NCBI GenBank assembly: GCA_029637525.1
Contig: CP072660.1
Coordinates: 1,699,612 to 1,763,611 of the forward strand
Direction: 5' to 3'
DNA length: 64,000 bases
DNA from: Desulfurococcaceae archaeon MEX13E-LK6-19
GTDB taxonomy: Archaea > Thermoproteota > Thermoprotei_A > Sulfolobales > Desulfurococcaceae
The translations under genes were made by a program, and so were the position numbers. A model generated the notes under the pieces. The model saw nothing but the letters and a program-made list of their open reading frames with translations. It was not told where the DNA came from and ran no database searches. Positions 1 to 64,000 of this stretch are shown one piece after another (position 1 is the stretch's first letter; the number at the start of each line of letters is the position of its first letter).

Positions 1-1139
1 GGATCTATACCCCTCTAACAATAATAGATAATGGATTCATATACATCAAGGAAGGCATAATTAAGGACGTTGGCAGCGAGCCATGTCCCATAAAATGCTC
101 GAATATTATAAACGCCGAAGACCTTATTGTAGCCCCTGGCTTTATAGATACACATATTCATGGATACAAAGGCTATGATTCTAATGACTGTAAACCAGAG
201 AGTTTTCTCGAAATCTCAAAACTCATTACAAGACACGGCGTAACCGCGTTTATCCCATCAACTGTCACGGCATCACATGAAACACTTTTGGAGGCGTCAA
301 AAGCGGTTTACGAAGCAATAAAATCATGGAATGGCGGAGGAGCTAGAATACTTGGTCTACATCTTGAAGGACCCTACATTAGTAAAGAGAAAAGAGGTGC
401 CCAAAACCCAGAATACATTAGACCAGCTTCAAGACAAGAACTCAGAGAATACATCAAAGCCTCAAATAACCATATCAGACAGATCACTGTAGCACCGGAA
501 GCTCCTGGTGTAATTGATCTCATACCCTATGCTGTTGAAAACGAGATAACAGTTTCTATTGGTCACACGAATGCGTCCTACGAGGAAACCAGGAAAGCTA
601 TTGAAGCCGGGGCATCCAAGGCAACCCATTTATACAATGCAATGAAGTCTATCCATCACCGTGAACCAGGTCCTATCATAGCCCTGTTAGAAAACCCTGG
701 TGTCTACATAGAATTAATTACAGATTTTATTCATGTAAGCAAGCCTATGGTGAAGTTTACCATTGACTACGCAGGCTATGAACGCATAGTATTGATTACA
801 GATGCTATAAGCGCGACAATGCTCCCTGATGGAAAATACAGTCTAGGGGGACTCGATGTAATAGTCGAAAAAGGCGTCCCAAGGCTTGCTTCAACACATG
901 CACTCGCCGGTAGTACTCTTACAATGGATAAAGCCGTTAGAAACGTGTATAGCCTTGGCTACAGTCTCCAACAAGTACTATCAATGGCTACCTTGAATCC
1001 GGCTAAGTCAATCCATGCTATATACAGGGAGAAGATCGGTTTGATCAAACCAGGATTCAAGGCAGATATTGTTTTCCTCGATGAAAACCTCGAAGTAGTC
1101 AAGACCATGGTTGAAGGAGAACTTGTTTACGAAAAATAG
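1..1139 (+). CDS. nagA: N-acetylglucosamine-6-phosphate deacetylase, 5' end outside window
   Basis: This enzyme removes acetate from GlcNAc-6-P, giving glucosamine-6-P in the cytoplasm. The reading frame is open from the left edge (first full codon at base 3), so only the extreme N-terminus is missing. An ATG-less in-frame TTG at 288 is not the true start, because the metal-binding DTHIHG motif lies upstream of it. Family motifs follow in order: LHLEGPY (metal-ligand Glu), GHTNAS (His), THLYNAM (His, substrate loop) and LITDAI (catalytic Asp). It sits 30 bases upstream of the GlmS-like gene on the same strand, which points to shared amino-sugar metabolism, probably catabolism of GlcNAc or chitin-derived sugar. 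Family assignment is firm; physiological direction is inferred. Confidence 0.93.
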   Translation, partial: IYTPLTIIDNGFIYIKEGIIKDVGSEPCPIKCSNIINAEDLIVAPGFIDTHIHGYKGYDSNDCKPESFLEISKLITRHGVTAFIPSTVTASHETLLEASKAVYEAIKSWNGGGARILGLHLEGPYISKEKRGAQNPEYIRPASRQELREYIKASNNHIRQITVAPEAPGVIDLIPYAVENEITVSIGHTNASYEETRKAIEAGASKATHLYNAMKSIHHREPGPIIALLENPGVYIELITDFIHVSKPMVKFTIDYAGYERIVLITDAISATMLPDGKYSLGGLDVIVEKGVPRLASTHALAGSTLTMDKAVRNVYSLGYSLQQVLSMATLNPAKSIHAIYREKIGLIKPGFKADIVFLDENLEVVKTMVEGELVYEK

Positions 1140-1169
1140 TTCGTTGAACACCCCAGGTGAGGTGATATA

Positions 1170-2990
1170 ATGGGCGGTATATTCGGTGTGATATGCTCTG
1201 AGAAAATAGGTAAAGGTGTTGTAATAGAGGGGTTAAAGAGGCTAATTTACAGAGGATACGATGGCGCTGGAGTAGCTTTTCTCGATCCAAAAGGCAATAT
1301 TATCGTGAAGAAAGCACCTGGACATCTCGATGAAGCTGTTAAAAAAGCTGGTTTAGATGAAACTCCCTCAGATATCGTATTAGGGCATGTGAGATACGCT
1401 AGCAGAGGCTGGCCATCATATGAGAACACTCATCCTCTTCTCGACTGTGATGGAAAAATAGCTGTTGTCGGCGATGGTGTTATCGAGAACTATGAAGATG
1501 TAAAGAAAGAGCTTGAAAAGAAAGGACATAAATTCTCCTCGAGAACTGATACCGAGGTATTTGCTCACCTACTTGAAGAACTAGTCTACAAAGACAATAA
1601 AGAGCCATTAATAGCCATGGCAGAGGCCTCAAGAAAACTTAGTGGAGTCTACGCAATAGCGGCATTGTTTTCTGGGAGAAAGAAGCTCTATGCCGTAAAC
1701 ATGGGCCAGCCCATAGTGATAGGTCTAAGAAATGATGGTAGATGCGTCTATATTTCCAGCGACATACCTAGTCTCTACGGCTTTGCTGATGAGGCTCTTA
1801 TTCTTGAGGAGGGTATGGCTGCTGAAGTGGGTCTTGATGAGATAAAGGTTATCGATATCTCATCCTTCACAGAAGTAGGAGAACTTAAGAAGAAACGCGT
1901 CAAGTACCCTATCGAAGTCATTGACAAGGCTGGGTTCCCCCACTTTATGTTGAAAGAAATATATGAGATCCCGGACGCCATTATTAGGACAACATATTCA
2001 CTCATGGAGAAGTACTTGCGGCTGGCTTCAATGATTATTTATGGCGCAAAGAACGTGTACATCATAGCCAATGGCACGAGTCTCCATGCAGGACTAGTCT
2101 CATCATACTACTTCGCTGACTTAGCTGGCATAAACGTCAATGTAGTTAGCGCCGCCGAATTCCCATACTATGCTCTCGAAAATGTGTCTACAGGTACAGT
2201 AGTCATAGCAATAAGCCAAAGCGGTGAAACAAGTGATGTTATCAAGAGCGTTAAACTAGCCAAACAACGTGGTGCAGTAATAGTTGGTGTAACAAATGTT
2301 GTTGGTTCAAGACTAACTCTTGAATCAAACGTTTACCTACCAATAGGAGCCGGACCTGAGATCGCTGTTCCAGCAACAAAAACCTTCATCTCAACATTGA
2401 CCACAATGGCAATACTAGCAGGGTATACAGGATTATATACTGGCACCATTAACTATAATGAGTTCCAAGAACTAATCAAAGATCTAAGGGAGCATGCCAA
2501 GAAACTACGTGACGAAATAAAAACCTATGATAAAGTAGCCGAAGAAATATCCTCGAAACTACTTGGCTGGCATGACCTATACGTAGTTAGTAGTGGAATA
2601 AACTATCCTGTTGCCCTAGAAGCCGCACTAAAGTTAAAAGAAACCGCAATGCTTCACGCAGAAGGAGTTCAGCTAGGTGAATTAAGACACGGGCCCATGG
2701 TCTTAGTCAGAGAGAATTATCCAATAATCTTCATTAAACCTATTGAAGAAGCCGCAATAGAGCTATATAATCGCGTTGCAAGAGAGGCACTAAGTAAAGG
2801 AGCACTAATAGTTACTGTAACACAGGATGGAGAAGGATACGGTTTACTACTCAAGACAAAACCTACTAATAGAGTTCTCTCCCCAATAACATCAATTATC
2901 CCGCTACAACTCCTAGCATATCATATTGGAAGAAAACAAGGACTGCCAATAGATACGCCACCAGGGTTAGCAAAAGCTATCACAACATAA
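1170..2990 (+). CDS. GlmS-like glucosamine-6-phosphate synthase/deaminase lacking the glutaminase cysteine
   Basis: The 606 residues have the full GlmS layout: N-terminal class II amidotransferase-like domain (about 1-240) and two SIS sugar-isomerase domains (about 285-600). The SIS part looks active: SQSGETSD phosphate loop, KLKETAMLHAE with the catalytic Glu, GELRHGP, and C-terminal LAKAITT with the Lys that binds the sugar. The amidotransferase part does not: the protein begins MGGIFG where active GlmS has MCGI, so the Cys nucleophile is Gly, and the oxyanion Asn-Gly is Asp-Gly (VVGDGVIENY). The Arg of the GHVRYA motif remains. A GAGGTGAT site precedes ATG 1170. Ammonia-dependent synthesis, or deamination of NagA's product, fits better than glutamine-dependent synthesis; this is inference. 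Confidence 0.9.
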   Translation: MGGIFGVICSEKIGKGVVIEGLKRLIYRGYDGAGVAFLDPKGNIIVKKAPGHLDEAVKKAGLDETPSDIVLGHVRYASRGWPSYENTHPLLDCDGKIAVVGDGVIENYEDVKKELEKKGHKFSSRTDTEVFAHLLEELVYKDNKEPLIAMAEASRKLSGVYAIAALFSGRKKLYAVNMGQPIVIGLRNDGRCVYISSDIPSLYGFADEALILEEGMAAEVGLDEIKVIDISSFTEVGELKKKRVKYPIEVIDKAGFPHFMLKEIYEIPDAIIRTTYSLMEKYLRLASMIIYGAKNVYIIANGTSLHAGLVSSYYFADLAGINVNVVSAAEFPYYALENVSTGTVVIAISQSGETSDVIKSVKLAKQRGAVIVGVTNVVGSRLTLESNVYLPIGAGPEIAVPATKTFISTLTTMAILAGYTGLYTGTINYNEFQELIKDLREHAKKLRDEIKTYDKVAEEISSKLLGWHDLYVVSSGINYPVALEAALKLKETAMLHAEGVQLGELRHGPMVLVRENYPIIFIKPIEEAAIELYNRVAREALSKGALIVTVTQDGEGYGLLLKTKPTNRVLSPITSIIPLQLLAYHIGRKQGLPIDTPPGLAKAITT

Positions 2991-2997
2991 ACATGAT

Positions 2998-3053
2998 TAT
3001 TCAGCACGACCAATCTTCATCACAGAATCAGCGATAGCTGGTAACATCATTCA
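2998..3053 (-). ncRNA. box C/D guide sRNA (candidate)
   Basis: Read on the minus strand: box C ATGATGT (3050-3044), a 12-nt guide (3043-3032), box D' CTGA (3031-3028), 4-nt spacer, box C' GTGATGA (3023-3017), a 12-nt guide (3016-3005) and box D CTGA (3004-3001). Both guides have the canonical archaeal length. The D' guide TACCAGCTATCG is complementary to CGAUAGCUGGUA, close to the conserved GAUAGCUGGUU of 23S rRNA domain II as I recall it. It lies between the 3' ends of two convergent genes. Call rests on box spacing and guide content. Confidence 0.8.
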
Positions 3054-3099
3054 ACCCATAATATTTTTACAAATAAATAGAGGGGTTAAAAACAGGTTA

Positions 3100-4974
3100 T
3101 TAGTTGCCCAGTATTTTCCTTATGAATGCTAGTATGTCACAATACTCCTTGATCTTCACTTCAGGCGATGAACCCATATGCCCACTTACTGTCTCCACTC
3201 TAAGATATACTGGTGCCCCAACCTTCTCTAGTTTTGCAACAAATTTTAGTGCATGACCTGGGTGTACTCTATCATCGTGTAGCCCCGTATACACCAGTGC
3301 CGGAGGATACTTCACTCCTTCCCTGACGTTATGGTATGGTGAGTATTTTATTAAGAACTCCTTGTCTTTCGGGTTATCGGGGTCACCATACTCTGTAGTC
3401 CATAGCTTCCCTACGTAGAGTTTATGGAATCTCAGCATATCAATGACAGGATAGCCTATCAATGCTACATCGAAGAGTTCTGGCGCCTGGACCATTGTTG
3501 CAGCTACGAGAAGCCCTCCATTACTAATACCCCAACCTATGGTCTTCAACCCCTTGTCTTTAATGTACTTAAGAACTGCTTTATAGTCCTCGAATACATT
3601 TTGTTTGTTTTCTCTCATACCCATTCGATGCCATTTTTCTCCATATTCTCCTCCACCACGTAGATTAGCTACAACAAATACTCCACCTTCTTCAACAAAA
3701 GCAGCCATCCCGCTTAGGAAGAAAGGTGTTATTGATATACCGAAACCACCATAACCATATACTATTGCTTTACTTGATTGCTTTCTCTTGTTCCGCACAA
3801 TAAACATATGTATACGTGCACCATCACTGGATGTTGTCCACTCTTCTTCTACAATTACGTCTAAACCTGTTTTGTGCCCATAAACCTCTTTAACACCATT
3901 GTCTTCAACAACACATAATACTGGAGGATTACTAAAGGATTCTACAGTGAAATAGACCTTGTTATCGAAGAACCTCATGCCTCTTATAGAAGAAGGTTCT
4001 TTGAATTTATGTTCACTAATTAATTTCCCGTCTAGACTGTAAACTCTAAGTCTACTCGATGCGTCAACAAGATAGTTTGCATAAATCTTGTTTCCAACAA
4101 GTATAGCCATATGGAGAGGATACTTGTCTTCACTAACTACTTCCTGTATAGAGCCATTTAGAATACGAACTATTCTACCAAGCCCATTACCATCATAGTA
4201 GATAATGTATGCATAGTCGCCATTATACCCTATTGGTTGTGCTCTATATTGACCGCCATCAAGGACAAGTTTCCATGTAGACGGATCTTTTCTATATCCT
4301 CCGTAAATTATTGATTTACTCCAACCATACTCGACAACAATAAAGATCCTGTTTGGATCCCATGTTTCTTCAATCCACATCATGTAATTCGTGCCAAATT
4401 GTTTCCCAAAAACTATCTCTTCTTCACCACTAGAAGAGTCTCTTAGAAATATTCTTTCGGCAGGCGCTTTCACTCCATCAGGTGTTTCGCCACGCCTATA
4501 GAATCTAGCATAATAATACTTCCGTTCATCAATCCATACAATACCCCATACAGAACCCTTTAATTCGTCAATAACTTTCTTGCTTTCTGGCTCAATTATT
4601 TTCAAGAAACCCTCATCACTACCCGCTACAGTATAGAAGAACCCTAGTTTATCACCATCATGTGACGCATAAATAGCACTTATAATAACATACTCCCCAA
4701 GTTCCTTAGATGAAACAACGTCTTCTACTTCACCACTCCATTTAAGCAACTTGATCTTATATACATTCGATTCACGCACAAGCATGTAGAAACCTTTAGC
4801 AGTTGGCACAAAAAGCAAGATATACGGCATTCCATAGTATTTCTTTATCTTCTCTTCAAATTTACTAGGCAGATCACCAACAAATTCTCTAAATTTTTTA
4901 TTATGTTCTTCAATAAACTTTCTTGTCTTTGGATCATCAAGGTTTTCCAGCCATATAAACGGGTCTTCGCTCAA
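3100..4974 (-). CDS. prolyl oligopeptidase family serine peptidase (S9A)
   Basis: This cytoplasmic peptidase would cut short peptides after proline. The 624 residues have an N-terminal seven-bladed propeller-like region (about 1-370, beta-rich, no signal peptide) and a C-terminal alpha/beta hydrolase domain. The catalytic triad is readable: Ser near residue 485 in GWGISNGG, Asp near 567 in HDDRVHPGHA and His near 600 in SGHMGSS. The opening SEDPFIWLENLDDPKTRKFIEEHN is typical of the propeller N-terminus. Length is slightly below the roughly 680-710 of classical prolyl oligopeptidases, as in archaeal members. It stands alone, tail to tail with the amino-sugar genes. In this peptide-fermenting context it probably works after oligopeptide import. 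Confidence 0.92.
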   Translation of the reverse strand: MSEDPFIWLENLDDPKTRKFIEEHNKKFREFVGDLPSKFEEKIKKYYGMPYILLFVPTAKGFYMLVRESNVYKIKLLKWSGEVEDVVSSKELGEYVIISAIYASHDGDKLGFFYTVAGSDEGFLKIIEPESKKVIDELKGSVWGIVWIDERKYYYARFYRRGETPDGVKAPAERIFLRDSSSGEEEIVFGKQFGTNYMMWIEETWDPNRIFIVVEYGWSKSIIYGGYRKDPSTWKLVLDGGQYRAQPIGYNGDYAYIIYYDGNGLGRIVRILNGSIQEVVSEDKYPLHMAILVGNKIYANYLVDASSRLRVYSLDGKLISEHKFKEPSSIRGMRFFDNKVYFTVESFSNPPVLCVVEDNGVKEVYGHKTGLDVIVEEEWTTSSDGARIHMFIVRNKRKQSSKAIVYGYGGFGISITPFFLSGMAAFVEEGGVFVVANLRGGGEYGEKWHRMGMRENKQNVFEDYKAVLKYIKDKGLKTIGWGISNGGLLVAATMVQAPELFDVALIGYPVIDMLRFHKLYVGKLWTTEYGDPDNPKDKEFLIKYSPYHNVREGVKYPPALVYTGLHDDRVHPGHALKFVAKLEKVGAPVYLRVETVSGHMGSSPEVKIKEYCDILAFIRKILGN

Positions 4975-5079
4975 GATTCACCACACAATAATGGTTTTAC
5001 AAAAAACAAAAGTAAATAAATTAGATTACTTTAGTCTAATTTTATGTAATCTACAAGTGATTGATCGAGGTAGACTGTA

Positions 5080-5901
5080 TTGGCACTTTATTTTATTGGC
5101 CTAGGTCTTACGATAGAGCATTTATCTATTGGTGCAATTAATGTGCTTCGGCGATGTAGCAAAATCTATGTTGACTCCTACACTAATATTGTACCAGATT
5201 TCTCTCTCCAAAAACTAAAGGAAATCATTGGAGACAATGTAAACATTCTTCTTGCTGAAAGAAAGGATCTTGAGGGAGAGAATATTAGGAAAATAATTGA
5301 AGAAGCTTCCATCGCCGACATAGCTATTTTAGTGCCAGGTGATCCGTTTATAGCTACTACTCATGATGCTATAAGACTTGAGGCTCTTGAAAAAGGTATT
5401 GAAGTACATGTAATCCATGGCGTGAGTATCTATTCAGTTGCGCCTAGTGCCACGGGTTTACAAGCATACAAATTCGGTAAAACAGTAACTCTAGTTTATC
5501 CAAGAAACATGAAGCCATATACTACAATAGAAGTCATTAGAGAAAATAAACAACGAGGTCTTCACACTCTTGTTCTTCTTGATTTAAAACTTGAAGAAAA
5601 CATAGCGATGACAATTAATGAGGCTGTAGACATACTCATCACGCTTGAAAACGAGTACTGCAAAGAATACAACTGCAAGCCAATACTAGCTAATACATTA
5701 GCAGTAGGATGCGCACAACTTGGAACAAGAAACCAGTTTATTAGAGCTGATTACTTGTATAGACTCAAAGAATACAAGTATCCTGATCCACCTCATTCAA
5801 TAATTATCGTTGGCAAAACCCATCCAATAGAACTTGATATACTTAAGTATATCGGCAAAATGCCTGATGACGTATACAAGTACTTTTCTTCATTAAGGTA
5901 A
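5080..5901 (+). CDS. dphB: diphthine synthase
   Basis: DphB is the SAM-dependent methyltransferase that builds diphthine on the diphthamide histidine of elongation factor 2. The 273 residues begin ALYFIGLGL, the first SAM-binding strand of the tetrapyrrole-methylase fold. LVPGDPFIATTH, VIHGVSIYSVAPSATGLQAYKFG and PPHSIIIVGK are characteristic of the archaeal/eukaryotic Dph5/DphB family. Length matches the family. Start is TTG at 5080, with GAGGT a few bases upstream. It is monocistronic between the peptidase and the ABC importer. This gene is a good marker of archaeal identity, since bacteria lack diphthamide. Confidence 0.95.
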   Translation: MALYFIGLGLTIEHLSIGAINVLRRCSKIYVDSYTNIVPDFSLQKLKEIIGDNVNILLAERKDLEGENIRKIIEEASIADIAILVPGDPFIATTHDAIRLEALEKGIEVHVIHGVSIYSVAPSATGLQAYKFGKTVTLVYPRNMKPYTTIEVIRENKQRGLHTLVLLDLKLEENIAMTINEAVDILITLENEYCKEYNCKPILANTLAVGCAQLGTRNQFIRADYLYRLKEYKYPDPPHSIIIVGKTHPIELDILKYIGKMPDDVYKYFSSLR

Positions 5902-5979
5902 TTCACGGCGACTTAGTAAATCTTATATATTCTATTGCTGGTCTACACAACTAGAAAACCATATGGCTGAGGTGACCAT

Positions 5980-7113
5980 ATGGTGCACAAACATTACTAC
6001 ACGATAATTGCGTTACTTCTGATAACATTGTGCTTTACTGCATCAACACCATTATACGCACAGACATACATCGAAGACGCTCTACATAGAACCATCACTA
6101 TCGAAAAAACACCATCTAGAGTTATCTCGTTGGCACCAAGTATCACTGAGATATTGTTTGCACTAGGTCTTGAGGACAAGGTAATTGGTGTAGACTCTAT
6201 TTCATACAATGATACTTATCTTGGTATTCACAAGTACGTTATTGAGAACAATGTAACTAGTGTAGGAGGATACTGGTGGAGCACAATAAGTGTTGAAACA
6301 ATCTTGTCTTTAGAACCAGATCTTATTTTAGCTGATGCCGGTGCCCATGTTAAACTACTTGATACCTTTGAAGAATATAATCTAACCACTGTATACCTGT
6401 ACGGTGGTTCAGCAAAATCCCTTCAGGACATATACTATGACATAGATGTTATAAGTAAAATATTCGGTGTAAACAATACAATTACCTCACAACTAATAAA
6501 CGATATAGAGGAGAATATTTCCAAAGCAAAAACTATCATTGACAACATCGGGTTCAATAGAACAGTAAGAGTGCTTGTTGTCGTAGGGTTCTATAATGGT
6601 ATATGGGTTGCAGGAAAAGCAACATTCATAGATGACATAGTATCAAGAATAGGTCTCGTAAACGTGGCAAACAACGTTGGATGGTATACAGTAAACATAG
6701 AGACAATATCAGCGTTAAACCCCGATGTAATAGTTGTAACCAACATGGGTGGTTTTGTAACAAACAGCACCCTAGAAGAATACGGGCTAACCAGTATAGG
6801 CACGAAGATACTACTGCTTTCACCGAAAGAAACAGATCTACTGACCAGGCCGGGTCCACTAATAGGATATGGTGCTATTCTTTTAGCAAAAAGAATAGCT
6901 GAATTATTCCCTGCACCCACAACCACTACATCGGTAATTAAGGAATACACAACATCAACAACCACAACAACAGAGACTACCACAACAACGACAGCCACAA
7001 CTACATCAATACAAGAACAAGAATCACAAAACTATATTCCCTATATTGCTATGGCGGTAATTGCTATAGTGGCGCTGGGCATAGGATATTTCTTAGGTAA
7101 GAAGATAAGATAA
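5980..7113 (+). CDS. ABC importer substrate-binding protein, BtuF/FepB type, membrane-anchored
   Basis: This is the extracytoplasmic receptor for vitamin B12 or an iron chelate. It has a signal peptide (about residues 1-28, ending LYAQ), a PBP2-like lobe beginning with DALHRTITIEKTPSRVISLAPSITEILFALG, and a second lobe ending near residue 310. A Thr/Ser-rich stalk (about 318-350) and a C-terminal transmembrane helix followed by GKKIR come last. The start follows a strong GAGGTGA site. The permease follows after 6 bases and the ATPase overlaps that, so the three genes are one operon. The stalk plus anchor replaces the lipid anchor of bacterial binding proteins. Substrate (cobalamin or Fe-siderophore) cannot be told from sequence. 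Confidence 0.9.
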   Translation: MVHKHYYTIIALLLITLCFTASTPLYAQTYIEDALHRTITIEKTPSRVISLAPSITEILFALGLEDKVIGVDSISYNDTYLGIHKYVIENNVTSVGGYWWSTISVETILSLEPDLILADAGAHVKLLDTFEEYNLTTVYLYGGSAKSLQDIYYDIDVISKIFGVNNTITSQLINDIEENISKAKTIIDNIGFNRTVRVLVVVGFYNGIWVAGKATFIDDIVSRIGLVNVANNVGWYTVNIETISALNPDVIVVTNMGGFVTNSTLEEYGLTSIGTKILLLSPKETDLLTRPGPLIGYGAILLAKRIAELFPAPTTTTSVIKEYTTSTTTTTETTTTTTATTTSIQEQESQNYIPYIAMAVIAIVALGIGYFLGKKIR

Positions 7114-7119
7114 TGAGAA

Positions 7120-8103
7120 GTGGGTTTTATGCTTAAAGAAAAGATGTTTTTGTTTGTATTTTACACTTCATTGTTTATACTCGTTCTTGTTCTTCTCTCA
7201 ATATACTTTCTCCATGCGGGAACAGGGGCCCCCATACCCGCCGTAATTGAATACAGGACAACGCGTATATTACTGGCAATTTTTGCTGGTGGTATCCTAG
7301 CATTATCTGGTAATTACCTGCAATCAGCTCTGAGGAACCCTCTTGTCGACCACTATATACTCGGCGTTGGTAGTGGCGCTGTTTTCTCAACATATCTTTT
7401 CTACTTGATCGTTGATATCCACGGTATTAGCAATTACAATCTAGTTTATCTCCAATCAGCGTTCAGCATTGTTGGCGGACTCACAGCCTTAACAATAACA
7501 ATTATTGTAGCAGAGTACGTTGGCGGAAGTGATACAGCTTATGTGTTGGCGGGAATAGGTGTTACATCAGTATTTAGTGGGGCTGCCATTGTTTTATCAT
7601 GCTTTATCATACCAAAGCATCCGTATATTGTGCATGCACTCATAGGATCACTAGTTCTTGCTTCACGAAAATGGATTCCAATACTTGGCTCATTATATAT
7701 AGTATCAATATTTTCATATATCCTATTAGCAAAACCGTTGAATGCCGTGTTTCTCGGGGACGAATATGCTCATCAATTGGGATATAATCCCAGGAAGATA
7801 AGATTCTTTACAATATTGTATGCAGGAATAGTTTCATCGATAGTTGTTGCTTGTTGTGGTACCATAGGTTTTCTTGGACTAGTTGTACCACATCTGGCAA
7901 GATTTCTTTTGAAGACAAGCGATAACCGGTATACTGTACCTTTATCTTTTGTAATAGGTTCTCTTATACTCTTGATAGCTGATAATTTCTCGAGGATATA
8001 TCTTGTATCAAGTATAGGCGAGGTTCCCGTGGGTGCACTTGTATCATTGATGGGCGCTCCATTCTACTTGTTAATTCTCGCTAAGAGGTTGAGGAGGCTA
8101 TGA
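7120..8103 (+). CDS. ABC importer permease, BtuC/FecCD family
   Basis: This 327-residue integral membrane protein is rich in transmembrane helices. FecCD-family signatures are visible: an early RTTRILLAIFAGGILALSG, YILGVGSGAVFS, FLGDEYAHQLG near residue 215, and the cytoplasmic coupling region TIGFLGLVVPHLAR near 250. Two starts are possible: GTG 7120 or ATG 7129. The second has a weak GTGG ribosome site just upstream and may be the real one. Its stop overlaps the ATPase start by four bases (ATGA), implying translational coupling. It forms the transmembrane channel of the importer with the neighbouring binding protein and ATPase. Confidence 0.92.
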   Translation: MGFMLKEKMFLFVFYTSLFILVLVLLSIYFLHAGTGAPIPAVIEYRTTRILLAIFAGGILALSGNYLQSALRNPLVDHYILGVGSGAVFSTYLFYLIVDIHGISNYNLVYLQSAFSIVGGLTALTITIIVAEYVGGSDTAYVLAGIGVTSVFSGAAIVLSCFIIPKHPYIVHALIGSLVLASRKWIPILGSLYIVSIFSYILLAKPLNAVFLGDEYAHQLGYNPRKIRFFTILYAGIVSSIVVACCGTIGFLGLVVPHLARFLLKTSDNRYTVPLSFVIGSLILLIADNFSRIYLVSSIGEVPVGALVSLMGAPFYLLILAKRLRRL

Positions 8104-8873
8104 AGAAAATCAGGGTAGAAAATCTTGTGGTAAAGTATCGTGGCGTTATCGAGGCTGTCAAGAATATCTGTTTTAGCGTAAAAGAGGGGGAGGTATTAGG
8201 AATTCTTGGACCCAATGGTGCTGGCAAGACTACTATACTGAAGGCTATAGCAAAGCTTGTTGATTACAAGGGTGCTATTTATATTGATGGGGCAGAGGTG
8301 GCCAGGACTCCTATGAAAACTATAGCTCGTATCATATCTTATGCTAGCGATATCAGGACACCAGACTTCATGCCTCTTTCAGTTAAAGAAGCCTTGCTCA
8401 TGTCTAGATATCCTAGAATGAAGGGTTTCTTCGAGAAAAGAGAAGACATAGCTATTGTCGATAAAATCATGAAGAGACTGAACATACATAATCTTAGTGA
8501 TAGGAAATTAAGTGAGCTCAGCTCTGGTGAGCTTAGAAAAGTAGTTATCGCTATGGCTCTTGCCAAGGAACCTAAGTATATTTTGTTAGATGAACCCGAT
8601 AGTCACCTCGATCTCCACTCTAAAATAATGGTTTCAAATATGATAAAAGAACTTGCTAAAGACCATGTAATAGTGTTTACAAGCCATGACATATTATTCA
8701 CAATTAATACTGCCGATTATATACTCCTTATAAAGAACGGAATGGTCGTAAAGTATGGTTCTGTTGAAAAAGTAGTCGAAGATAATGTTCTAGAAAAAGT
8801 TTACAATGTCAAATTCATCCGCGTAAAAATTAATGGAAGAATACTACCTATACCTGTTTACCTGTCTTCATGA
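8100..8873 (+). CDS. ABC importer ATP-binding protein, BtuD/FecE type
   Basis: This ATPase drives import by the preceding binding protein and permease. The 257 residues contain Walker A GPNGAGKTT (about 39-47), signature LSSGELRK (about 140), Walker B YILLDEPDSHLD (about 160-170) and the switch histidine in FTSHD. The signature has Ser-Ser-Gly-Glu in place of the usual Ser-Gly-Gly-Gln but keeps the key Ser and Gly. The start overlaps the permease stop. The 3' end overlaps the convergent isochorismatase-fold gene by 26 bp, so there is no room for a separate terminator. Confidence 0.93.
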   Translation: MKKIRVENLVVKYRGVIEAVKNICFSVKEGEVLGILGPNGAGKTTILKAIAKLVDYKGAIYIDGAEVARTPMKTIARIISYASDIRTPDFMPLSVKEALLMSRYPRMKGFFEKREDIAIVDKIMKRLNIHNLSDRKLSELSSGELRKVVIAMALAKEPKYILLDEPDSHLDLHSKIMVSNMIKELAKDHVIVFTSHDILFTINTADYILLIKNGMVVKYGSVEKVVEDNVLEKVYNVKFIRVKINGRILPIPVYLSS

Positions 8874-9402
8874 CTTCTATAGCTGTCTTTGAGTCAACTA
8901 TTTTTGCTCCATAAATTTTCCTCATATACTCAAGGGCATACTCATGGTCCTTCTCACTAAACGCTGCAACACCATCCTCAACGACGATAATATTGTATCC
9001 ATAGTAGAATGCATCACCAACAGTATGCAGTACACATATATGAGTATGTATCCCCGTAACAATAATTGTGTCAACACCCTTAGATCTCAGAACAAGATCT
9101 AGGGGAGTGTCTCTAAAACCACTATATCCATGCTTAGGAATCACAATATCGTTTTCTGATGGTGCAAGCTCATCTATTATTTTGGCTTCACTACTTCCTG
9201 CTAATGCATGTGGACCCCAGAGTTTTAACTCAGGATCAGAGGGATAGTGCTGGTCTACAACATGGATAACAGGGACACCTCTTTCATGGGCTGCCTCAAT
9301 GAGTTTCTTGATAATGGGCACGATTTTCTCTGCTTGTGGAGAACGAAGTCGTCCTTTAACAAACTCGTAAAGCATGTCAACTATTATAAGAGCTGGTTTC
9401 AC
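8848..9402 (-). CDS. isochorismatase-family cysteine hydrolase, nicotinamidase-like
   Basis: A 184-residue cytoplasmic hydrolase of the PncA/isochorismatase fold. The triad positions are visible: Asp9 in ALIIVDM, Lys in VIPKHGYSGF (about residue 91) and Cys in THICVLHT (about residue 127). The preceding TGIHTH matches the T-G-x-x-T/H pattern of this family. Family members include nicotinamidase, which feeds NAD salvage, and several unrelated amidases; I cannot separate these by eye. The HVVDQHYP region gives plausible metal-ligand positions (Asp, His) for nicotinamidase. It converges on the ABC importer ATPase with a 26-bp overlap and is not in an operon. Confidence 0.88.
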   Translation of the reverse strand: MKPALIIVDMLYEFVKGRLRSPQAEKIVPIIKKLIEAAHERGVPVIHVVDQHYPSDPELKLWGPHALAGSSEAKIIDELAPSENDIVIPKHGYSGFRDTPLDLVLRSKGVDTIIVTGIHTHICVLHTVGDAFYYGYNIIVVEDGVAAFSEKDHEYALEYMRKIYGAKIVDSKTAIEVMKTGKQV

Positions 9403-9481
9403 GTATTTCCACCTTACTGTATTCTATGAGCTAATCAGTTAATTAGCTATCCTGACTATAGTATCACAGGGCAGTATTGTT

Positions 9482-10717
9482 ATGGTAGTTGTTAAGAAGT
9501 CTGTTGTTATTATAGATGAGGACAAGTGTAGAGATTGCGGATTTTGTACAACAATAAATAGGTGCCATAGCCCTGGTGCATGTATTGGTTGTCTATCATG
9601 TTTTTGGTCATGCCCTTTTGAGGCACGAGTAGTAAAAACCGTAGAAACTGATGTAAAGGAGGCCACCATATACGTCGACGGGATCCCATACAGTGTTCCT
9701 ACCTCAATTCCTTTATCAGAAGCATTGAAACGTATTGGATTTGTTTATGGTGACCCTTCTTCTAAAAAACCTTCACTTGCATGCCGAACTGGTGGATGCT
9801 GGTCTTGTGCACTAATAATTAATGGTTCTCTTGAGAGAACATGCATTACCCCCGTAAAGGATGGGCTACGTATAGAAACCAATGTAGATGGTGTTCCACC
9901 GAGAAGAATGGTCCATGGTCCAGGCCCCCATGTTGTTGGAGGTAAAGCTACTCCTTGGTGGCAAGTTGATTATAAACACTATGTCGAGGCAGCAATATGG
10001 GTTGCCGGCTGCAATCTTCGTTGTCCACAATGCCAAAACTACATGGTTACCTACGATAATACTTCTCCTGCATTAACTCCACGGGAGGCAGCTATTGAGG
10101 CTGTGAAATGTCATAAGCTTTATGGGACACGCGGGATTGCCGTCAGCGGTGGAGAACCAACAATCAATAGGAGATGGCTTGTTGAGTTCTTCCGCGAGGT
10201 CACAAAAAGAGTTAATCCAAAGATTAGACGTCACCTTGATAGTAATGGTACAGTGCTTACACCCGGCTACATAGATGACCTAGTTGAAAGCGGTTGCAAT
10301 AATATCGGTGTTGAGCCGAAATGCCTCAACGTGGAGACATACATGAAAATAACTGGTATAAGAGATCGTGATCTAGCAAGGAAATACCTTGAAACATCAT
10401 GGAAAGCTATAGAGTACATTCATAGCCAGTATGGAGACAAAGTATACCTTGGTGTTGGATTAATCTACAACAAACAACTTATTTCACTCGACGAAATAGC
10501 CGATGCCGGTAGGAAAATAGCAAGTATAGATCCCAATATACAAGTCACTGTTCTTGACTACTTCCCAGCATTTAGAAGAAGAGATCTTGTAAGACCAAGT
10601 TATACTGAAATGATTAAAGTAAAACAGGTTCTAGAAGAGCAAGGACTTACGACAGTTATCGTACAAACAGAGAAAGGACACATTGGACCCCGGAATATGA
10701 GAAGATTATATAAATAA
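9482..10717 (+). CDS. radical SAM protein fused to ferredoxin and 2Fe-2S domains
   Basis: Three iron-sulfur modules occupy 411 residues. First, a 2[4Fe-4S]-like domain (about 15-50) has CRDCGFC followed by CIGCLSCFWSCPF. Second, a plant-type/Fer2_4-like [2Fe-2S] domain (about 65-150) has CRTGGCWSC and a later TCITPV; it resembles the N-terminal domain of sarcosine-oxidase and PdhA alpha chains. Third, a radical SAM domain has CNLRCPQCQNY (about 178-188) and SGGEPTIN. The radical SAM part is like pyruvate formate-lyase activating and AmmeMemoRadiSam enzymes. The built-in domains probably supply electrons for SAM cleavage, which is inference. Substrate is unknown and no glycyl-radical enzyme is adjacent. 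ATG 9482 has no clear ribosome site. Confidence 0.88.
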   Translation: MVVVKKSVVIIDEDKCRDCGFCTTINRCHSPGACIGCLSCFWSCPFEARVVKTVETDVKEATIYVDGIPYSVPTSIPLSEALKRIGFVYGDPSSKKPSLACRTGGCWSCALIINGSLERTCITPVKDGLRIETNVDGVPPRRMVHGPGPHVVGGKATPWWQVDYKHYVEAAIWVAGCNLRCPQCQNYMVTYDNTSPALTPREAAIEAVKCHKLYGTRGIAVSGGEPTINRRWLVEFFREVTKRVNPKIRRHLDSNGTVLTPGYIDDLVESGCNNIGVEPKCLNVETYMKITGIRDRDLARKYLETSWKAIEYIHSQYGDKVYLGVGLIYNKQLISLDEIADAGRKIASIDPNIQVTVLDYFPAFRRRDLVRPSYTEMIKVKQVLEEQGLTTVIVQTEKGHIGPRNMRRLYK

Positions 10718-10758
10718 TAGCCACAATTTAAAGTATTAGCTGAAACAATATTCCCGCT

Positions 10759-11760
10759 ATGGCGGTGTTGTATAGTATGCCTGGAGGCAAAGAAGTTATT
10801 ATTGATGTGAAAAACCTCAGCGTGCACTATATGACACTAAGGGGGTTTCTCAAAGCCGTTAACGACGTTGACTTAACGATATATAAAGGAGAAATAATGG
10901 GTATTGTCGGCGAATCTGGTAGCGGAAAATCAACACTTGCAATGGCGATCATGAATATTCTTCCTCCAACGGCAAGAATAGTTAGTGGATCAATATTCTT
11001 TGATGGAAAAGATCTTGTTAGGTTAAAGAAGGGTGAGTTAAGAGAAATTCTCTGGAAGCGAATATCAATAATACCACAAGCTGCATTAAATGCGCTTAAC
11101 CCGGTACTTAAGATCAAGAGCCATTTTCTTGAAACGGCCAGGGCTCACGGCATTAAAGACCGTGAATGGGTTATTGATAGAGCTAGTAAATTACTTGAAC
11201 TACTGCGTCTCGATCCTGAACGTGTACTTGAGAGCTACCCCCATGAACTTAGTGGTGGTATGAAGCAAAGAGTCCTAATAGCACTCGCCATGCTACTTGA
11301 GCCTGAAGTACTCATCCTCGATGAACCTACTACTGCGTTGGATGTTCTCACCCAGAGATTCATACTTGATCTACTCAAAGAACTCCATGAAAAAACTCGT
11401 ATCACAATGATCTTTATTACACACGATATAGCAGTTATAGCTGATCTTGCCGATAGAGTTGCAATAATGTATGCTGGCAAAATAGTTGAAGTAGGTGATG
11501 TATTCACTGTATTCAAGAATCCCTATCACCCATATACACTAGCTTTAATGAAAAGTATTCCTAGCCTTATAGGAGATATCAACGAGATGAAGTCGATACC
11601 TGGAACACTACCTGACCTCATTAATCCACCACCTGGCTGCCTGTTTGCACCAAGATGTAGTAAAGCCATGGATATTTGCAGAAAAACACCTCCACCATAT
11701 ATAGAGATCAAAAAAGATCATTTTGTTGCTTGTTGGCTATATAGTAAGAAAGAAGGGTGA
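10759..11760 (+). CDS. oligopeptide ABC importer ATP-binding protein (DppD/OppD type)
   Basis: First gene of a complete oligopeptide/dipeptide importer operon. The 333 residues show Walker A GESGSGKST (about 52-60), signature LSGGMKQR, Walker B VLILDEPTTALD and the switch histidine in ITHDIAV. The C-terminal Cys-containing oligo_HPY domain has PPGCLFAPRC and later Cys, which is diagnostic of OppD/DppD proteins and binds an iron-sulfur cluster in some relatives. The start may be ATG 10759 or the in-frame ATG at 10777. A TTTAAA element about 30 bases upstream would fit a nearly leaderless message. OppF follows after 6 bases. Confidence 0.94.
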   Translation: MAVLYSMPGGKEVIIDVKNLSVHYMTLRGFLKAVNDVDLTIYKGEIMGIVGESGSGKSTLAMAIMNILPPTARIVSGSIFFDGKDLVRLKKGELREILWKRISIIPQAALNALNPVLKIKSHFLETARAHGIKDREWVIDRASKLLELLRLDPERVLESYPHELSGGMKQRVLIALAMLLEPEVLILDEPTTALDVLTQRFILDLLKELHEKTRITMIFITHDIAVIADLADRVAIMYAGKIVEVGDVFTVFKNPYHPYTLALMKSIPSLIGDINEMKSIPGTLPDLINPPPGCLFAPRCSKAMDICRKTPPPYIEIKKDHFVACWLYSKKEG

Positions 11761-11766
11761 AAACAG

Positions 11767-12771
11767 ATGAGTAATCCGCCTTTGATTGAGGTAAGAGATC
11801 TCAAGATATACTTCCCCGTAAAGAAGGGGGTCTTTGGTAAGATAGGTTATGTTAAAGCTGTTGACGGAGTCGATCTAGTGATTGATAAAGGACAAATAGT
11901 TACTCTCGTTGGCGAATCCGGTTGTGGGAAGACAACACTAGGAAGAGCCATAGCTGGATTAGTTAAACCCACAGCCGGAGAGATTCTCTACATGGGTAAG
12001 AACATACGGAAGATGAAGCGGAAGGAATACCGTGAGTATAGAAGAAACGTACAGATAATACATCAAGACCCATTCTCATCCCTCAACCCCACTAAGACGG
12101 TGTTTTATACTCTAGCAGTCCCGCTAAAGAAGTGGGGTATAGCGAAAACTCGTAAGGAACTACTTGAAAAAGTTTCAGAGCTCCTAGAGCTAGTAGGTTT
12201 GCATCCCGCCAAAGACTTTCTGTTCAAGTACCCACACCAGCTCAGCGGTGGGCAGAGACAAAGAGTCGTCATAGCTAGAGCCATAAGCGTCAGACCACAA
12301 CTAATTGTTGCGGACGAGCCCATAACAATGATAGATGTTTCTCTAAGAATAGGAATTCTAGACCTAATGCTTGACTTACAAAAGAAAATCGGTGCATCAT
12401 ACCTATTCATAACACATGACTTCGGTGCAGCACGTTATTTCGCTGCAAAAGGTGGAGGTCTAATAGCTGTAATGTATCTTGGCAATATAGTAGAGATAGG
12501 TCCGGCTGAAGAAGTTATCCGTAACCCATTACATCCATACACGAAAGTATTATTATCAGCTGTACCAGTCCCCGATCCAGAGATCTCAAGGAAGAAGAAG
12601 CCTATTAAACTAAAGAGCCTTGATATACCAAGCCCTATAAATCCACCGCCAGGATGCAAGTTCCATACAAGATGCCCGTTTGCCATAGAGAAATGCAGCA
12701 AGGAAATACCTAAACTCATTGAAGTGAAGCCTTCACACTACGTTGCATGCCATCTAGAAGAAAAAAGGTGA
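11767..12771 (+). CDS. oligopeptide ABC importer ATP-binding protein (DppF/OppF type)
   Basis: Second ATPase of the heterodimeric importer motor. The 334 residues have Walker A GESGCGKTT, signature LSGGQRQR, Walker B LIVADEPITMID, switch histidine in ITHDFG, and the C-terminal PPGCKFHTRCPFA Cys motif of the OppF family. Walker B has Ala before Asp-Glu, as seen in many DppF proteins, and both essential acids are present. A GGGTGA ribosome site lies in the end of the preceding gene. Its stop overlaps the GTG of the small membrane gene (GTGA), so the next ORF is probably translated by coupling. Confidence 0.94.
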   Translation: MSNPPLIEVRDLKIYFPVKKGVFGKIGYVKAVDGVDLVIDKGQIVTLVGESGCGKTTLGRAIAGLVKPTAGEILYMGKNIRKMKRKEYREYRRNVQIIHQDPFSSLNPTKTVFYTLAVPLKKWGIAKTRKELLEKVSELLELVGLHPAKDFLFKYPHQLSGGQRQRVVIARAISVRPQLIVADEPITMIDVSLRIGILDLMLDLQKKIGASYLFITHDFGAARYFAAKGGGLIAVMYLGNIVEIGPAEEVIRNPLHPYTKVLLSAVPVPDPEISRKKKPIKLKSLDIPSPINPPPGCKFHTRCPFAIEKCSKEIPKLIEVKPSHYVACHLEEKR

Positions 12772-12974
12772 ACTACGTAGTCATGTATTCGAAAATGTAT
12801 AAATTACTATTATCAATAGCATTAACATTTTTGTTCTTGGACATATTCTCACTACTATTTCTAAAGCCTGGCACTGCATCATTTGTAGCATGTATAATAG
12901 GTGTAATACTTCTTATCATTTTCATAATAATTATTACAATAGATTACTACTGGCAGACAAAGAAAGGGATATAA
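12768..12974 (+). CDS. small two-helix membrane protein in the oligopeptide importer operon
   Basis: About 68 residues starting VNYVVMYSK if the GTG at 12768, which overlaps the OppF stop, is used. An in-frame ATG exists at 12747 inside oppF, but the four-base overlap favours the GTG. Two strongly hydrophobic segments follow (about residues 12-32 and 38-58 from the GTG), separated by a short KPGTAS turn, with a positively charged tail QTKKGI. I do not recognise the family. Its position between the ATPase and binding-protein genes suggests a small accessory subunit of the importer, but a role is not shown by the sequence. Confidence 0.6.
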   Translation: MNYVVMYSKMYKLLLSIALTFLFLDIFSLLFLKPGTASFVACIIGVILLIIFIIIITIDYYWQTKKGI

Positions 12975-13108
12975 ATACAAATTGTATCTAAGTTATATAC
13001 AAATTAATTTGACAAAATAATACACTGTTTTTTAATCAAGTGTTTTAAAACTATAATAAAATCCTTTATGAGAAAGACTTATATTAATTCACTCTTAGAT
13101 TTAAATCT
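12975..13108. promoter_or_regulatory. three short palindromes upstream of the peptide-binding protein gene
   Basis: The 167-base gap before the binding-protein gene is very A+T-rich. It holds ATACAA-A-TTGTAT (12975-12987, 6-bp arms), CAAATTAATTTG (13000-13011, perfect) and AGATTTAAATCT (13097-13108, perfect). The last lies about 35 bases from the ATG and could overlap the promoter. The first two share a CAAATT core, as expected of operator half-sites. A+T-rich palindromes also arise by chance, so operator status is only suggested. Confidence 0.35.
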
Positions 13109-13141
13109 TGAATATAACCTACGTGTTAATATGGTGATATT

Positions 13142-15079
13142 ATGAAACACATATTAGCCCCCATAGTACTCGCTATTATTATAGCCTCACTAGTAGCACC
13201 CTTATCCCTAGTATTGACAGCAGAAGACACCGAAGTAACACTATATACACATGGTTGGTGGCAACCACCACCAGCAAACAGATATAACCCATTTGCACCA
13301 AAGAGCATTAGAATAACAGGACTAATCTATGAGAGACTCGCATTCTGGGATAAAATGAGTAATGAGTATATACCAGAACTTGCTGTCAACTGGACTGTTG
13401 ATAAAGAGAACAACAAGATCATTGTACATCTAAGGCAGAACGTCTATTGGCATGATGGTACAAAGTTTACTGCAAAAGACGTCTGGACAACATTCATGAT
13501 CTATAAGGCCCAGGGAAGAAACATATGGAACTACATTGATGACGTCAAAGTTGTTGATGATTACACTGTTGAATTCCATGTCAAGAAGTGGGCTTACCTA
13601 ATACTACACTACCTACTATTCGAGGACGGATTAATTGTTGCTCCATACCACATCTATGGCCAGTGGGCTGATCAAATAGCAAACGCCACACCCGACCAGT
13701 ATGATACAATACTACAAGATCTAATAAGCTACGAGCCAGATACAATCATTGGTACTGGCCCATTCAAGTTCGTTAAAATAACATCAAGCGAAGTAGTATT
13801 AGAGAAGTTTGACAAGTACTGGGCAGCTGACAACGTAAAGATTGACAAGATCGTAATGCCCTACATTACAAGCAACGAAGTTGGATGGGACTACTATAGG
13901 TCTGGACAGCTAGACTACGACTGTTTCATGATGCCACCACAAGTAGAGCAAGAACTCAGGCAGAAGCCATTTGCAGGCATAGTAAAGATCTATGACCTAT
14001 CAGGATTCGCACTAGTATTCAACTTTGACAACAAGTGGTTAAGCAAACCCGAGGTAAGAAAAGCCATTGCCTATGCCTTAAACAGAACAAAGATCGCTAT
14101 TGCTGCTGGCGCAGGCTTCTTCGACCCAGTAGAATACCCAACAGGATTACTCAAGCTAGCACAGGATGAGTGGATTGGTGACTTAATCAGCGCTGGCGTA
14201 CTCGAGAAATACGAATACAACCCCGATAAAGCAAAGCAGCTACTAGAGTCCCTTGGATTCGAGTACAGAGACGGTAAATGGTACACGCCAGACGGTGAAG
14301 AATTCAAGTTAACAATGATCGCGCCTGGTGGCTGGACTGACTGGGTTGCTGCCGCACAAGAGATTGCTGAAGAGCTAACTAGCTTCGGTATCACAGTAGA
14401 GTTACTAACACCCGAGTCACCAAGCTACTGGAGCGACCAGTGGTATCTTGGTGGACACTACGATCTAGCTATTGACTTCTTCGGTGCCTGGATGATCTAT
14501 CCATGGAGAGCCTTTGAGAGAATGTTCATTGAGGTAAACAACAGGCCAAGAACACAAGTACAAGGAAGCAACTTCACAATAGTATACCACCTAGACTACT
14601 TCAACGAGGACATTAACGTAACAGAACTCGTAGAGGTACTAGCTACAAGTTTCGACAAGACTGAACAGAAAGAAGCAGCTATGAAGCTAGCTTATGCCGT
14701 CAACCAGTACCTACCAGAGTACCCAATTGCCGAGAAGAAACTAGTCCTATTCTACAACAAAGAGCACTTCCTATGGCCAGACCCTGAAGAGAAGTACAGC
14801 TACTGGCAGAACGCTGCCGGAGGACACCTAGAAGCACTTGCCTTCATGATCAAGCAGGGACTAGTAGAGCCCAACCCAAGCTATTGGGGAGCAACAACTA
14901 CAACAACTACTACGACTACGACCACCACTACAACGACAACTACAACAACCACGACCACAACAACTACAACGACACCACCAGCACCAGGAGTCAACATAGG
15001 ACTAATAGTAGCAGCAATCATAATAATCATAATAATAGTTGGAGGAGCTTACTACTTCCTCGTTCTCAAGAAGAAGTAG
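13142..15079 (+). CDS. oligopeptide ABC importer substrate-binding protein, Thr-stalked and membrane-anchored
   Basis: This 645-residue SBP_bac_5 family receptor captures peptides outside the cell. A signal peptide (about 1-25) precedes YTHGWWQPPPANRYNPFAPKSIRITGLIYERL and WHDGTKFTAKDVWTTF, the usual N-terminal motifs of DppA/OppA proteins. The C-terminus has an uninterrupted run of 27 threonines (about residues 582-608), PPAPG, one transmembrane helix and KKK. The 27 codons use ACA, ACT, ACG and ACC in mixed order, so the run is kept by selection on protein and is not a simple DNA repeat. A GGTGAT ribosome site lies 6 bases upstream. Permease genes follow after 184 bases and a separate promoter-like element. 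Confidence 0.94.
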   Translation: MKHILAPIVLAIIIASLVAPLSLVLTAEDTEVTLYTHGWWQPPPANRYNPFAPKSIRITGLIYERLAFWDKMSNEYIPELAVNWTVDKENNKIIVHLRQNVYWHDGTKFTAKDVWTTFMIYKAQGRNIWNYIDDVKVVDDYTVEFHVKKWAYLILHYLLFEDGLIVAPYHIYGQWADQIANATPDQYDTILQDLISYEPDTIIGTGPFKFVKITSSEVVLEKFDKYWAADNVKIDKIVMPYITSNEVGWDYYRSGQLDYDCFMMPPQVEQELRQKPFAGIVKIYDLSGFALVFNFDNKWLSKPEVRKAIAYALNRTKIAIAAGAGFFDPVEYPTGLLKLAQDEWIGDLISAGVLEKYEYNPDKAKQLLESLGFEYRDGKWYTPDGEEFKLTMIAPGGWTDWVAAAQEIAEELTSFGITVELLTPESPSYWSDQWYLGGHYDLAIDFFGAWMIYPWRAFERMFIEVNNRPRTQVQGSNFTIVYHLDYFNEDINVTELVEVLATSFDKTEQKEAAMKLAYAVNQYLPEYPIAEKKLVLFYNKEHFLWPDPEEKYSYWQNAAGGHLEALAFMIKQGLVEPNPSYWGATTTTTTTTTTTTTTTTTTTTTTTTTTTPPAPGVNIGLIVAAIIIIIIIVGGAYYFLVLKKK

Positions 15080-15263
15080 CACAAAAGAGGGATAAAATAA
15101 TAACACACTTCTTTTTTACATTAACAATAAACCCCATAATCCTGACTAATTGAACTAATTTGTTTATTGTTTTATCCATAAGGATATATTTTTTATAAGA
15201 GACGCACGGGTAGTAGATAAATGTAATCAGTATTAAGACCTGCAAAACGGGGACGATGGTATC

Positions 15264-16256
15264 TTGAACTGGATTATTAAGCGTGCTATACTAGCATTCT
15301 TGACAATATACTTCGCTGCATCACTAACATTTGTTGTAGTAAGAAGCATGCCTGGTGATCCAATTGATGCTTTAACTCAGCAGCTGGTATATCAGTACCA
15401 TATGACTTACGAAGAAGCCCGTGCACTCGCCGAAAGTATAGCACCTTATGTTCCTAAAGGCAATATTTTTGAGGAATACATAGACTATATGTCTAAGTTC
15501 TTGAGAGGAGATCTTGGAGTATCTATATCATACAGTACCGGCACTCCTGTTGTAGAACTACTTGCAGACCGTATCCCGTGGACAGTACTTGTTGTCGCAA
15601 CGTCGCTGATCATAAGTTTTGGCGCAGGTATACTAATAGGAATGCTCATGGCTTACAAACATGGCGGTAGACTGGATAGTGCACTAGCGTTAATTTTCTC
15701 AATAACACGTTCACTACCAGAGTATATCGTCGCAATAATAATGTTATCAATATTTGCCTTTCAGCTAAAATGGTTCCCAACAAGAGGAGCCTATAGTGTT
15801 GAACCAGGCTTTACTCTAGAGTTTGTCTACGATGTACTATATCACGCTGCTCTTCCGATAATGACGTGGGTAATAGTCCATATTGGAGGATGGGCTCTTG
15901 GAATGAGAGGAAGCACCATTAGTGTACTTGGCGAAGATTACATAACATATGCTAGAGCTAGAGGGATCCCGTCAAGAAGAATAGTGTTCACATACATTGG
16001 CAGAAACGCCATCTTGCCAATCTTTACCTCATTCATGATAAGTCTAGGATTCATGTTTGGAGGCTCTATATTCATTGAATACATCTTCTCATATCCTGGA
16101 GTAGGTCTCATGCTCTACCAAGCAATAACAAATAGGGACTGGTATCTCATGCTAGGAACATTCGATATAATAGTAATAGCTGTTGTAACAGGTACTTTCC
16201 TAGCTGATATACTCTATGGATTCCTTGACCCACGAATTAGAAGAGGTGTAAGGTAA
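15264..16256 (+). CDS. oligopeptide ABC importer permease (DppB type)
   Basis: This 330-residue integral membrane protein starts with NWIIKRAILAFLTIYFAASLTFVVVRSMPGDP, the classic DppB opening. About six transmembrane helices follow, and the EAA coupling loop is in YITYARARGIPSRRIVFTYIGRNAILP. FMFGGSIFIEYIFSYPGVG is the late DppB motif. The start is TTG at 15264. A GGATATATTTTTTATAAG element about 65-80 bases upstream looks like a TATA promoter, so dppB-dppC may have their own transcript besides readthrough. The stop overlaps the next ATG by one base. Confidence 0.94.
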   Translation: MNWIIKRAILAFLTIYFAASLTFVVVRSMPGDPIDALTQQLVYQYHMTYEEARALAESIAPYVPKGNIFEEYIDYMSKFLRGDLGVSISYSTGTPVVELLADRIPWTVLVVATSLIISFGAGILIGMLMAYKHGGRLDSALALIFSITRSLPEYIVAIIMLSIFAFQLKWFPTRGAYSVEPGFTLEFVYDVLYHAALPIMTWVIVHIGGWALGMRGSTISVLGEDYITYARARGIPSRRIVFTYIGRNAILPIFTSFMISLGFMFGGSIFIEYIFSYPGVGLMLYQAITNRDWYLMLGTFDIIVIAVVTGTFLADILYGFLDPRIRRGVR

Positions 16257-17224
16257 TGGCCAGAGTTGAGAAGGTTAAGAAAATCAAGTCAGATATTATG
16301 GAAACCATGGCTTTATTATCGAGAAAAACAGTGATCAAGGAAATAATACATGACTGGGTCATCGTTCCAGGAAAAGTACTTATCAAGAACAAGAAGGCAT
16401 TTGTAGGCTTCCTGATACTAATGTTCTACATATTCATGGCAACAATAGGACCGTATATAACACCCTATCCAAGATCATTTACATGCCCAATATACTTGAA
16501 GCCAACACTTCTGAAGTGGCCACCATCTCTGGAGCATCCCTTAGGATGTGATTATTTCGGTAAGGATATATGGGCACAAATAGTTTGGGGAGCACCAATT
16601 GTCCTCAAAATAGCATTCATAGCAGGACTAATCACCACACTCGTGGGAATAACCATAGGTATGATAGCTGGCTTTAAGGGCGGAATAGTGGATTCCATAT
16701 TAATGAGTCTAACAGACATAGTAATGACTATACCCGGTCTACCGCTATTAATAGTACTAGCTTCAGTCATTAGAGCGTCAGACCCATGGGTCATAGGGTT
16801 AATGCTTAGTGTAACAGCCTGGGCCGGTTTGGCGCGAAGCATTAGATCACAGGTACTATCCATTAAGGAAAGAGAGTTTATTGAAGCCGCAAAAGCTCTC
16901 GGGTTATCGACTGGACACATAGTATTCAAAGAAATAATGCCCAATCTAATGAGCTATATAGCTATAAACTTCATATTCGCCACAACCGGAGCAATCTACG
17001 CCTCTGTAGGACTCTACTTCCTAGGAGTACTACCATTCACATCATTCAACTGGGGCATAATGCTCAACATGGCTTACGCGCAAGCAGGAGCCCTACACAG
17101 CATTAACACGATACACTACATACTGGCACCAATATTAGCAGTAATAGGACTACAAGTAGGACTAATACTATTCTCCTACGCAGTGGATGAAATGTTCAAC
17201 CCAAGACTAAGAACAGAGCTCTAG
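16256..17224 (+). CDS. oligopeptide ABC importer permease (DppC type)
   Basis: The second permease subunit has 322 residues. A charged cytoplasmic N-terminus of about 40 residues precedes the first helix (AFVGFLILMFYIFMATIGPYI). Then come the HPLGCDYFGKDIWAQIVWGAP motif typical of DppC, further helices, and an EAA loop in FIEAAKALGLSTGHIVFKEIMPN. It ends FNPRLRTEL, also family-typical. The ATG overlaps the dppB stop (TAATG). With dppB it forms the channel fed by the Thr-stalked receptor and powered by the two ATPases at the start of the operon. Confidence 0.94.
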   Translation: MARVEKVKKIKSDIMETMALLSRKTVIKEIIHDWVIVPGKVLIKNKKAFVGFLILMFYIFMATIGPYITPYPRSFTCPIYLKPTLLKWPPSLEHPLGCDYFGKDIWAQIVWGAPIVLKIAFIAGLITTLVGITIGMIAGFKGGIVDSILMSLTDIVMTIPGLPLLIVLASVIRASDPWVIGLMLSVTAWAGLARSIRSQVLSIKEREFIEAAKALGLSTGHIVFKEIMPNLMSYIAINFIFATTGAIYASVGLYFLGVLPFTSFNWGIMLNMAYAQAGALHSINTIHYILAPILAVIGLQVGLILFSYAVDEMFNPRLRTEL

Positions 17225-17242
17225 CCACTAGGTAAAAAGACA

Positions 17243-17301
17243 ACATGATGAATATTTTTTACTGAATCATATAAAAATGATGAACCACGCAGGATCTGAT
17301 G
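17243..17301 (+). ncRNA. possible box C/D guide sRNA (weak)
   Basis: Box C ATGATGA (17245-17251), D' CTGA (17262-17265), C' ATGATGA (17277-17283), a 12-nt spacer ACCACGCAGGAT and D CTGA (17296-17299). Boxes are consensus, but the first spacer is T-rich and may be the terminator of the permease operon, and the D'-C' distance of 11 is long. Only the D guide looks rRNA-like. Confidence 0.42.
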
Positions 17302-17351
17302 AGAGCGCCTAATAAGGATGCCACTATTGCTACTCTATTGCCATACATAAT

Positions 17352-17729
17352 TTAAGAACTCTCCGTGCTTGTTTTACTAAAGCTCTTTGATAACTCAAAC
17401 AAAGCTTTTATTATCAGCAATAAGCCTATAGCGATAAGAAAGAATGCTCCAATGTTCCTTGCGATAAACTCTGGTATTGTTAATAATCCTGCTAGATATA
17501 GTCCTCCTATAATAAACAATAGTCCAATAATGATCTTTGCTATTTGACCTAGCTTAGACTGCATTTCGATATACACTACATCACCACGTTTATACTTCTT
17601 CGGAATTAACGCAAGAGCGATAAAGCCTAAACCCATACCTATTAGCGTGCCAGCACCAGCTTGATCAAATATTAGACCTATACCCATTCCAAGAAACATT
17701 AACCCCACGAACACTGATCCTCTCGACAT
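17352..17729 (-). CDS. small membrane protein of unknown family
   Basis: The 125 residues contain four hydrophobic segments arranged as two hairpins (about 5-22, 26-43, 61-80 and 88-110), joined by a charged loop PKKYKRGDVVYIEMQSKLGQ. Glycine is frequent in the helices. The C-terminal tail is Ser/Thr-rich and hydrophilic. There is no signal peptide. It is convergent with the oligopeptide permease operon and faces away from SfsA. A GGAGGAT-like site sits just upstream of the ATG. I do not recognise the family. Confidence 0.75.
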   Translation of the reverse strand: MSRGSVFVGLMFLGMGIGLIFDQAGAGTLIGMGLGFIALALIPKKYKRGDVVYIEMQSKLGQIAKIIIGLLFIIGGLYLAGLLTIPEFIARNIGAFFLIAIGLLLIIKALFELSKSFSKTSTESS

Positions 17730-17888
17730 GATCCTCCACTCCCAAATTACTGTTATAAAATGACTATAGCATATATATTATTGTGTTACAATAATATAAC
17801 GTTACGATCGCTACTTACATATTACGTGGCAGCACGTTATTGATTATTAATCTAAAAGTATTATTACGGCTAAGCAAATAACATATAT

Positions 17889-17946
17889 TGATGATGACCG
17901 ACTTCGGACCCGACCACGTGGATGAAGAACCGTGTGAGGGCTGAAT
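17889..17946 (+). ncRNA. box C/D guide sRNA, paralogue of the one at 22.36 kb
   Basis: Box C ATGATGA (17891-17897), 12-nt guide CCGACTTCGGAC, D' CCGA (17910-17913), 5-nt spacer, C' TGGATGA (17919-17925), 15-nt guide AGAACCGTGTGAGGG and D CTGA (17941-17944). Spacing is canonical. Both guide cores recur in a minus-strand locus at 22332-22389, which argues strongly that the unit is real. It lies alone upstream of sfsA. Confidence 0.82.
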
Positions 17947-17994
17947 AAACCATCAGCTAAACAGTGTTATAGCTAATAGAGGACAAAGTAGATC

Positions 17995-18705
17995 ATGAAC
18001 AATATTCTTTTAAAGATAGATAACATTGAAATATGCAAGATAATCAAGCGCTTAAACAAATTCGTTGTAGTAGTAGAAATTAGTGGCAAAAAGAAGTATG
18101 GATATTTAGCTAATACAGGAAAACTTTCGGACTACATAGTATGTGGAAGAAAAGCTTTTTGCGTACCAAAAGAAAGTGGAAGAACACAATACAGAATCAT
18201 AGCAGTAGAGGAACATGGATTAGGAGCAGTACTAGACACATTTATTCAGATGAAAGCATTCGAGAAAGCTATAGACCTCAATTTAATACCATGGCTTGAA
18301 GGATACAGGATCGCAAAAAGAAACCCTAGATTAGATCATTCTATTCTTGATTATCTTTTGGAAAAGAATGATAATAGAGTCTACATAGAGGTTAAAAGTG
18401 CTGTCCAAAGAGTAAATACATACGGTGCATCTTATCCTGATTGCCCCACACCTAGAGGTAGAAGACATATAAGAAAACTTATACACTACCATGTAACAAA
18501 AGGATTCCATACAGGCATAGTGTTTATAGCAGCAATACCCCACATCAAATATTTCACTCCAAATAAAAATATCGATCCAGAAATATACCATCTCATAAGA
18601 GAGGCTATTAACCACAATGTATTAGTTAAGGCAATAAACATCTATTTTACACCCAAGCACAACACAATAGTTCTTGGTAATACTGATATACCAGTTATAC
18701 TATAA
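17995..18705 (+). CDS. sfsA: SfsA family protein
   Basis: The 236 residues fit the SfsA family (bacterial sugar fermentation stimulation protein homologue). It has an N-terminal OB-like part with YLANTGKLSDYIVCGRKAFC and a C-terminal restriction-endonuclease-like core with IEVKSAV (Glu-x-Lys) followed by YPDCPTPRGRRHIRKL. VFIAAIP and the terminal strand ITLGNT/PVIL region also fit. Family proteins bind nucleic acid, but no single biochemical role is agreed. Length is typical. ATG 17995 directly follows GTAGATC; there is no strong ribosome site. It is monocistronic between two box C/D RNA genes. Confidence 0.9.
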   Translation: MNNILLKIDNIEICKIIKRLNKFVVVVEISGKKKYGYLANTGKLSDYIVCGRKAFCVPKESGRTQYRIIAVEEHGLGAVLDTFIQMKAFEKAIDLNLIPWLEGYRIAKRNPRLDHSILDYLLEKNDNRVYIEVKSAVQRVNTYGASYPDCPTPRGRRHIRKLIHYHVTKGFHTGIVFIAAIPHIKYFTPNKNIDPEIYHLIREAINHNVLVKAINIYFTPKHNTIVLGNTDIPVIL

Positions 18706-18711
18706 TATCTA

Positions 18712-18777
18712 CATCAGCCTTGAAACACTTCATCACACTATAAAACAACCAATCAGTGTTCACAGCCTTCATCATAG
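18712..18777 (-). ncRNA. box C/D guide sRNA (candidate)
   Basis: On the minus strand: box C ATGATGA (18775-18769), 12-nt guide AGGCTGTGAACA, D' CTGA (18756-18753), 16-nt spacer, C' GTGATGA (18736-18730), 12-nt guide AGTGTTTCAAGG and D CTGA (18717-18714). All four boxes are perfect and both guides are 12 nt; only the D'-C' spacer is long. The D guide is complementary to CCUUGAAACACU, similar to the CCUUGAAA stretch of 23S rRNA domain V as I recall it. It is antisense to the region after sfsA. Confidence 0.75.
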
Positions 18778-19018
18778 TTTCTCCAGACAATACTAAGTAC
18801 TCGACCGAGAGAATTAACAATTTCGACTATTATGTAATATAAACACGCATAGCAGCTATACGTCATCACATCATCCTTGGTGGCCACCATTAAATCGGAT
18901 ATAGGAACTTATTAGACATGATGAGTGGAAAACAGTAAGTAATTGTAGAAAGCACTAGTATTATACGCACCTTGGCTAGATATATTTTAGAAAGAAAAAC
19001 CATGTAAGGTGGCACGCT

Positions 19019-21445
19019 TTGGATAAGAAAGCGGTTACAATAGTTTTCTTAATAATTACATTAATGTTATCATTAATTTCATCATATTCTATAGTGTACG
19101 CTAATAATAGCGGTGAAGAAGATGGTTACTTCTACTATTTTATTCATATAACAGACCTGCATCTTGGCAGTAAATTATGTGATAAATCTAAATTAGAGGT
19201 GTTTGCAAGCGATGTTAAGAACCTGTATAGTATGCTTCCCATAAAACCTCTCGTCATAATAAATACTGGAGATATTGTCGATAGCTCTGGTGATTACAGT
19301 TATTATCAATACTACAAGAATACCCTCGACTTAACTGGAACAGGGATTGATAGACTAGATACTGCAGGAAATCATGATTTCAAATCAACTGATACCTATT
19401 ATAGACAATACATGGGGTCCCCATACTATGTTTGGGACAAGTATATCAATAGTACTCATTATGTTAGATATATCGCTGTTGGCACAGCTGCTGTCGGAAA
19501 GACAGGAGGATGCCTTGATACAGGTAGGCTTGACTGGCTAGAAAGAGTAATCAAAGAAGCTGAGAACGACCCTAATTGCGTGGGGATATGGGTTTTTGGA
19601 CACCACCCGCCAGGTCCTTATACTGATGAAAACGTTACAGCAGGTGGATGGGATTACAGAGCCACTCCATTTAATGATATTGGATGTGACCCATGGAGAT
19701 TCATTAGAATAATATCAAGTTACAGCAAAGTCCTTGGATACATTTATGGCCATGTACACGTGAACTGGGTCACTTTCCACTATGGCAAGTACTGGATTGG
19801 CACAGCACCGCTAACCCTAAGAGGGCCATGGCCAACAGGTGTTGGAAGCTGGTATACAGGAAAAGGTTACGTGTATAGAATAATAACAGTATATAATGGC
19901 ATTGTCTCAACAACGCTTGCCCGTCCAGGCGAATATCCTATCGGATTGATCGTTAACTTAGAGCAGGGAGCTGTTGTAAGTGGTATAGTTAAAGTTGTTG
20001 CCTTTGCTATATCTAATAACCCTATAGACAAAGTAGAACTATATATTGATGGCATGAAGATCAGTGATTTCACTCCAGTAAAAACTAATGAATACGGTGG
20101 ACTCTATGAAACTTATTTCAATGCAGAAGAGTATAGTGAATGGCAACATGAACTCCAGATACACATAGTAGATAAAAACGGTAGAGAATACTGGAGTTCT
20201 AAGACATATATATTCATACATAAAGCTGGTGGAGTGTACTTTATACATAGTGATGCAGCATCAATAGACTATGGTATTCGTGAAGACTATCCTGTTGTGA
20301 GATTATACATATACTCCAATATACATGAAGATTTCCCGTTTGCAGCAATATACGTACCTGTAGACAATAGCGGAGACTATGTCAGAGTTAAAGCATTAAT
20401 GGAGACCGAGCATATATGGGGCCGTGAAATGAGGCTAAGATTTGCATTAGTTTCATGGAAACAAGAGCCTTCGCTAAACGATAAACACTGGAACAATGCA
20501 AGTGGTATGATGAAACTCGTTGCAGGATTCAGCACCGAACAAAACTATGGACGATATCCATACGACTTTAATGCATGGAGGCAAAAAGGTGACCTAGAAC
20601 AATGGTACGGTGAATACCGTTATTTAATACCATGGTGGCCTACTGTAGGCTACTGGGGTCAAGTAACCTATAGACAAAACAACTTTACTGTAGAATTATG
20701 GAAAGAAAATGAGGGCTATAATAAGGCAAAGAGGTTTACTTGGCGTTACGCGAATACCATGTATGATTACGATGACATAAAATATGTTGGCGTCCTAATG
20801 AGAAGTGACACTTCATGTTATTCTCAAGTGGCAGTAGCTTATCTCGAAGTAGAGGATATAAATGGGCTAAGAAAATACCACATGGTACCCAATATACTTG
20901 GTGTACCAGTAGAAGCAAAAATAGTTAGTATTGACAAGGATGTACTGTCTTACAAAATAACCGTTAAAATAACAGCTGAGGCATCAAGACTACAAGGATA
21001 CATCATTCTCCAAGGAAGCGATGACGGTATATCATGGAGTACTATAAGCAAGGTCTTTGCCCAAGGAGAAAACACTATAACTTATGTGTTTGAGAAAGTT
21101 GAACCCCATGCATATTATCGTGTCGTCTATAAGCCCGACTATAACATAAAACACTTATATGCAGTAGCGGTATCATCACCTGTATCAGCTGTTTCCACAA
21201 CATCACAACCATTTGCAGAACCAGTAACACACACTATTACGACCATAACAACATCCACGGTGACCGAGGAAATAACTACAACAATAACAATAACTAAAAC
21301 AAAAACTGAAACCACTGCGGCAATCATTAATACTACTACAACAATTACTCAAAGTAATTGGTTGAATACAGGTATGGTAGCAATATTTGTCTTGATAGCA
21401 GGTTTAATATTAGGGTTATTGTTATCAAAGAGACATTATACCTAA
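19019..21445 (+). CDS. secreted, membrane-anchored calcineurin-like metallophosphoesterase
   Basis: This is an 808-residue surface enzyme. It has a signal peptide (about 1-28), then a metallophosphoesterase domain with all motifs in order: ITDLHLG (about 42), NTGDIVD (about 83), GNHDF (about 117), GHHPPG (about 194) and YGHVHVN (about 242). The middle 400 residues look like beta-rich accessory domains: an Ig-like segment near 300-395, then a Trp/Tyr-rich region. A Thr/Ile/Glu-rich stalk (about 735-780) and a C-terminal helix ending SKRHYT anchor it. Start is TTG 19019 after AAGGTGGC. The natural phosphoester substrate, perhaps nucleotides or phospholipids outside the cell, is unknown. Confidence 0.88.
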   Translation: MDKKAVTIVFLIITLMLSLISSYSIVYANNSGEEDGYFYYFIHITDLHLGSKLCDKSKLEVFASDVKNLYSMLPIKPLVIINTGDIVDSSGDYSYYQYYKNTLDLTGTGIDRLDTAGNHDFKSTDTYYRQYMGSPYYVWDKYINSTHYVRYIAVGTAAVGKTGGCLDTGRLDWLERVIKEAENDPNCVGIWVFGHHPPGPYTDENVTAGGWDYRATPFNDIGCDPWRFIRIISSYSKVLGYIYGHVHVNWVTFHYGKYWIGTAPLTLRGPWPTGVGSWYTGKGYVYRIITVYNGIVSTTLARPGEYPIGLIVNLEQGAVVSGIVKVVAFAISNNPIDKVELYIDGMKISDFTPVKTNEYGGLYETYFNAEEYSEWQHELQIHIVDKNGREYWSSKTYIFIHKAGGVYFIHSDAASIDYGIREDYPVVRLYIYSNIHEDFPFAAIYVPVDNSGDYVRVKALMETEHIWGREMRLRFALVSWKQEPSLNDKHWNNASGMMKLVAGFSTEQNYGRYPYDFNAWRQKGDLEQWYGEYRYLIPWWPTVGYWGQVTYRQNNFTVELWKENEGYNKAKRFTWRYANTMYDYDDIKYVGVLMRSDTSCYSQVAVAYLEVEDINGLRKYHMVPNILGVPVEAKIVSIDKDVLSYKITVKITAEASRLQGYIILQGSDDGISWSTISKVFAQGENTITYVFEKVEPHAYYRVVYKPDYNIKHLYAVAVSSPVSAVSTTSQPFAEPVTHTITTITTSTVTEEITTTITITKTKTETTAAIINTTTTITQSNWLNTGMVAIFVLIAGLILGLLLSKRHYT

Positions 21446-21483
21446 AGCGAGAGTAAAACACATGAGTTCCATTGGGATGAAAA

Positions 21484-22188
21484 CTACTGACGTATCATAC
21501 CTGGATTAACATCATATAATACCTCTTCTTTTACCTCATCCTCTTCACGCCCTGAATCTTCACCACTTTTTTCAACATATTTATCCCCATAAATCTGCCA
21601 TAGCGTGTTTACTCCTAGTAAAAGAAGACCACCAATAATAAGTGGCGTCAGTAATAATACTATAGATAGGCATGTGTCTATTATCCTTAACAAATGGATA
21701 TCAGCCATAAAAACGACATCATCCCTAAGCATCCATAGGAATGCTGAGTAAAAGAATGATGTGATGCCCAGTATGATTGGTAGAGACAACGTTAAGACAA
21801 CTGCACGAGGGTTATGAGCGAACACATAATATACTATATCGATTCCAAGAAAACTTCGCTTATATTCTTCAACACTTTGCTCAAACATCCATGGATGGAG
21901 AGATTCATGTTCAAAGAAGCTGAAATATAATAGTATGGGGACGAACATTGATACAATTATCATGAACAAAAGTACTCCAGCAGTATTACGTAAAGTTCTA
22001 GGTAGATTAGTGCCAGCATCATAAATTAAAGCAAACATAATAATATAGATGATGATAATGTATGAAATCTTAAACTTTTTGGTGACCCTCGCATCAATTA
22101 ATGCAATAAAACCCGTTAGAGACATGAGAATTATATAAGGTAGCCCAAGTGGCTCTAGATACATGGTTTTCATCATCACCATAAACAA
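21484..22188 (-). CDS. multi-pass membrane protein of unknown family
   Basis: The 234 residues have about six hydrophobic segments (near 15-33, 40-58, 70-95, 125-150 and 165-190) and a strongly acidic cytoplasmic tail (SGEDSGREEDEVKEEV). A conserved-looking soluble loop FFEHESLHPWMFEQSVEEYKRS sits in the middle. The start at 22188 gives MFMVMMKTMYLEP; the later in-frame ATGs at residues 5, 6 and 9 are equally possible. It converges tail to tail with the phosphoesterase gene. I do not recognise the family, and nothing nearby explains its role. Confidence 0.72.
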   Translation of the reverse strand: MFMVMMKTMYLEPLGLPYIILMSLTGFIALIDARVTKKFKISYIIIIYIIMFALIYDAGTNLPRTLRNTAGVLLFMIIVSMFVPILLYFSFFEHESLHPWMFEQSVEEYKRSFLGIDIVYYVFAHNPRAVVLTLSLPIILGITSFFYSAFLWMLRDDVVFMADIHLLRIIDTCLSIVLLLTPLIIGGLLLLGVNTLWQIYGDKYVEKSGEDSGREEDEVKEEVLYDVNPGMIRQ

Positions 22189-22331
22189 TACTACTTAGTG
22201 AGACTATGTATAGTATAACAGCACTTCTTCTATAATTGTTTTTGTGCTATACAATTTAATTAAAGATGTAAATAGAGTGTATTAAGGATACATGATTTTT
22301 TACTTAATCAAAGTATCATTGCCGAATATTA

Positions 22332-22389
22332 TATCAGCCCTTACACGGTTCTTCATCTTTATATTCTGTCCCGAAGTCGTTCATCATCT
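22332..22389 (-). ncRNA. box C/D guide sRNA, paralogue of the one at 17.9 kb
   Basis: On the minus strand: box C ATGATGA (22387-22381), 12-nt guide ACGACTTCGGGA, D' CAGA (22368-22365), C' AGATGAA (22358-22352), guide GAACCGTGTAAGGG and D CTGA (22337-22334). The guides match the 17.9 kb RNA at CGACTTCGG and at GAACCGTGT-AGGG with one base changed, while boxes and spacers differ. The rest of the 329-base gap (22189-22517) shows only A+T-rich DNA. Confidence 0.78.
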
Positions 22390-22517
22390 TCAGATACATA
22401 ATAGTGCTTAAGAGTGTTTAAGCTTACCGCTAGTAGACACCATGTACTTCTAAACATACATCTCCATAATTAAACAGAAAAGAAAAAGAAAAGGAATGTT
22501 ATAAAACTATCATGTGT

Positions 22518-23705
22518 TTATTTTAGACCCTTGGCTTTCTTTAGCTCGTCTATTACTTCCCTAAGTGTTTCAAGAAGTTCTTTTATATCGTCGAATGTGA
22601 TATAACCCATGTGTCCTATACGGAACGTGTATTCTTTAACTGGCCCATAGCCTTTCGCTATTTCGTAGCCACGTTTTCTCATTGCTTCATATACTTCTAT
22701 GCCCTTGATTCCTGGTGGTGACTTTATTACTGTTATTGTTGGGCTGTAGTATCCTGGGCGTGCAAAGAGTTCTAGCCCTATTTCCTGTACACCTTTTCTT
22801 ATCATCTCGGCTCTCTTCTGGTACATGTCGAGCCAGACGTACTTACCGCCCATTCTCTCTATAATCCTTAGTATGGCGTTTAGTGCAGCTATCTGTGGGA
22901 TTGGTGGTGTCTGTGGTGTAGACCATTGTTCTTCCTGATACTTCCTGAAGAGCAGTAAGTCGAAGTACCATCCACGGTTTGGTATCTTTTTAGCTTTCTC
23001 GAAGACTTCTTCACTAAATGCTGCCATTGCTAGACCTGGTGGTAGCCCAAATGCTTTCTGACTACTAGCAAAGACTATATCAATACCCCACTCATCAACT
23101 TTGATGTCAGCTGCACCCATAGCCGATACGGCATCAACGAAAACCATTTTGTCATATTCTTTAGCGACCTTAGCAAGCTCCTTCAATGGATTTAAGACTC
23201 CAGTACTGGTCTCATTGTATGTTATAGTGACAGCCTCTACATCGGGATTCTTCTTTAAGGCTTCATCGAGTTCCTCGGGTAGCACGGGCTCGCCTGGTGG
23301 TTTCTCGAGGACAACAGGTATGCGTCCATTGGTTTCAACAACTTCCTTGTATCTCTTCCCAAACGCACCAATAATTGTAACCAATACTTTTCCACCAGGT
23401 GTAACAGCGTTCCTTATACTAGCCTCCATGATCCCTGTTCCACTGCTTGGAAACAACATTACCGTACTCTTCTTTGCCTCAAGAAACTCTGCTAGCCTCT
23501 TAACAGTATCCTTGTGTAGTTCACGATACTCTTTTGATCTGTGGCTGAGCATCTGTACTTTCATTACCTCTAGTACTTCAGGGAAACAAGCAACAGGTCC
23601 TGCTGTAAAGAACTTCATTGGCCGTGGATGTAGAATCTTATAGATCTCGTCAACTACGTCTTTGTACTGGATAGTAGACCACCTCCAACATTCTATAGTA
23701 ACCAT
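22518..23705 (-). CDS. class V aminotransferase, serine/alanine-glyoxylate (pyruvate) type
   Basis: This PLP enzyme would exchange amino groups between serine or alanine and glyoxylate or pyruvate. The 395 residues carry FTAGPVACFPEVL at the N-terminal substrate region, LFPSSGTGIMEA (phosphate cup), FVDAVSAMGA with the PLP-binding Asp, and the Schiff-base Lys near residue 220 in SSQKAFGLP. FRIGHMGY near the end is the substrate-carboxylate Arg motif. The start is uncertain. ATG 23703-23705 follows a TTAAAATA promoter-like element at leaderless distance, but a strong GGAGGTGG ribosome-site sequence lies inside the frame at codons 7-10, and no ATG/GTG/TTG follows it closely. It stands alone. 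Confidence 0.92.
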   Translation of the reverse strand: MVTIECWRWSTIQYKDVVDEIYKILHPRPMKFFTAGPVACFPEVLEVMKVQMLSHRSKEYRELHKDTVKRLAEFLEAKKSTVMLFPSSGTGIMEASIRNAVTPGGKVLVTIIGAFGKRYKEVVETNGRIPVVLEKPPGEPVLPEELDEALKKNPDVEAVTITYNETSTGVLNPLKELAKVAKEYDKMVFVDAVSAMGAADIKVDEWGIDIVFASSQKAFGLPPGLAMAAFSEEVFEKAKKIPNRGWYFDLLLFRKYQEEQWSTPQTPPIPQIAALNAILRIIERMGGKYVWLDMYQKRAEMIRKGVQEIGLELFARPGYYSPTITVIKSPPGIKGIEVYEAMRKRGYEIAKGYGPVKEYTFRIGHMGYITFDDIKELLETLREVIDELKKAKGLK

Positions 23706-23834
23706 CTTTGATGAATTAAAACCTTATTTTAATAGTAAGATTTTAGACCAGAAAAGAGTAGTAATCAATTTTCAATCTGATATTATTGAAAAAATATATT
23801 ATATCATTATCATAAATATACATGGGGCCGAAGT

Positions 23835-25907
23835 TTGGTAGTTAAAGAGAAAGAAGTCAATTGGATAGCTTATTTTAGTCTAAACAATATCGAACTCGAT
23901 GTAATGCTTAATACAATGTTTATAAACTTTAGCGAGAAACGAGCATGTACGTTCAAAGACTATATTTCCCGTACAATATTTGATAAGCTAAATCCTAACC
24001 TAGTGTACAAGCTTGTAAACAAAGGCGTCTTAAAGTCTTTTCAAAAGAATGACGAGGTTTTCTTTATACTGACAACACGTGGTGTCAAAGCATTTTTCGC
24101 AGTAGCTCATCCAGTATACGATGTTATTGAAAAGAATCCCGGACTAGAAGCTAAGGAGATAAGTGCAAAAGTTGCCCTAAAGACTCTGTATGGAGGCGTA
24201 CATAAAGTCTATAGTGTCCACGAAAAGCTTGTCGAGAAAATAATACTACTATTGCTCCTTATGGGTTTTATACAAGAAACTGATGGAATGTACAAGCCCA
24301 AACCAATAGATTATAGAATTAAAGCCATAGTTAATGTCATAAAAAGATTATCTGCAACAATATTTATAAGAAGACCGGATGACCTGGTGTTATGTATCGT
24401 TAAAAGTTTAAATATACCGGTTGATAGAACTGGAGAAATCCTGAATAGATTAGCATTAAGCGGTATAGTGTCAAGTGAAAGAGAACCAGCTAAAGCACTA
24501 GCAGATCTATTATCGGGTCTTGAAGCCAGAGCAGATGCAAGCTTGAAAGAAGGTAGATTACTTGAAGCAGCTGCCTATGAAGCACTTGCAATGATCGTTG
24601 CAGATATTCTATCAAAACTTGACACAGATTATGAAGAGCTACTTATACTAAAGAATAAATATAAATACAATGCTTACGAGCGTCTTGGTGACTACTTCTA
24701 TCATAATCTATTATTTGAAGTAGCTCAAACACTGTATAATAGAGCAGTCAATATTGCCAGAAGCCATCCTGAGCTAGCTAAAGAGGCTTATCGTTCACAT
24801 GCAAAATACATATTGAGCAAAGCACGGAATCTAGCACACCATAGAAAATATAATGAGGCTATATCTGAGCTCCAAAGACTCATAGAATACTACGCGTCTT
24901 CAGGCTCGTTTAGAGAAGCAGAAATAGCTAGGGCATTAAGCAAGGAACTTCAAGCCGAGCTAGAAATAATGCATGGTAAATCATGTATTGCTAAAGACCT
25001 GTACTACGAGGCTTCACAAATATATAGAATGCTTGGAAGCGAGTATGAAAACAAAGCAAAAGCAATGTACTGTAAAGCATTAATTAGTAGTGGCGAGTGC
25101 AAGCTCCTTGTTGAAAAGGATCTAGAGAATGCTTTGAAGATATTCGAAGAAGCAATAAAAATAGCTGATGAAATACTTAGTCCGCACCTCAAGAATGCCG
25201 CATTATCTTGGTATTACGAAGTTCACGCAAGAATAAGCGTCAATGAAGGAAAACTTGAAGAAGCCGCGAAAGACTTTGAAGAAGCTGCCAAATACTATCA
25301 AGCCAGAGGTGTGCAACACCGTGCATTACTATCATTGGCACGAGCCATGAAGTTCTATGGTTTCCACAATATATTCGCAAAAGAATTTGATAAGGCACAT
25401 GAATACATGTATAACGCTGAAAACTATTACTCTATGCTCCTCAAAAAACTATTATCTAGATTAAAGTCCGGCAAAAAAGACTCATACATGTTTGGAGAAG
25501 CAGTCAAAGGTATTTGCGATACCATAGCAATCAAAAAAATCATCGAGGCACTAAAAATATTGAATGAAACTCCATTAATTAATAACGAGACCTTAACAAA
25601 CGTCATAAATAAACTCCATGATGCAGCTCATTATTTAGTTGAATCTTCTAGAGATGAATACAAGACAGTACTTCAGATAACAGATACTCTATCGAAAATA
25701 ACTAATGACCCCAACCCAAGAATAAGAGAGACATTCTCATCCCTTATTGATAAAGCGATTGAAGAACTTGAAACAAGTAATGATAACAAAGATACTCTTG
25801 AACCACGAAAGAACAGTATAAGACTATTATTAACGCTAATGCTTACAAGAATAAAGTACTCACTTAGTACTTTTAATAGAGGTTACGAAGAAGAAATATT
25901 CCTGTAA
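23835..25907 (+). CDS. large TPR-like helical repeat protein with N-terminal winged-helix-like region
   Basis: The 690 residues lack a signal peptide and membrane helices. The first 210 or so look like two winged-helix modules: LNPNLVYKLVNKGVLKSFQKNDEVFFILTTRGVKAF reads as a helix-turn-helix plus wing, and a second copy spans about 165-205. From about 220 to 640 the protein is alpha-helical with TPR-like repeats: AYERLGDYFYHNLLFEVAQTLYNRAV, KYNEAISELQRLIEYYASSG, and ENALKIFEEAIKIADEI with KLEEAAKDFEEAAKYYQ. This suggests a scaffold or regulator that binds protein partners and perhaps DNA. TTG 23835 is the start. I do not recognise a named family. Confidence 0.78.
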   Translation: MVVKEKEVNWIAYFSLNNIELDVMLNTMFINFSEKRACTFKDYISRTIFDKLNPNLVYKLVNKGVLKSFQKNDEVFFILTTRGVKAFFAVAHPVYDVIEKNPGLEAKEISAKVALKTLYGGVHKVYSVHEKLVEKIILLLLLMGFIQETDGMYKPKPIDYRIKAIVNVIKRLSATIFIRRPDDLVLCIVKSLNIPVDRTGEILNRLALSGIVSSEREPAKALADLLSGLEARADASLKEGRLLEAAAYEALAMIVADILSKLDTDYEELLILKNKYKYNAYERLGDYFYHNLLFEVAQTLYNRAVNIARSHPELAKEAYRSHAKYILSKARNLAHHRKYNEAISELQRLIEYYASSGSFREAEIARALSKELQAELEIMHGKSCIAKDLYYEASQIYRMLGSEYENKAKAMYCKALISSGECKLLVEKDLENALKIFEEAIKIADEILSPHLKNAALSWYYEVHARISVNEGKLEEAAKDFEEAAKYYQARGVQHRALLSLARAMKFYGFHNIFAKEFDKAHEYMYNAENYYSMLLKKLLSRLKSGKKDSYMFGEAVKGICDTIAIKKIIEALKILNETPLINNETLTNVINKLHDAAHYLVESSRDEYKTVLQITDTLSKITNDPNPRIRETFSSLIDKAIEELETSNDNKDTLEPRKNSIRLLLTLMLTRIKYSLSTFNRGYEEEIFL

Positions 25908-25912
25908 GATAG

Positions 25913-25972
25913 GGTCGATGAAGAGGTTACGCACAACTGACTACATAGTTGATGAAGCCTGCCTCGCTGAGA
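25913..25972 (+). ncRNA. box C/D guide sRNA (candidate)
   Basis: Box C TCGATGA (25915-25921), guide AGAGGTTACGCACAA (15 nt), D' CTGA (25937-25940), 8-nt spacer, C' TTGATGA (25949-25955), guide AGCCTGCCTCG (11 nt) and D CTGA (25967-25970). Box C differs from consensus at one position; all others match. It lies between the 3' ends of the TPR gene and the convergent proline dehydrogenase operon. Confidence 0.78.
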
Positions 25973-26001
25973 TCAAAAATATTATGTAAAAAATTTTATT
26001 T

Positions 26002-27141
26002 TTATCCAAATACCGCTATTTCCTTTATCATTTTTCCTTCACGGAATCGTTTTAGCTTCAAGTTTTCTGCAATAGGAATACTTGGTTTTTCTTCAATAAT
26101 CCATTCAGCCATAAGTTTGCCTACAATAGGGGCCATCATGAAGCCGTGTCCACTGAACCCAGTTGCGACATATAGTCCATCTATATCATCTATTGGACCC
26201 AGTATTGGATGATGATCCGGTGTCATAACGTAGTATCCTGTCCAATACCTTAAGACATTTATCTCGGCGAGCCATGGGAAATATTTTACCCATACTTGAG
26301 CTGCTTTGTAGAGGAATTCTATCCTATTGACAGGTTTAACATTATATTCTTCCTCGATCTCGGCACCAATTAGGAATGTTCCTGATGATGTTTGTACCAT
26401 ATATGACGTAGAGCTCCAGTCAACGAGTAAAGGCTTGAATCTCTCATTAAATTTCTCGGTAACAAGGGCGTGTTTGGGCAAGTTATTCAGTGGCGCATCT
26501 ACTCCGGCTGTCTTTAATAAATCTCTGGAACCATATCCTGCAGCAACAACGATTTTTTTAGCCTCAATAAACCCTTTATCTGTCTCAACACCTTGTACTC
26601 GACTATTTTCAACAACTATTTTCCTCGCCAAAGTACCAGTATACACTTGTACACCCTTATCTCTTACATACTTGAGTAGCAGAAGCAGTGATTTGAAGCA
26701 GTCAGCTTTCCCTGCAAGAGGATCATATACTCCTCCTACTAGCCCACTAGTGTTAATCGTTGGTACAAGCTTCTCGATCTCTTCAACACTAATTATTCTC
26801 GTGGGAACACCAAGACTATTATGGAATTCAACAAATTTCTTAAACAACTCTAATTGCTCTTCAGTAGACAACAACCATACGTATCCTCCTCTTAAGTAGA
26901 AGAAGCCATGCTTCTCTGATAGTTCCTTCCATAGCTTCACGCTTTCTTTCATGAGCAAGACGTGTTCCTCACTTGTAAACGATGCTCTAATACCTGTTGC
27001 ACAACGGAAGGACCCGCCGGATCCGGGATAATTCTTTTCAATGATAACTATGTTGCGAATACCCTTTTCTACAAGATTATACGCTGTTGAAACGCCAATA
27101 ATTCCTGCACCAATAATCACAATATCAGCTTTCCCTACCAT
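26002..27141 (-). CDS. pdhB: dye-linked L-proline dehydrogenase beta subunit (FAD, catalytic)
   Basis: A 379-residue DAO-family flavoprotein that oxidises L-proline to pyrroline-5-carboxylate. The N-terminal ADIVIIGAGIIGVSTAYNL is the FAD dinucleotide-binding fold, with the acidic IIEKNYPGSGGSFR following. YVMTPDHHPILGPIDDIDGLYVATGFSGHGFMMAP near the end is the second FAD-binding motif of sarcosine-oxidase-like enzymes. It is last in a four-gene operon whose order and subunit sizes (491, 162, 91, 379 residues) match the Thermococcales alpha-beta-gamma-delta complex genes pdhA-pdhF-pdhX-pdhB. Relatives use sarcosine, hydroxyproline or opines, so proline is the best but unproven substrate. Confidence 0.85.
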   Translation of the reverse strand: MVGKADIVIIGAGIIGVSTAYNLVEKGIRNIVIIEKNYPGSGGSFRCATGIRASFTSEEHVLLMKESVKLWKELSEKHGFFYLRGGYVWLLSTEEQLELFKKFVEFHNSLGVPTRIISVEEIEKLVPTINTSGLVGGVYDPLAGKADCFKSLLLLLKYVRDKGVQVYTGTLARKIVVENSRVQGVETDKGFIEAKKIVVAAGYGSRDLLKTAGVDAPLNNLPKHALVTEKFNERFKPLLVDWSSTSYMVQTSSGTFLIGAEIEEEYNVKPVNRIEFLYKAAQVWVKYFPWLAEINVLRYWTGYYVMTPDHHPILGPIDDIDGLYVATGFSGHGFMMAPIVGKLMAEWIIEEKPSIPIAENLKLKRFREGKMIKEIAVFG

Positions 27142-27147
27142 GAGCCA

Positions 27148-27423
27148 TCACCCCTGTTGTTTCTTCAAGAAGTACTTTAATGGAATAGGGTTTAGTGGGG
27201 GACGATTACCGGGAATATAGATTTCGTCGAATTTCTTGCCAGTTTTTGACGCGAGTATACGTGCCACAATGGGTATACAGTGAGCACCCTGACAGGGACC
27301 CATACCTATTCGTAAATACCTCTTCAGCGACTCGAGATCAGTGTAGCCTTCTTCGATAGCTTTGTATATATCTTCTAGAGTAACGTCTTCACACCTACAC
27401 ACAATTACTTTCTTGGGATCCAT
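27148..27423 (-). CDS. pdhX: proline dehydrogenase complex delta subunit, BFD-like [2Fe-2S] protein
   Basis: The 91 residues are a BFD-like/Fer2_BFD domain. Cys motifs VIVCRCEDVTLEDIY and GMGPCQGAHCIP carry the four cluster ligands. In the characterised Thermococcales complex this small subunit passes electrons between flavin subunits. It overlaps the preceding gamma-subunit gene by 19 bases and is followed by the beta subunit after 6, with the ribosome site for the latter inside its 3' end. The size fits the roughly 8-10 kDa delta subunit. Confidence 0.85.
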   Translation of the reverse strand: MDPKKVIVCRCEDVTLEDIYKAIEEGYTDLESLKRYLRIGMGPCQGAHCIPIVARILASKTGKKFDEIYIPGNRPPLNPIPLKYFLKKQQG

Positions 27424-27893
27424 ATCCCTCTCACCTCAAGCCATTTATCACGTGGGATCTCAACTGTAACAGCCCATGTTTTATCATAAACACGTGCATT
27501 GACTATCTTCCCTTTACCAACAACTCTACCTTCTCTATCAAGAAGATCTACTTCAGCTCCCTTAGTAGGCTCTGGTTTGAATTCATACGGCAGCGTCAAC
27601 AATGCCTTATCTGGTTTAGATAAATCTACAACAAATATGGCTAGCCCAGGGCATTGTGGAACACATGTACCGCAACCAGTGCATTTATCCCACTGTACTC
27701 TCGGTATTTCATAGATCTTATCCATAATTATGGCATTGAACGGACAAGCGTCAACACATATATTACATGGTATTTCCTCAGGGCATTCAATTATCACTAC
27801 AGGGCCTTTCTCAAGTCTCTCTTTCGGTGGTAGAAGACCTTTTTCTTCTAACTCACGAGGAGTAATAACACCTGTTTCCTTGAACCCCATCAT
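27405..27893 (-). CDS. pdhF: proline dehydrogenase complex gamma subunit, 4Fe-4S ferredoxin-like
   Basis: The 162 residues contain two four-Cys motifs: CNICVDACPFNAI (after IECPEEIP) and CTGCGTCVPQCPGLAIF. These would hold two [4Fe-4S] clusters. The C-terminal third (about 100-162) is a small beta domain (DLLDREGRVVGKGKIVNARVYDKTWAVTVEIP) without Cys. The size agrees with the 19 kDa gamma subunit of the L-proline dehydrogenase complex. Its ATG overlaps the alpha-subunit stop by four bases (ATGA), so translation is coupled. Role is electron transfer within the complex. Confidence 0.85.
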   Translation of the reverse strand: MMGFKETGVITPRELEEKGLLPPKERLEKGPVVIIECPEEIPCNICVDACPFNAIIMDKIYEIPRVQWDKCTGCGTCVPQCPGLAIFVVDLSKPDKALLTLPYEFKPEPTKGAEVDLLDREGRVVGKGKIVNARVYDKTWAVTVEIPRDKWLEVRGIWIPRK

Positions 27894-29365
27894 AACCCCC
27901 TCCTGATCTTCTCCATTTCTTCTTCAGAAACAGTTGCCTTCAACTTACCTATACGAGAACGCTCTACCACAGGAGACATCCTGTACTCGTTCCAGAGATA
28001 ATCGAGCAGCTTTTCTCTTCTCTCGTAAGCCTCTTTTTTATCGACACCAAGTTTTATTGCCGCCGATAACCCGGCAATCTCGCCCTCTATGAACGCTGTA
28101 GTAGCCTCTTCTATACCAGCTGCATCGCCAGCAATGTACAGTCCTTCAACACTTGTTTCAAGGTATCTTGTTCTTATAGGTGTTAATCCTCCTAACTCTG
28201 GAATCCACTTCATAACAGCCCCAGCTTGACTGAAGAACCTCGTATCAGGGGTTAACCCAACTGACAACAATACTAGATCTACATCGAACTCTTTTTCTGT
28301 GCCAGGGACTGGTCTAAAGTTTTCGTCAACCATTTGTAGAACAGCTTTCTCTACATGAGTCTCGCCAATAGCTTTAGTTATAGTGTGTCTGGTAAGTATC
28401 TTTACTCCATACCTTCTTATCTTGGCTGCATGAACAAACCAACCACCGATCTTCGGCAAGATCTCAGCTATGGCTTGTACTTTTGCCCCTGCCTGCATAA
28501 GCTGGTAGGCAATAATGAGCCCAACATTACCCGATCCTATGATCAAAGCTTTCTCTCCAGGCAGTACACCATACTCGTTCATGAGAGTTTGCGCTCCACC
28601 AGCACCCATAACACCTGGCAGGTCATTATTTTCAAACGTCAATCCCTTTTCTGAAGCACCCGTAGCTGCCACTATGGCCTTTGGTTTTACGAGGAGATTC
28701 ACGGGTTTTGGTCCACGTACAGCTACTCCAACAATTCCTCCTTTGAAGTAACCATAGGCTAGTGCTTGTGTATAGACCTTAATGTTGTTTTGTTTCCTTA
28801 TTTTTTCTTCAAGCATTTCAGCTATTTTGAAGCCACGCATACCACCATTAAATTGTCTTGCCCCGAAAAATCTATGTGTTTGTTTTACGAGCTGTCCGCC
28901 TAACTTATAGTGGTCATTAACGATAACTACATTGAGACCAAGTTTTGATGCAGTCAAAGCTGCTTGGAGACCAGCTGGACCACCACCGATGACAAGCAAG
29001 TCTGTCTCTACTTCAACCGTATCAAGTTCTTCAATTTGTTTAACATTCGGCGTCTCGGGTAGACCTTTTTGTCTGTAGACTCTTATTCCCTCTCTGACAG
29101 GCTCTATGCAAATACGTTTATTCGGTATCCCATCAACGGTTGCTAGACAACTGCTGCATTTGCCGATCATACAGAAGGCTCCTCGTGGACGAGATAGCTT
29201 GGGGCTCCATGAGAAAATCCTTATGCCCACAGCATAAAGTGCTGCAAGAATGCTTTCTCCTTCATAGGCCTCTATGACTTTGTCTTCGAAGTAAAATGTT
29301 ATTTTACGTCCACGTCTAAAATCGATAATTGGGTGATCATATATTCTATAATCACGGGTGCTCAA
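27890..29365 (-). CDS. pdhA: proline dehydrogenase complex alpha subunit (2Fe-2S plus FAD/NAD fold)
   Basis: The 491-residue first subunit of the operon. An N-terminal Fer2_4-like [2Fe-2S] domain (about 15-105) has CMIGKCSSC and ICIEPV. The following pyridine-nucleotide-disulfide-reductase-like fold has two dinucleotide sites: LLVIGGGPAGLQAALTASKLG and ALIIGSGNVGLIIAYQLMQAGA. GLYIAGDAAGIEEATTAFIEGEIAG near residue 425 is the conserved FAD-closing motif. In relatives this subunit receives electrons from the catalytic beta subunit and passes them to an acceptor. A GAGGTATTC ribosome site precedes the start at 29365. Confidence 0.86.
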   Translation of the reverse strand: MSTRDYRIYDHPIIDFRRGRKITFYFEDKVIEAYEGESILAALYAVGIRIFSWSPKLSRPRGAFCMIGKCSSCLATVDGIPNKRICIEPVREGIRVYRQKGLPETPNVKQIEELDTVEVETDLLVIGGGPAGLQAALTASKLGLNVVIVNDHYKLGGQLVKQTHRFFGARQFNGGMRGFKIAEMLEEKIRKQNNIKVYTQALAYGYFKGGIVGVAVRGPKPVNLLVKPKAIVAATGASEKGLTFENNDLPGVMGAGGAQTLMNEYGVLPGEKALIIGSGNVGLIIAYQLMQAGAKVQAIAEILPKIGGWFVHAAKIRRYGVKILTRHTITKAIGETHVEKAVLQMVDENFRPVPGTEKEFDVDLVLLSVGLTPDTRFFSQAGAVMKWIPELGGLTPIRTRYLETSVEGLYIAGDAAGIEEATTAFIEGEIAGLSAAIKLGVDKKEAYERREKLLDYLWNEYRMSPVVERSRIGKLKATVSEEEMEKIRRGL

Positions 29366-29510
29366 GACAATAGAATACCTCCAGAACCATTATTTTATCA
29401 TCTAAGCAAAAATAAGTATCGCTTTCCTAAACTACTATAATCACACTTGTTTTTCTTTAAATAGTTTATAGAACTATTTTATAAAAATAAAAGCCTAGCT
29501 ATATATTCGT

Positions 29511-30392
29511 CTAATGTATTTTCTTCAATCTTATTGGTAATGTAATTGGTTTATACATTATGCCTACATGTGCTTTACCATTATAGAATACTGTTTCTAC
29601 ATTTCGTTCTCTAAGCCGTTTCTCAACTTCTTCGCTACTCAACTTGGTTGGGTCATGTACTTTACTGCCAATAATGAAGTTACAGGCATACCCGAAAACG
29701 GGGACCCATTCTTCGTACTCTACCACTATAGGGAAATTGCTTGCAATGTTGTCTCTAACCCACTTGTAGACATCCCAGTAAAAGAAGGCATTACCCGCCT
29801 GTGTGACCACTATACCATCTTCACTCAAAATTCTATTGATTTCACCAAAGAATTCTTTACTATAAAGTTCTTTTGCTATCTCACTAGAATATGGGTCGGT
29901 AAGATCCATTATAACCACATCAAATGTTTTATCAGGTGTTTTCTTAACATACTCTTTACCATCCATGATCACTATTTTGGCTTTGGGATTACTAAAACTT
30001 CCTTTATGCATATACTCTAGATACTTCTTCGCAAACTCAACAACCTCGCCATCAATATCAACCATGACCGCCTCTTCAACGGTATTATGTTTGAGTACTT
30101 CACGCAGTGTAGCGCCCTCACCACCACCTATAATCAATACTTTTCTTGGATTAGGATGTGTCACTAGAGCTGGGTGTACAAGAACTTCGTGGTAAATATA
30201 TTCATCAGCTTCACTACTTTGCACATAGTTATCTAGTATTAGCGCCCGGCCATAGTCTTCTAAATCAGCTATCACGACATCTTGATACTTCGTCTTTGTT
30301 GTAACAAGTATCTTTTTAACCTTAAGTATTGTTGCAGTACCCTTGGATGTTGGCTCAAATATTATAAGACCAGGTGGTATTTCCCCAACCAT
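29511..30392 (-). CDS. speE: spermidine synthase / polyamine aminopropyltransferase
   Basis: The enzyme moves an aminopropyl group from decarboxylated SAM to a polyamine. The SAM-fold motifs are clear: LIIGGGEGATLRE, MVDIDGEVVEFAKKY, MDGKEYV and the catalytic Asp in VIMDLTDPYSSE. YHEVLVHPAL and the gatekeeping YVQSSEADEYIYHE match the family. I placed the start at ATG 30392 (VGEIPPGLIIFEP), with GAGGCGA 7-13 bases upstream; an in-frame ATG at 30452 would add a hydrophobic 20-residue tail unlike the family. The gene follows the tRNA-synthetase-like gene on the same strand, separated by a structured leader. Long and branched polyamines are typical in hyperthermophiles. Confidence 0.93.
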   Translation of the reverse strand: MVGEIPPGLIIFEPTSKGTATILKVKKILVTTKTKYQDVVIADLEDYGRALILDNYVQSSEADEYIYHEVLVHPALVTHPNPRKVLIIGGGEGATLREVLKHNTVEEAVMVDIDGEVVEFAKKYLEYMHKGSFSNPKAKIVIMDGKEYVKKTPDKTFDVVIMDLTDPYSSEIAKELYSKEFFGEINRILSEDGIVVTQAGNAFFYWDVYKWVRDNIASNFPIVVEYEEWVPVFGYACNFIIGSKVHDPTKLSSEEVEKRLRERNVETVFYNGKAHVGIMYKPITLPIRLKKIH

Positions 30393-30437
30393 TACGCGTC
30401 GCCTCTGCAAGAAAAAGAATATAGTATGAGATAAAAA

Positions 30438-30505
30438 AAGTAGTATACCCACTTCCCTCCTCCAATAACCGGAGAACCCCAGGTAGGAGGGTCCTAGGTT
30501 TTTAT
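30438..30505 (-). promoter_or_regulatory. GC-rich hairpin leader upstream of speE
   Basis: On the minus strand, ACCCTCCTACC and GGAGGAGGG flank an inner CTCC-GGTTATT-GGAG hairpin, giving a nested stem in otherwise A+T-rich DNA. A run of seven T follows about 18 bases later, then the speE start. Either a terminator for the upstream gene or an attenuator/structured leader for speE would fit. Confidence 0.4.
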
Positions 30506-30514
30506 GGCGTGTTT

Positions 30515-31816
30515 TTATGGTGTGGCTGGTAGTCCTGGCACTTTGGGGAATGGTGTTGCTAGCGCTACATGTTTTACTCCGGCAACGTATCTAGTGAATC
30601 TCTCTACACCAAGACCCCAGCCAGCGCTTGGTGGTATTCCTCCTCTCTTGGCTGTTTCTAGGAACCACTTATACTTCTCTAGAGGTTCTCCCATAGCCTT
30701 GATTCTTTCTACTAACTGCTCGTACCTGTATTCTCGTTCGCCACCATCTATTACTTCTCCATATCCTCTTGGCAGTATTAGGTTGAAGTCTCTGTTGTAC
30801 TTAGGATCTTTTGGATCTGGCAGGTAGTAGAATCCACGGCTTACCACAGGGAATCCTGTGATCCATACAGGTGCGTCGTAATAACTTGCTATGGCTGACT
30901 CGGCTTCATGGCTTAATTCTTTACCCCATTCAACACTGTATCCTAGTTTCTTAGCGATCTCAAGTGCTTCGTCATAACTTATTTTCTCAAATGGTGGCTT
31001 TAATGGCTCGAAGCTCTTGTTTAGACTATATACTAGGTCGCTGTGTTCTTCAACAAGCTTCTTTGTCACATACTCTAGGAGACCTTCTGCAAGCTTAATG
31101 ACGTCCTCTACTGTGGCAAGACCCCACTCCATGTCTACCTGTGTGAACTCCACAAGATGTCTTCCTGTTGTAATGTTCTCTGGCGGTTCTTCACGTATGT
31201 TGCGTGCAACGAAGAATATTTTCTCGAATATTGCCGCTGTTGTCTGTTTATACATTATTACACTGCTGGTTAGCTCGTGCTCTACGCCATATAGTGTTGT
31301 CCTGAGCTTCTTTGCACCACGTAGACCTGGGTCGCTTACGGGCGACACCATTGGTGGGAGTATTTCAACGAATCCTTCACGGTACATGTACTCCCTTATA
31401 TACCATAGTATTAGTTGTTGCAGCTTAATTATTGAAGCCCACTTCGGGTTCCTCATATACCAGGGACTGTATGTAGCTAGTTCACGTATGTCCTCAGGTA
31501 GTTCGGTATAGTCTACTGGGGGCTCTTCTTTGGGTACAATTATTTTCTCGTAGCTATCAACGTGTAGTACTCCCTCGCCATAATAGCCTTCTATGATTAC
31601 TAGTGTTTCGCGTGGTAGCTTCAATAATTCTTCGGCTTTGCTACCTGATATCTTGATTTCCTTGAATCCGCTAGGGTCTCTTAATACTAGTGAACTCTTG
31701 CTTGAGTCCTTGGCTGCTATCCATGCGAGAATTCTTGTTCTTGTGGGGTAGAGAAGTTGGGCTAAGAAGTGGGTTCTAAGAGGTTTGGAGCTAGATGTAT
31801 ATGTTAAAGCACACAC
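30515..31816 (-). CDS. class II AsnRS/AspRS-like enzyme (tRNA synthetase or asparagine synthetase-related protein)
   Basis: The 433 residues have a short N-terminal OB-like region (about 25-95: RILAWIAAKDSSKSSLVLRDPSGFKEIKI) and a class II catalytic core. Motif 1 is near FVEILPPMVSP. Motif 2, FVARNIREEPPENITTGRHLVEFTQVDMEW, has a longer loop than typical AspRS. Motif 3, AGWGLGVERFTRYVAG, carries the conserved Arg. The OB region lacks the clear anticodon-binding residues of AspRS/AsnRS. The archaeal asparagine synthetase AS-AR is a paralogue of AsnRS without an anticodon domain, so either function is possible. Start is GTG 31816. An inverted repeat CCCACT-CT-AGTGGG and TTTTTATA lie 30-65 bases upstream, probably the promoter. 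Confidence 0.82.
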   Translation of the reverse strand: MCALTYTSSSKPLRTHFLAQLLYPTRTRILAWIAAKDSSKSSLVLRDPSGFKEIKISGSKAEELLKLPRETLVIIEGYYGEGVLHVDSYEKIIVPKEEPPVDYTELPEDIRELATYSPWYMRNPKWASIIKLQQLILWYIREYMYREGFVEILPPMVSPVSDPGLRGAKKLRTTLYGVEHELTSSVIMYKQTTAAIFEKIFFVARNIREEPPENITTGRHLVEFTQVDMEWGLATVEDVIKLAEGLLEYVTKKLVEEHSDLVYSLNKSFEPLKPPFEKISYDEALEIAKKLGYSVEWGKELSHEAESAIASYYDAPVWITGFPVVSRGFYYLPDPKDPKYNRDFNLILPRGYGEVIDGGEREYRYEQLVERIKAMGEPLEKYKWFLETAKRGGIPPSAGWGLGVERFTRYVAGVKHVALATPFPKVPGLPATP

Positions 31817-31960
31817 CTCGTCACCGGCAAACCTTAACTCAAACTCTGGTATAAAAACTTTTTCCCACTCTAGTGGGATTGAGCAAAGATATTTTACCTA
31901 TACATTCCTACCATTATTTACAGGGGCTCAACACGCCCATAGATATCTGTGGTGTGAGAC

Positions 31961-32119
31961 ATGAGTACTGAGTCTAAACCATCTGAAGAAAGCATCCAGC
32001 CTGAAAACACAATGATTACAGACTTGGAGAAGAAGATTACAGAGCTCGAGAAACGTGTTGAGAGATTGGAAAAGATTATCGACGAGATCTATGTTTTGCT
32101 GAGGACACTCGTCTTATAG
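31961..32119 (+). CDS. 52-residue coiled-coil protein
   Basis: A short ORF, ATG 31961 to TAG 32119. The N-terminal 20 residues are polar (STESKPSEESIQPENT). The rest, MITDLEKKITELEKR and VERLEKIIDEIYVLLRTLVL, has a strict heptad pattern of Leu/Ile at a and d positions, so it should form a dimeric or trimeric coiled coil. A GGTGTGA ribosome site lies 4-10 bases upstream of the ATG. It is transcribed divergently from the tRNA-synthetase-like gene. I do not recognise it. The strong heptads and ribosome site make a real gene likely despite its size. Confidence 0.68.
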   Translation: MSTESKPSEESIQPENTMITDLEKKITELEKRVERLEKIIDEIYVLLRTLVL

Positions 32120-32272
32120 TCATGATAAAGACTATAACCTCGATAATAAACCCGGCTACAAGGAGTATCAATGCCAGCTCAATGAGTCTTAGCAAGTTTG
32201 TTATCCACCACAGACTATAGCTGTTGTCAGATAATATTTTATTAGGCTATAACTAATTTACTATCTCTCTAG

Positions 32273-33475
32273 TTGAAACTAACCATTATAGTGGATGGTG
32301 GGAGAAGAAGAGAGTTGGCTTATCTCCATGACCTAGTATTACTGCTCATACTTGCTAAGACATTTGGTATTCCATTAAAGAAAATAGGGATCCATCCTGT
32401 TGTAGGGCATGTGGTAGCTGGAATTATCCTTGGACCATACATATTGGGTATAGTTGCGCCGAGTAAAGAACTTGAAACCATAGCTGGTGTAGCACTACTT
32501 CTTCTTTTATTCTACACAGGATTGACAACTGATTTCCGCGAATTAAGGAGACAAGGTTTACACATTATTGTTATGGGCTGTGCCGGCGTTGCTGTAACTT
32601 TTGGTCTAGTCTATGGTTTACTATATCTTATTGGCATGAGAGGCCTTCAGTTATTCTTCATAGCAATAGCATTATCGAACACTGCCACAGAAACCGTGGC
32701 AGCAATAATAGCTCGTGTGGGAGGACGTGAACTCCGTGCACTCGTTGTTGGAGCAAGTTTTGTGGACGATATAATAGCAGTGTTCATAATAAGTATAACA
32801 GCAAGCATAAAGCTTGGCGTAGAGACAAATCTCGTCTACTTATCAATAGCAACAACAATATACATGATTGGTGCACTAGCTCTAAGCCAGCTTCTAGTCA
32901 AGAAGGCGAGTTTCTTCTACAAACAACTCTCAAGAGACTACTTGATATTCGCCAGTACGTCATTAATACTAGCATTCGCACTGGCGCTTTTAGCAGAAGA
33001 AATAGGTCTTAGCACACTCATAGGAGCATATCTAGCTGGATTAATTATAGGACGTGGAAGAGAATTCCATGACCCACTCATAAGAACAAGAGTCATACTA
33101 ACAGAATTCATAGACGACTTAAGTATAGTCCTTGAAGTATTGTTCGTCCCAATGTTCTTTACATTTGTAGGACTACTTTTGAACCCACAGGCAGTATCAA
33201 TCCAGATATACATAGTAGGATTATTAGCTGCTGTATTAGGTAAGATACTAAGCTGTACACCAATAGCATACCATAGCCTCAAAGACCTGAGAAGAGGATT
33301 AGCAGCCGGAGTAGCAATGGTTGGTAGAGGTGCTCTCGAAACCGCTTTACTAAAACTAGGTTTGGATGCCGGTATTCTAGACATAAGCACCTATAGTACA
33401 GTAATAGTGATAGCCATATCAACTACAATAATAGCACCACTCCTGTACAGCATAGTATATCCTTCAAGAAGATAA
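32273..33475 (+). CDS. CPA2-family monovalent cation/proton antiporter
   Basis: The 400-residue membrane protein has about 11-12 transmembrane helices and belongs to the NapA/KefB (CPA2) group. HPVVGHVVAGIILGPYILG is the first long family motif. The ion-binding pair is readable as two adjacent acids in VVGASFVDDIIAVFII (near residue 163), the electrogenic DD pattern. GLSTLIGAYLAGLIIGR and MVGRGALETALLKLGLDAG are later CPA2 motifs. There is no RCK/TrkA regulatory domain at the C-terminus. The start is TTG 32273; other starts within the first 20 codons are possible. Role: sodium/proton exchange for pH or salt balance. Confidence 0.92.
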   Translation: MKLTIIVDGGRRRELAYLHDLVLLLILAKTFGIPLKKIGIHPVVGHVVAGIILGPYILGIVAPSKELETIAGVALLLLLFYTGLTTDFRELRRQGLHIIVMGCAGVAVTFGLVYGLLYLIGMRGLQLFFIAIALSNTATETVAAIIARVGGRELRALVVGASFVDDIIAVFIISITASIKLGVETNLVYLSIATTIYMIGALALSQLLVKKASFFYKQLSRDYLIFASTSLILAFALALLAEEIGLSTLIGAYLAGLIIGRGREFHDPLIRTRVILTEFIDDLSIVLEVLFVPMFFTFVGLLLNPQAVSIQIYIVGLLAAVLGKILSCTPIAYHSLKDLRRGLAAGVAMVGRGALETALLKLGLDAGILDISTYSTVIVIAISTTIIAPLLYSIVYPSRR

Positions 33476-33508
33476 CACCTTTATAAAAACTGTAAAGTAA
33501 CTACGATA

Positions 33509-34483
33509 CTACTTCTTCCAAACACCTTTGTAGTACACTTGTGTTCGCCAAGGAATCTTAGCGACAAGACCTTTTCTTTCAAGAGAATTAAGGAATCCCG
33601 CAACAGCACCGACTGATAACTTGTACGACATCATTATCTCCTTCATTGTCAAGGGTTTTCTAAGTAGATGATTATAGAGCATAACTTCATCAAAGTCTAT
33701 ACTACCACCATAGGGTTTCATGATATTATGTTCTAAGTGAACTTTGAATCCCTTGTCCTCCAAGAAGTCTCTAGCCATCTCATACTTCTTTTTGGAAACA
33801 GGTTTTACACTAGCTACCCGTGGTAGCCTATGTACTGTCCTGATAACCACATTTTCTGCTTTAACCATACTGAGGAAAGCCGATATTTGGTCCAATGAAC
33901 CCATGTTTGCATTAGAAAACCCTTCATATTCTAATAACGTAACTTCATAGAATATCCTGTCTGAACCCATTATCCCACGAATATTTTTCAATGTTTCAAT
34001 AAGATTCTTCATTTTTGCTTCTGGATGCGGATTGTTGATTAGAGAATAGTCCTCGCCAAGTCCATCAATTTTAATATAGATCCTGTCAATACTTTTTAGT
34101 GCCTGCACAGCCCATTGTTTTGAGAGCAAGTGTCCTGTCGACACTACATGTAATTCAACATCCAGCCCCAGCTCTCTAACAATATCCCTGGTTTTCTCAA
34201 CAATAAGTGGAAACCATGGATTTAACCATGGATCGCCTGTCCCATAGAATAGTATTGTATTAAAATCCTTGTTTACACGATTAAGAAGCCATTTTAGGTC
34301 GGCTATTATATTATCTGGCGGTACAAGTGAAACCGGTTGTATAGCCTTAGTATTTGTTGGCCCAATACTACAGTAAATACAATCGTAAACGCATTTCTTT
34401 GGGAAACCTATCGTATCTACAATGACAGTATAGGAGCCGACAAGTCTATTCCAGTGAGGACCATAGACATATCTGATCATCAT
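33509..34483 (-). CDS. radical SAM protein with C-terminal winged helix
   Basis: The 324 residues begin with YVYGPHWNRLVGSYTVIVDT, then the SAM-cluster motif CVYDCIYC (about 31-38) and GTGDPWLN in place of the usual GGEP. From about residue 255 a winged-helix module follows (LLRKPLTMKEIMMSYKLSVGAVAGFLNSLERKGLVAKIPWRTQVYYKG). The family is widespread in archaea as a radical SAM protein of unknown substrate. Its start overlaps the stop of the upstream RNA m5C methyltransferase by four bases (ATGA), so the two are translationally coupled. A role in RNA modification is therefore a reasonable guess, not shown by the sequence. Confidence 0.87.
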   Translation of the reverse strand: MMIRYVYGPHWNRLVGSYTVIVDTIGFPKKCVYDCIYCSIGPTNTKAIQPVSLVPPDNIIADLKWLLNRVNKDFNTILFYGTGDPWLNPWFPLIVEKTRDIVRELGLDVELHVVSTGHLLSKQWAVQALKSIDRIYIKIDGLGEDYSLINNPHPEAKMKNLIETLKNIRGIMGSDRIFYEVTLLEYEGFSNANMGSLDQISAFLSMVKAENVVIRTVHRLPRVASVKPVSKKKYEMARDFLEDKGFKVHLEHNIMKPYGGSIDFDEVMLYNHLLRKPLTMKEIMMSYKLSVGAVAGFLNSLERKGLVAKIPWRTQVYYKGVWKK

Positions 34484-35718
34484 TTCTTTACCCTCCCTAG
34501 TACAGCTATGTAGAAGCCTTGACTAGCCATTAAATGGGGTATTGTCCTATAGGTCTTCTTTGATACACTGAACCCACTATATCCTCTAGGCAAATCTAAA
34601 CCTATATCAATAGGTTCGGCTAATCCCTGTGCCACTATATCCTCGACAACACCTTCTCCTTCAAGGGGATGTATGCTACATACACTATAAACTACATACT
34701 TGCTCGCCTTGAGTGTATTCATAAGTATTCTCTTCTGTAGACTAGTGTAATAGTCCAGTTTACTCTTCTTCCATATACTGATCTTTATGGCTGGATCACT
34801 CGGTATGGCTCCGGAACCACTACATGGTGCGTCGACAAGAGCTCTATTAAATAATTGTCCATACTTGAGTATACTACTATCGCCATTAATGACCAGCAAC
34901 TTGTATAGAGCAAGACCCTGGATACTGGAGAGCTTCTTTAACACATTTACTCTCTTCCACGAGACATCAACCGCTATAGCTCTATTGAACCCTGCAAGCA
35001 TATTAAGTAAACCTAACTTGATCCCAGGAGCACTGCATGCATCAAGAACTTCTTTGTTCTCACTAATTCTCTTAATAGCTTCTACAACCCAAGCACTAGC
35101 TATGTCCTGCGGTATAAGAAGCCCCTCCTTAACACATTTGATCCCACTTACTCTAATCCATTTGGGCTTGGTTATTCTAACCATATACCTTAGCTTATCA
35201 TCAACAACAAAATCGAGCCCCTCACTACGTAGACAAGAAAGCGCATCACTAACACTAGTCTTCAACATGTTTACACGAAGCCATACCCGCCGCTCGTTAA
35301 GACTGCTAAGCATTTTCTCTAAGTCACGTGGCTCCATGTATTTCAACAGATCTCTAACAAGATATTCTGGATAAGAATACTTTATACTGATCTTTTTCAC
35401 TAAACCAAGCTTCTTTGATTCACGCTCTACAATGTCTTGCAGTCTCCTCACGCTGAACCCTATGTCCCTGAAGAATAGTGCTATAGCTGCCGGTGTAACA
35501 CCATAGCCTCTTACTCCAGCAAGCCATCTAAGAGTATAGTAGTATAGCGTAGCATAGTAGCCTATTTTGTAGTAGGTTGATAAAAGCCATTTCGAGACAC
35601 CATAACGTGAAACAATTGTCTTAAAAGCTTTATCGTAGCTAACATGTGTTCTAAGTATATGCTCTATGAGCTTGGCGATGAAGAAAGTTGTTTGGGTAGG
35701 CGGTGGGGTTGTCTCCAA
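34480..35718 (-). CDS. NSUN/RsmB-type RNA 5-methylcytosine methyltransferase
   Basis: The 412 residues have an N-terminal NusB-like helical domain (about 10-130) followed by a Rossmann methyltransferase. VLDACSAPGIKLG is the SAM-binding motif I. DAPCSGSGA (near 296) is motif IV with one catalytic Cys, and YSVCSIHPLEGE (near 341) is motif VI with the nucleophilic Cys. RVNMLKTSVSDAL is the RNA-binding N-terminal motif of the family. Targets may be rRNA or tRNA; the NusB-like domain favours an RsmB-like rRNA enzyme. It is 11 bases from the PIN-like RNA-ligase partner gene upstream and coupled to the radical SAM gene downstream. Confidence 0.92.
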   Translation of the reverse strand: METTPPPTQTTFFIAKLIEHILRTHVSYDKAFKTIVSRYGVSKWLLSTYYKIGYYATLYYYTLRWLAGVRGYGVTPAAIALFFRDIGFSVRRLQDIVERESKKLGLVKKISIKYSYPEYLVRDLLKYMEPRDLEKMLSSLNERRVWLRVNMLKTSVSDALSCLRSEGLDFVVDDKLRYMVRITKPKWIRVSGIKCVKEGLLIPQDIASAWVVEAIKRISENKEVLDACSAPGIKLGLLNMLAGFNRAIAVDVSWKRVNVLKKLSSIQGLALYKLLVINGDSSILKYGQLFNRALVDAPCSGSGAIPSDPAIKISIWKKSKLDYYTSLQKRILMNTLKASKYVVYSVCSIHPLEGEGVVEDIVAQGLAEPIDIGLDLPRGYSGFSVSKKTYRTIPHLMASQGFYIAVLGRVKK

Positions 35719-35729
35719 AACTCATCACA

Positions 35730-36395
35730 TCACGTACCAGGTCTCCGTGGAACTCTTTCTCTAAGGAGAACCATTAGTTGACTAATGAATCTAGGTGGCT
35801 CAATATATTTTACACCGAGATCTTCACACATTTTCTGGATACCCTCATCATTAGTTACGAGAACAGCTCCCAGCTCTTTAGCTAGTATAACTGAGTCAAA
35901 ATCAACTTGCGTATCAATAACGCCTTTCCTAGTTGCTTCACGGTACTTAGCCCTAAGCTCATGTATTGCCCCGGCTATATCCTCTGACAATTTTTCTCTA
36001 GACCCGATTTTCCCGTCTTCATAAGCTTTCATCGCCGTTTGCCTAACCATTTCCTCTGCTACACGAAGCCCTTTGTAAAACCTTAAGTGGACTTCTTGAA
36101 TCCAGTTACTCATCACACGAGCAGGTATATGTGTTGCATAAAGATCCGGCGACTTAACAATAAGAATACTAAACAACAAATTAATGTTGTCCTCCGATAC
36201 ACCATTTCTTTCAAGGAACCCCCTTAGCTCTGATCCAGTACTAGGCGTTATGTAGAATTGCGCCCCGAGAACAACACGCGCTTTAGTAAGAAGTCTTGTA
36301 AGCTCGTAAACCACAGAATCAAGCGTTTTCACGTTGAATATACTTCTTAGCCTTGGATCTGTTATTGCACTAGTATCAAGCACATAGATCAGCAT
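35730..36395 (-). CDS. PIN-like RNA ligase partner protein
   Basis: The 221 residues open with IYVLDTSAITDPRLR, the first acidic motif of PIN-domain nucleases, and have IDTQVDFDSVILAKELGAVLVTNDEG with the remaining acids (Asp-x-Asp and Asn-Asp-Glu). This layout matches the archaeal RNA ligase partner family (MJ0950-type). It is divergent from the RNA ligase gene, 185 bases away, which is the context the family is named for. The intergenic region holds ACTAGTA-type A+T-rich sequence and likely two back-to-back promoters. Probable role: RNA end trimming or repair with the ligase, which is inference. Confidence 0.88.
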   Translation of the reverse strand: MLIYVLDTSAITDPRLRSIFNVKTLDSVVYELTRLLTKARVVLGAQFYITPSTGSELRGFLERNGVSEDNINLLFSILIVKSPDLYATHIPARVMSNWIQEVHLRFYKGLRVAEEMVRQTAMKAYEDGKIGSREKLSEDIAGAIHELRAKYREATRKGVIDTQVDFDSVILAKELGAVLVTNDEGIQKMCEDLGVKYIEPPRFISQLMVLLRERVPRRPGT

Positions 36396-36580
36396 GATTT
36401 ACAGTACACCTGTCAACACATTACTCTTAAAACTAGTATCTATTCTATCGCTCAAAAAGTATTTTAGGATTAACAAAACCTTTCCACCCACGGGTTGCTT
36501 GCAACAAAATTAATACTAGTACTAACATCATTTATCATGATGCAAAATTTAATCTATAAGCCAATAGGTGTATTCATATC

Positions 36581-37714
36581 ATGAAACAATCATTATTAGT
36601 AAGCAAAGCAACTGGCTTAGAGAAAGAGGAGGTAGACAAGCTTATCGGGAGAAAAATTAGGTTAATGCGGTATAAAGGAATAGAGTATGCTGTTTTCCGT
36701 TATGATATACAAGGGTTTAAAGAAGGCACCACCGTGATATTAGTTGACCCGCCAGTTATCATACCAGCTTATCCTAGTATACGTAGACTTGCACTATTAG
36801 AATATGCTGTTAAATACATGCCGAGAGAATTCTTTGTTGAAGAAAAAATGAATGGGTACAATGTTAGAGTAGTAATAGTGAACAAAATGGTACTAGCAAT
36901 TACTAGAGGAGGCTATGTATGCCCGTATACTACGGCGAGGATAAAGAGGATTTATGGTAGTAGACTCTTGGAACTATCAAGAGAATATCCTGATGTTGTT
37001 TTGGTTGGTGAAGTTGTTGGGCAAGAAAACCCCTATGTACCCCAGTATTATCCTGAAGCACCAGGTTTCGACTATTTTGTATTCGATGTATTTAAGGACG
37101 GGAAACTGGCTCCATTGAAAATACGTGACGAAATTGTTGAGAAATATAGTTTGAAGCGTGTACGTGTATTGGGTGTATTATCGAGAAACGATACATGGAG
37201 GCTATGGGAGATTGTCGAGGAGCTTGAACGCGAGGGTAGAGAAGGTATTGTAATAAAGGATCCAGAGCACAAGGTACCAGCACTTAAGTACACGACTATT
37301 AGAACGAATATTGGCGACATACGCGAGGGAATGAGACATCCCTTTGATGAAGGGAGAAGCTACTTGTTCCCAAGAATACTGAGACTAATAGCACAAGGAT
37401 ATGAGATGAATTGGAGTGAGGAACAACTTAGAGAAATAGCCTTAGAGCTTGGAAAAGCGATACTAGAACCTGCTATTAAAAGCCTTAAAGACCGTGCCAA
37501 CGGGAAACTCATAGCCAGTGAATATAAATTGGTTTTCCCAAGTGAAGAAGACTTAAGCGATTTCCTTGAATACATGGAGGCACTTGGCGTGGATATCGTT
37601 ACAAGCATAATTGGAACATATGAAGAGGGACTTGTAGTAAAAGTAATGAAGCTCAAGCAAACCCATGGCGAATACACTAAAATACTGGAAACAGGCTTAT
37701 CACCACTAGATTAA
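36581..37714 (+). CDS. archaeal ATP-dependent RNA ligase (Rnl3 / Pab1020 type)
   Basis: The 377-residue ligase has nucleotidyltransferase motif I in FVEEKMNGYNVR, with the AMP-accepting Lys near residue 89. Motif III-like FDYFVFDVFKDGK, motif IV EGIVIKDPEH and motif V ALKYTT follow. The C-terminal 120 residues are helical with a final alpha/beta unit, as in the homodimeric Rnl3 enzymes that circularise RNA in Pyrococcus and Methanothermobacter. Length matches. Start is ATG 36581. The divergent PIN-like partner supports a joint RNA repair or circularisation role. The gene ends just before a strong GC-rich stem-loop. Confidence 0.93.
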   Translation: MKQSLLVSKATGLEKEEVDKLIGRKIRLMRYKGIEYAVFRYDIQGFKEGTTVILVDPPVIIPAYPSIRRLALLEYAVKYMPREFFVEEKMNGYNVRVVIVNKMVLAITRGGYVCPYTTARIKRIYGSRLLELSREYPDVVLVGEVVGQENPYVPQYYPEAPGFDYFVFDVFKDGKLAPLKIRDEIVEKYSLKRVRVLGVLSRNDTWRLWEIVEELEREGREGIVIKDPEHKVPALKYTTIRTNIGDIREGMRHPFDEGRSYLFPRILRLIAQGYEMNWSEEQLREIALELGKAILEPAIKSLKDRANGKLIASEYKLVFPSEEDLSDFLEYMEALGVDIVTSIIGTYEEGLVVKVMKLKQTHGEYTKILETGLSPLD

Positions 37715-37718
37715 GCTA

Positions 37719-37790
37719 TCAGCGATCCCTCGCGTCATCCTCCCCGCGGGGGAGGGTCTGCGCGAGGAGGTGGCCCATCAGGTCATCATC
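37719..37790 (-). other. GC-rich two-part stem-loop, candidate structured RNA or shared terminator
   Basis: CCTCGCG and CGCGAGG form an outer stem, CCTCCCC and GGGGAGG an inner stem with a GCG loop; internal loops are TCAT and GTCTG. This is striking in A+T-rich DNA between two convergent genes. On the minus strand, box C-like ATGATGA (37789-37783), AGGATGA (37741-37735) and CTGA (37722-37719) are present around a 12-nt CGCGAGGGATCG spacer. So an atypical C/D-type RNA is possible, although the stem would occlude its guide. Confidence 0.45.
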
Positions 37791-37811
37791 TATTTTGTTA
37801 TTTCAGGCACA

Positions 37812-39347
37812 CTACCTTTTATGCGTTAACATGTAAGCCAGCATTATGATGACTATCAATGATGCTACAAGCACTATTAATGGAAATGGAATATTGGTTA
37901 TTTGCCGTCCAGCTGTAGTCTCCTGGCTATACGTATAACTGTATTTACTAGATGTTGTGGGAGAGGAATATGTGTTTGCGCTAGTTTCGTTTTCCTGTGT
38001 GACAGAAGTAGTTGAAGTTAATGTAGTACTTGTTTGTGTTGCTGAGGAAGTTTTGGGTGATGGCTCTAGAATTCCTTTTATACAATACAGGTTGAAGTCT
38101 CTACTACCAATAATTATCTCATATAACCCATCGTTATCGACATCACCTATTGCAGCCGGGGCAATGAGTGGTCCCTGTGTTTGTAGAACGTACTCCACAC
38201 CATTTCTATAGTCGATTATGAGTAGTTTGCCATCGTGATCAGATACTATCACCTCATTTAATCCATCACCATCAATGTCTCCTACGATTGGTGACACTAC
38301 TGATTTAGTGAATGGAAACTTGAAAATCAGTGTGCCACTGAGTGAATACACGTACAACCCTTGTGTAGTCGCTACAATTATATCGGGTTTACCATCATTA
38401 TCGAAATCACCAATCGATGGCGCCGCGTCTATGATTATGTTGCCAAAGCTTACATGAAGCAAAGTCTCGTTAGAGTCGACATCAAGAACATACAGACTGT
38501 GTTTTGTTGTAAAAATAATTTCATCAACACCATCGCCATCAATGTCGTATAGTGGTATCGCGCCATTAACTTCTTCGCCGCTAAATACTAGCTCTCTAGT
38601 AATAGTCATTGTAGAAGGATCAACTATTGCAAGTACTCCCTTTACTAAACCATATTCTCCTGTTGATCTGCTTGTACCAACAATTATTTCAGGATACCCG
38701 TCACCATTAACATCACCTATTGACGGGGCAAACAACAGACTATCTCCTATAGCAACAGACTTATCGATATAGTTGATGCCATCAAAATCTATTATATGCA
38801 GATATCCCTTGACATCCCCAGCAATAATCTCATCAATACCATCACCATCTATATCATATACTGCTGGAGCAGCTATGGTAAAAGAGCCTTGTATAGTGTA
38901 CTCAGGTGTTCCATTAACTGCGTTTAATATCCAGAACGTACCTATACTACTTCCAATACCAATCTCGAGAACACCATCACCATCGAAATCCCCTATAACA
39001 GGGCTCGAGACTCCTCCACCAGTCTTGTACTTCCATTCAAGCATTCCTCTTCCATCAACACAATAAACATATTCATCACAACTACCAAAAATGATCTCTA
39101 GCAAACTATCATTATCTATGTTAGCTAGCACAGGAGACGTTGCAACACATAGTTCTGCCTCAAAAACCCATGATACATTATACCCTCTGTAAACAACATT
39201 ATTGTGTCCAGGCCAGAAACCTGTTCGCTTAGCATCATATTTGTACATAGGCCATAGAACATGTTCTTCATGAGTATCGGTAATCAGCACATGTATTGTA
39301 CTCAATAGAATAACAAGCATTACTATAGAAAGTACTCTACAAGACAA
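37812..39347 (-). CDS. secreted FG-GAP/VCBS beta-propeller protein with membrane anchor
   Basis: The 511 residues have a signal peptide (about 1-22), then about seven repeats of an integrin-alpha-like blade. Each repeat contains a calcium-site motif of the type DIDGDGIDEIIAG or DVDNDGLYEIIIGS. The repeats end near residue 420. A Ser/Thr-rich stalk follows (TSSATQTSTTLTSTTS and more, about 432-480), then a transmembrane helix (FPLIVLVASLIVIIMLAYML) and HKR. It should sit on the outer face of the membrane, binding calcium and perhaps sugars or proteins. The gene is divergent from an ABC-2 exporter. No partner is evident. Confidence 0.88.
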   Translation of the reverse strand: MSCRVLSIVMLVILLSTIHVLITDTHEEHVLWPMYKYDAKRTGFWPGHNNVVYRGYNVSWVFEAELCVATSPVLANIDNDSLLEIIFGSCDEYVYCVDGRGMLEWKYKTGGGVSSPVIGDFDGDGVLEIGIGSSIGTFWILNAVNGTPEYTIQGSFTIAAPAVYDIDGDGIDEIIAGDVKGYLHIIDFDGINYIDKSVAIGDSLLFAPSIGDVNGDGYPEIIVGTSRSTGEYGLVKGVLAIVDPSTMTITRELVFSGEEVNGAIPLYDIDGDGVDEIIFTTKHSLYVLDVDSNETLLHVSFGNIIIDAAPSIGDFDNDGKPDIIVATTQGLYVYSLSGTLIFKFPFTKSVVSPIVGDIDGDGLNEVIVSDHDGKLLIIDYRNGVEYVLQTQGPLIAPAAIGDVDNDGLYEIIIGSRDFNLYCIKGILEPSPKTSSATQTSTTLTSTTSVTQENETSANTYSSPTTSSKYSYTYSQETTAGRQITNIPFPLIVLVASLIVIIMLAYMLTHKR

Positions 39348-39445
39348 TTACGGGTCACCACCTGCTTCCTTGATTCTCTTGCATAGTTTAATATAGTATA
39401 ACCAACTATAATACTATCTTTAGACTGTAACAAGGATGAGTAATT

Positions 39446-40384
39446 ATGTACGCTATAGTTGTTGACAAGCTAGTCAAATACTATGGTAAAACCAAAGCAG
39501 TAGACAACCTATCATTTACCGTAAAGAAGGGTGAGGTATACGCTATTCTAGGGCCTAATGGCGCTGGCAAAACAACTACGATAAAATCCATAGCAGGTTT
39601 GATCAAGTTTAATTCAGGGAAAATTACTGTTCTTGGAAAAGACGTCAGTAAAGAGACTCTGGAAATAAAGAAGATGATAGGTGTGATGCCAGAACTACCA
39701 AATCTTTTTGGAGACCTCAGTGTAAGAGAGAACCTTGAATTTCTTGCACGGCTATATGGTTTGGACAAGAAAGAGCGAAGAGAACGTATATCTTATATAG
39801 TCGAGCTACTTAATCTGAAATATTTCCTTAACAAGAAATATGATGTTCTATCAAAAGGTTTGAAAAGAAGAGTCGACCTAGCGGCTGCACTGCTTCACGA
39901 CCCAGAGATTCTTATTCTAGATGAGCCGACAAGCGGTCTTGATGTGAAATACGCTGTTACTATAAGGCTCTTGATTAGAGACCTTGCTGAGAAGGGTAAG
40001 ACCATTCTGTTAACAACACACAATATACCTGAAGCTATGGAGCTTGCCGATAAAGTTCTCATAATTAATAAAGGTAAGAAGATCGTAGAAGGAGAACCCG
40101 GGAAACTTAAAGACATAGCCGGACTAGAGCCCGCCATGGAGATCGTGTTTAATGACTTAACAGACGATGTTATTGACGAAATGTATAGACTTTGGGGAGA
40201 AAACAACGTGAGAATCAGAGGTGTTTTAGTAAAGATAAAGAATGTTGGAACAACCAAGGTTTTAAAGGATCTAGCATTTCTCATAGAGAAATATGGCGTT
40301 GTAATAGAGCAAGTAAATACATCGAGCACGCCCTGGGATGAAGTATTATTGAGAATACTCCATAGTGGTGAACCTCATGAGTAG
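39446..40384 (+). CDS. ABC-2 exporter ATP-binding protein
   Basis: The 312-residue ATPase has Walker A GPNGAGKTT (about 37-45), MPELPNLFGDLSVRENL as the Q-loop region, signature LSKGLKRR (about 135), Walker B ILILDEPTSGLD and the switch histidine in LTTHNIPEA. The DRA/CcmA-like C-terminal extension (about 225-312) is typical of drug, antibiotic or polysaccharide exporters. LSKG replaces the usual LSGG and is common in this subgroup. Its stop overlaps the permease start by eight bases. The ATG follows a GATGA-rich stretch without a strong ribosome site. Confidence 0.93.
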   Translation: MYAIVVDKLVKYYGKTKAVDNLSFTVKKGEVYAILGPNGAGKTTTIKSIAGLIKFNSGKITVLGKDVSKETLEIKKMIGVMPELPNLFGDLSVRENLEFLARLYGLDKKERRERISYIVELLNLKYFLNKKYDVLSKGLKRRVDLAAALLHDPEILILDEPTSGLDVKYAVTIRLLIRDLAEKGKTILLTTHNIPEAMELADKVLIINKGKKIVEGEPGKLKDIAGLEPAMEIVFNDLTDDVIDEMYRLWGENNVRIRGVLVKIKNVGTTKVLKDLAFLIEKYGVVIEQVNTSSTPWDEVLLRILHSGEPHE

Positions 40385-41102
40385 GCTAGGCTCTATCAAG
40401 GCAATACTGTGGAAGGATCTCCGGCAATACTATGCTAAACCGCCGACAATAAGCTGGGGGATATTAACCCCCGCTGCAATAGTTGGCGTACTAGCTATCG
40501 CCGTATCATATAACTGGAGAATAATCCCGGGACTTGTGGGATTAGCACTAATGTTTTCTTCATCAACCATGGCACAAGTATGCATAGGTATTGAAAGGAG
40601 ATTTGGAAGTTTTGAAAGACTACTCTATGCACCAGTAACACTAGGCTCAATTATAATAGCTAAGAGTCTAGGCGGGATAGTGTTTGGTCTCATAGGAGCC
40701 TGTATGTCTATCGCAATAATAATGGTTTTCGTAAAGATAAGAATAGTATACATGCTAACGTTCTTTACAGCAGTATTGCTAGGTTCAATAATATTTTCTC
40801 TAATAGGCATAATCGCTGCTGTTGTCATGAGGATCGAGAATTCAATGGTTTTCATGAATACACTACGATTCCTAATGCTGTTTTTATCAGGTATATTCAT
40901 ACCAATCTATATGCTTCCATCAATAGTACAATTAGTATCTTACGCACTACCATTAACTTATATCGTTGAACTACTTAGGTACAGCATGTACTGTAGATAC
41001 GATCTAATAGACCCTATTACTTCACTCATTAGTCTAGTTCTTTACACAATAACATTAACTATAGTAACCAAATGGATCGTAGAGAAAAAGATATACCAGT
41101 AA
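40377..41102 (+). CDS. ABC-2 type permease
   Basis: A membrane protein of about 241 residues with six predicted helices, the permease partner of the preceding ATPase. I chose ATG 40377 because GGTGA lies five bases upstream and the start overlaps the ATPase stop (ATGAGTAG). A GTG at 40365 would add four residues. The ABC-2 signature is visible as MFLSGIFIPIYMLPSIVQLVSYALPLTYIVELLRY near the C-terminus. Substrate is unknown. Its 3' end overlaps the N-terminal extension of the TtuA frame by about 30 bases if the longest start of that gene is used. Confidence 0.9.
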   Translation: MSRLGSIKAILWKDLRQYYAKPPTISWGILTPAAIVGVLAIAVSYNWRIIPGLVGLALMFSSSTMAQVCIGIERRFGSFERLLYAPVTLGSIIIAKSLGGIVFGLIGACMSIAIIMVFVKIRIVYMLTFFTAVLLGSIIFSLIGIIAAVVMRIENSMVFMNTLRFLMLFLSGIFIPIYMLPSIVQLVSYALPLTYIVELLRYSMYCRYDLIDPITSLISLVLYTITLTIVTKWIVEKKIYQ

Positions 41103-41122
41103 ACTCTAAGAAGGTTTTTAGG

Positions 41123-42097
41123 ATGTTCATAATGACCACCAAATGTAGTTTTTGTGGAGAAGAAGCAGCAATTAGGATAGAGTATGCTAGACTTAATCTT
41201 TGTAAAAAGCACTACATAGAGTTTATTGAGAGAAAAGTATTGAGGTCCATTAAGCGTTACAACCTGTTTAAACCAGGAGATCACGTACTCGTAGCTGTAT
41301 CGGGCGGTAAAGATAGTTCTACAGCACTCGCACTATTGGCAAAAATAGCTAAAGAAATGAATCTCGACATCACTGCACTTCATATAAATCTGGGTATTAA
41401 TGCTTACTCTGAAGAATGTGTTGACAAGGTAAAGAAGCTTGTTGAGGAACATAATGTCAAGCTATATGTTATTAGTTTAAAAGATCTACTGGGCCTGGGT
41501 ATTCCAGAGATTGCTAGGAAGGCACGTAGGCCTCCTTGTTCTGTCTGCGGTATAATTAAAAGGTACTTGATTAACGCTTTTGCCATAGAGATAGGTGCCG
41601 ATGTAGTTGTTACTGGGCATAACCTAGATGATATGATGGCTTATGCATTCAAGGAGTTTATTGGGCAAAACCTTGAGGCTATAAGAAAACTCTCTCCAAA
41701 AACAGAGACTATCAAAAACCTTGTAGTCGGCAGAGCGAGGATACTCTATGATGTCTATGAGGATGAAGTTCTACGGTATGCTCTATACACGGGTTTACCA
41801 TTCGTATCAAGTAAATGTCCATTTGCTCTCAGAGAGTCCCTTGAATTAGACTTAAAGAAGTTAATTAATGAACTTGAAGAAAGGTATCCAAGTACAAAAA
41901 TAGGGTTTATCCGCAGGCTCGCCAAGAATATTGAGAAATACCCTGAGACAAGAAACGAGTATAAGAAATGCACTATATGTGGGCTCGTATCAAGTGGGAA
42001 TGAGTGTAGTTTCTGTAAGTTAACAAGAAGAGTCTTTGGAGAACCCAAGGGACCGTATGTTAGGAGAAAAATAAGAGAGATTATTGACCGGGATTAG
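41123..42097 (+). CDS. TtuA/TtcA-family tRNA 2-thiolation enzyme
   Basis: This PP-loop ATPase inserts sulfur into tRNA; TtuA makes 2-thioribothymidine at position 54, a thermostabilising modification in thermophiles. Motifs: N-terminal zinc site CSFCGEEA with LCKKHY, the PP-loop VAVSGGKDSST, RPPCSVCGIIKR and TGHNLDDMMA. SSKCPF supplies further Cys that bind the iron-sulfur cluster, and a second zinc site is CTICGLVSSGNECSFC at the C-terminus. Several starts are in frame; ATG 41123 or 41132 gives the usual N-terminus a few residues before the first CxxC. The 3' end overlaps deoC by four bases on the opposite strand. Confidence 0.9.
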   Translation: MFIMTTKCSFCGEEAAIRIEYARLNLCKKHYIEFIERKVLRSIKRYNLFKPGDHVLVAVSGGKDSSTALALLAKIAKEMNLDITALHINLGINAYSEECVDKVKKLVEEHNVKLYVISLKDLLGLGIPEIARKARRPPCSVCGIIKRYLINAFAIEIGADVVVTGHNLDDMMAYAFKEFIGQNLEAIRKLSPKTETIKNLVVGRARILYDVYEDEVLRYALYTGLPFVSSKCPFALRESLELDLKKLINELEERYPSTKIGFIRRLAKNIEKYPETRNEYKKCTICGLVSSGNECSFCKLTRRVFGEPKGPYVRRKIREIIDRD

Positions 42098-42816
42098 GTC
42101 TTCTCTTCTCTAAGCCTAATATATTCCTCGATAATCTTATGAGCAGTACTTGTACCTATCCTTGATGCGCCCGCAAGAATCATTGCTATCGCATCTTCTG
42201 CATGCCTTATACCGCCGGCTGCCTTTACTTTTATACGGCCGCCTCCAGCCTTGTATAGAAGGGAAACATCGTGTACATTAGCTCCTCCCGCAAGGAATCC
42301 TGTGCTGGTCTTGACGTAATCTGCCCCGGATTCTACTACCAAGCGTGTTGCCTCGATTTTCTCATCATCACTCAGCAGCCCTGTCTCAATAATCACCTTG
42401 ACTACCTCTGCTCCAGCTTTCTTGGAAGCCTCAACAACTCTCCTCATATCCTCGAGGACATAATCTTTGGCTCCTGATTTAAACATGTTTATATTCATAA
42501 CCATATCGATCTCTACTGCACCAAGAGAAACTGCTTCACGCGCCTCCTCCTCTTTAACTCTAGTTAACGTGCTACCGAGAGGGAAACCAATGACTGTAGC
42601 TAACCTTATAGTGTTACCACTTATTTCACGTGCTTTCTCAAGGAGCGATGGCGGTATGACGAGACAGGCAAAACCATATCTCCTAGTATCTTCGATAGCT
42701 TTCTCAAGATCCTTAAAGGTGGCTACAGGCTTGAGCAATGTATGGTCAAGATATTCTGCGAACTTACTCGGGCTTGTCTTCTCTACAAATTCTCTAAATA
42801 AAACCAACCAGTTCAC
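42094..42816 (-). CDS. deoC: deoxyribose-phosphate aldolase
   Basis: DeoC splits 2-deoxyribose-5-phosphate into glyceraldehyde-3-phosphate and acetaldehyde during deoxynucleoside breakdown. The 240 residues have LDHTLLKP, the opening family motif, EIDMVMN with the catalytic Asp, VKVIIETGLL with the second Lys, and the Schiff-base Lys in YVKTSTGF. KAAGGIRH and SRIGTS form the phosphate site. The annotated GTG 42816 overlaps an AGGTGA ribosome site; TTG 42807 (LVLFREF) lies at the right distance from that site and may be the real start. It converges with the TtuA gene. Confidence 0.94.
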   Translation of the reverse strand: MNWLVLFREFVEKTSPSKFAEYLDHTLLKPVATFKDLEKAIEDTRRYGFACLVIPPSLLEKAREISGNTIRLATVIGFPLGSTLTRVKEEEAREAVSLGAVEIDMVMNINMFKSGAKDYVLEDMRRVVEASKKAGAEVVKVIIETGLLSDDEKIEATRLVVESGADYVKTSTGFLAGGANVHDVSLLYKAGGGRIKVKAAGGIRHAEDAIAMILAGASRIGTSTAHKIIEEYIRLREEKT

Positions 42817-42963
42817 CTCTAGTCCGACTCAACTAGTCTTGAAAGAGTACCACCAGTGCTAATAATGTCTTTAGCGGATCCTTATTAAATAAAACTATGC
42901 TCGAGTAGCCATGTCTGTTTTAATAATTATATTTAAATCCAGTAGCCACAATACTATTTATTT

Positions 42964-43046
42964 GGCGTGATGAGGAATCCCGGGTTTTATTGTGAAGCCC
43001 TTACCGCTTGTGGATGAGGGGCTTATGAGCTGGGCCCCGCATAGCT
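42964..43046 (+). other. GC-rich structured island of about 83 bases
   Basis: Flanking DNA is A+T-rich, while this block is GC-rich and rich in complementary segments: AAGCCC with GGGCTT, CCCGG with CTGGG, and GGGGC with GCCCC. It begins GTGATGA (box C-like, 42967-42973), contains TGGATGA and ends CATAGCTGA (box D-like). Spacers are far too long for a canonical C/D guide RNA. The GAATCCCGGG and AAGCCC...GGGGCTT pattern also recalls right ends of archaeal IS200/IS605-type elements. A TTTATTT stretch upstream could be a promoter for the plus strand. Confidence 0.45.
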
Positions 43047-43048
43047 GA

Positions 43049-43873
43049 CTACATTCTGCCAACGCCTTTGACTCCATGTTTTTTAATGTATTCTTCGACA
43101 CGCTTTACTACAATATACGCTATTGTAGCCATTAGTAATAGATAGAGTATCGATACAATAACTTCTGTTGCTATACCTATGTATGGTTCTAGACCTACTG
43201 CACCATACCTCGTTAACTCGGCTGCATGAGTGTATGGTAATAGGAGAGCTATTTCACGTAGTCCACTCGGCATTCTTGAAACGGGTACTCCTATTCCTCC
43301 TATTATGTACATGAATATATTGACTATATCAAGCATTACTCCAGGTACATGTGTTCTCAAACTTAATGCCGCTAACACTATTGCATATAAACTAGAGTAA
43401 GCTAAGAGAAGACCTATCCCAAGTAACAGAAAGACTATGCTATAGATGTTAAATAGAGCCAAACCAGCTAGACCTGTAAATACTAGTGCTATTATTGGGA
43501 TCGCTATAAGACTAACAGTGAATCCTGTCACGAATCTCCCCATTATTAGAGCCAGCGGGTTAACACCGCATACAATATGCTCCTCAATAATACCTGTAGC
43601 TATTACAAACCATGTCCACCCAGCTATAAGCCATACAGAGTTATTCATCATGCTCCATAGTACTACTCCCCAGAATGTTATGATGGCGAATAACTGGAAT
43701 TCTCCCTCCGGGATAAACATTAGTGCTCCGAGAAGGAACAACATATACCATAGCATGTTGGTTAATATCATGTTTAAGAATCCATACTTGTATCTCTCCA
43801 GTCTAACCAAGTGAAGCCATAGAATTGCCTTTGTTTTAGTCTTGTATGCCTTTACTTCTGATCCTATTCTCAA
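43049..43873 (-). CDS. ABC-2 type permease (second exporter, subunit 2)
   Basis: The 274 residues begin with a charged 30-residue segment, then about six hydrophobic helices starting at MILTNMLWYMLFLLGALMF. GGIGVPVSRMPSGLREIALLLPYTHAAELTRYGAVG near the end is the ABC-2 permease signature. It ends with a charged tail YIKKHGVKGVGRM. TTG 43873 as start gives a 38-base overlap with the upstream permease gene; a downstream start is possible but no better codon is obvious. It is the last gene of a three-gene operon with one ATPase and two permeases, so the exporter is probably a heterodimer. Confidence 0.88.
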   Translation of the reverse strand: MRIGSEVKAYKTKTKAILWLHLVRLERYKYGFLNMILTNMLWYMLFLLGALMFIPEGEFQLFAIITFWGVVLWSMMNNSVWLIAGWTWFVIATGIIEEHIVCGVNPLALIMGRFVTGFTVSLIAIPIIALVFTGLAGLALFNIYSIVFLLLGIGLLLAYSSLYAIVLAALSLRTHVPGVMLDIVNIFMYIIGGIGVPVSRMPSGLREIALLLPYTHAAELTRYGAVGLEPYIGIATEVIVSILYLLLMATIAYIVVKRVEEYIKKHGVKGVGRM

Positions 43874-44678
43874 TAGTCTTCACCCCAGGATACGCCATTG
43901 TATTGTAGATAAGTGTGAGTCCAAACAGTATGCCAGCAATAGTGAAGAAGATATTGAAAGGAGGTATATGGTATGTTGCGAGAATTTTTACTGCTGTTAC
44001 AACATAGTACACTGGCACAGCCTTTGCAAGCAATTGAAGAACGTATGGAAGTATGGTCTGTGGGTAGTAAACCCCTGACACAAGTATCATGAAGGGTGTC
44101 ATGAAGCTAGCTATATTGGTTTCTTCACGCATAATCAGAGTTACTCCAGCTATGATAACAGCCAACCCTATGAGAGGCAATGTCGCAATATAGATTAATA
44201 TAAGAGCTAAGAACACTTTTGATGCACCAAGTATTCCTTCAAACAATACCGCTGCCGGCAAGATAGCTGATATGCTAATGAAGGAGCCTATGATAGCTGG
44301 TAGCAGTGGTCCAAACATGGCTATTGTCCGGAATCCTGGTGGACTAGAGATAACGTATGGTAGTGTGCCAACCCACCTGTGTTCAAGAACTGTGGCAACA
44401 GCTGAGTCTATAATACTTATACTAGAGATCAGTACACCACTAGAGGCTATTATGTAGAAAACGGGGTTCGCCACACCCATTCTCTCTCCATAAACCTTAA
44501 GGCTGCCTAGAAGGAGTCCTAAACCGAGTAGGAAACCTGCCATAAGGTACGGCCAGACTAGCATCATGAATGCAAACATTCTATTATTCTTCATCCAGCA
44601 ATAAAAGGCGTAGAATTCTGCTTTCATAACCGACTTTATGTACTTTAAGTCTGCTTTACTCCATATTAGTAGTCTCAT
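43836..44678 (-). CDS. ABC-2 type permease (second exporter, subunit 1)
   Basis: This 280-residue permease starts MRLLIWSKADLKYIKSVMKAEFYAFYCW and has about six membrane helices. The conserved late segment is FMTPFMILVSGVYYPQTILPYVLQLLAKAVPVYYVVTAVKI. Its ATG overlaps the ATPase stop by four bases (ATGA), and it overlaps the next permease by 38 bases. The two permeases are only distantly alike, which suggests an asymmetric transmembrane dimer. Substrate is unknown. Confidence 0.88.
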   Translation of the reverse strand: MRLLIWSKADLKYIKSVMKAEFYAFYCWMKNNRMFAFMMLVWPYLMAGFLLGLGLLLGSLKVYGERMGVANPVFYIIASSGVLISSISIIDSAVATVLEHRWVGTLPYVISSPPGFRTIAMFGPLLPAIIGSFISISAILPAAVLFEGILGASKVFLALILIYIATLPLIGLAVIIAGVTLIMREETNIASFMTPFMILVSGVYYPQTILPYVLQLLAKAVPVYYVVTAVKILATYHIPPFNIFFTIAGILFGLTLIYNTMAYPGVKTIENRIRSKGIQD

Positions 44679-45715
44679 TGTTCCACGCCACCCGTTAATT
44701 TAATAAAGACATCCTCAAGTGTTGGCTCCAGTATCTTAGCCTCTCTTATTCTCGCACCAACGCTTCTGAGCAGCTCTAGTACTTCATGGACAACTTTGTC
44801 TTCCTCACCTAGAGGAGCAAGAATTCTTATTTTGGCAAACCCCTTGTCGTCCACGATAACCGAGGCTTTTAGACCAAGCTTCTCGGAGACGAGCTCTGCT
44901 AACCTGGACTGTACAACTCCTGGGCGCCAAGCCTCGATAGATACCGGGACTTCTTTTGAGACAAGCCTCTTTAGCTCAGCAACGGTGCCATGAGCTATTA
45001 TCTCTCCCTTGTTTATGATAGCTACTTTATCACAAATCATCTCTACTTCAAACATATTATGGGATGTTATAAGGATAGTCTTACCCTCCTCATGAGCTAA
45101 TTTAACCAATAGCTCCCTGATTGCACGAGCACTCGATGGATCTAGTCCTAATGTTGGCTCGTCGAGAATAAGCACCTCTGGGTCATGAAGTAGAGCCCTG
45201 GCTATGCTAAGTCTTGCTTTCATACCGAGACTAAATTCTTCATAGAATTTCTCGTGTGCCTTAAGTTTCTTTAATCCAAGAAGCTCCATAACATACTGTA
45301 TTCTCTCCTCAAGATATTTTCCATCAAGACCACGGAGCATACCAAAGTACTTCAGGTTCTCGTAGCCCGTTAGCTTCCAGAAGAAACCACGTTCAACACT
45401 TAACGAGACACCAATGACTTCTCTAACTCTTCTAGCTTCTTCAACAACATCATACCCCATGATTCTCGCTGTCCCTTTATCTGGCAGTAGAAGTGTCGCG
45501 AGTATCTTTACTGTAGTTGTCTTTCCAGCACCATTTGGGCCCAGAAGACCGAACACAGTACCTTTCTCAACAATGAATGATACTCCCTTGAGCGCTTCGA
45601 CTTCCTCTACTCTCCTCCTTAGCCATCCGCGCTTGTTTACATACTTCTTATAAAGGTCTTTAGCCTCAATAGCTATCATTAGAACAGCACCTTCACCGCG
45701 TAATCTATTCTTCAC
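44675..45715 (-). CDS. ABC-2 exporter ATP-binding protein (second exporter)
   Basis: The 346 residues carry Walker A GPNGAGKTT, signature FSLGMKAR, Walker B VLILDEPTLGLD and the switch histidine in ITSHNMFEVE. A DrrA-like C-terminal domain spans about 240-346. The signature has Ser-Leu-Gly-Met, as in several daunorubicin/multidrug ATPases. The frame can start at 45715 (MKNRLRGEGAVLMIAIEAKDLYKKY), but the ATG 13 codons later (IAIEAKDL) is a more usual N-terminus. First gene of the operon; the upstream gap to the divergent ferredoxin gene probably holds both promoters. Confidence 0.92.
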   Translation of the reverse strand: MKNRLRGEGAVLMIAIEAKDLYKKYVNKRGWLRRRVEEVEALKGVSFIVEKGTVFGLLGPNGAGKTTTVKILATLLLPDKGTARIMGYDVVEEARRVREVIGVSLSVERGFFWKLTGYENLKYFGMLRGLDGKYLEERIQYVMELLGLKKLKAHEKFYEEFSLGMKARLSIARALLHDPEVLILDEPTLGLDPSSARAIRELLVKLAHEEGKTILITSHNMFEVEMICDKVAIINKGEIIAHGTVAELKRLVSKEVPVSIEAWRPGVVQSRLAELVSEKLGLKASVIVDDKGFAKIRILAPLGEEDKVVHEVLELLRSVGARIREAKILEPTLEDVFIKLTGGVEQ

Positions 45716-45881
45716 AGGATTGTAAAATGGGGTATTTAAAATTAATTCAAGGGAAAATATGGTTAATATTACAATGATTATTTAAAAACCATTTTCTTGA
45801 ACTAAAAAGACGCTATTGGAAGGTGTTCTAGAAAATATTTTAAGGGATATCATCTTGGATAGTACGTGAGGCGATTAAATT

Positions 45882-46127
45882 ATGCCCAAGTATAGAGTTA
45901 AAATAGAGCCTAGAGAGAACTGCATTTCTGACATGGTTTGCGTAAGCATATGCCCGGACGTCTTTGAAATGAATCCTGATGACAACAAATCCCAGATCGT
46001 TGAACAATACCGAGAAGGGGGCAATATCGCTGTAGGTATTATACCAGAAGACTTGAAGGAATGTGTAGAACAAGCAGCCTCGGCTTGTCCTGTACAAATA
46101 ATTCATATAGAACCCGTTGAAGAGTAA
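45882..46127 (+). CDS. monocluster ferredoxin with Asp at a ligand position
   Basis: The 81-residue ferredoxin has one cluster motif, CISDMVCVSICP, which is Cys-x2-Asp-x2-Cys-x3-Cys-Pro, plus a remote Cys in SACPVQII. Asp replaces the second Cys, as in Pyrococcus furiosus ferredoxin, where the cluster converts between [3Fe-4S] and [4Fe-4S]. An additional Cys pair (CVSIC, ECVEQ) could form the disulfide seen in that family. The protein is acidic (IEPVEE end). This is probably the main electron carrier for the oxidoreductases typical of such organisms. A GAGGCGAT site lies 9-16 bases upstream of the ATG. It is monocistronic. Confidence 0.92.
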   Translation: MPKYRVKIEPRENCISDMVCVSICPDVFEMNPDDNKSQIVEQYREGGNIAVGIIPEDLKECVEQAASACPVQIIHIEPVEE

Positions 46128-46188
46128 TGATGAATATTCTTTGTACTCCAGAAAATTTTTTCTCTAGAAAACAAACGAAATAAAAACC

Positions 46189-46605
46189 TTAACATTCCTT
46201 CTTTTTCTTGTCATCAACAGTAGGCTTATTTGGTATTATACACAAGAACCTCAATGTCTTGTCGTTGCTCTTGTTCCAGTATTCATGCTCAACATTAGGT
46301 GGTACATATATGAAGAATCCCTTGGTTACTCTATAGACTCTACTACCGATCCTTATCTCGCCAACACCATCAAGTACATAGATCTCGTGTTCCCATGGGT
46401 GATAATGTGCTTTTATATGTCCTCCAGGCTCTACTTCAAATAATCTCATCGAGAAAGTCTTTGCACCATCTTCTTCCCTGATAAGCCATCTCACTGTTGT
46501 TTTTACTGCTTGTTTCTCGTCAAGTCTTTCTGGTTCAACTGTCTCCCAGTATCCTATTTTCTCGCCACATGGACCTAACATGTTTTTCTTCTCCATAACA
46601 GCCAC
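46189..46605 (-). CDS. cupin-domain protein
   Basis: The 138 residues form one conserved-barrel cupin. Motif 1 is FEVEPGGHIKAHYHPWEHEIYVLDGVGEI, with two His and a Glu as metal ligands, and motif 2 is FIYVPPNVEHEYWNKSND, with the last His. The N-terminus (GPCGEKIGYWETVEPERLD) is a short arm. Such small archaeal cupins bind a divalent metal, and their substrates vary widely. The C-terminal KKKKEC is unusual and exposes a Cys. It lies 50 bases downstream of the radical SAM gene on the same strand, so co-transcription is likely. Confidence 0.87.
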   Translation of the reverse strand: MAVMEKKNMLGPCGEKIGYWETVEPERLDEKQAVKTTVRWLIREEDGAKTFSMRLFEVEPGGHIKAHYHPWEHEIYVLDGVGEIRIGSRVYRVTKGFFIYVPPNVEHEYWNKSNDKTLRFLCIIPNKPTVDDKKKKEC

Positions 46606-46654
46606 CTGTACAGTATTTTCTTTGGCTCAACACAATATATCTTATGGATCAATG

Positions 46655-47710
46655 CTAGAATAGGGGAGGCAGCGATTTCCCGGGTACGTATTCTCCCTTA
46701 ACGGGTATTTTCTCACCGCATCTCGGGCATCTATTGTCTCTTGTCAGCTTCCATTCGACTACTCTATATCTTCTCCTCTTAACTAGTAGTTTACCACATT
46801 TTGGACAGTATGTATCTTGGTATTTCTCATCACTTATGTTCCCTAGGTATACATACTTGATGCCTGCTTCCCTAGCCTTATTGTATGCTTTGAAAAGTGT
46901 GTCAAGTGGTGTTGGCGGTTTATTGTACTTGTATGCTGGATAGTATCTGTTTATATGTAAGGGCACGTTTTCTCCTAGGTATTTCAAGTGGTTATCTATA
47001 ATCCAGTCGATACATTCATCAGAGTCATTAGCTCCTGTCACAATAAGGTACACCATTTCTACGTGCCCGCCATTGTCTATAATGTACTTTGCATTACTGA
47101 GCACTACATAGGGGTCTATACCGAGTATTCTCCTACAGGTTTCAGGGCAGCATTTGATATCCATGCTATAGCCGTCTATACCAGCTTCAAGCATTTCCTC
47201 GAGTACACGCTTAGTCATGTACCCGTTTGTAACTATTACCGTGTAGAGCCCGTACTCCCTAGCGATCTTGGCTACGTCAATAACGTACTCAGCATGGACA
47301 ACTGGTTCATTGAAACTAGCGCAAACACCCTCGTCACCCCTCTTGATTGCCTCGAGGACAAGACTCTTCGGGGACAAGTATATGGAGTGTTCCGGCCTAG
47401 GGTCAGCCATACTCAAGAAGTAGTTTTGGCACCAAGGACACTTGAAGTTACAGCCCCAGCCACTAAAAGTCAGCGATGTAGAGTTGGGCCAGTAGTGAAA
47501 CAAAGGCTTGATCTCGATAGGGCGGCTTTCAACAGCACTAAGCAAGCCATAAGAAACACAATAGAGCCTGCCATCCTTGTTCACGCGGTTGCCACAGAAA
47601 CCCTTTGCTCCCTCACCAAGAACGCAGCCACGACTACAAACAAGACACTTAACCCTGTCCTCACCTACTTTCTCATAAAATCTTGAAACACGATACCAAG
47701 GAGGCTCCAA
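46655..47710 (-). CDS. AmmeMemoRadiSam-type radical SAM enzyme
   Basis: The 351 residues match the radical SAM member of the AmmeMemoRadiSam system. An N-terminal Cys motif, CLVCSRGCVLGEGAKGFCGNR, precedes the SAM-cluster motif CNFKCPWCQNY (about residues 86-96), then ASFNEPVVHAEYV and SMDIKCCPETCRRILG. At the C-terminus two zinc-knuckle pairs, YCPKCGKLL and RCPRCGEKIP, are added, a common archaeal feature. Function of the system is not settled; it is thought to modify RNA or protein. No AMMECR1 or MEMO gene is adjacent here. It stands upstream of the cupin gene on the same strand. Confidence 0.9.
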   Translation of the reverse strand: MEPPWYRVSRFYEKVGEDRVKCLVCSRGCVLGEGAKGFCGNRVNKDGRLYCVSYGLLSAVESRPIEIKPLFHYWPNSTSLTFSGWGCNFKCPWCQNYFLSMADPRPEHSIYLSPKSLVLEAIKRGDEGVCASFNEPVVHAEYVIDVAKIAREYGLYTVIVTNGYMTKRVLEEMLEAGIDGYSMDIKCCPETCRRILGIDPYVVLSNAKYIIDNGGHVEMVYLIVTGANDSDECIDWIIDNHLKYLGENVPLHINRYYPAYKYNKPPTPLDTLFKAYNKAREAGIKYVYLGNISDEKYQDTYCPKCGKLLVKRRRYRVVEWKLTRDNRCPRCGEKIPVKGEYVPGKSLPPLF

Positions 47711-47983
47711 GACCCAGTAACCTCTGCCAACTAATACATTACATCATATCCGATAATAGTTGTAGAGCCCATTCCTACAACCACAACCAATGTTTAATCA
47801 CCGATTATTATCCCAAGAAGACTTCTCACGATTCTAACACTATGCTTTTGGCTGCATTACATAACCTGTAACCAATAGTATAAATCATCAATATTGCTTG
47901 CGTCGATTATCAGTTTATTTTTGTTTTTCAAAAGAAAATTGTTTAATATTTTAGGTATTTTAATCCATTGGAAGAAAGACTGG

Positions 47984-49324
47984 CTATACGGGTTTTGCAA
48001 ATCCCCATTTTTCTAGTGCTCTCTTGAGCTCCTTGTGTGTTTCAGCGTATTCTTGTAGTGGTATACCTTTGCTTACGGCTTCTAGTGCTTGTCTGACAGC
48101 CATGGCTCCGGCTCGTGGCCCGTCTGGATGTCCTATGACTCCTCCTCCGACTTGTATGACAATGTCGTTGCCGAGGGCTTTGATTACATCTGGTAGTGTG
48201 CCTGGATGTAGTCCTCCTGATGAGACTGGGAATGCTGGTTTTATATGGTACATTTCTTGTTCTAGGTGGAACTCGTCGTCTGGGTCTGGTTTAAAGTGTT
48301 TTTCTCTGAGGATGCTTGCGTATCTTATCACGTCTTTTGCTTTTGCCTCGAGTTTACCTACGCCTGGTGTGCCGATGTGTATTTGGTCGACACCTATGAT
48401 CCTGTAGAGTTTCGCTAGAACATACATTGATATACCATGGTATGGGTTTCTAGTGAATGCTGCATGCATTGCTCTATGGGCGTGTATTGCTAGTCCGTAT
48501 TCCTCTGCTAGGTCCCTGATGTAGGTTAGTGCAGCCCATCCAGCGATAACCACGTCAACCATCACGTAGGGGTTGCCATAGTCTGCTACTAGTTTCAGCC
48601 TCTTCTCCATCTCCCTGATATCAGATGTTATGTTTGCGAACCATACTTTTCTCTCGCCGGTTTCCTTCTCAACCTTATCGATTACCTTCATTATCCTCTT
48701 TGCGCGTTCCTCGAATCTACAGAAACTAGGACTGGTAAGGTTCTCATCGTCCTTGATATAGTCCATTCCACCGGAGAGTATCTCGTATGCCAGCTTCTCC
48801 ACTTCGTCTGGTGAATAACCTACCTTAGGCTTGGGAACTGTTCCTACGATAGGTCTATCATACACCTTGAAGATATCGCGAACACCATCAATACCCTTCC
48901 CTGGGCCCTTAAAGTGCTTGAGGAACTCATAGGGTAGATAAATGTCTTCGAGCCGAAGTCCCTCGACACGCTTCATACCAAATATGTTACCGGCGATAGA
49001 CGCCATTAAGCCCGGCATATTACCTTCTTCAAACAACTCGACAGGATAAGCAATCCGGACAATATATGATCCATCGCCGAGATCCTTGAAATAGTATGCT
49101 TTACCCATCAGCTTATTAACTCTCTCCTGATCATACCATGTATAGAGTGTTGTCCAAGTACCAACACTACTCTCAGCAGCAACACCACCAGCAGCATCCT
49201 CTACAGTAAACCCCTTAGCAGGCTTAATCCTAAAAACCGCAATAACATCTCTGTCCGGGTCAGGAGTATAGTCCTTCTTAATAAACAAAGGATAAGGCTC
49301 AAACTTCTCAGGCAAACAAAACAC
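47984..49324 (-). CDS. rbcL: ribulose-1,5-bisphosphate carboxylase, archaeal type III
   Basis: Type III RuBisCO fixes CO2 onto ribulose bisphosphate made from AMP, a nucleotide salvage route rather than the Calvin cycle. The 446 residues have the catalytic Lys in GTVPKPKVGYSP, the carbamylated Lys with metal acids in GGMDYIKDDENLTS, HAHRAMHAAF, loop 6 GTPGVGKLEA with its Lys, and the phosphate site PVSSGGLHPG and VIQVGGGVIGHPDG. GTG 49324 is the first start. A TTATAAAA element ends only about 10 bases upstream, so the real leaderless start may be TTG 49315 (PEKFEPYPLF). The AMP-pathway partners are not in this window; deoC lies 5 kb away. Confidence 0.95.
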   Translation of the reverse strand: MFCLPEKFEPYPLFIKKDYTPDPDRDVIAVFRIKPAKGFTVEDAAGGVAAESSVGTWTTLYTWYDQERVNKLMGKAYYFKDLGDGSYIVRIAYPVELFEEGNMPGLMASIAGNIFGMKRVEGLRLEDIYLPYEFLKHFKGPGKGIDGVRDIFKVYDRPIVGTVPKPKVGYSPDEVEKLAYEILSGGMDYIKDDENLTSPSFCRFEERAKRIMKVIDKVEKETGERKVWFANITSDIREMEKRLKLVADYGNPYVMVDVVIAGWAALTYIRDLAEEYGLAIHAHRAMHAAFTRNPYHGISMYVLAKLYRIIGVDQIHIGTPGVGKLEAKAKDVIRYASILREKHFKPDPDDEFHLEQEMYHIKPAFPVSSGGLHPGTLPDVIKALGNDIVIQVGGGVIGHPDGPRAGAMAVRQALEAVSKGIPLQEYAETHKELKRALEKWGFAKPV

Positions 49325-49767
49325 CCAGCAACTTTTATAACAAAGTTAATGCAAGACATCATTAAATTCTTTTCGACAAACAAAAACATGACAAATAAAC
49401 AAGCAAGAAAACAGTAGTCTGCATAGCTAGCTTAAATACATGTCTCCATAATTCTAGGGATCTACATGTTCTCTGCTCTTGTTTGTGAGTTCCCCTAATA
49501 CTCTCATGTTTCTTTCTCAGAAAAATAATAACATAATAAACAATAGAGTAGACTTAAAGAATGGTTTACATTAGATTAAAAAGATTAATGAATCATCATA
49601 AGTAATAAAATCACGTTGTCGAGCATATTAACGGGTTTCTATACGAGATACACTACGTAGCATTACATTATTTTCTCTTAAACAATTAGTATTACAATGA
49701 TGCATTCTTGCCTGTAAAGACAATAGAACAATGATCCCGAGAAACCCTTGATGTTTTGTTATATCTT
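49325..49767. other. 443-base gap with no gene seen
   Basis: The segment is A+T-rich with frequent stops in all frames. It holds the probable RuBisCO promoter (TTATAAAA near 49335-49345, minus strand). I see no tRNA, no complete box C/D pattern and no convincing short ORF in the remainder. Confidence 0.6.
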
Positions 49768-50244
49768 CTATAGTAATCCTGTTCTTTTTAGGAGTTCTTT
49801 TGTGTGTTCTAGTATTTTCTCTTTTGTTAATTCTTTTGCACCTAATTTTTTGCCGTCTGGCATTGCTAGATGCAGTGTTTTCCCATCTTTTGTCTTGACT
49901 ATGATCCTATGTTCTCTTTCATCAATATCTATACTAGCTATGTTGTCGTAGGGTATTTGTTCTGCAACCGTGCACTCTAGTGATCCTACGAAAGGCTTCA
50001 TGGAGTCCTCTAGCATTTTCTTTTTATCTAGTACTCTGATGGCTGTGGAGAAGATCTGTAAACTAGGATCAAGCGTTGCTTCATGCGTTGCAAATAGGGT
50101 TTTTAACGCATTTAAGAACCCCTTCTTCTTTGGGGCGCATAGTACCATACTATTGTTTGTTAATGCTAGTACCCATAATACGTTGTTGTAGATAACTACA
50201 CTACGGCCAATAACATTATCTATTTTCTTATTGAATTCAATCAT
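49768..50244 (-). CDS. protein of unknown function with PH-like C-terminal strands
   Basis: The 158 residues have no signal peptide or membrane helix. The first half alternates short strands and helices (VIGRSVVIYNNVLWVLALTNNS). The second half, AEQIPYDNIASIDIDEREHRIIVKTKDGKTLHLAMPDGKKLG, reads like beta strands of a bacterial PH-type domain, where a Tyr-Asp-Asn-Ile turn often precedes the strand pair. A helix with many Lys and Glu ends it. I do not recognise the family. It is monocistronic on the minus strand and starts about 20 bases downstream of an A+T-rich gap. Confidence 0.7.
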   Translation of the reverse strand: MIEFNKKIDNVIGRSVVIYNNVLWVLALTNNSMVLCAPKKKGFLNALKTLFATHEATLDPSLQIFSTAIRVLDKKKMLEDSMKPFVGSLECTVAEQIPYDNIASIDIDEREHRIIVKTKDGKTLHLAMPDGKKLGAKELTKEKILEHTKELLKRTGLL

Positions 50245-50400
50245 ACAATAACACCGCCATTAAAACTTTATGTAGCCCTAGGTAATAAGTGTACTGCATT
50301 AGAAACACTAGCAATGTACAATAACCAGTCTGCGAACCTAGAGATACTGTACAATACAATAGTCTATATACTAGTGCTAGACTACTCTACTAATACTCTC

Positions 50401-51447
50401 CTATAACGCCACGTGTTGCCTCCCAATAGTCTTTACCAACTCTTCTACCTCATTTTTTGACTTACAGAAAACCCCTACATTCCCGATCTTTACCTTCCCC
50501 AACCCCTTCTCTACTAGAGCTTTGTATGCAGACAACATTTCCTCTAGTGTAGGGCTACGGTAGTTCATCATCTTGTATTCCGGGAAGAATGCAAGGAGTG
50601 TAATCGGGATATCCTTGTCCACACTAGCTATTAGCTCGCCGAACAAGCTAATCTGATCAGTCTCGACCATACCCGGTATGTAGAGAAGCACTATCTCCAG
50701 CACGAAACCCATGTCATGGATCAAGGCTGGGAGCTCGAGAATATGCTTGTTCGTTGTACCACAAAGCCTCTTATAGACATCTTCACGATATGCCTTCATG
50801 TCAAGCCAAATCGAGTCCAAACCAGCTTCCCAATAGGCTTCAAGGTTTCTCCTAGTCAAACCATATCCATTGGTCTCGACATGAACCCATAGATCGGGAG
50901 CCTCCTTCTTCAGCAACCTAAAGACTCTGGTATAGTATTCTCTCCTACAATAAAGATCGCCGCCAGTAAAAGATACGATGTTCCTAGCAGGCCCATAGCC
51001 TTGTAGCGACAATACTACCTGATCTCTACTCAGCCTACCAGGACAGAAATGCCCCCTTCTACCAGTTAAGTAACATAAACCACAATGAGCACAAAGGTCA
51101 GAAGCATGCCACATAGTAGCTCGTTCCCGAGGCTCCCAGACGGTAACCTGCTCCCGGTACCTCAACGCCTCCTCCACTATCTTCTCAGGACTATACCACT
51201 TGCCCTCGGGAACCTGCGTGAAATACCAGCTATGACACTTAAGACAAACATGATTACACATGCTCTGATAAACCGAGAGATAATCCTCAGGACGACTAAG
51301 AACAACATCATGAACAAGACGCTCAACAACACCACCCCCTCTAACCCGGAACCCAAGCTCACAAGGCCTCCTACCACCTATCATGATCCCACAAGAAGGA
51401 TAGCCATCGCCAACCAGAACACAACCACTAAACAAAACCAGAGACAC
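50401..51447 (-). CDS. radical SAM protein with extra Cys-rich motif
   Basis: The 348 residues contain CNHVCLKC (about 63-70), a canonical CxxxCxxC SAM-cluster motif. A second Cys group, CAHCGLC with CPG after 12 residues (about 118-135), may hold an auxiliary iron-sulfur cluster. FTGGDLYCRREY takes the place of the GGEP motif, and HVETNGYG and WLDMKAYREDVYKRLCG are typical of activase-like radical SAM enzymes. The opening also has two Cys (SGCVLVGDGYPSCG). The start is GTG 51447. A perfect 24-bp palindrome lies 47 bases upstream, where an operator would overlap its promoter. Substrate is unknown. Confidence 0.86.
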   Translation of the reverse strand: MSLVLFSGCVLVGDGYPSCGIMIGGRRPCELGFRVRGGGVVERLVHDVVLSRPEDYLSVYQSMCNHVCLKCHSWYFTQVPEGKWYSPEKIVEEALRYREQVTVWEPRERATMWHASDLCAHCGLCYLTGRRGHFCPGRLSRDQVVLSLQGYGPARNIVSFTGGDLYCRREYYTRVFRLLKKEAPDLWVHVETNGYGLTRRNLEAYWEAGLDSIWLDMKAYREDVYKRLCGTTNKHILELPALIHDMGFVLEIVLLYIPGMVETDQISLFGELIASVDKDIPITLLAFFPEYKMMNYRSPTLEEMLSAYKALVEKGLGKVKIGNVGVFCKSKNEVEELVKTIGRQHVAL

Positions 51448-51493
51448 CCCAGAGAATATGGTGTTCTTGCCATAGAAAAGCTCTAGTGTTATC

Positions 51494-51517
51494 TATGGAA
51501 ACCGGCCGGTTTCCATA
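51494..51517. promoter_or_regulatory. perfect 24-bp palindrome, probable operator
   Basis: The arm TATGGAAACCGG is followed directly by its exact reverse complement, centred at 51505/51506. It lies in the intergenic region between the divergent radical SAM gene and the small secreted ORF that leads the membrane-protein island. Position fits an operator over the radical SAM promoter. A TATA element (TTTATATA, 51597-51604) about 90 bases away serves the other direction. Confidence 0.6.
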
Positions 51518-51653
51518 AACATGCTCATATATTGGAGTGTACAGGCTAGCTAGTTATTCTATTCAATAATAGCTGAGTTTTTGCTTACAAGAAATATTTA
51601 TATACTTTAAAAGAGAACGATATATTACGGATTATTGTATGTGGCGTTAGTTC

Positions 51654-51833
51654 ATGATAAGACATCATTCCATAATACCCATAACTTTATTACTTCTACT
51701 AATTGTCTCGTCTTTATTATTTTTCGACAACAATAACGGTTTCAGAAACACCTCCACCACCTCATACAGCTGTATCTCTTCACCTACATGTAGGCTGCGA
51801 CTTCGAGAAGAATTCGGTAGAAAACTAGGGTAA
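51654..51833 (+). CDS. small secreted or membrane-anchored peptide (59 residues)
   Basis: ATG 51654 to TAA 51833. The N-terminus MIRHHSIIPITLLLLL plus IVSSLLFF is a textbook signal peptide or anchor: positive start and a 17-residue hydrophobic core. The mature part is polar and Ser/Thr-rich, with two Cys seven residues apart (SCISSPTC), then a basic stretch RLRLREEFGRKLG. A TATA box TTTATATA (51597-51604) stands about 50 bases upstream of the ATG, giving a leader of about 25 bases. Only 25 bases separate it from the first membrane-protein gene, so co-transcription is likely. No family is recognised. Confidence 0.6.
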   Translation: MIRHHSIIPITLLLLLIVSSLLFFDNNNGFRNTSTTSYSCISSPTCRLRLREEFGRKLG

Positions 51834-51858
51834 TATATACTGAAAGGGTGGTTTCAGC

Positions 51859-52590
51859 ATGGTTTTAAATGGCGAAGAGTGTATGAGTGCTAAGCTGATA
51901 TATTTGTTGACCAAATTCTTTCTACGTTTACATTATGTGATGCTTTTACTTGTCTTGCATCTCATGCTTGTCCTGCTTTTCCCAGCCTTAGCTTTTATAC
52001 CAATCCCAATATATCCTATTGTCATAGTTTTTCCACTTGGTCCTTTATCTCTTCTCCATACTTCAGCTCTAATCATGATGTACTGTAGTAACGGAGTATG
52101 GGTTTTTTCGAAAATAGTGTTCCTAATAATACTGAAAGCTTTGATCTACTTATCTTTGAGGAACTCTAAACTATTAGGTTATTCGACTGCAAAGGTATTG
52201 ATAGCTGCATCATCCGTGGTTATTTCTATATTCATTATTACTACTATATATTGTTGTTATACTACCTCATTTAGAACTATCATAAATCATCTATTGTTCG
52301 GTATAGCTATTACTCTACATCTGGACTTGTCTACATTTAGCTACGTAAAGTTTAGAGACTCTGTTAGAGGAGATGCTAGCCCCGCGTGGATACCAGTACT
52401 GGTATCTTTATGGACCATATCACCATGGCTAACTGGATTATTAGGTTGTTTCACATTATTTATTTTTAATGGAATACCTATACTAATGATTATCCTGATT
52501 ATAACGACATTTATACATTTATTGTACTTATTATACTATTATCGTGTATCCCCGTTTAAACAAATAATAAATGGAAAACTATTGTTCTAA
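51859..52590 (+). CDS. island membrane protein A (family-1 paralogue)
   Basis: The 243 residues have about six hydrophobic segments. Three blocks recur in the neighbouring genes: FFLRLHYV near residue 21, a PLGP turn before the second helix pair, and DLSTFSYVKFRDSVRGDASPAW around residue 155-176 followed by a helix with LWTISPW. A GGTGG site lies 8-12 bases upstream of the ATG. It directly follows the small secreted ORF. No catalytic or nucleotide-binding motif is visible. Related most closely to the genes at 53406 and 55353. Unknown function; a receptor, channel or immunity-type membrane protein are all possible. Confidence 0.82.
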   Translation: MVLNGEECMSAKLIYLLTKFFLRLHYVMLLLVLHLMLVLLFPALAFIPIPIYPIVIVFPLGPLSLLHTSALIMMYCSNGVWVFSKIVFLIILKALIYLSLRNSKLLGYSTAKVLIAASSVVISIFIITTIYCCYTTSFRTIINHLLFGIAITLHLDLSTFSYVKFRDSVRGDASPAWIPVLVSLWTISPWLTGLLGCFTLFIFNGIPILMIILIITTFIHLLYLLYYYRVSPFKQIINGKLLF

Positions 52591-52711
52591 GAATAATATA
52601 ATACATATAAGAAACAAACACAAGAGTTTATAATAAGCATAAACAGGTGACTTATCTCAATAACGCATTAAGAATCTCGGCATTAAACCAGATCTTAGAA
52701 CAAACACCAAG

Positions 52712-53413
52712 GTGATAAATACGTCTTCAAATACTGAATCTGGTTTTCCTAGTCTTCTCATCAAGATTAACTTGTACCAGCATTTTGTGGCATTCATGCT
52801 TTTTCCCTTGATGGTGCTTCTCCCATTTACGATCTACCTCTTTTTCCCACTACTATTACTCTTATTCATAGGGCCGGCCCTACTCTTTGCAGCACCTTTG
52901 ACACTAACTTTACTTGTTACACTTGAGGACTTCAAAGGACCATACTTGATGATCATCTACATTGTATACTATATATCCGGAATCCTAGCTTTGATTCTCG
53001 TTACTGCAAGCTACTTTCTCTATAGAGGTGCTCTAAAGTGCATGGAATCACGTAGATGGCTTATAGTACTACCGATCATATGGGCTTATCCAATACCGAT
53101 CATGGCCTATACTGTAGTTACTCACTATGAATATTTCCTAAAAGCTTTGATGGGGGATAAAGAAGTATTTGGAGGATATCATTTTCCCGGAGCTTGGGGA
53201 ATGTTGTTACTCCTAATTTTCATAGGGTTAATTATAGCAATAGTATATGCAACTATAAACATATATGTGCATATAAAGCTTGTCAGACACCATTATATCT
53301 GCAAAGAACAATCTATCAGCAGACCAACAACTACTACATACCAAAAGAAGGGTGTGGAGCAGATACATAAAGGTGCTGAAGAAAAGATTTTAGAGGTATT
53401 TAGGAATGCTTAG
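52712..53413 (+). CDS. island membrane protein B (family-2 paralogue)
   Basis: The 233 residues have about five helices and a longer polar C-terminal tail (TTTTYQKKGVEQIHKGAEEKILEV). The shared LH-type block is INLYQHFVAF near residue 16, the GP block is FIGPALLFAAPLTLTLL, and the third block is LYRGALKCMESRRWLIVLPIIW. A loop EYFLKALMGDKEVFGGYHFPGAWG precedes the last helix; the same loop is preserved in the remnant at 55163. The GTG start (52712) overlaps a GGTGAT site, so the real start is uncertain. Its stop overlaps the next ATG by eight bases. Confidence 0.8.
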   Translation: MINTSSNTESGFPSLLIKINLYQHFVAFMLFPLMVLLPFTIYLFFPLLLLLFIGPALLFAAPLTLTLLVTLEDFKGPYLMIIYIVYYISGILALILVTASYFLYRGALKCMESRRWLIVLPIIWAYPIPIMAYTVVTHYEYFLKALMGDKEVFGGYHFPGAWGMLLLLIFIGLIIAIVYATINIYVHIKLVRHHYICKEQSISRPTTTTYQKKGVEQIHKGAEEKILEVFRNA

Positions 53414-54167
53414 AAGTAACGGTGAAAACCAAACACTTCTTGCTAAAATAGCTAATTTCTTTCTCTATCTTCACTGGCTAGCTTCATTCTTAGTGATTAC
53501 TGCTCCTTTCACTATCTTTATTGTTAAATATACTCTCTTTCACCACTATCAATACCCCTATACAGTCAATATTATAAACATAATAGTTTACCTTACTTTC
53601 GCAATAGGACCGATAGCTTTCTCTCTCCCTATAACCTTTTTCTTCTACAAGACCTTTTTTCTAATAGTAATGTTCAGGAGGACATGGAGTTACTACATAA
53701 TCGTTTCCGTAATTCTCATCCTTACTGTTATGATGAAAGCTATTATATGTTATTTAGTCAAGGGATCTAAGATACGTAGATGGAGTGCACCTGCATTTCT
53801 ATTAATTGCAACATTATACACTATACCATCTATCATGTCTATAGAGGCAACATTGTATCATGTTTACCACCTTATTACCACAGCTACCGGGGCCTTAATT
53901 ATATCTGTAGGATTTGACTTAGCGGTGTTTAGCTACATCAAGTACAGAAGCGTTCTAAATGGTACTGCATCTCCTTTATGGTTGATTGTATTACCATTAC
54001 TATGGAGTATAAGTGCTTTTCCGTTCAGTATAACACCTACAGGATCATTCCTATGGCATATACTAATGATGTTATTTATAATAATAGCCGTAACACAAAT
54101 AACACTACACACAATGCTCTATAAGATAATTAAAAAGAAAACACTATCAATACAAAACACGGGTTGA
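53406..54167 (+). CDS. island membrane protein C (family-1 paralogue)
   Basis: The 253-residue membrane protein has about six helices. It shares with genes A and E the N-terminal FFLYLHWL block, AIGPIAFSLPITFF, and the diagnostic DLAVFSYIKYRSVLNGTASPLW followed by LPLLWSIS. The basic tail is YKIIKKKT. It overlaps the family-2 gene B by eight bases (ATGCTTAG), so the pair should be translated together. No other function can be read. Confidence 0.82.
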   Translation: MLRSNGENQTLLAKIANFFLYLHWLASFLVITAPFTIFIVKYTLFHHYQYPYTVNIINIIVYLTFAIGPIAFSLPITFFFYKTFFLIVMFRRTWSYYIIVSVILILTVMMKAIICYLVKGSKIRRWSAPAFLLIATLYTIPSIMSIEATLYHVYHLITTATGALIISVGFDLAVFSYIKYRSVLNGTASPLWLIVLPLLWSISAFPFSITPTGSFLWHILMMLFIIIAVTQITLHTMLYKIIKKKTLSIQNTG

Positions 54168-54320
54168 CTATATAAATAAAGCATTTAATGCTATTAAGTC
54201 TAGAGCACAGAACCACTACATAGTGTTTCTAGCATAGTATATGCTATGGAATAAAAATACAGCAGAACGTGAATACTATCTCCATGCGTTGGGATTTAAG
54301 TTATGGTTAGGGTGTCTTGA

Positions 54321-55082
54321 ATGAAGACTTTAGCCAAAAACCAGGCTACTATGAATTACAAAGGTGGTTTACCAATGAGTTTAAGTGGTAAGGGACAACA
54401 AGCGTTTTCTTCAACTATTTCTAGGAGACCCAATAGCCAAATGAAAGGGTTTATCAATACTCTTAGTAAACTCCATAGAGCACTATTGTTTTTTACGTAT
54501 GTCTTTGGTTTTACACAAACTATACTGAATTTTTGGCCAGTTTGCATACTTCTTCCACCTATAGGGATCCTGTATTCAGTACTTGAAATAGCCCATATTA
54601 TTCTCGCTACTGGGCCTGGATCAATTTTGTATTATGCATACACTTCATGGGCTTGGATAGTGAAGCTTAATCCTAATCTAGGATTTGTCCGTAACCCGTT
54701 TATAAGATACCTACGCCTCCTCTTCCCACTAGCTCTCCCTATCCCCGCTTACATCGAGTATAAACTCTTTAATAACATGCTGAAAGGAGCGATCAAACCT
54801 AGAACCCTACTACTAATATGGATTACAGGACTCCTACTATACTCACCATTTCCCCTAACCTACACAATATTCACAATCATCTGCATCACCCAAGTCCCTT
54901 CCCATCAATGCGAAGCCTCGATACTACCCCCTATCCTCAGATTCTTCTTCATCGATCCCTTCTACCTCCCAGAAGCCACATTCTACATGATCACAATAAT
55001 CAGCTTCTACATAGCAATAGCCTCCTTACCCTGGTTCTACAAGAAAATAAAACACATAGAAATACCAACCACTAATCACTAA
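54321..55082 (+). CDS. island membrane protein D (family-2-like paralogue)
   Basis: The 253 residues have a 45-residue polar N-terminus, then TLSKLHRALLFFTYVFGF, an ATGPGSILYYAY block and PAYIEYKLFNNMLKGAIKPRTLLLIW. About five helices follow, ending LPWFYKKIKHIEI. It is most like the frameshifted gene F (LHRRLF, SKGPGGVMYYAH, KAAIRGVIKYKW). GGGTGT lies shortly upstream of ATG 54321; a second in-frame ATG at 54375 is possible, and the first 40 residues have no match in the paralogues. Unknown function. Confidence 0.78.
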   Translation: MKTLAKNQATMNYKGGLPMSLSGKGQQAFSSTISRRPNSQMKGFINTLSKLHRALLFFTYVFGFTQTILNFWPVCILLPPIGILYSVLEIAHIILATGPGSILYYAYTSWAWIVKLNPNLGFVRNPFIRYLRLLFPLALPIPAYIEYKLFNNMLKGAIKPRTLLLIWITGLLLYSPFPLTYTIFTIICITQVPSHQCEASILPPILRFFFIDPFYLPEATFYMITIISFYIAIASLPWFYKKIKHIEIPTTNH

Positions 55083-55162
55083 ATGAGAGCTATCAACAAG
55101 TTATTATAGAGATACTCGTAAGACAGGGCCTAGATGAGTGAAGCTAAATCTGTGTAAAGTAA

Positions 55163-55360
55163 TATATTACAAATGGAGAGTACTTCCTAAGGGCTTTACG
55201 TGGAGAAGCGTTTAGAAGCTACCATTTCCCAGGAGTTATAAATATGCTGATGATTCTAACCTTTATAGTCTTCTTCATAGAATCTATATACACGATCATA
55301 AACATATATGTACATGTAAAACTCTACAAGTACTATAAGCTAGGGTTGCGGGATGAATAA
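55163..55360 (+). pseudogene. C-terminal remnant of a family-2 island gene
   Basis: After an in-frame stop at 55160-55162 the frame reads YITNGEYFLRALRGEAF, then RSYHFPGVINMLMIL and a helix ending TIINIYVHVKLYKYYK, stop at 55358. This parallels the end of gene B (EYFLKALMGDKEVF, GGYHFPGAWGMLL, INIYVHIKL). The N-terminal two thirds are missing and no start codon precedes it. Its stop overlaps the ATG of gene E by eight bases, exactly as intact gene B overlaps gene C. Confidence 0.72.
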
Positions 55361-56111
55361 GTCTAAATTCTTGAATAATTTAACAGATTTTTATCTTAAG
55401 GTACATTATGTGACATCTATCTACTTCTTTATCACGCCCTTCATAATTTTAAGTCCTTTAGCTGCCTACTTTGTTTTACCTCTTCTTTGCTTGTTGTTTT
55501 TCTTTCCTATAGGCTCATTATCATTTCCTTTATCGTTTCTCATTCTCTCACACATGATGTTATTCGGGTTGTTTCCCCATTTCTCCTTTATGTTATCTAA
55601 TACAATGATGATAGCCGTGATAGTAGCCTTATTCTCGGTAGCATTAATATTGAAGTTTGCCGTGCATAGGAGTTTGAAGAGACATAAGTTGGGGAATTAT
55701 CCAGCTTCTATAATAGTGGTCTTAACGACTCTATTATTCTCGCTTATTACCTCTATTGTCGCCAAGATAATTGCTCCATATCTCGACGTTATTGCAATAG
55801 CTGAACTGACTTCAGTACTTCTATTCAACAGCTTATCAATCGATTTAACCGTATTCAGTTATGTTAAGTACCGTGATGCAATTAAAGGGATAATATCCCG
55901 GGTATGGGTATCCTGGCTAGCAATCTTATGGTCAACTGTATTGTGGATGCCCTATGGTATGTACCTTGTCCTCTTCTTCTCCCCATCAATATACATTACA
56001 ATAGAATGGGACATATACGGGGTACTTATGACAATCGCTTGGATTGCAGTAACAGTGCTACAGATAACATACGCTATTATATCCTATAAGCAATACAAGA
56101 CAAATACATAA
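55353..56111 (+). CDS. island membrane protein E (family-1 paralogue)
   Basis: The 252-residue protein has about six helices. The N-terminus MNKSKFLNNLTDFYLKVHYV carries the shared block. FPIGSLSFPLSFL is the GP-like block, and IDLTVFSYVKYRDAIKGIISRVW with LAILWSTV is the diagnostic family-1 block. The tail is polar. It overlaps the remnant of a family-2 gene by eight bases at its start, which suggests that the original pair lost its first member. Unknown function. Confidence 0.82.
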   Translation: MNKSKFLNNLTDFYLKVHYVTSIYFFITPFIILSPLAAYFVLPLLCLLFFFPIGSLSFPLSFLILSHMMLFGLFPHFSFMLSNTMMIAVIVALFSVALILKFAVHRSLKRHKLGNYPASIIVVLTTLLFSLITSIVAKIIAPYLDVIAIAELTSVLLFNSLSIDLTVFSYVKYRDAIKGIISRVWVSWLAILWSTVLWMPYGMYLVLFFSPSIYITIEWDIYGVLMTIAWIAVTVLQITYAIISYKQYKTNT

Positions 56112-56270
56112 AGATCTCAAACATAAACCCCAATATCAGGTCCAATCTATATTATCGCTATACTGTGTAGCGTTATCACTCTATCAGTCTATCCTCTCAT
56201 CTTTCCAATTAATCATCCTATTCATTGTTATTACTACTCTTCTCTCGTAGAGTTTACAAAACCGTCCTTC

Positions 56271-56384
56271 CACCACATGCCAGGCTACTAAGATTACAAT
56301 ACATGGAGCATTATAGGTACTGTAAATTGAGTAGATGCACAAGGAGAGACTTTGCCTATGAGCTAGAATACTATACATTGTAAA
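56271..56384 (+). pseudogene. small C-terminal remnant of a family-2-like island gene
   Basis: An unstarted frame reads PPHARLLRLQYMEHYRYCK and continues to a stop at 56382-56384. LQYMEHYRYCK resembles IQYMEQYRQFK at the end of gene F. Upstream sequence in other frames is hydrophobic but broken. The rest of the 375-base gap (56112-56486) shows only a probable promoter for gene F (TTTTTTATCT near 56452). Confidence 0.5.
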
Positions 56385-56486
56385 TCTTATTTAGAAGAAT
56401 TCCAATTGATAATAGCCAAGAATCTTAATATAATTTCTTGTTCATAATATTTTTTATCTAGGGTTAAACAAAGAGGCTTAGAGAAC

Positions 56487-57201
56487 ATGGATAATGATAA
56501 TAAACATAGTTGTGGATATGATGTTATAGAGTTTTTCTCAAGGCTTCATAGACGCTTATTTGTTTTCGCAATACTGTATCTTATATTTCAATTCACAATT
56601 CATACCTATTACTACACCGCTTACAATGTATTTGCCTCCCTGGCTTAAACTCATATTAATACTCATGTTGTGGCTGTCTTTTCCTCCGCTCTTTGTATAC
56701 CAGTTGATTCTTAGCAAGGGTCCTGGTGGAGTGATGTACTATGCACATGTTATAAACATGCTATGTATACTATATCTTCTCACAATAGAGATGCTACAAA
56801 ATAGTGTCTACACATTATCACCAAGCTTGTTTCTAGTTTTACCATTGCTTATACACCCTGCTCCACTAATGCTCGTATTCATAACTCTCGGGTACCTAGC
56901 ATTTAAGGCGGCGATAAGAGGAGTAATTAAATATAAATGGTTATTCATAATTTGGCGCCTAGGCCCTCTACTCTACATAGCTACACTAGCAGTTTTACTA
57001 GTCATTGTTATTATTAAAGTAATAATAAGTCCTTTCCCGACTAAGACATATCATTACTTCTTTCCTCCGCAACTTGGTCTCATAATATTTTTCTTCTACT
57101 ATGCAGTCCCAGGACCATTCATATCCTTAGCAACACTACCAGAGTACATACAATACATGGAACAATACAGACAATTCAAGACAAGAACGCAGAATGAATG
57201 A
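56487..57201 (+). pseudogene. island membrane protein F, frameshifted (family-2-like paralogue)
   Basis: From ATG 56487 the frame reads MDNDNKHSCGYDVIEFFSRLHRRLFVFAI and stops at 56646-56648. The rest of the protein continues in the next frame (PLTMYLPPWLKLILI onward, SKGPGGVMYYAH, KAAIRGVIKYKWLFIIW, IQYMEQYRQFK) and stops at 57199. Joining the two between about 56600 and 56645 restores a protein collinear with gene D. A single-base change or a sequence error would both explain it; a TTG at 56560 could start the second frame but would lose the N-terminal block. The stop overlaps the next ATG by eight bases. Confidence 0.7.
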
Positions 57202-57305
57202 ACTCGAATTCCTGAATATTTTTTCGCATCAAAGCGCACTATTTTGTATTTCTCATAACATTCCCCTATCTCTTCACTACTGTTTCCAGCCAAGAGTCAT
57301 TATAG
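57194..57305 (+). pseudogene. N-terminal remnant of a family-1 island gene
   Basis: ATG 57194 overlaps the stop of gene F by eight bases (ATGAATGA). It begins MNELEFLN, like gene E (MNKSKFLN). A frame change at the six-T run 57219-57224 then gives FFRIKAHYFVFLITFPYLFT, the family-1 N-terminal block, before a stop at 57303. Nothing further is recognisable up to 57495. Confidence 0.6.
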
Positions 57306-57495
57306 TCAATTTTATTCTTTCTAAGACTACATCTCTATCATGAATTCATGTTTGCACATATTTGTCAATCAACAAATCCTTGGTCCTCTTTTATCACACA
57401 CGTTTCATCAATCATTAGAAAAATGTTTACCATCGAATTCATAAAAACTTGCAGAAACATACAGACGTATAGTACCTGCATTAGTGTGATTAGTA

Positions 57496-58236
57496 TTGTC
57501 ATCAAAAGTTATTGGGCGAGGTAGATGTATTAAGTGTGGAAGAGAGGGATCTGTTGTTCTTAAAGAGATCTCTGGCAGGATCTATGTCTATATTAAGCAC
57601 GGTCGTGAATGGTGTTACCTGGGTCCGTTAGAGAAAGTTGATTTATCAAGTATTATCATTGGTGTTAGAGATTACCACACCTTTACCACTAAATTAGCAG
57701 AATACCTTAGAGTCAGAATTGGTGATGTAGGAGTGAAGGTCTCTACACCATTTATCATTGGTTTAGCACTGTTATTAGCAGCATATGGTATAGGGCTAGG
57801 AGGCTATGGTAACTATGTGTTGGCTATGGTATTATTGTCTACATTATCGTTCTTACTCTCAATAGCAGTTTATGAGAATACCTATGCGAGACACCAAGAA
57901 TACGGTACGCTATCAAGGATCCTGTCTAGAGGACTCAAACTATACATCCTATTAACCATAGCACTAACCATAATAGCCATAATCACAACAATACCATTAA
58001 TATCACCACTCAGATTCAAGTTCACATACATTATACCATTGCATGCAGGACATCAAGACATCGAGACCACAATCGAAGAGCCCGGCATACTACCCGGTTC
58101 AAGAATATCTGTTGGCCCAGCCCATACCGCTACTGGAGTTGAAACCTACGCGTTCATAAACATAACGATCCCAGTCTCATCAATTATAATAGCGTCTCTA
58201 CTAACAACATACCTTTCAAGACCATTATCTAAATAG
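57496..58236 (+). CDS. membrane protein with N-terminal CxxC zinc-ribbon-like motif
   Basis: The 246 residues begin GRGRCIKCGREGSVVLKEISGRIYVYIKHGREWCYLGPL. One CxxC and a later Cys suggest a half zinc ribbon of the type seen in archaeal proteins with a CxxCG...YxxHG start. Membrane helices are near 88-105, 110-130, 148-170 and 222-240, with a polar extracytoplasmic loop (HAGHQDIETTIEEPGILPG) between the last two. TTG 57499 or the GTC-preceding start at 57496 are possible. It follows the membrane-protein island on the same strand but shares none of its blocks. Unknown function. Confidence 0.75.
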   Translation: MSSKVIGRGRCIKCGREGSVVLKEISGRIYVYIKHGREWCYLGPLEKVDLSSIIIGVRDYHTFTTKLAEYLRVRIGDVGVKVSTPFIIGLALLLAAYGIGLGGYGNYVLAMVLLSTLSFLLSIAVYENTYARHQEYGTLSRILSRGLKLYILLTIALTIIAIITTIPLISPLRFKFTYIIPLHAGHQDIETTIEEPGILPGSRISVGPAHTATGVETYAFINITIPVSSIIIASLLTTYLSRPLSK

Positions 58237-58477
58237 CTTAAAAAGACCGGCAACATACATCGCTATATCGGTTCTAGCTAGCTACATATCATTCTTCGCA
58301 ATATTTTTCCGATACCATCGATAGGATACGTAGTAGTTGAGGTACTCATGTACTCATATCATTAATTGTCAACATTATCATATCGGCTACTATAGCATTA
58401 GCCTTCACAACAGTCTTCATAGTAGTGTTCATAGTTCTAGTAAGTATACTAAAAAATATTATTAGAGTATAATCCAA

Positions 58478-59509
58478 TTACTCTTGCCAGTCTATTGTTG
58501 ATAGATTTAGGTATTCAAGTAGCTTGGTCATGGTTTCTTTTAGTTGTTGTGGTGCTTTCTTTGGGCCTGGATGGACTTCTATTACTAGTCCTGGTTCGCC
58601 TACTTTTGTTGGGATGGCGAAGTCTGGTGTCCGGATTACTGTACGGTGGATCCATTTCCTGACGATGATCCTGGCTTTGAATGGGCTTGTTACCTTGATC
58701 TCGTATCGTGGCGGGTGTTTCTTGTATTTAACTGTGTACTCTGCGTTTATGCTGTTAAGTAGCTCTATGGTCTTGTCCTTGGCTTCCTCCATGTAGTCTC
58801 CGTAGTATATTGCTGTACTCCAGTATTCTCCACGAAGCCTCTTTACGAGCGAGTAGAGCGAGGCAATAGTGATCACTGAGCCCCATCCCAGTGATACAAT
58901 GTAGTTTGCTGGAAACGGTAACACTGGGAAGAGCACTAGTACTCCCAGCCCAAGGAGCAGCAATGCCACAGTAATTATACCTGTAACAGACATGAAAGGC
59001 TTGCCTTGTGCTTCACGGTACTTCCTCGCTATGTAGAGAGCTGGTGGGATGATGAGTATTAGTGAGAGCAGATACGAGCTAGTCTTGAAGTACAATGGAT
59101 CAACATTTACACTAGGCTCACTAGTATAGATACCAACAATACATACAACACCAACTGCAATAAGTATAGACGGAACAATAACTCCTTCGGGAATCCAGTG
59201 AGACAATACCACTGGAAGCAATACAGACAACATCACGAAAAGCCCAAGGAGATCCATGTGGGCAACCAACGTAAACGCAGCAAGCCCAGCCATAACAATC
59301 CTCACGAAAACAGCAAACTTATCTACAAAACTATAGTACCACTCAACAAACTCGGTACTATACATGTAAATCTTCTTAACATGAATAAGAAGACTCGATG
59401 AAGCCAGTAGGATAAACGCTAGAACATAAAGCCACAAGTTATGATGAATCAATGCAAAAATAGTAGACCACCAAACCCAAAACAATACCAAGAAGACCAC
59501 GGAACACAA
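58478..59509 (-). CDS. multi-pass membrane protein with soluble C-terminal domain
   Basis: The 343 residues have about eight hydrophobic helices (1-235), then a 105-residue alpha/beta domain (EEAKDKTIELLNSINAEYTVKYKKHPPRYEIKVTSPFKARIIVRKW and onward). The C-terminal part ends STIDWQE. Start TTG 59509 is uncertain: another frame upstream (GTG 59555) reads VRTPTGLRDRVLKAMVVFRG and GLLGIVLGLVVYYF before a stop and looks like a better cytoplasmic N-terminus plus first helix. A frameshift is therefore possible. Unknown family and function. Confidence 0.7.
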   Translation of the reverse strand: MCSVVFLVLFWVWWSTIFALIHHNLWLYVLAFILLASSSLLIHVKKIYMYSTEFVEWYYSFVDKFAVFVRIVMAGLAAFTLVAHMDLLGLFVMLSVLLPVVLSHWIPEGVIVPSILIAVGVVCIVGIYTSEPSVNVDPLYFKTSSYLLSLILIIPPALYIARKYREAQGKPFMSVTGIITVALLLLGLGVLVLFPVLPFPANYIVSLGWGSVITIASLYSLVKRLRGEYWSTAIYYGDYMEEAKDKTIELLNSINAEYTVKYKKHPPRYEIKVTSPFKARIIVRKWIHRTVIRTPDFAIPTKVGEPGLVIEVHPGPKKAPQQLKETMTKLLEYLNLSTIDWQE

Positions 59510-59659
59510 CCATAGCCTTCAAAACCCGATCCCTCAAACCAGTAGGAGTCCTCACCAAGAAACTTCCTAGGATATCTCTTACTTTCAGGGTATATGGGAG
59601 TTCAAAGGTTAAGTAATTTTATACAAAACTTTTAATTATTGCCTTCATTTACCATCAAT

Positions 59660-60850
59660 CTAACTATATCCGTAACTACAAGACTTAGCTACAAGAGAAT
59701 ATATTTTAGACGCCATAACTAGTTGCTTTATTTCAACATACTCGTTTGGTTTATGTGCAAGAGATTCATCACCAGGCCCTATACCTATTGTTGTGAATCC
59801 AGCTGTTCCCGCAGAATATACTCCATCAGTACTGAATCTCCATACACTTATTCTTGCTTGTGGGTTAACTTGTTTCCTCATAATTTGCAACAGATGATAT
59901 ACTGTTTTATTGTTTTCAATAAGCCAGGCTGGGAAGAAGTGTTTTACTTTTATGGTTCGCCCGGTCCATAGTTTTATTTCTTCCACTGGTATACGTGCCT
60001 TAACGTTCTTTATGTTAGCATGTTTTTGTGCTCTATCAAGAGCTGCTATTACTTCACCAAGTATTTTCTCCTCAGTTTCCCCAACAATGAATCTTCGGTC
60101 AAGAGTTATCCTACAGTAATCCGGTATCATTGGCGGCGATCTAGGGCTGCACTCTATTATGGTTGGCACAATAGTTGATTTACCTAGAGTATCATGGACT
60201 GGTAGTTGTTCGTTTAATTCATTTATTTCTTTGAGTAGATATGCAGCAAAAACAATCGGGTTAACCCCTTTATCAGGCATCGAGGCATGAGCTGTTTCAC
60301 CATATAGATCTACATGGATTACCGTTCTACCACGTTGCCCAACATGTATATTGAGGTTTGTTGCCTCGCCGAGTACTACTAGTGACGGTTTTATCTTCAG
60401 TGTATCCTCTATAGCATACTTGAAAGCTGCTCCCTCAACAATCTCTTCATGCGGCACAAATACGTAAACTATAGTGGGGAGATTCTTTGTCTCGCCGAGA
60501 AGACCTATCATAGCTATCATAGCTGCTATAGCTCCCTTCATATCAACAGCTCCACGACCATAGAGCTTGCCATCAATAACCTTAGCCTCATAGGGATCCA
60601 CAATCCAGTTCCCTAGATCGCCTTCAGGAACATGATCCATATGGCCCTCGAAAACAATAATCTCGCCAATACCGCCCTCAATAATAGAAACCACGTTACC
60701 GTACTCATCAATAAAAACCTTGTCAACACCTTCTCCGCCAAGGAACTCCTTGATTAATCTAGCAACATCTCCTTCCTCGCCAGACAGACTCTTCGTCCTA
60801 ACAAGCTCTCTAGCATAATACAATACTTTACTTTCCAAAGGATCACTCAA
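59660..60850 (-). CDS. M20 family metallohydrolase (ArgE/DapE/YgeY group)
   Basis: This zinc hydrolase acts on peptides or N-acyl amino acids. The 396 residues have FEGHMDHVPEGD (His ligand and Asp), LYGRGAVDMKGAIAAM (bridging Asp), VPHEEIVEGAAF (catalytic Glu and ligand Glu), VVLGEATN (ligand), the dimerisation domain near 180-290 (GRTVIHVDLYGETAHASMPDKGVNP) and a last His in ESLAHKPNEYV. The TDGVYSAGTAGFTTIGIGPGDE stretch resembles the YgeY subgroup. LysK or an aminoacyl-peptidase role cannot be excluded. The gene is monocistronic, with TTTAAA-like promoter sequence about 55 bases upstream. Confidence 0.9.
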   Translation of the reverse strand: MSDPLESKVLYYARELVRTKSLSGEEGDVARLIKEFLGGEGVDKVFIDEYGNVVSIIEGGIGEIIVFEGHMDHVPEGDLGNWIVDPYEAKVIDGKLYGRGAVDMKGAIAAMIAMIGLLGETKNLPTIVYVFVPHEEIVEGAAFKYAIEDTLKIKPSLVVLGEATNLNIHVGQRGRTVIHVDLYGETAHASMPDKGVNPIVFAAYLLKEINELNEQLPVHDTLGKSTIVPTIIECSPRSPPMIPDYCRITLDRRFIVGETEEKILGEVIAALDRAQKHANIKNVKARIPVEEIKLWTGRTIKVKHFFPAWLIENNKTVYHLLQIMRKQVNPQARISVWRFSTDGVYSAGTAGFTTIGIGPGDESLAHKPNEYVEIKQLVMASKIYSLVAKSCSYGYS

Positions 60851-61019
60851 GTCCCCAGCACCGCCAAAGTAGTGTTACTAAGGATACCATAAAGATGCTG
60901 CACCGTTTAAAGTTTAGTTTTGCTAAAACAGGCAGATTTTTGATCGAGAATTCAAGCTATTTAATGGAATTACTCAAAGATAACTAGAGAAGAGAAAGAG
61001 GAAAAAGAAGAGATGAAAT

Positions 61020-62294
61020 TTACTTTATATCAATTCCGTACTTTGTCTTTAAGACACTAATTAGTTGCTTCTCATCAGGGTCTATTACTGGTGCGTCACC
61101 AGCTGTTTTCTTAACTATATCGGGGTCCTTGAGCCCGTGTCCTGTCACCAGTACTACTATTGTCTCATCTTTGTCTACCTTACCGTCCTCAATTGCCTTG
61201 ATCAGGCCTGCGAGTCCTGCTGCACCCGATGGCTCTGCGAATAGTCCTTCTAGGCTGGCAAGCATTTTCATGGCTTTCAGTATAAGTTCGTCCTCGACTC
61301 CAACTCCATAGCCATTTGTCTTGTAGAGTGCTCTTAGCCCTGCATCACCATCCCATGGGAATGTGTCTTCTAGCCCGGTGGCGATTGTCTCTGGTGGTTT
61401 CTCCCAGGGACGTATATGGTCTGGATCTTGTTTCTCAAGCCATGCCCTAACGAATGGCATGTTGCCTGTTGACTGAACCGCTACTAGCTTGGGGTACCCG
61501 TTGACCCAGCCTACCTCATTGAAGTCTCTGAAGCCACGGTATACTCCTGTTAGCAGTGATGCTGCCCCTGTTGGTATGAATACTTGGTCTGGCACGTTCC
61601 AACCCAGTTGCTCCATGATCTCAAAGCTAATAGTCTTAGGTCCCTCGATCTGGTAGGGATTGAATGGCCCGAAGCTTGGTGATGGGTAGAAACCGTATTT
61701 CTCCACCACAAGCTTCAACATCATTACTGTTGGGTCTTCAGCAGTCTTCCACCGGAGCTTAACAACTTTCGCTCCATAGAATAGTAGCTGAGCGATCTTA
61801 CCATAGCCCGCGAAATCAGGTACGAAAGCCACGACATCAATGCCTGCACGAGCACCATACGCAGCTAGTGCAGCTGCAGCGTTACCGCTGGATGCAGTAG
61901 CGGCTTTCGTGAACCCGAACTCCTTGGCCATGGATACCGCGACGCTCATACAACGATCCTTGAAGCTACCGGTAGGATTCCTTGTCTCATCCTTGAGATA
62001 AAGGTTCTTAAGACCCAGTGCTTCTCCGAGACGCTTGGCTTTGATTAGTGGTGTGCCTCCCTCACCAAGGGATACAATATTCTCCCTGCTTCGGAGGGGT
62101 AGGAACTCGAAGTATCTCCACATATTGAATTCTCTTTTACCGAGCTCTTCCTTTGACACCGCCTCTTTGATTGCTTCATAGTCATAGTATATGTCAAGCC
62201 TGCCAAGATCTTTGTTAATACACATAACAGGCTTCTCGTCAAGACTATATGTTCTTCCACACTTACTGCACTTAAGGTATTTTACGAAAGGCAC
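61020..62294 (-). CDS. thrC: threonine synthase
   Basis: ThrC converts O-phosphohomoserine to threonine with PLP. A zinc-ribbon-like start (VKYLKCSKCGRTYSLDE, later VMCINKD) leads into the fold-type II core. The Schiff-base Lys lies in NPTGSFKDRCMSVAV, the phosphate-binding loop in ATASSGNAAAALAAYGARAG, and a later Gly-rich motif in IPTGAASLLTGVYRG. I chose GTG 62294 because a GGTGAT ribosome site sits seven bases upstream; ATG 62339 is also in frame and would add 15 residues. Length is 424 residues, normal for archaeal ThrC. It is followed upstream by the cysteine synthase-like gene but in a separate unit. Confidence 0.93.
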   Translation of the reverse strand: MPFVKYLKCSKCGRTYSLDEKPVMCINKDLGRLDIYYDYEAIKEAVSKEELGKREFNMWRYFEFLPLRSRENIVSLGEGGTPLIKAKRLGEALGLKNLYLKDETRNPTGSFKDRCMSVAVSMAKEFGFTKAATASSGNAAAALAAYGARAGIDVVAFVPDFAGYGKIAQLLFYGAKVVKLRWKTAEDPTVMMLKLVVEKYGFYPSPSFGPFNPYQIEGPKTISFEIMEQLGWNVPDQVFIPTGAASLLTGVYRGFRDFNEVGWVNGYPKLVAVQSTGNMPFVRAWLEKQDPDHIRPWEKPPETIATGLEDTFPWDGDAGLRALYKTNGYGVGVEDELILKAMKMLASLEGLFAEPSGAAGLAGLIKAIEDGKVDKDETIVVLVTGHGLKDPDIVKKTAGDAPVIDPDEKQLISVLKTKYGIDIK

Positions 62295-62432
62295 ATCTAT
62301 CACCCTGTAATACCTTACTATATTACTCCTATGAATCATGGTATAACAATTTTTAGGAAATATAGCATGGACTCTAAGACTAAAGAGAAAAGGAAAAGAA
62401 GAAAAAGAAGGGTTTAGACTGGATAAAACTCT

Positions 62433-63452
62433 TTAGTCTTCTCTTACCTCTTCTAATAGTTTCTTCCTGTCAGCGATCTTCCTTTGTTTTCTGAAGAGTC
62501 TTGTGCTGAAGTATCTTGCAGCGTAGTCTGGTAGTATTGTTACTATCTTTGCTCCTTCGGGTAAGTTGTATTTCCTGGCAACCTTGATTGCCGCCACCAC
62601 GTTTGCACCAGCCGAGATTCCTACTGGTAATCCTTCGAGGCGTGCGATTTTTCTCGCCATCTCGATTGCTTCGTCGCTTGAAACTGTTACGAAGTCGTCT
62701 ATTAGGTGCTTGTTCCTAGCAATTATGTCTGGTATGAAGCCGTCGCCAACACCCTCGATCTCGTGTCTACCCCATGGACCGGGCTTTCCTGTCTTGAACC
62801 ACTCTGCTGCTACTGGGCACTCAGCAGGCTCTGCACCTACGACAATAGTCTTGGGGTTAACCTCCTTTAGTCTCCTTGCTACACCAATTAGTGTACCGCC
62901 TGTACCTATTTGTGCCACGAAGGCGTCTACTTTACCTAGCTGTTCAATAATCTCCTTACCTGTAGTCTCGTAGTGAGCCCACACGTTTGCCTCATCGCTC
63001 CATTGGTCGAAGAAGAAGTATTTGTCTGGATTCTCCTCGGCTAGTTTCCTGGCGTAGTCGAGTGCTTTCTTAGCGTCTGATTCGCCACCAGGTGTTGTTA
63101 TAAAGTCTGCGCCAAGTAGCTTCATTAGTAGGAATCTCTCTTCGCTCATTTCCTCTGGTATGACTATGAGTACTTTGTAGCCTAGATAAGCTCCTACGGC
63201 AGCGAATGCTATACCGGTGTTACCTGTTGTTGGTACAATCAGTGTCATTCCTGGCTTGAGTCTACCAGTGGCCTCAGCAGCCCTGATCATGTAGTATGCC
63301 ATTCTGTCTTTCAGAGAACCAGAGGGGTTCATGAACTCACATTTACCCCATATTTCGGCTTTGACGTCCTCTGGCACTACTTTCTTTAGTCTTACAATAG
63401 GGGTGTTGCCTATAAGATCAGTCATTCCATAAGCTACTCTTCCACCCATCAC
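62433..63452 (-). CDS. cysteine synthase-family PLP enzyme
   Basis: The 339 residues are a fold-type II enzyme like CysK/CysM and archaeal O-phosphoserine sulfhydrylase. DLIGNTPIVRLKKV is the N-terminal motif. The Schiff-base Lys is in NPSGSLKDRMAYY, the substrate loop is PTTGNTGIAFAA, the phosphate-binding loop is QIGTGGTLIGVARR, and EGVGDGFIP and LPVGISAGANV follow. Archaea often use O-phosphoserine rather than O-acetylserine, and Arg-rich ends (ARYFSTRLFRKQRK) could bind the phosphate, but this cannot be decided by eye. A GGAGAAGTGTGATG start region fits ATG 63452. Confidence 0.92.
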   Translation of the reverse strand: MMGGRVAYGMTDLIGNTPIVRLKKVVPEDVKAEIWGKCEFMNPSGSLKDRMAYYMIRAAEATGRLKPGMTLIVPTTGNTGIAFAAVGAYLGYKVLIVIPEEMSEERFLLMKLLGADFITTPGGESDAKKALDYARKLAEENPDKYFFFDQWSDEANVWAHYETTGKEIIEQLGKVDAFVAQIGTGGTLIGVARRLKEVNPKTIVVGAEPAECPVAAEWFKTGKPGPWGRHEIEGVGDGFIPDIIARNKHLIDDFVTVSSDEAIEMARKIARLEGLPVGISAGANVVAAIKVARKYNLPEGAKIVTILPDYAARYFSTRLFRKQRKIADRKKLLEEVRED

Positions 63453-63494
63453 ACTTCTCCTCCGAAAACCTGTGTTCTAGAAAAGAGTATTCTC

Positions 63495-63512
63495 TTTGCC
63501 GTAGTATATAAA
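63495..63512 (-). promoter_or_regulatory. TATA-box promoter for the cysteine synthase-like gene
   Basis: On the minus strand TTTCTTTATATACTACGG contains a good archaeal TATA box (TTTATATA). It lies about 50 bases upstream of the ATG, giving a leader of roughly 25 bases that contains the ribosome site. Confidence 0.6.
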
Positions 63513-63583
63513 GAAATTGAAAGATAAAAGAAAGAGGAAGAAAAAGAGTTGTGTCCTTAATGTAAAAACACTTTGACGCTACT

Positions 63584-64000
63584 TTATGTCTCGAAGTGTA
63601 TTGCTCTGGTTGGACACACACTTGTACATAATCCGCAGCCATAACACTTGTCAATATCTACTCTAGCAACTCTCTTACCGCCTTCTTCGACTACGTGCAC
63701 GGCATCGTAGTCACATACTTGCTGACATAATCCACAGCCAATACACTTCTTTTCATCAACAACTGGTGGTACAGCATATGTTCTAAGGGGTTTCGGTCCT
63801 AGATGCTTTAGCGCCATGCCTTTCACGTCTTCTATGCTTGAGTAGCCGTGGCTCTTCAGCCATGATTCTACTTCGTTTAGAATCCTCTTGAATACGCCGA
63901 AGCCCTCGATCAATGCTGCTGTACATATTTGTACTGCTGACGCGCCAGCCATGAAGTACTCTATCACATCAGCGCCACGTGTTATACCGCCCACACCTAT
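63584..64000 (-). CDS. PreA-like dihydropyrimidine/dihydroorotate dehydrogenase with ferredoxin domain, 5' end outside window
   Basis: Only the last 139 codons lie in the window; the frame runs off the right edge. The visible part begins IGVGGITRGADVIEYFMAGASAVQICTAAL, the FMN-phosphate-binding end of a TIM-barrel dehydrogenase. A helix and linker follow, then a C-terminal 2[4Fe-4S] domain with CIGCGLCQQVCDYDAV and CYGCGLCTSVCPTRAI. This layout matches the PreA subunit of NAD-dependent dihydropyrimidine dehydrogenase and archaeal DHOD-like enzymes, and the two cannot be told apart from this fragment. It is on the same strand and upstream of the cysteine synthase-like gene, but a promoter lies between. 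Confidence 0.85.
   Translation of the reverse strand: MGVGGITRGADVIEYFMAGASAVQICTAALIEGFGVFKRILNEVESWLKSHGYSSIEDVKGMALKHLGPKPLRTYAVPPVVDEKKCIGCGLCQQVCDYDAVHVVEEGGKRVARVDIDKCYGCGLCTSVCPTRAIHFET

What the first reader, a model, noticed from the sequence alone, without database searches (positions are those of the whole stretch)
51654..57305. Tandem array of a membrane-protein family of unknown function led by a secreted peptide
Seen directly: six adjacent frames (A-F) of about 230-253 codons, all multi-pass membrane proteins with no catalytic motif. They share three blocks: an N-terminal LH-type block (FFLRLHYV, FFLYLHWL, FYLKVHYV, TLSKLHRA, FFSRLHRR), a Gly-Pro turn (PLGP, AIGP, ATGPGS, SKGPGG) and a basic loop before a Trp helix (SYVKFRDSVRG, SYIKYRSVLNG, IKGIIS, KGAIKP, IRGVIK). 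A 59-residue ORF with a signal peptide and two Cys sits 25 bases upstream of the first. Inference: a lineage-specific, fast-evolving system. Peptide toxin/immunity, signalling peptide/receptors, or an envelope complex would all fit; the sequence does not choose between them.
Basis: partly seen in the sequence, partly recalled or inferred. Interest (0 to 1): 0.78.

Follow-up and report, generated by a model that had tools for sequence, protein, structure and literature searches.

The report
Decayed archaeal sugar-enzyme/membrane-protein gene array
This stretch of an archaeal chromosome is a worn-down tandem array of an undescribed gene pair, a secreted sugar-cutting enzyme plus a membrane protein; the enzyme copies are all dead here (the supposed "secreted peptide" is one of the wrecks), while most of the membrane-protein copies are still intact.

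Summary
The six membrane-protein frames are real, but the picture changes. A, C and E form one orphan family, B shares its core motif, and D and F form a second family. F is frameshifted. The 59-aa "secreted peptide" is not an independent gene. It is the signal-peptide start and last ~20 codons of a dead glycoside-hydrolase (GH) gene. A profile of the 3' end of that GH gene, built only from other genomes, scanned over both strands of the 64-kb window gives its three best sites upstream of A (26.9 bits), D (20.2) and F (8.5). The next site scores 0.6. Another genome (G052) keeps the intact pair: a GH with a signal peptide, 8 bp before an A-type gene. The Guaymas genome G011 has dead GH pieces before its B and A genes and after F. 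A truncated B copy precedes E.

So the window holds a decaying array of [secreted clan GH-A glycosidase + multi-pass membrane partner] modules. The enzyme repeatedly dies and the partner's reading frame survives (dN/dS 0.28-0.45). The membrane family has no database or fold match. Function is inferred: an orphan immunity-like role is slightly preferred over envelope-glycan handling. The peptide-signalling reading is rejected.

The parts
51597..51604 (+). TATA-like box (TTTATATA), 50 nt before the dead GH start: probable retained promoter of the array
   Evidence: sequence read directly; inference
51654..51857 (+). dead, internally deleted GH gene; contains the '59-aa secreted peptide' ORF (51654-51833): signal peptide, PPPP..V.LHL in another frame, then the GH 3' end (LREEFGRKLG*YILKGWF)
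   Evidence: frameshift-aware alignment 58 vs 31.4+-4.2, 1/2000 shuffles; 3'-end DNA profile from other genomes: best site of the whole window at 51801, 26.9 bits
51859..52590 (+). gene A, A-type multi-pass membrane protein
52629..52673 (+). possible GH remnant before B (YNKHKQVTYLNNALR ~ HSEENQVTYINEAFK); weak
   Evidence: 0/300 shuffles with the C-terminal query but 82/2000 with the whole query: inconclusive
52712..53413 (+). gene B, membrane protein sharing the SYxxYR...W...LW block with A/C/E; 53% identical to a B gene in G011
53406..54167 (+). gene C, A-type membrane protein; start overlaps the end of B by 8 nt
54169..54385 (+). dead 3' end of a GH gene (one stop, one frameshift)
   Evidence: score 169 vs 30+-4, z ~31-36; found independently at E 2e-5 and 6e-5, 8e-8
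54375..55082 (+). gene D, D/F-type membrane protein (ORF opens at 54321; ATG 54375 lies inside the last codons of the dead GH, whose GGTGG may serve as ribosome-binding site)
   Evidence: start choice is inference
55166..55360 (+). truncated dead copy of B (C-terminal ~60 codons), overlapping E by 8 nt as B overlaps C
   Evidence: blastp E 2e-15; z 19-25; HMM E 9e-17
55353..56111 (+). gene E, A-type membrane protein
56339..56395 (+). small GH 3'-end remnant before F (TRRDFAYELEYYTL)
   Evidence: third-best site of the whole window, 8.5 bits vs 0.6 for the next
56487..57201 (+). gene F, D/F-type membrane protein broken by one frameshift near 56640-56650

Best explanation
The region is a degenerating tandem array of a two-gene module: a secreted clan GH-A glycoside hydrolase followed, 8 nt or less downstream, by a small multi-pass membrane protein. 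In the window every GH copy is dead and reduced to 5' or 3' stumps. The '59-residue secreted peptide' is one stump: signal peptide fused to the 3' end by an internal deletion. Five membrane genes (A-E) stay open, F is frameshifted, and one extra B copy is truncated. Those steps are shown by sequence. Inferred mechanism: in the intact module one message makes a glycosidase, exported by its signal peptide, that cuts a surface or extracellular glycan, together with a membrane partner for the same envelope. Because the partner outlives the enzyme, duplicates, diverges fast and is patchily inherited, I think it most likely protects or adapts the cell's own envelope against this class of enzyme (orphan immunity-like). 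GH 3' ends probably persist because they carry the membrane gene's translation-initiation region. Anatomy about 0.9; immunity-like function about 0.35.
For: Intact pair in G052 (L011: GH 14972-13548 minus, TAA, 8 nt, A-type start 13539). The same 8-nt spacing occurs in JALWFJ010000106 (L015), where the GH is frameshifted. In G011 (L012) GH wrecks lie before B (z 15), before the A-type gene (z 36) and after F (z 9). Window remnants were found by four routes. The GH is clan GH-A: Pfam GH1 above cut-off, invariant NE (GNELN in most) and ETG/EIG motifs, TIM barrel with Foldseek E ~1e-10 to GH1, GH39 PslG, GH5_18. Signal or anchor segment in L011 and in the stumps of the window, L012 and L015, but not in solitary L046, L047, L048. 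The A-type clade that holds A/C/E, L011, L015 and L012 is the one whose loci carry GH; the sister clade (L013a/b, L086, L087) has none detected. Membrane genes dN/dS 0.28-0.45.
Against: Only one intact pair is known and no substrate is known. The 51654 remnant is convincing mainly by its 3' end and position: its whole-length score is reached by 1 of 522 unrelated window tiles. The remnant before B is inconclusive. Immunity to glycosidases is usually given by soluble inhibitors or by target modification, rarely by bare multi-pass proteins (general knowledge). The GH family also exists alone, without a membrane partner. Array decay (F, the second B) could mean that the membrane genes too are on the way out.
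Confidence: 0.6

Rival explanations
1. Envelope or exopolysaccharide processing: the secreted GH trims or releases a surface glycan while the membrane protein takes part in its export or anchoring; no conflict is involved.
For: The GH fold is close to PslG, a periplasmic exopolysaccharide hydrolase; GH-membrane pair with conserved spacing; membrane proteins under purifying selection.
Against: No glycosyltransferase, flippase or export genes were seen beside the pair in L011, L012, L015 or the window; membrane genes persist after every local GH is dead, and the own-genome solitary GH (L048) has no signal peptide.
Confidence: 0.3
2. Nutrient use: a secreted glycosidase with a dedicated small sugar transporter, later reduced to the transporter.
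For: Secreted GH plus membrane protein in one unit; related archaea live on polysaccharides (general knowledge; abstract of PMC7729421 for Thermosphaera).
Against: No similarity to any transporter family in Pfam or NCBIfam and no PDB fold match; three divergent partner types would be needed.
Confidence: 0.15
3. Secreted peptide with receptors or immunity proteins, the 59-aa ORF being a functional gene.
For: The ORF has a signal peptide and a TATA-like box upstream; a stump could still be translated.
Against: Its N-terminus aligns with the GH signal region and its 3' part is the GH 3' end at the very place where GH ends precede membrane genes elsewhere; no conserved homologous peptide was found beside the relatives' genes.
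Confidence: 0.04
4. The whole array is junk: all membrane genes are relaxed remnants that happen to be open.
For: F frameshifted, B copy truncated, a fully decayed A-type gene in G036 (L014), low G+C (0.35), dN/dS rather high.
Against: Five ORFs of 233-253 codons are open although copies share only 25-33% identity, and pN is well below pS; neutral drift that shattered the GHs would have put stops in these too.
Confidence: 0.12

Closest known systems
Clan GH-A glycoside hydrolases (GH1, GH39 PslG, GH5_18, GH53)
   Same: TIM barrel, catalytic Asn-Glu and second Glu motifs, Foldseek E ~1e-10, GH1 Pfam hit above cut-off for the G052 protein
   Different: Only about 8-15% identity to solved members in the fold alignments; a 110-residue insert between strands 3 and 4; no curated NCBIfam cut-off reached; substrate unknown
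Effector-immunity pairs with orphan immunity genes (polymorphic toxin systems; PMC3482391)
   Same: Secreted enzyme gene first, small partner gene next, tandem duplicated partners retained after loss of the enzyme, patchy distribution
   Different: No polymorphic-toxin architecture, no shown toxicity, partner is a multi-pass membrane protein, no PADLOC match
VARTIG modules of Thermococcales (PMC8416519)
   Same: Lineage-specific archaeal module of a lead protein and variable downstream genes, function unknown, conflict role suspected
   Different: Ig-domain proteins, no glycosidase; no sequence relation shown
Archaeal peptidoglycan hydrolases that kill bacteria (PMC12352652)
   Same: Archaeal glycan-acting hydrolase as a possible weapon
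   Different: Different enzymes; no membrane partner array described in the abstract; here no target known

Membership tests
Clan GH-A glycoside hydrolase (the lost partner, intact in G052) | (beta/alpha)8 barrel | tested here: met
   AlphaFold model with core blocks mostly above 85-90 pLDDT; 727 Foldseek matches at E<=0.001, the listed ones being glycoside hydrolases of GH-A type
Clan GH-A glycoside hydrolase (the lost partner, intact in G052) | acid/base Glu after Asn on strand 4 and nucleophile Glu on strand 7 | tested here: met
   N293-E294 and E392 (METG/MEIG) invariant in six members; assignment by motif, not by assay
Clan GH-A glycoside hydrolase (the lost partner, intact in G052) | glycosidase activity | not testable with these tools
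   needs enzyme assay
   blastp E 1e-10 to 3e-7, z 4.8-7.9
   hhalign probability 0.3%; only a faint Y..F...L.G pattern in common
Toxin-immunity module | effector gene directly followed by cognate partner | tested here: met
   8-nt spacing in G052 and JALWFJ; overlap in G011; cognate interaction itself not tested
Toxin-immunity module | orphan partners retained after effector loss | tested here: met
   window and G011
Toxin-immunity module | effector harms cells lacking the partner | not testable with these tools
   needs experiment
Toxin-immunity module | match to known toxin, immunity or defence families | tested here: not met
   no PADLOC match for membrane proteins or GH, none in Pfam for the A-type proteins
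Known membrane transporter family | profile or fold match | tested here: not met
   no Pfam or NCBIfam hit; Foldseek best E 1.7, TM about 0.2
Secreted signalling or toxin peptide (59-aa ORF) | independent conserved gene | tested here: not met
   it is a GH stump

The most novel reading that the evidence does not exclude
An archaeal interference system in which a secreted glycosidase attacks the surface glycans of competitors and tandemly amplified multi-pass membrane proteins of a new family give immunity, so that lineages such as this one carry orphan immunity arrays after losing the weapon.
Probability: 0.25. Interest if true: 0.75.

Novelty: new variant of a known kind. Interest (0 to 1): 0.42.

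Why it matters
Very little is known of conflict or surface-glycan systems in hyperthermophilic Thermoproteota. The intact pair in G052 gives a defined, testable module (one enzyme, one membrane partner), and the repeated loss of the enzyme with survival of the partner is a pattern that asks for an explanation. It also warns that a small 'secreted peptide' ORF next to membrane genes can be a stump of a dead enzyme.

Tried and rejected
Viral origin: no relative of A1 in IMG/VR, no significant PHROG match, no viral fold match. Known transporter or defence family: none. B pieces as the source of the 59-aa ORF: no signal. GH remnant between A and B: inconclusive. Remnants in the solitary clade (L013, L086, L087, L088): none clear. 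B-type remnant in the E-F gap, suspected by eye: not significant; a small GH remnant was found there instead. CRISPR link: arrays or cas4 lie near three relatives' genes, but none was found near the window, G052 or G011 copies, so it is not taken as functional. A tree could not resolve the order of A, C and E.
Full report
Observation. The window lies in a 1.91-Mb single-contig archaeal genome at G000:C1:1699612-1763611. From memory, the lengths of related genomes such as G013, G022 and G041 match Staphylothermus and Ignisphaera, so the family is probably Desulfurococcaceae; this is an inference. A, C and E are true homologues and D and F are homologues. B shares the block SYxxYRxxxxxxxSRxWxxxLPxxW with A/C/E. 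D/F cannot be joined to A/C/E by profile comparison. F is split by a frameshift. B overlaps C by 8 nt (53406-53413).

Relatives. A profile of A, C and E finds the own three copies and sporadic relatives: G052, G011 (= QMWW01000092, Guaymas Basin Thermoprotei MAG), G031, G036 (decayed) and JALWFJ010000106. A wider profile adds G015, G030 and G024, in all 8 of 229 genomes of the class. D/F-type and B-type genes were found only in the window genome and in G011, among 147 genomes searched. No viral relative was found.

The missing partner. In G052 the A-type gene follows, after 8 nt, a 474-aa protein with a signal peptide and a glycosidase-like barrel. In JALWFJ the same gene stands at the same 8-nt distance but is frameshifted. 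It is a clan GH-A enzyme: Pfam GH1 above its cut-off for the G052 protein, PDB profile hits to GH1, GH53 and PslG, both Glu motifs invariant in six members, and a barrel model with Foldseek E near 1e-10 to GH1, GH39 and GH5_18. The GH family also occurs alone, e.g. at G000:C1:1183899-1184966 of the window's own genome, without a membrane neighbour and without a signal peptide.

Remnants in the window. A genome search with the G052 GH returned two pieces between C and D at 46% and 61% identity. A frameshift-tolerant alignment with dinucleotide shuffles gives 169 against 30+-4 for that gap. The gap before A, that is, the 59-aa ORF, gives 58 against 31+-4, reached by 1 of 2000 shuffles and by 1 of 522 unrelated tiles. 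The gap between D and E holds the end of a dead B gene (z 19-25), overlapping E by 8 nt exactly as B overlaps C. The most telling test uses a 57-nt profile of the GH 3' end made only from G052, JALWFJ and the two G011 copies. Scanned over both strands of the 64 kb it puts its three best sites at 51801 (26.9 bits), 54317 (20.2) and 56339 (8.5), with 0.6 for the next. These lie upstream of A, D and F. The 59-aa ORF therefore runs from a GH signal peptide into a GH 3' end. In D the start codon sits inside the last GH codons, and the Trp-Phe codons (GGTGGTTT) look like its ribosome-binding site. This may explain why 3' stumps survive (inference).

The same decay elsewhere. G011 carries GH wrecks before its B gene (z 15), before its A-type gene (z 36) and after its F gene (z 9), while the three membrane frames are open. 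A-type genes of the window, G052, G011 and JALWFJ form one well-supported side of the tree (96/98). The other side (G031, G015, G030) shows no GH trace. The signal or anchor segment is present in the four partner-linked GHs or stumps, and absent in three of four solitary ones.

Selection. dN/dS for membrane genes is 0.28 to 0.45 where dS is measurable. The GH of JALWFJ against G052 shows about 0.06 with near-saturated dS. Membrane genes are thus constrained but quick, and they stay open while the enzyme copies shatter.

Function. No database or fold match exists for the membrane family. The A model is moderate (pLDDT 69.5, pTM 0.66) and all-helical. H25 is kept in all seven members of the first alignment, and G61, D156, Y162, R166, W185 and Y228 are invariant in nine. 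Survival of the partner without the enzyme, tandem divergence and patchiness fit an immunity-like role best. Envelope-glycan handling is nearly as good, nutrient uptake less so. This step is inference. A literature search for such a module found only analogues.

Verdict. It is a decaying tandem array of an undescribed glycosidase-plus-membrane-protein module, of moderate interest because the intact pair in G052 makes function testable.

Noticed in passing
L013 803-1143 and 2672-2874; L015 93-829; L086 562-1122: CRISPR arrays (L013, L015) or a cas4 gene (L086) lie within about 2 kb of relatives' membrane genes; not seen near the window, G052 or G011 copies.
   Followed up: partly
L048 6636-7106 and 7873-8970; L012 2-325: The solitary GH of the window's own genome and the G011 array both lie near the same Tfx-like DNA-binding gene, perhaps an ancestral location.
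   Followed up: no
window 57496-58236; L098 2770-4831: Zn-ribbon membrane protein downstream of the array; its 78%-identical orthologue in sister genome G006 has a vapBC-like pair, not the array, on that side, so the array is probably a variable island.
   Followed up: partly
L014 5183-5774 (G036:C28): A heavily decayed A-type gene (many stops, z 8) in another genus.
   Followed up: partly
L011 8946-10025: A second secreted glycosidase (GH99-like, Pfam E 2e-12) about 3 kb from the intact GH-membrane pair in G052.
   Followed up: no
window 56640-56650: Single frameshift in otherwise intact gene F; recent loss, sequencing error and recoding cannot be told apart.
   Followed up: no
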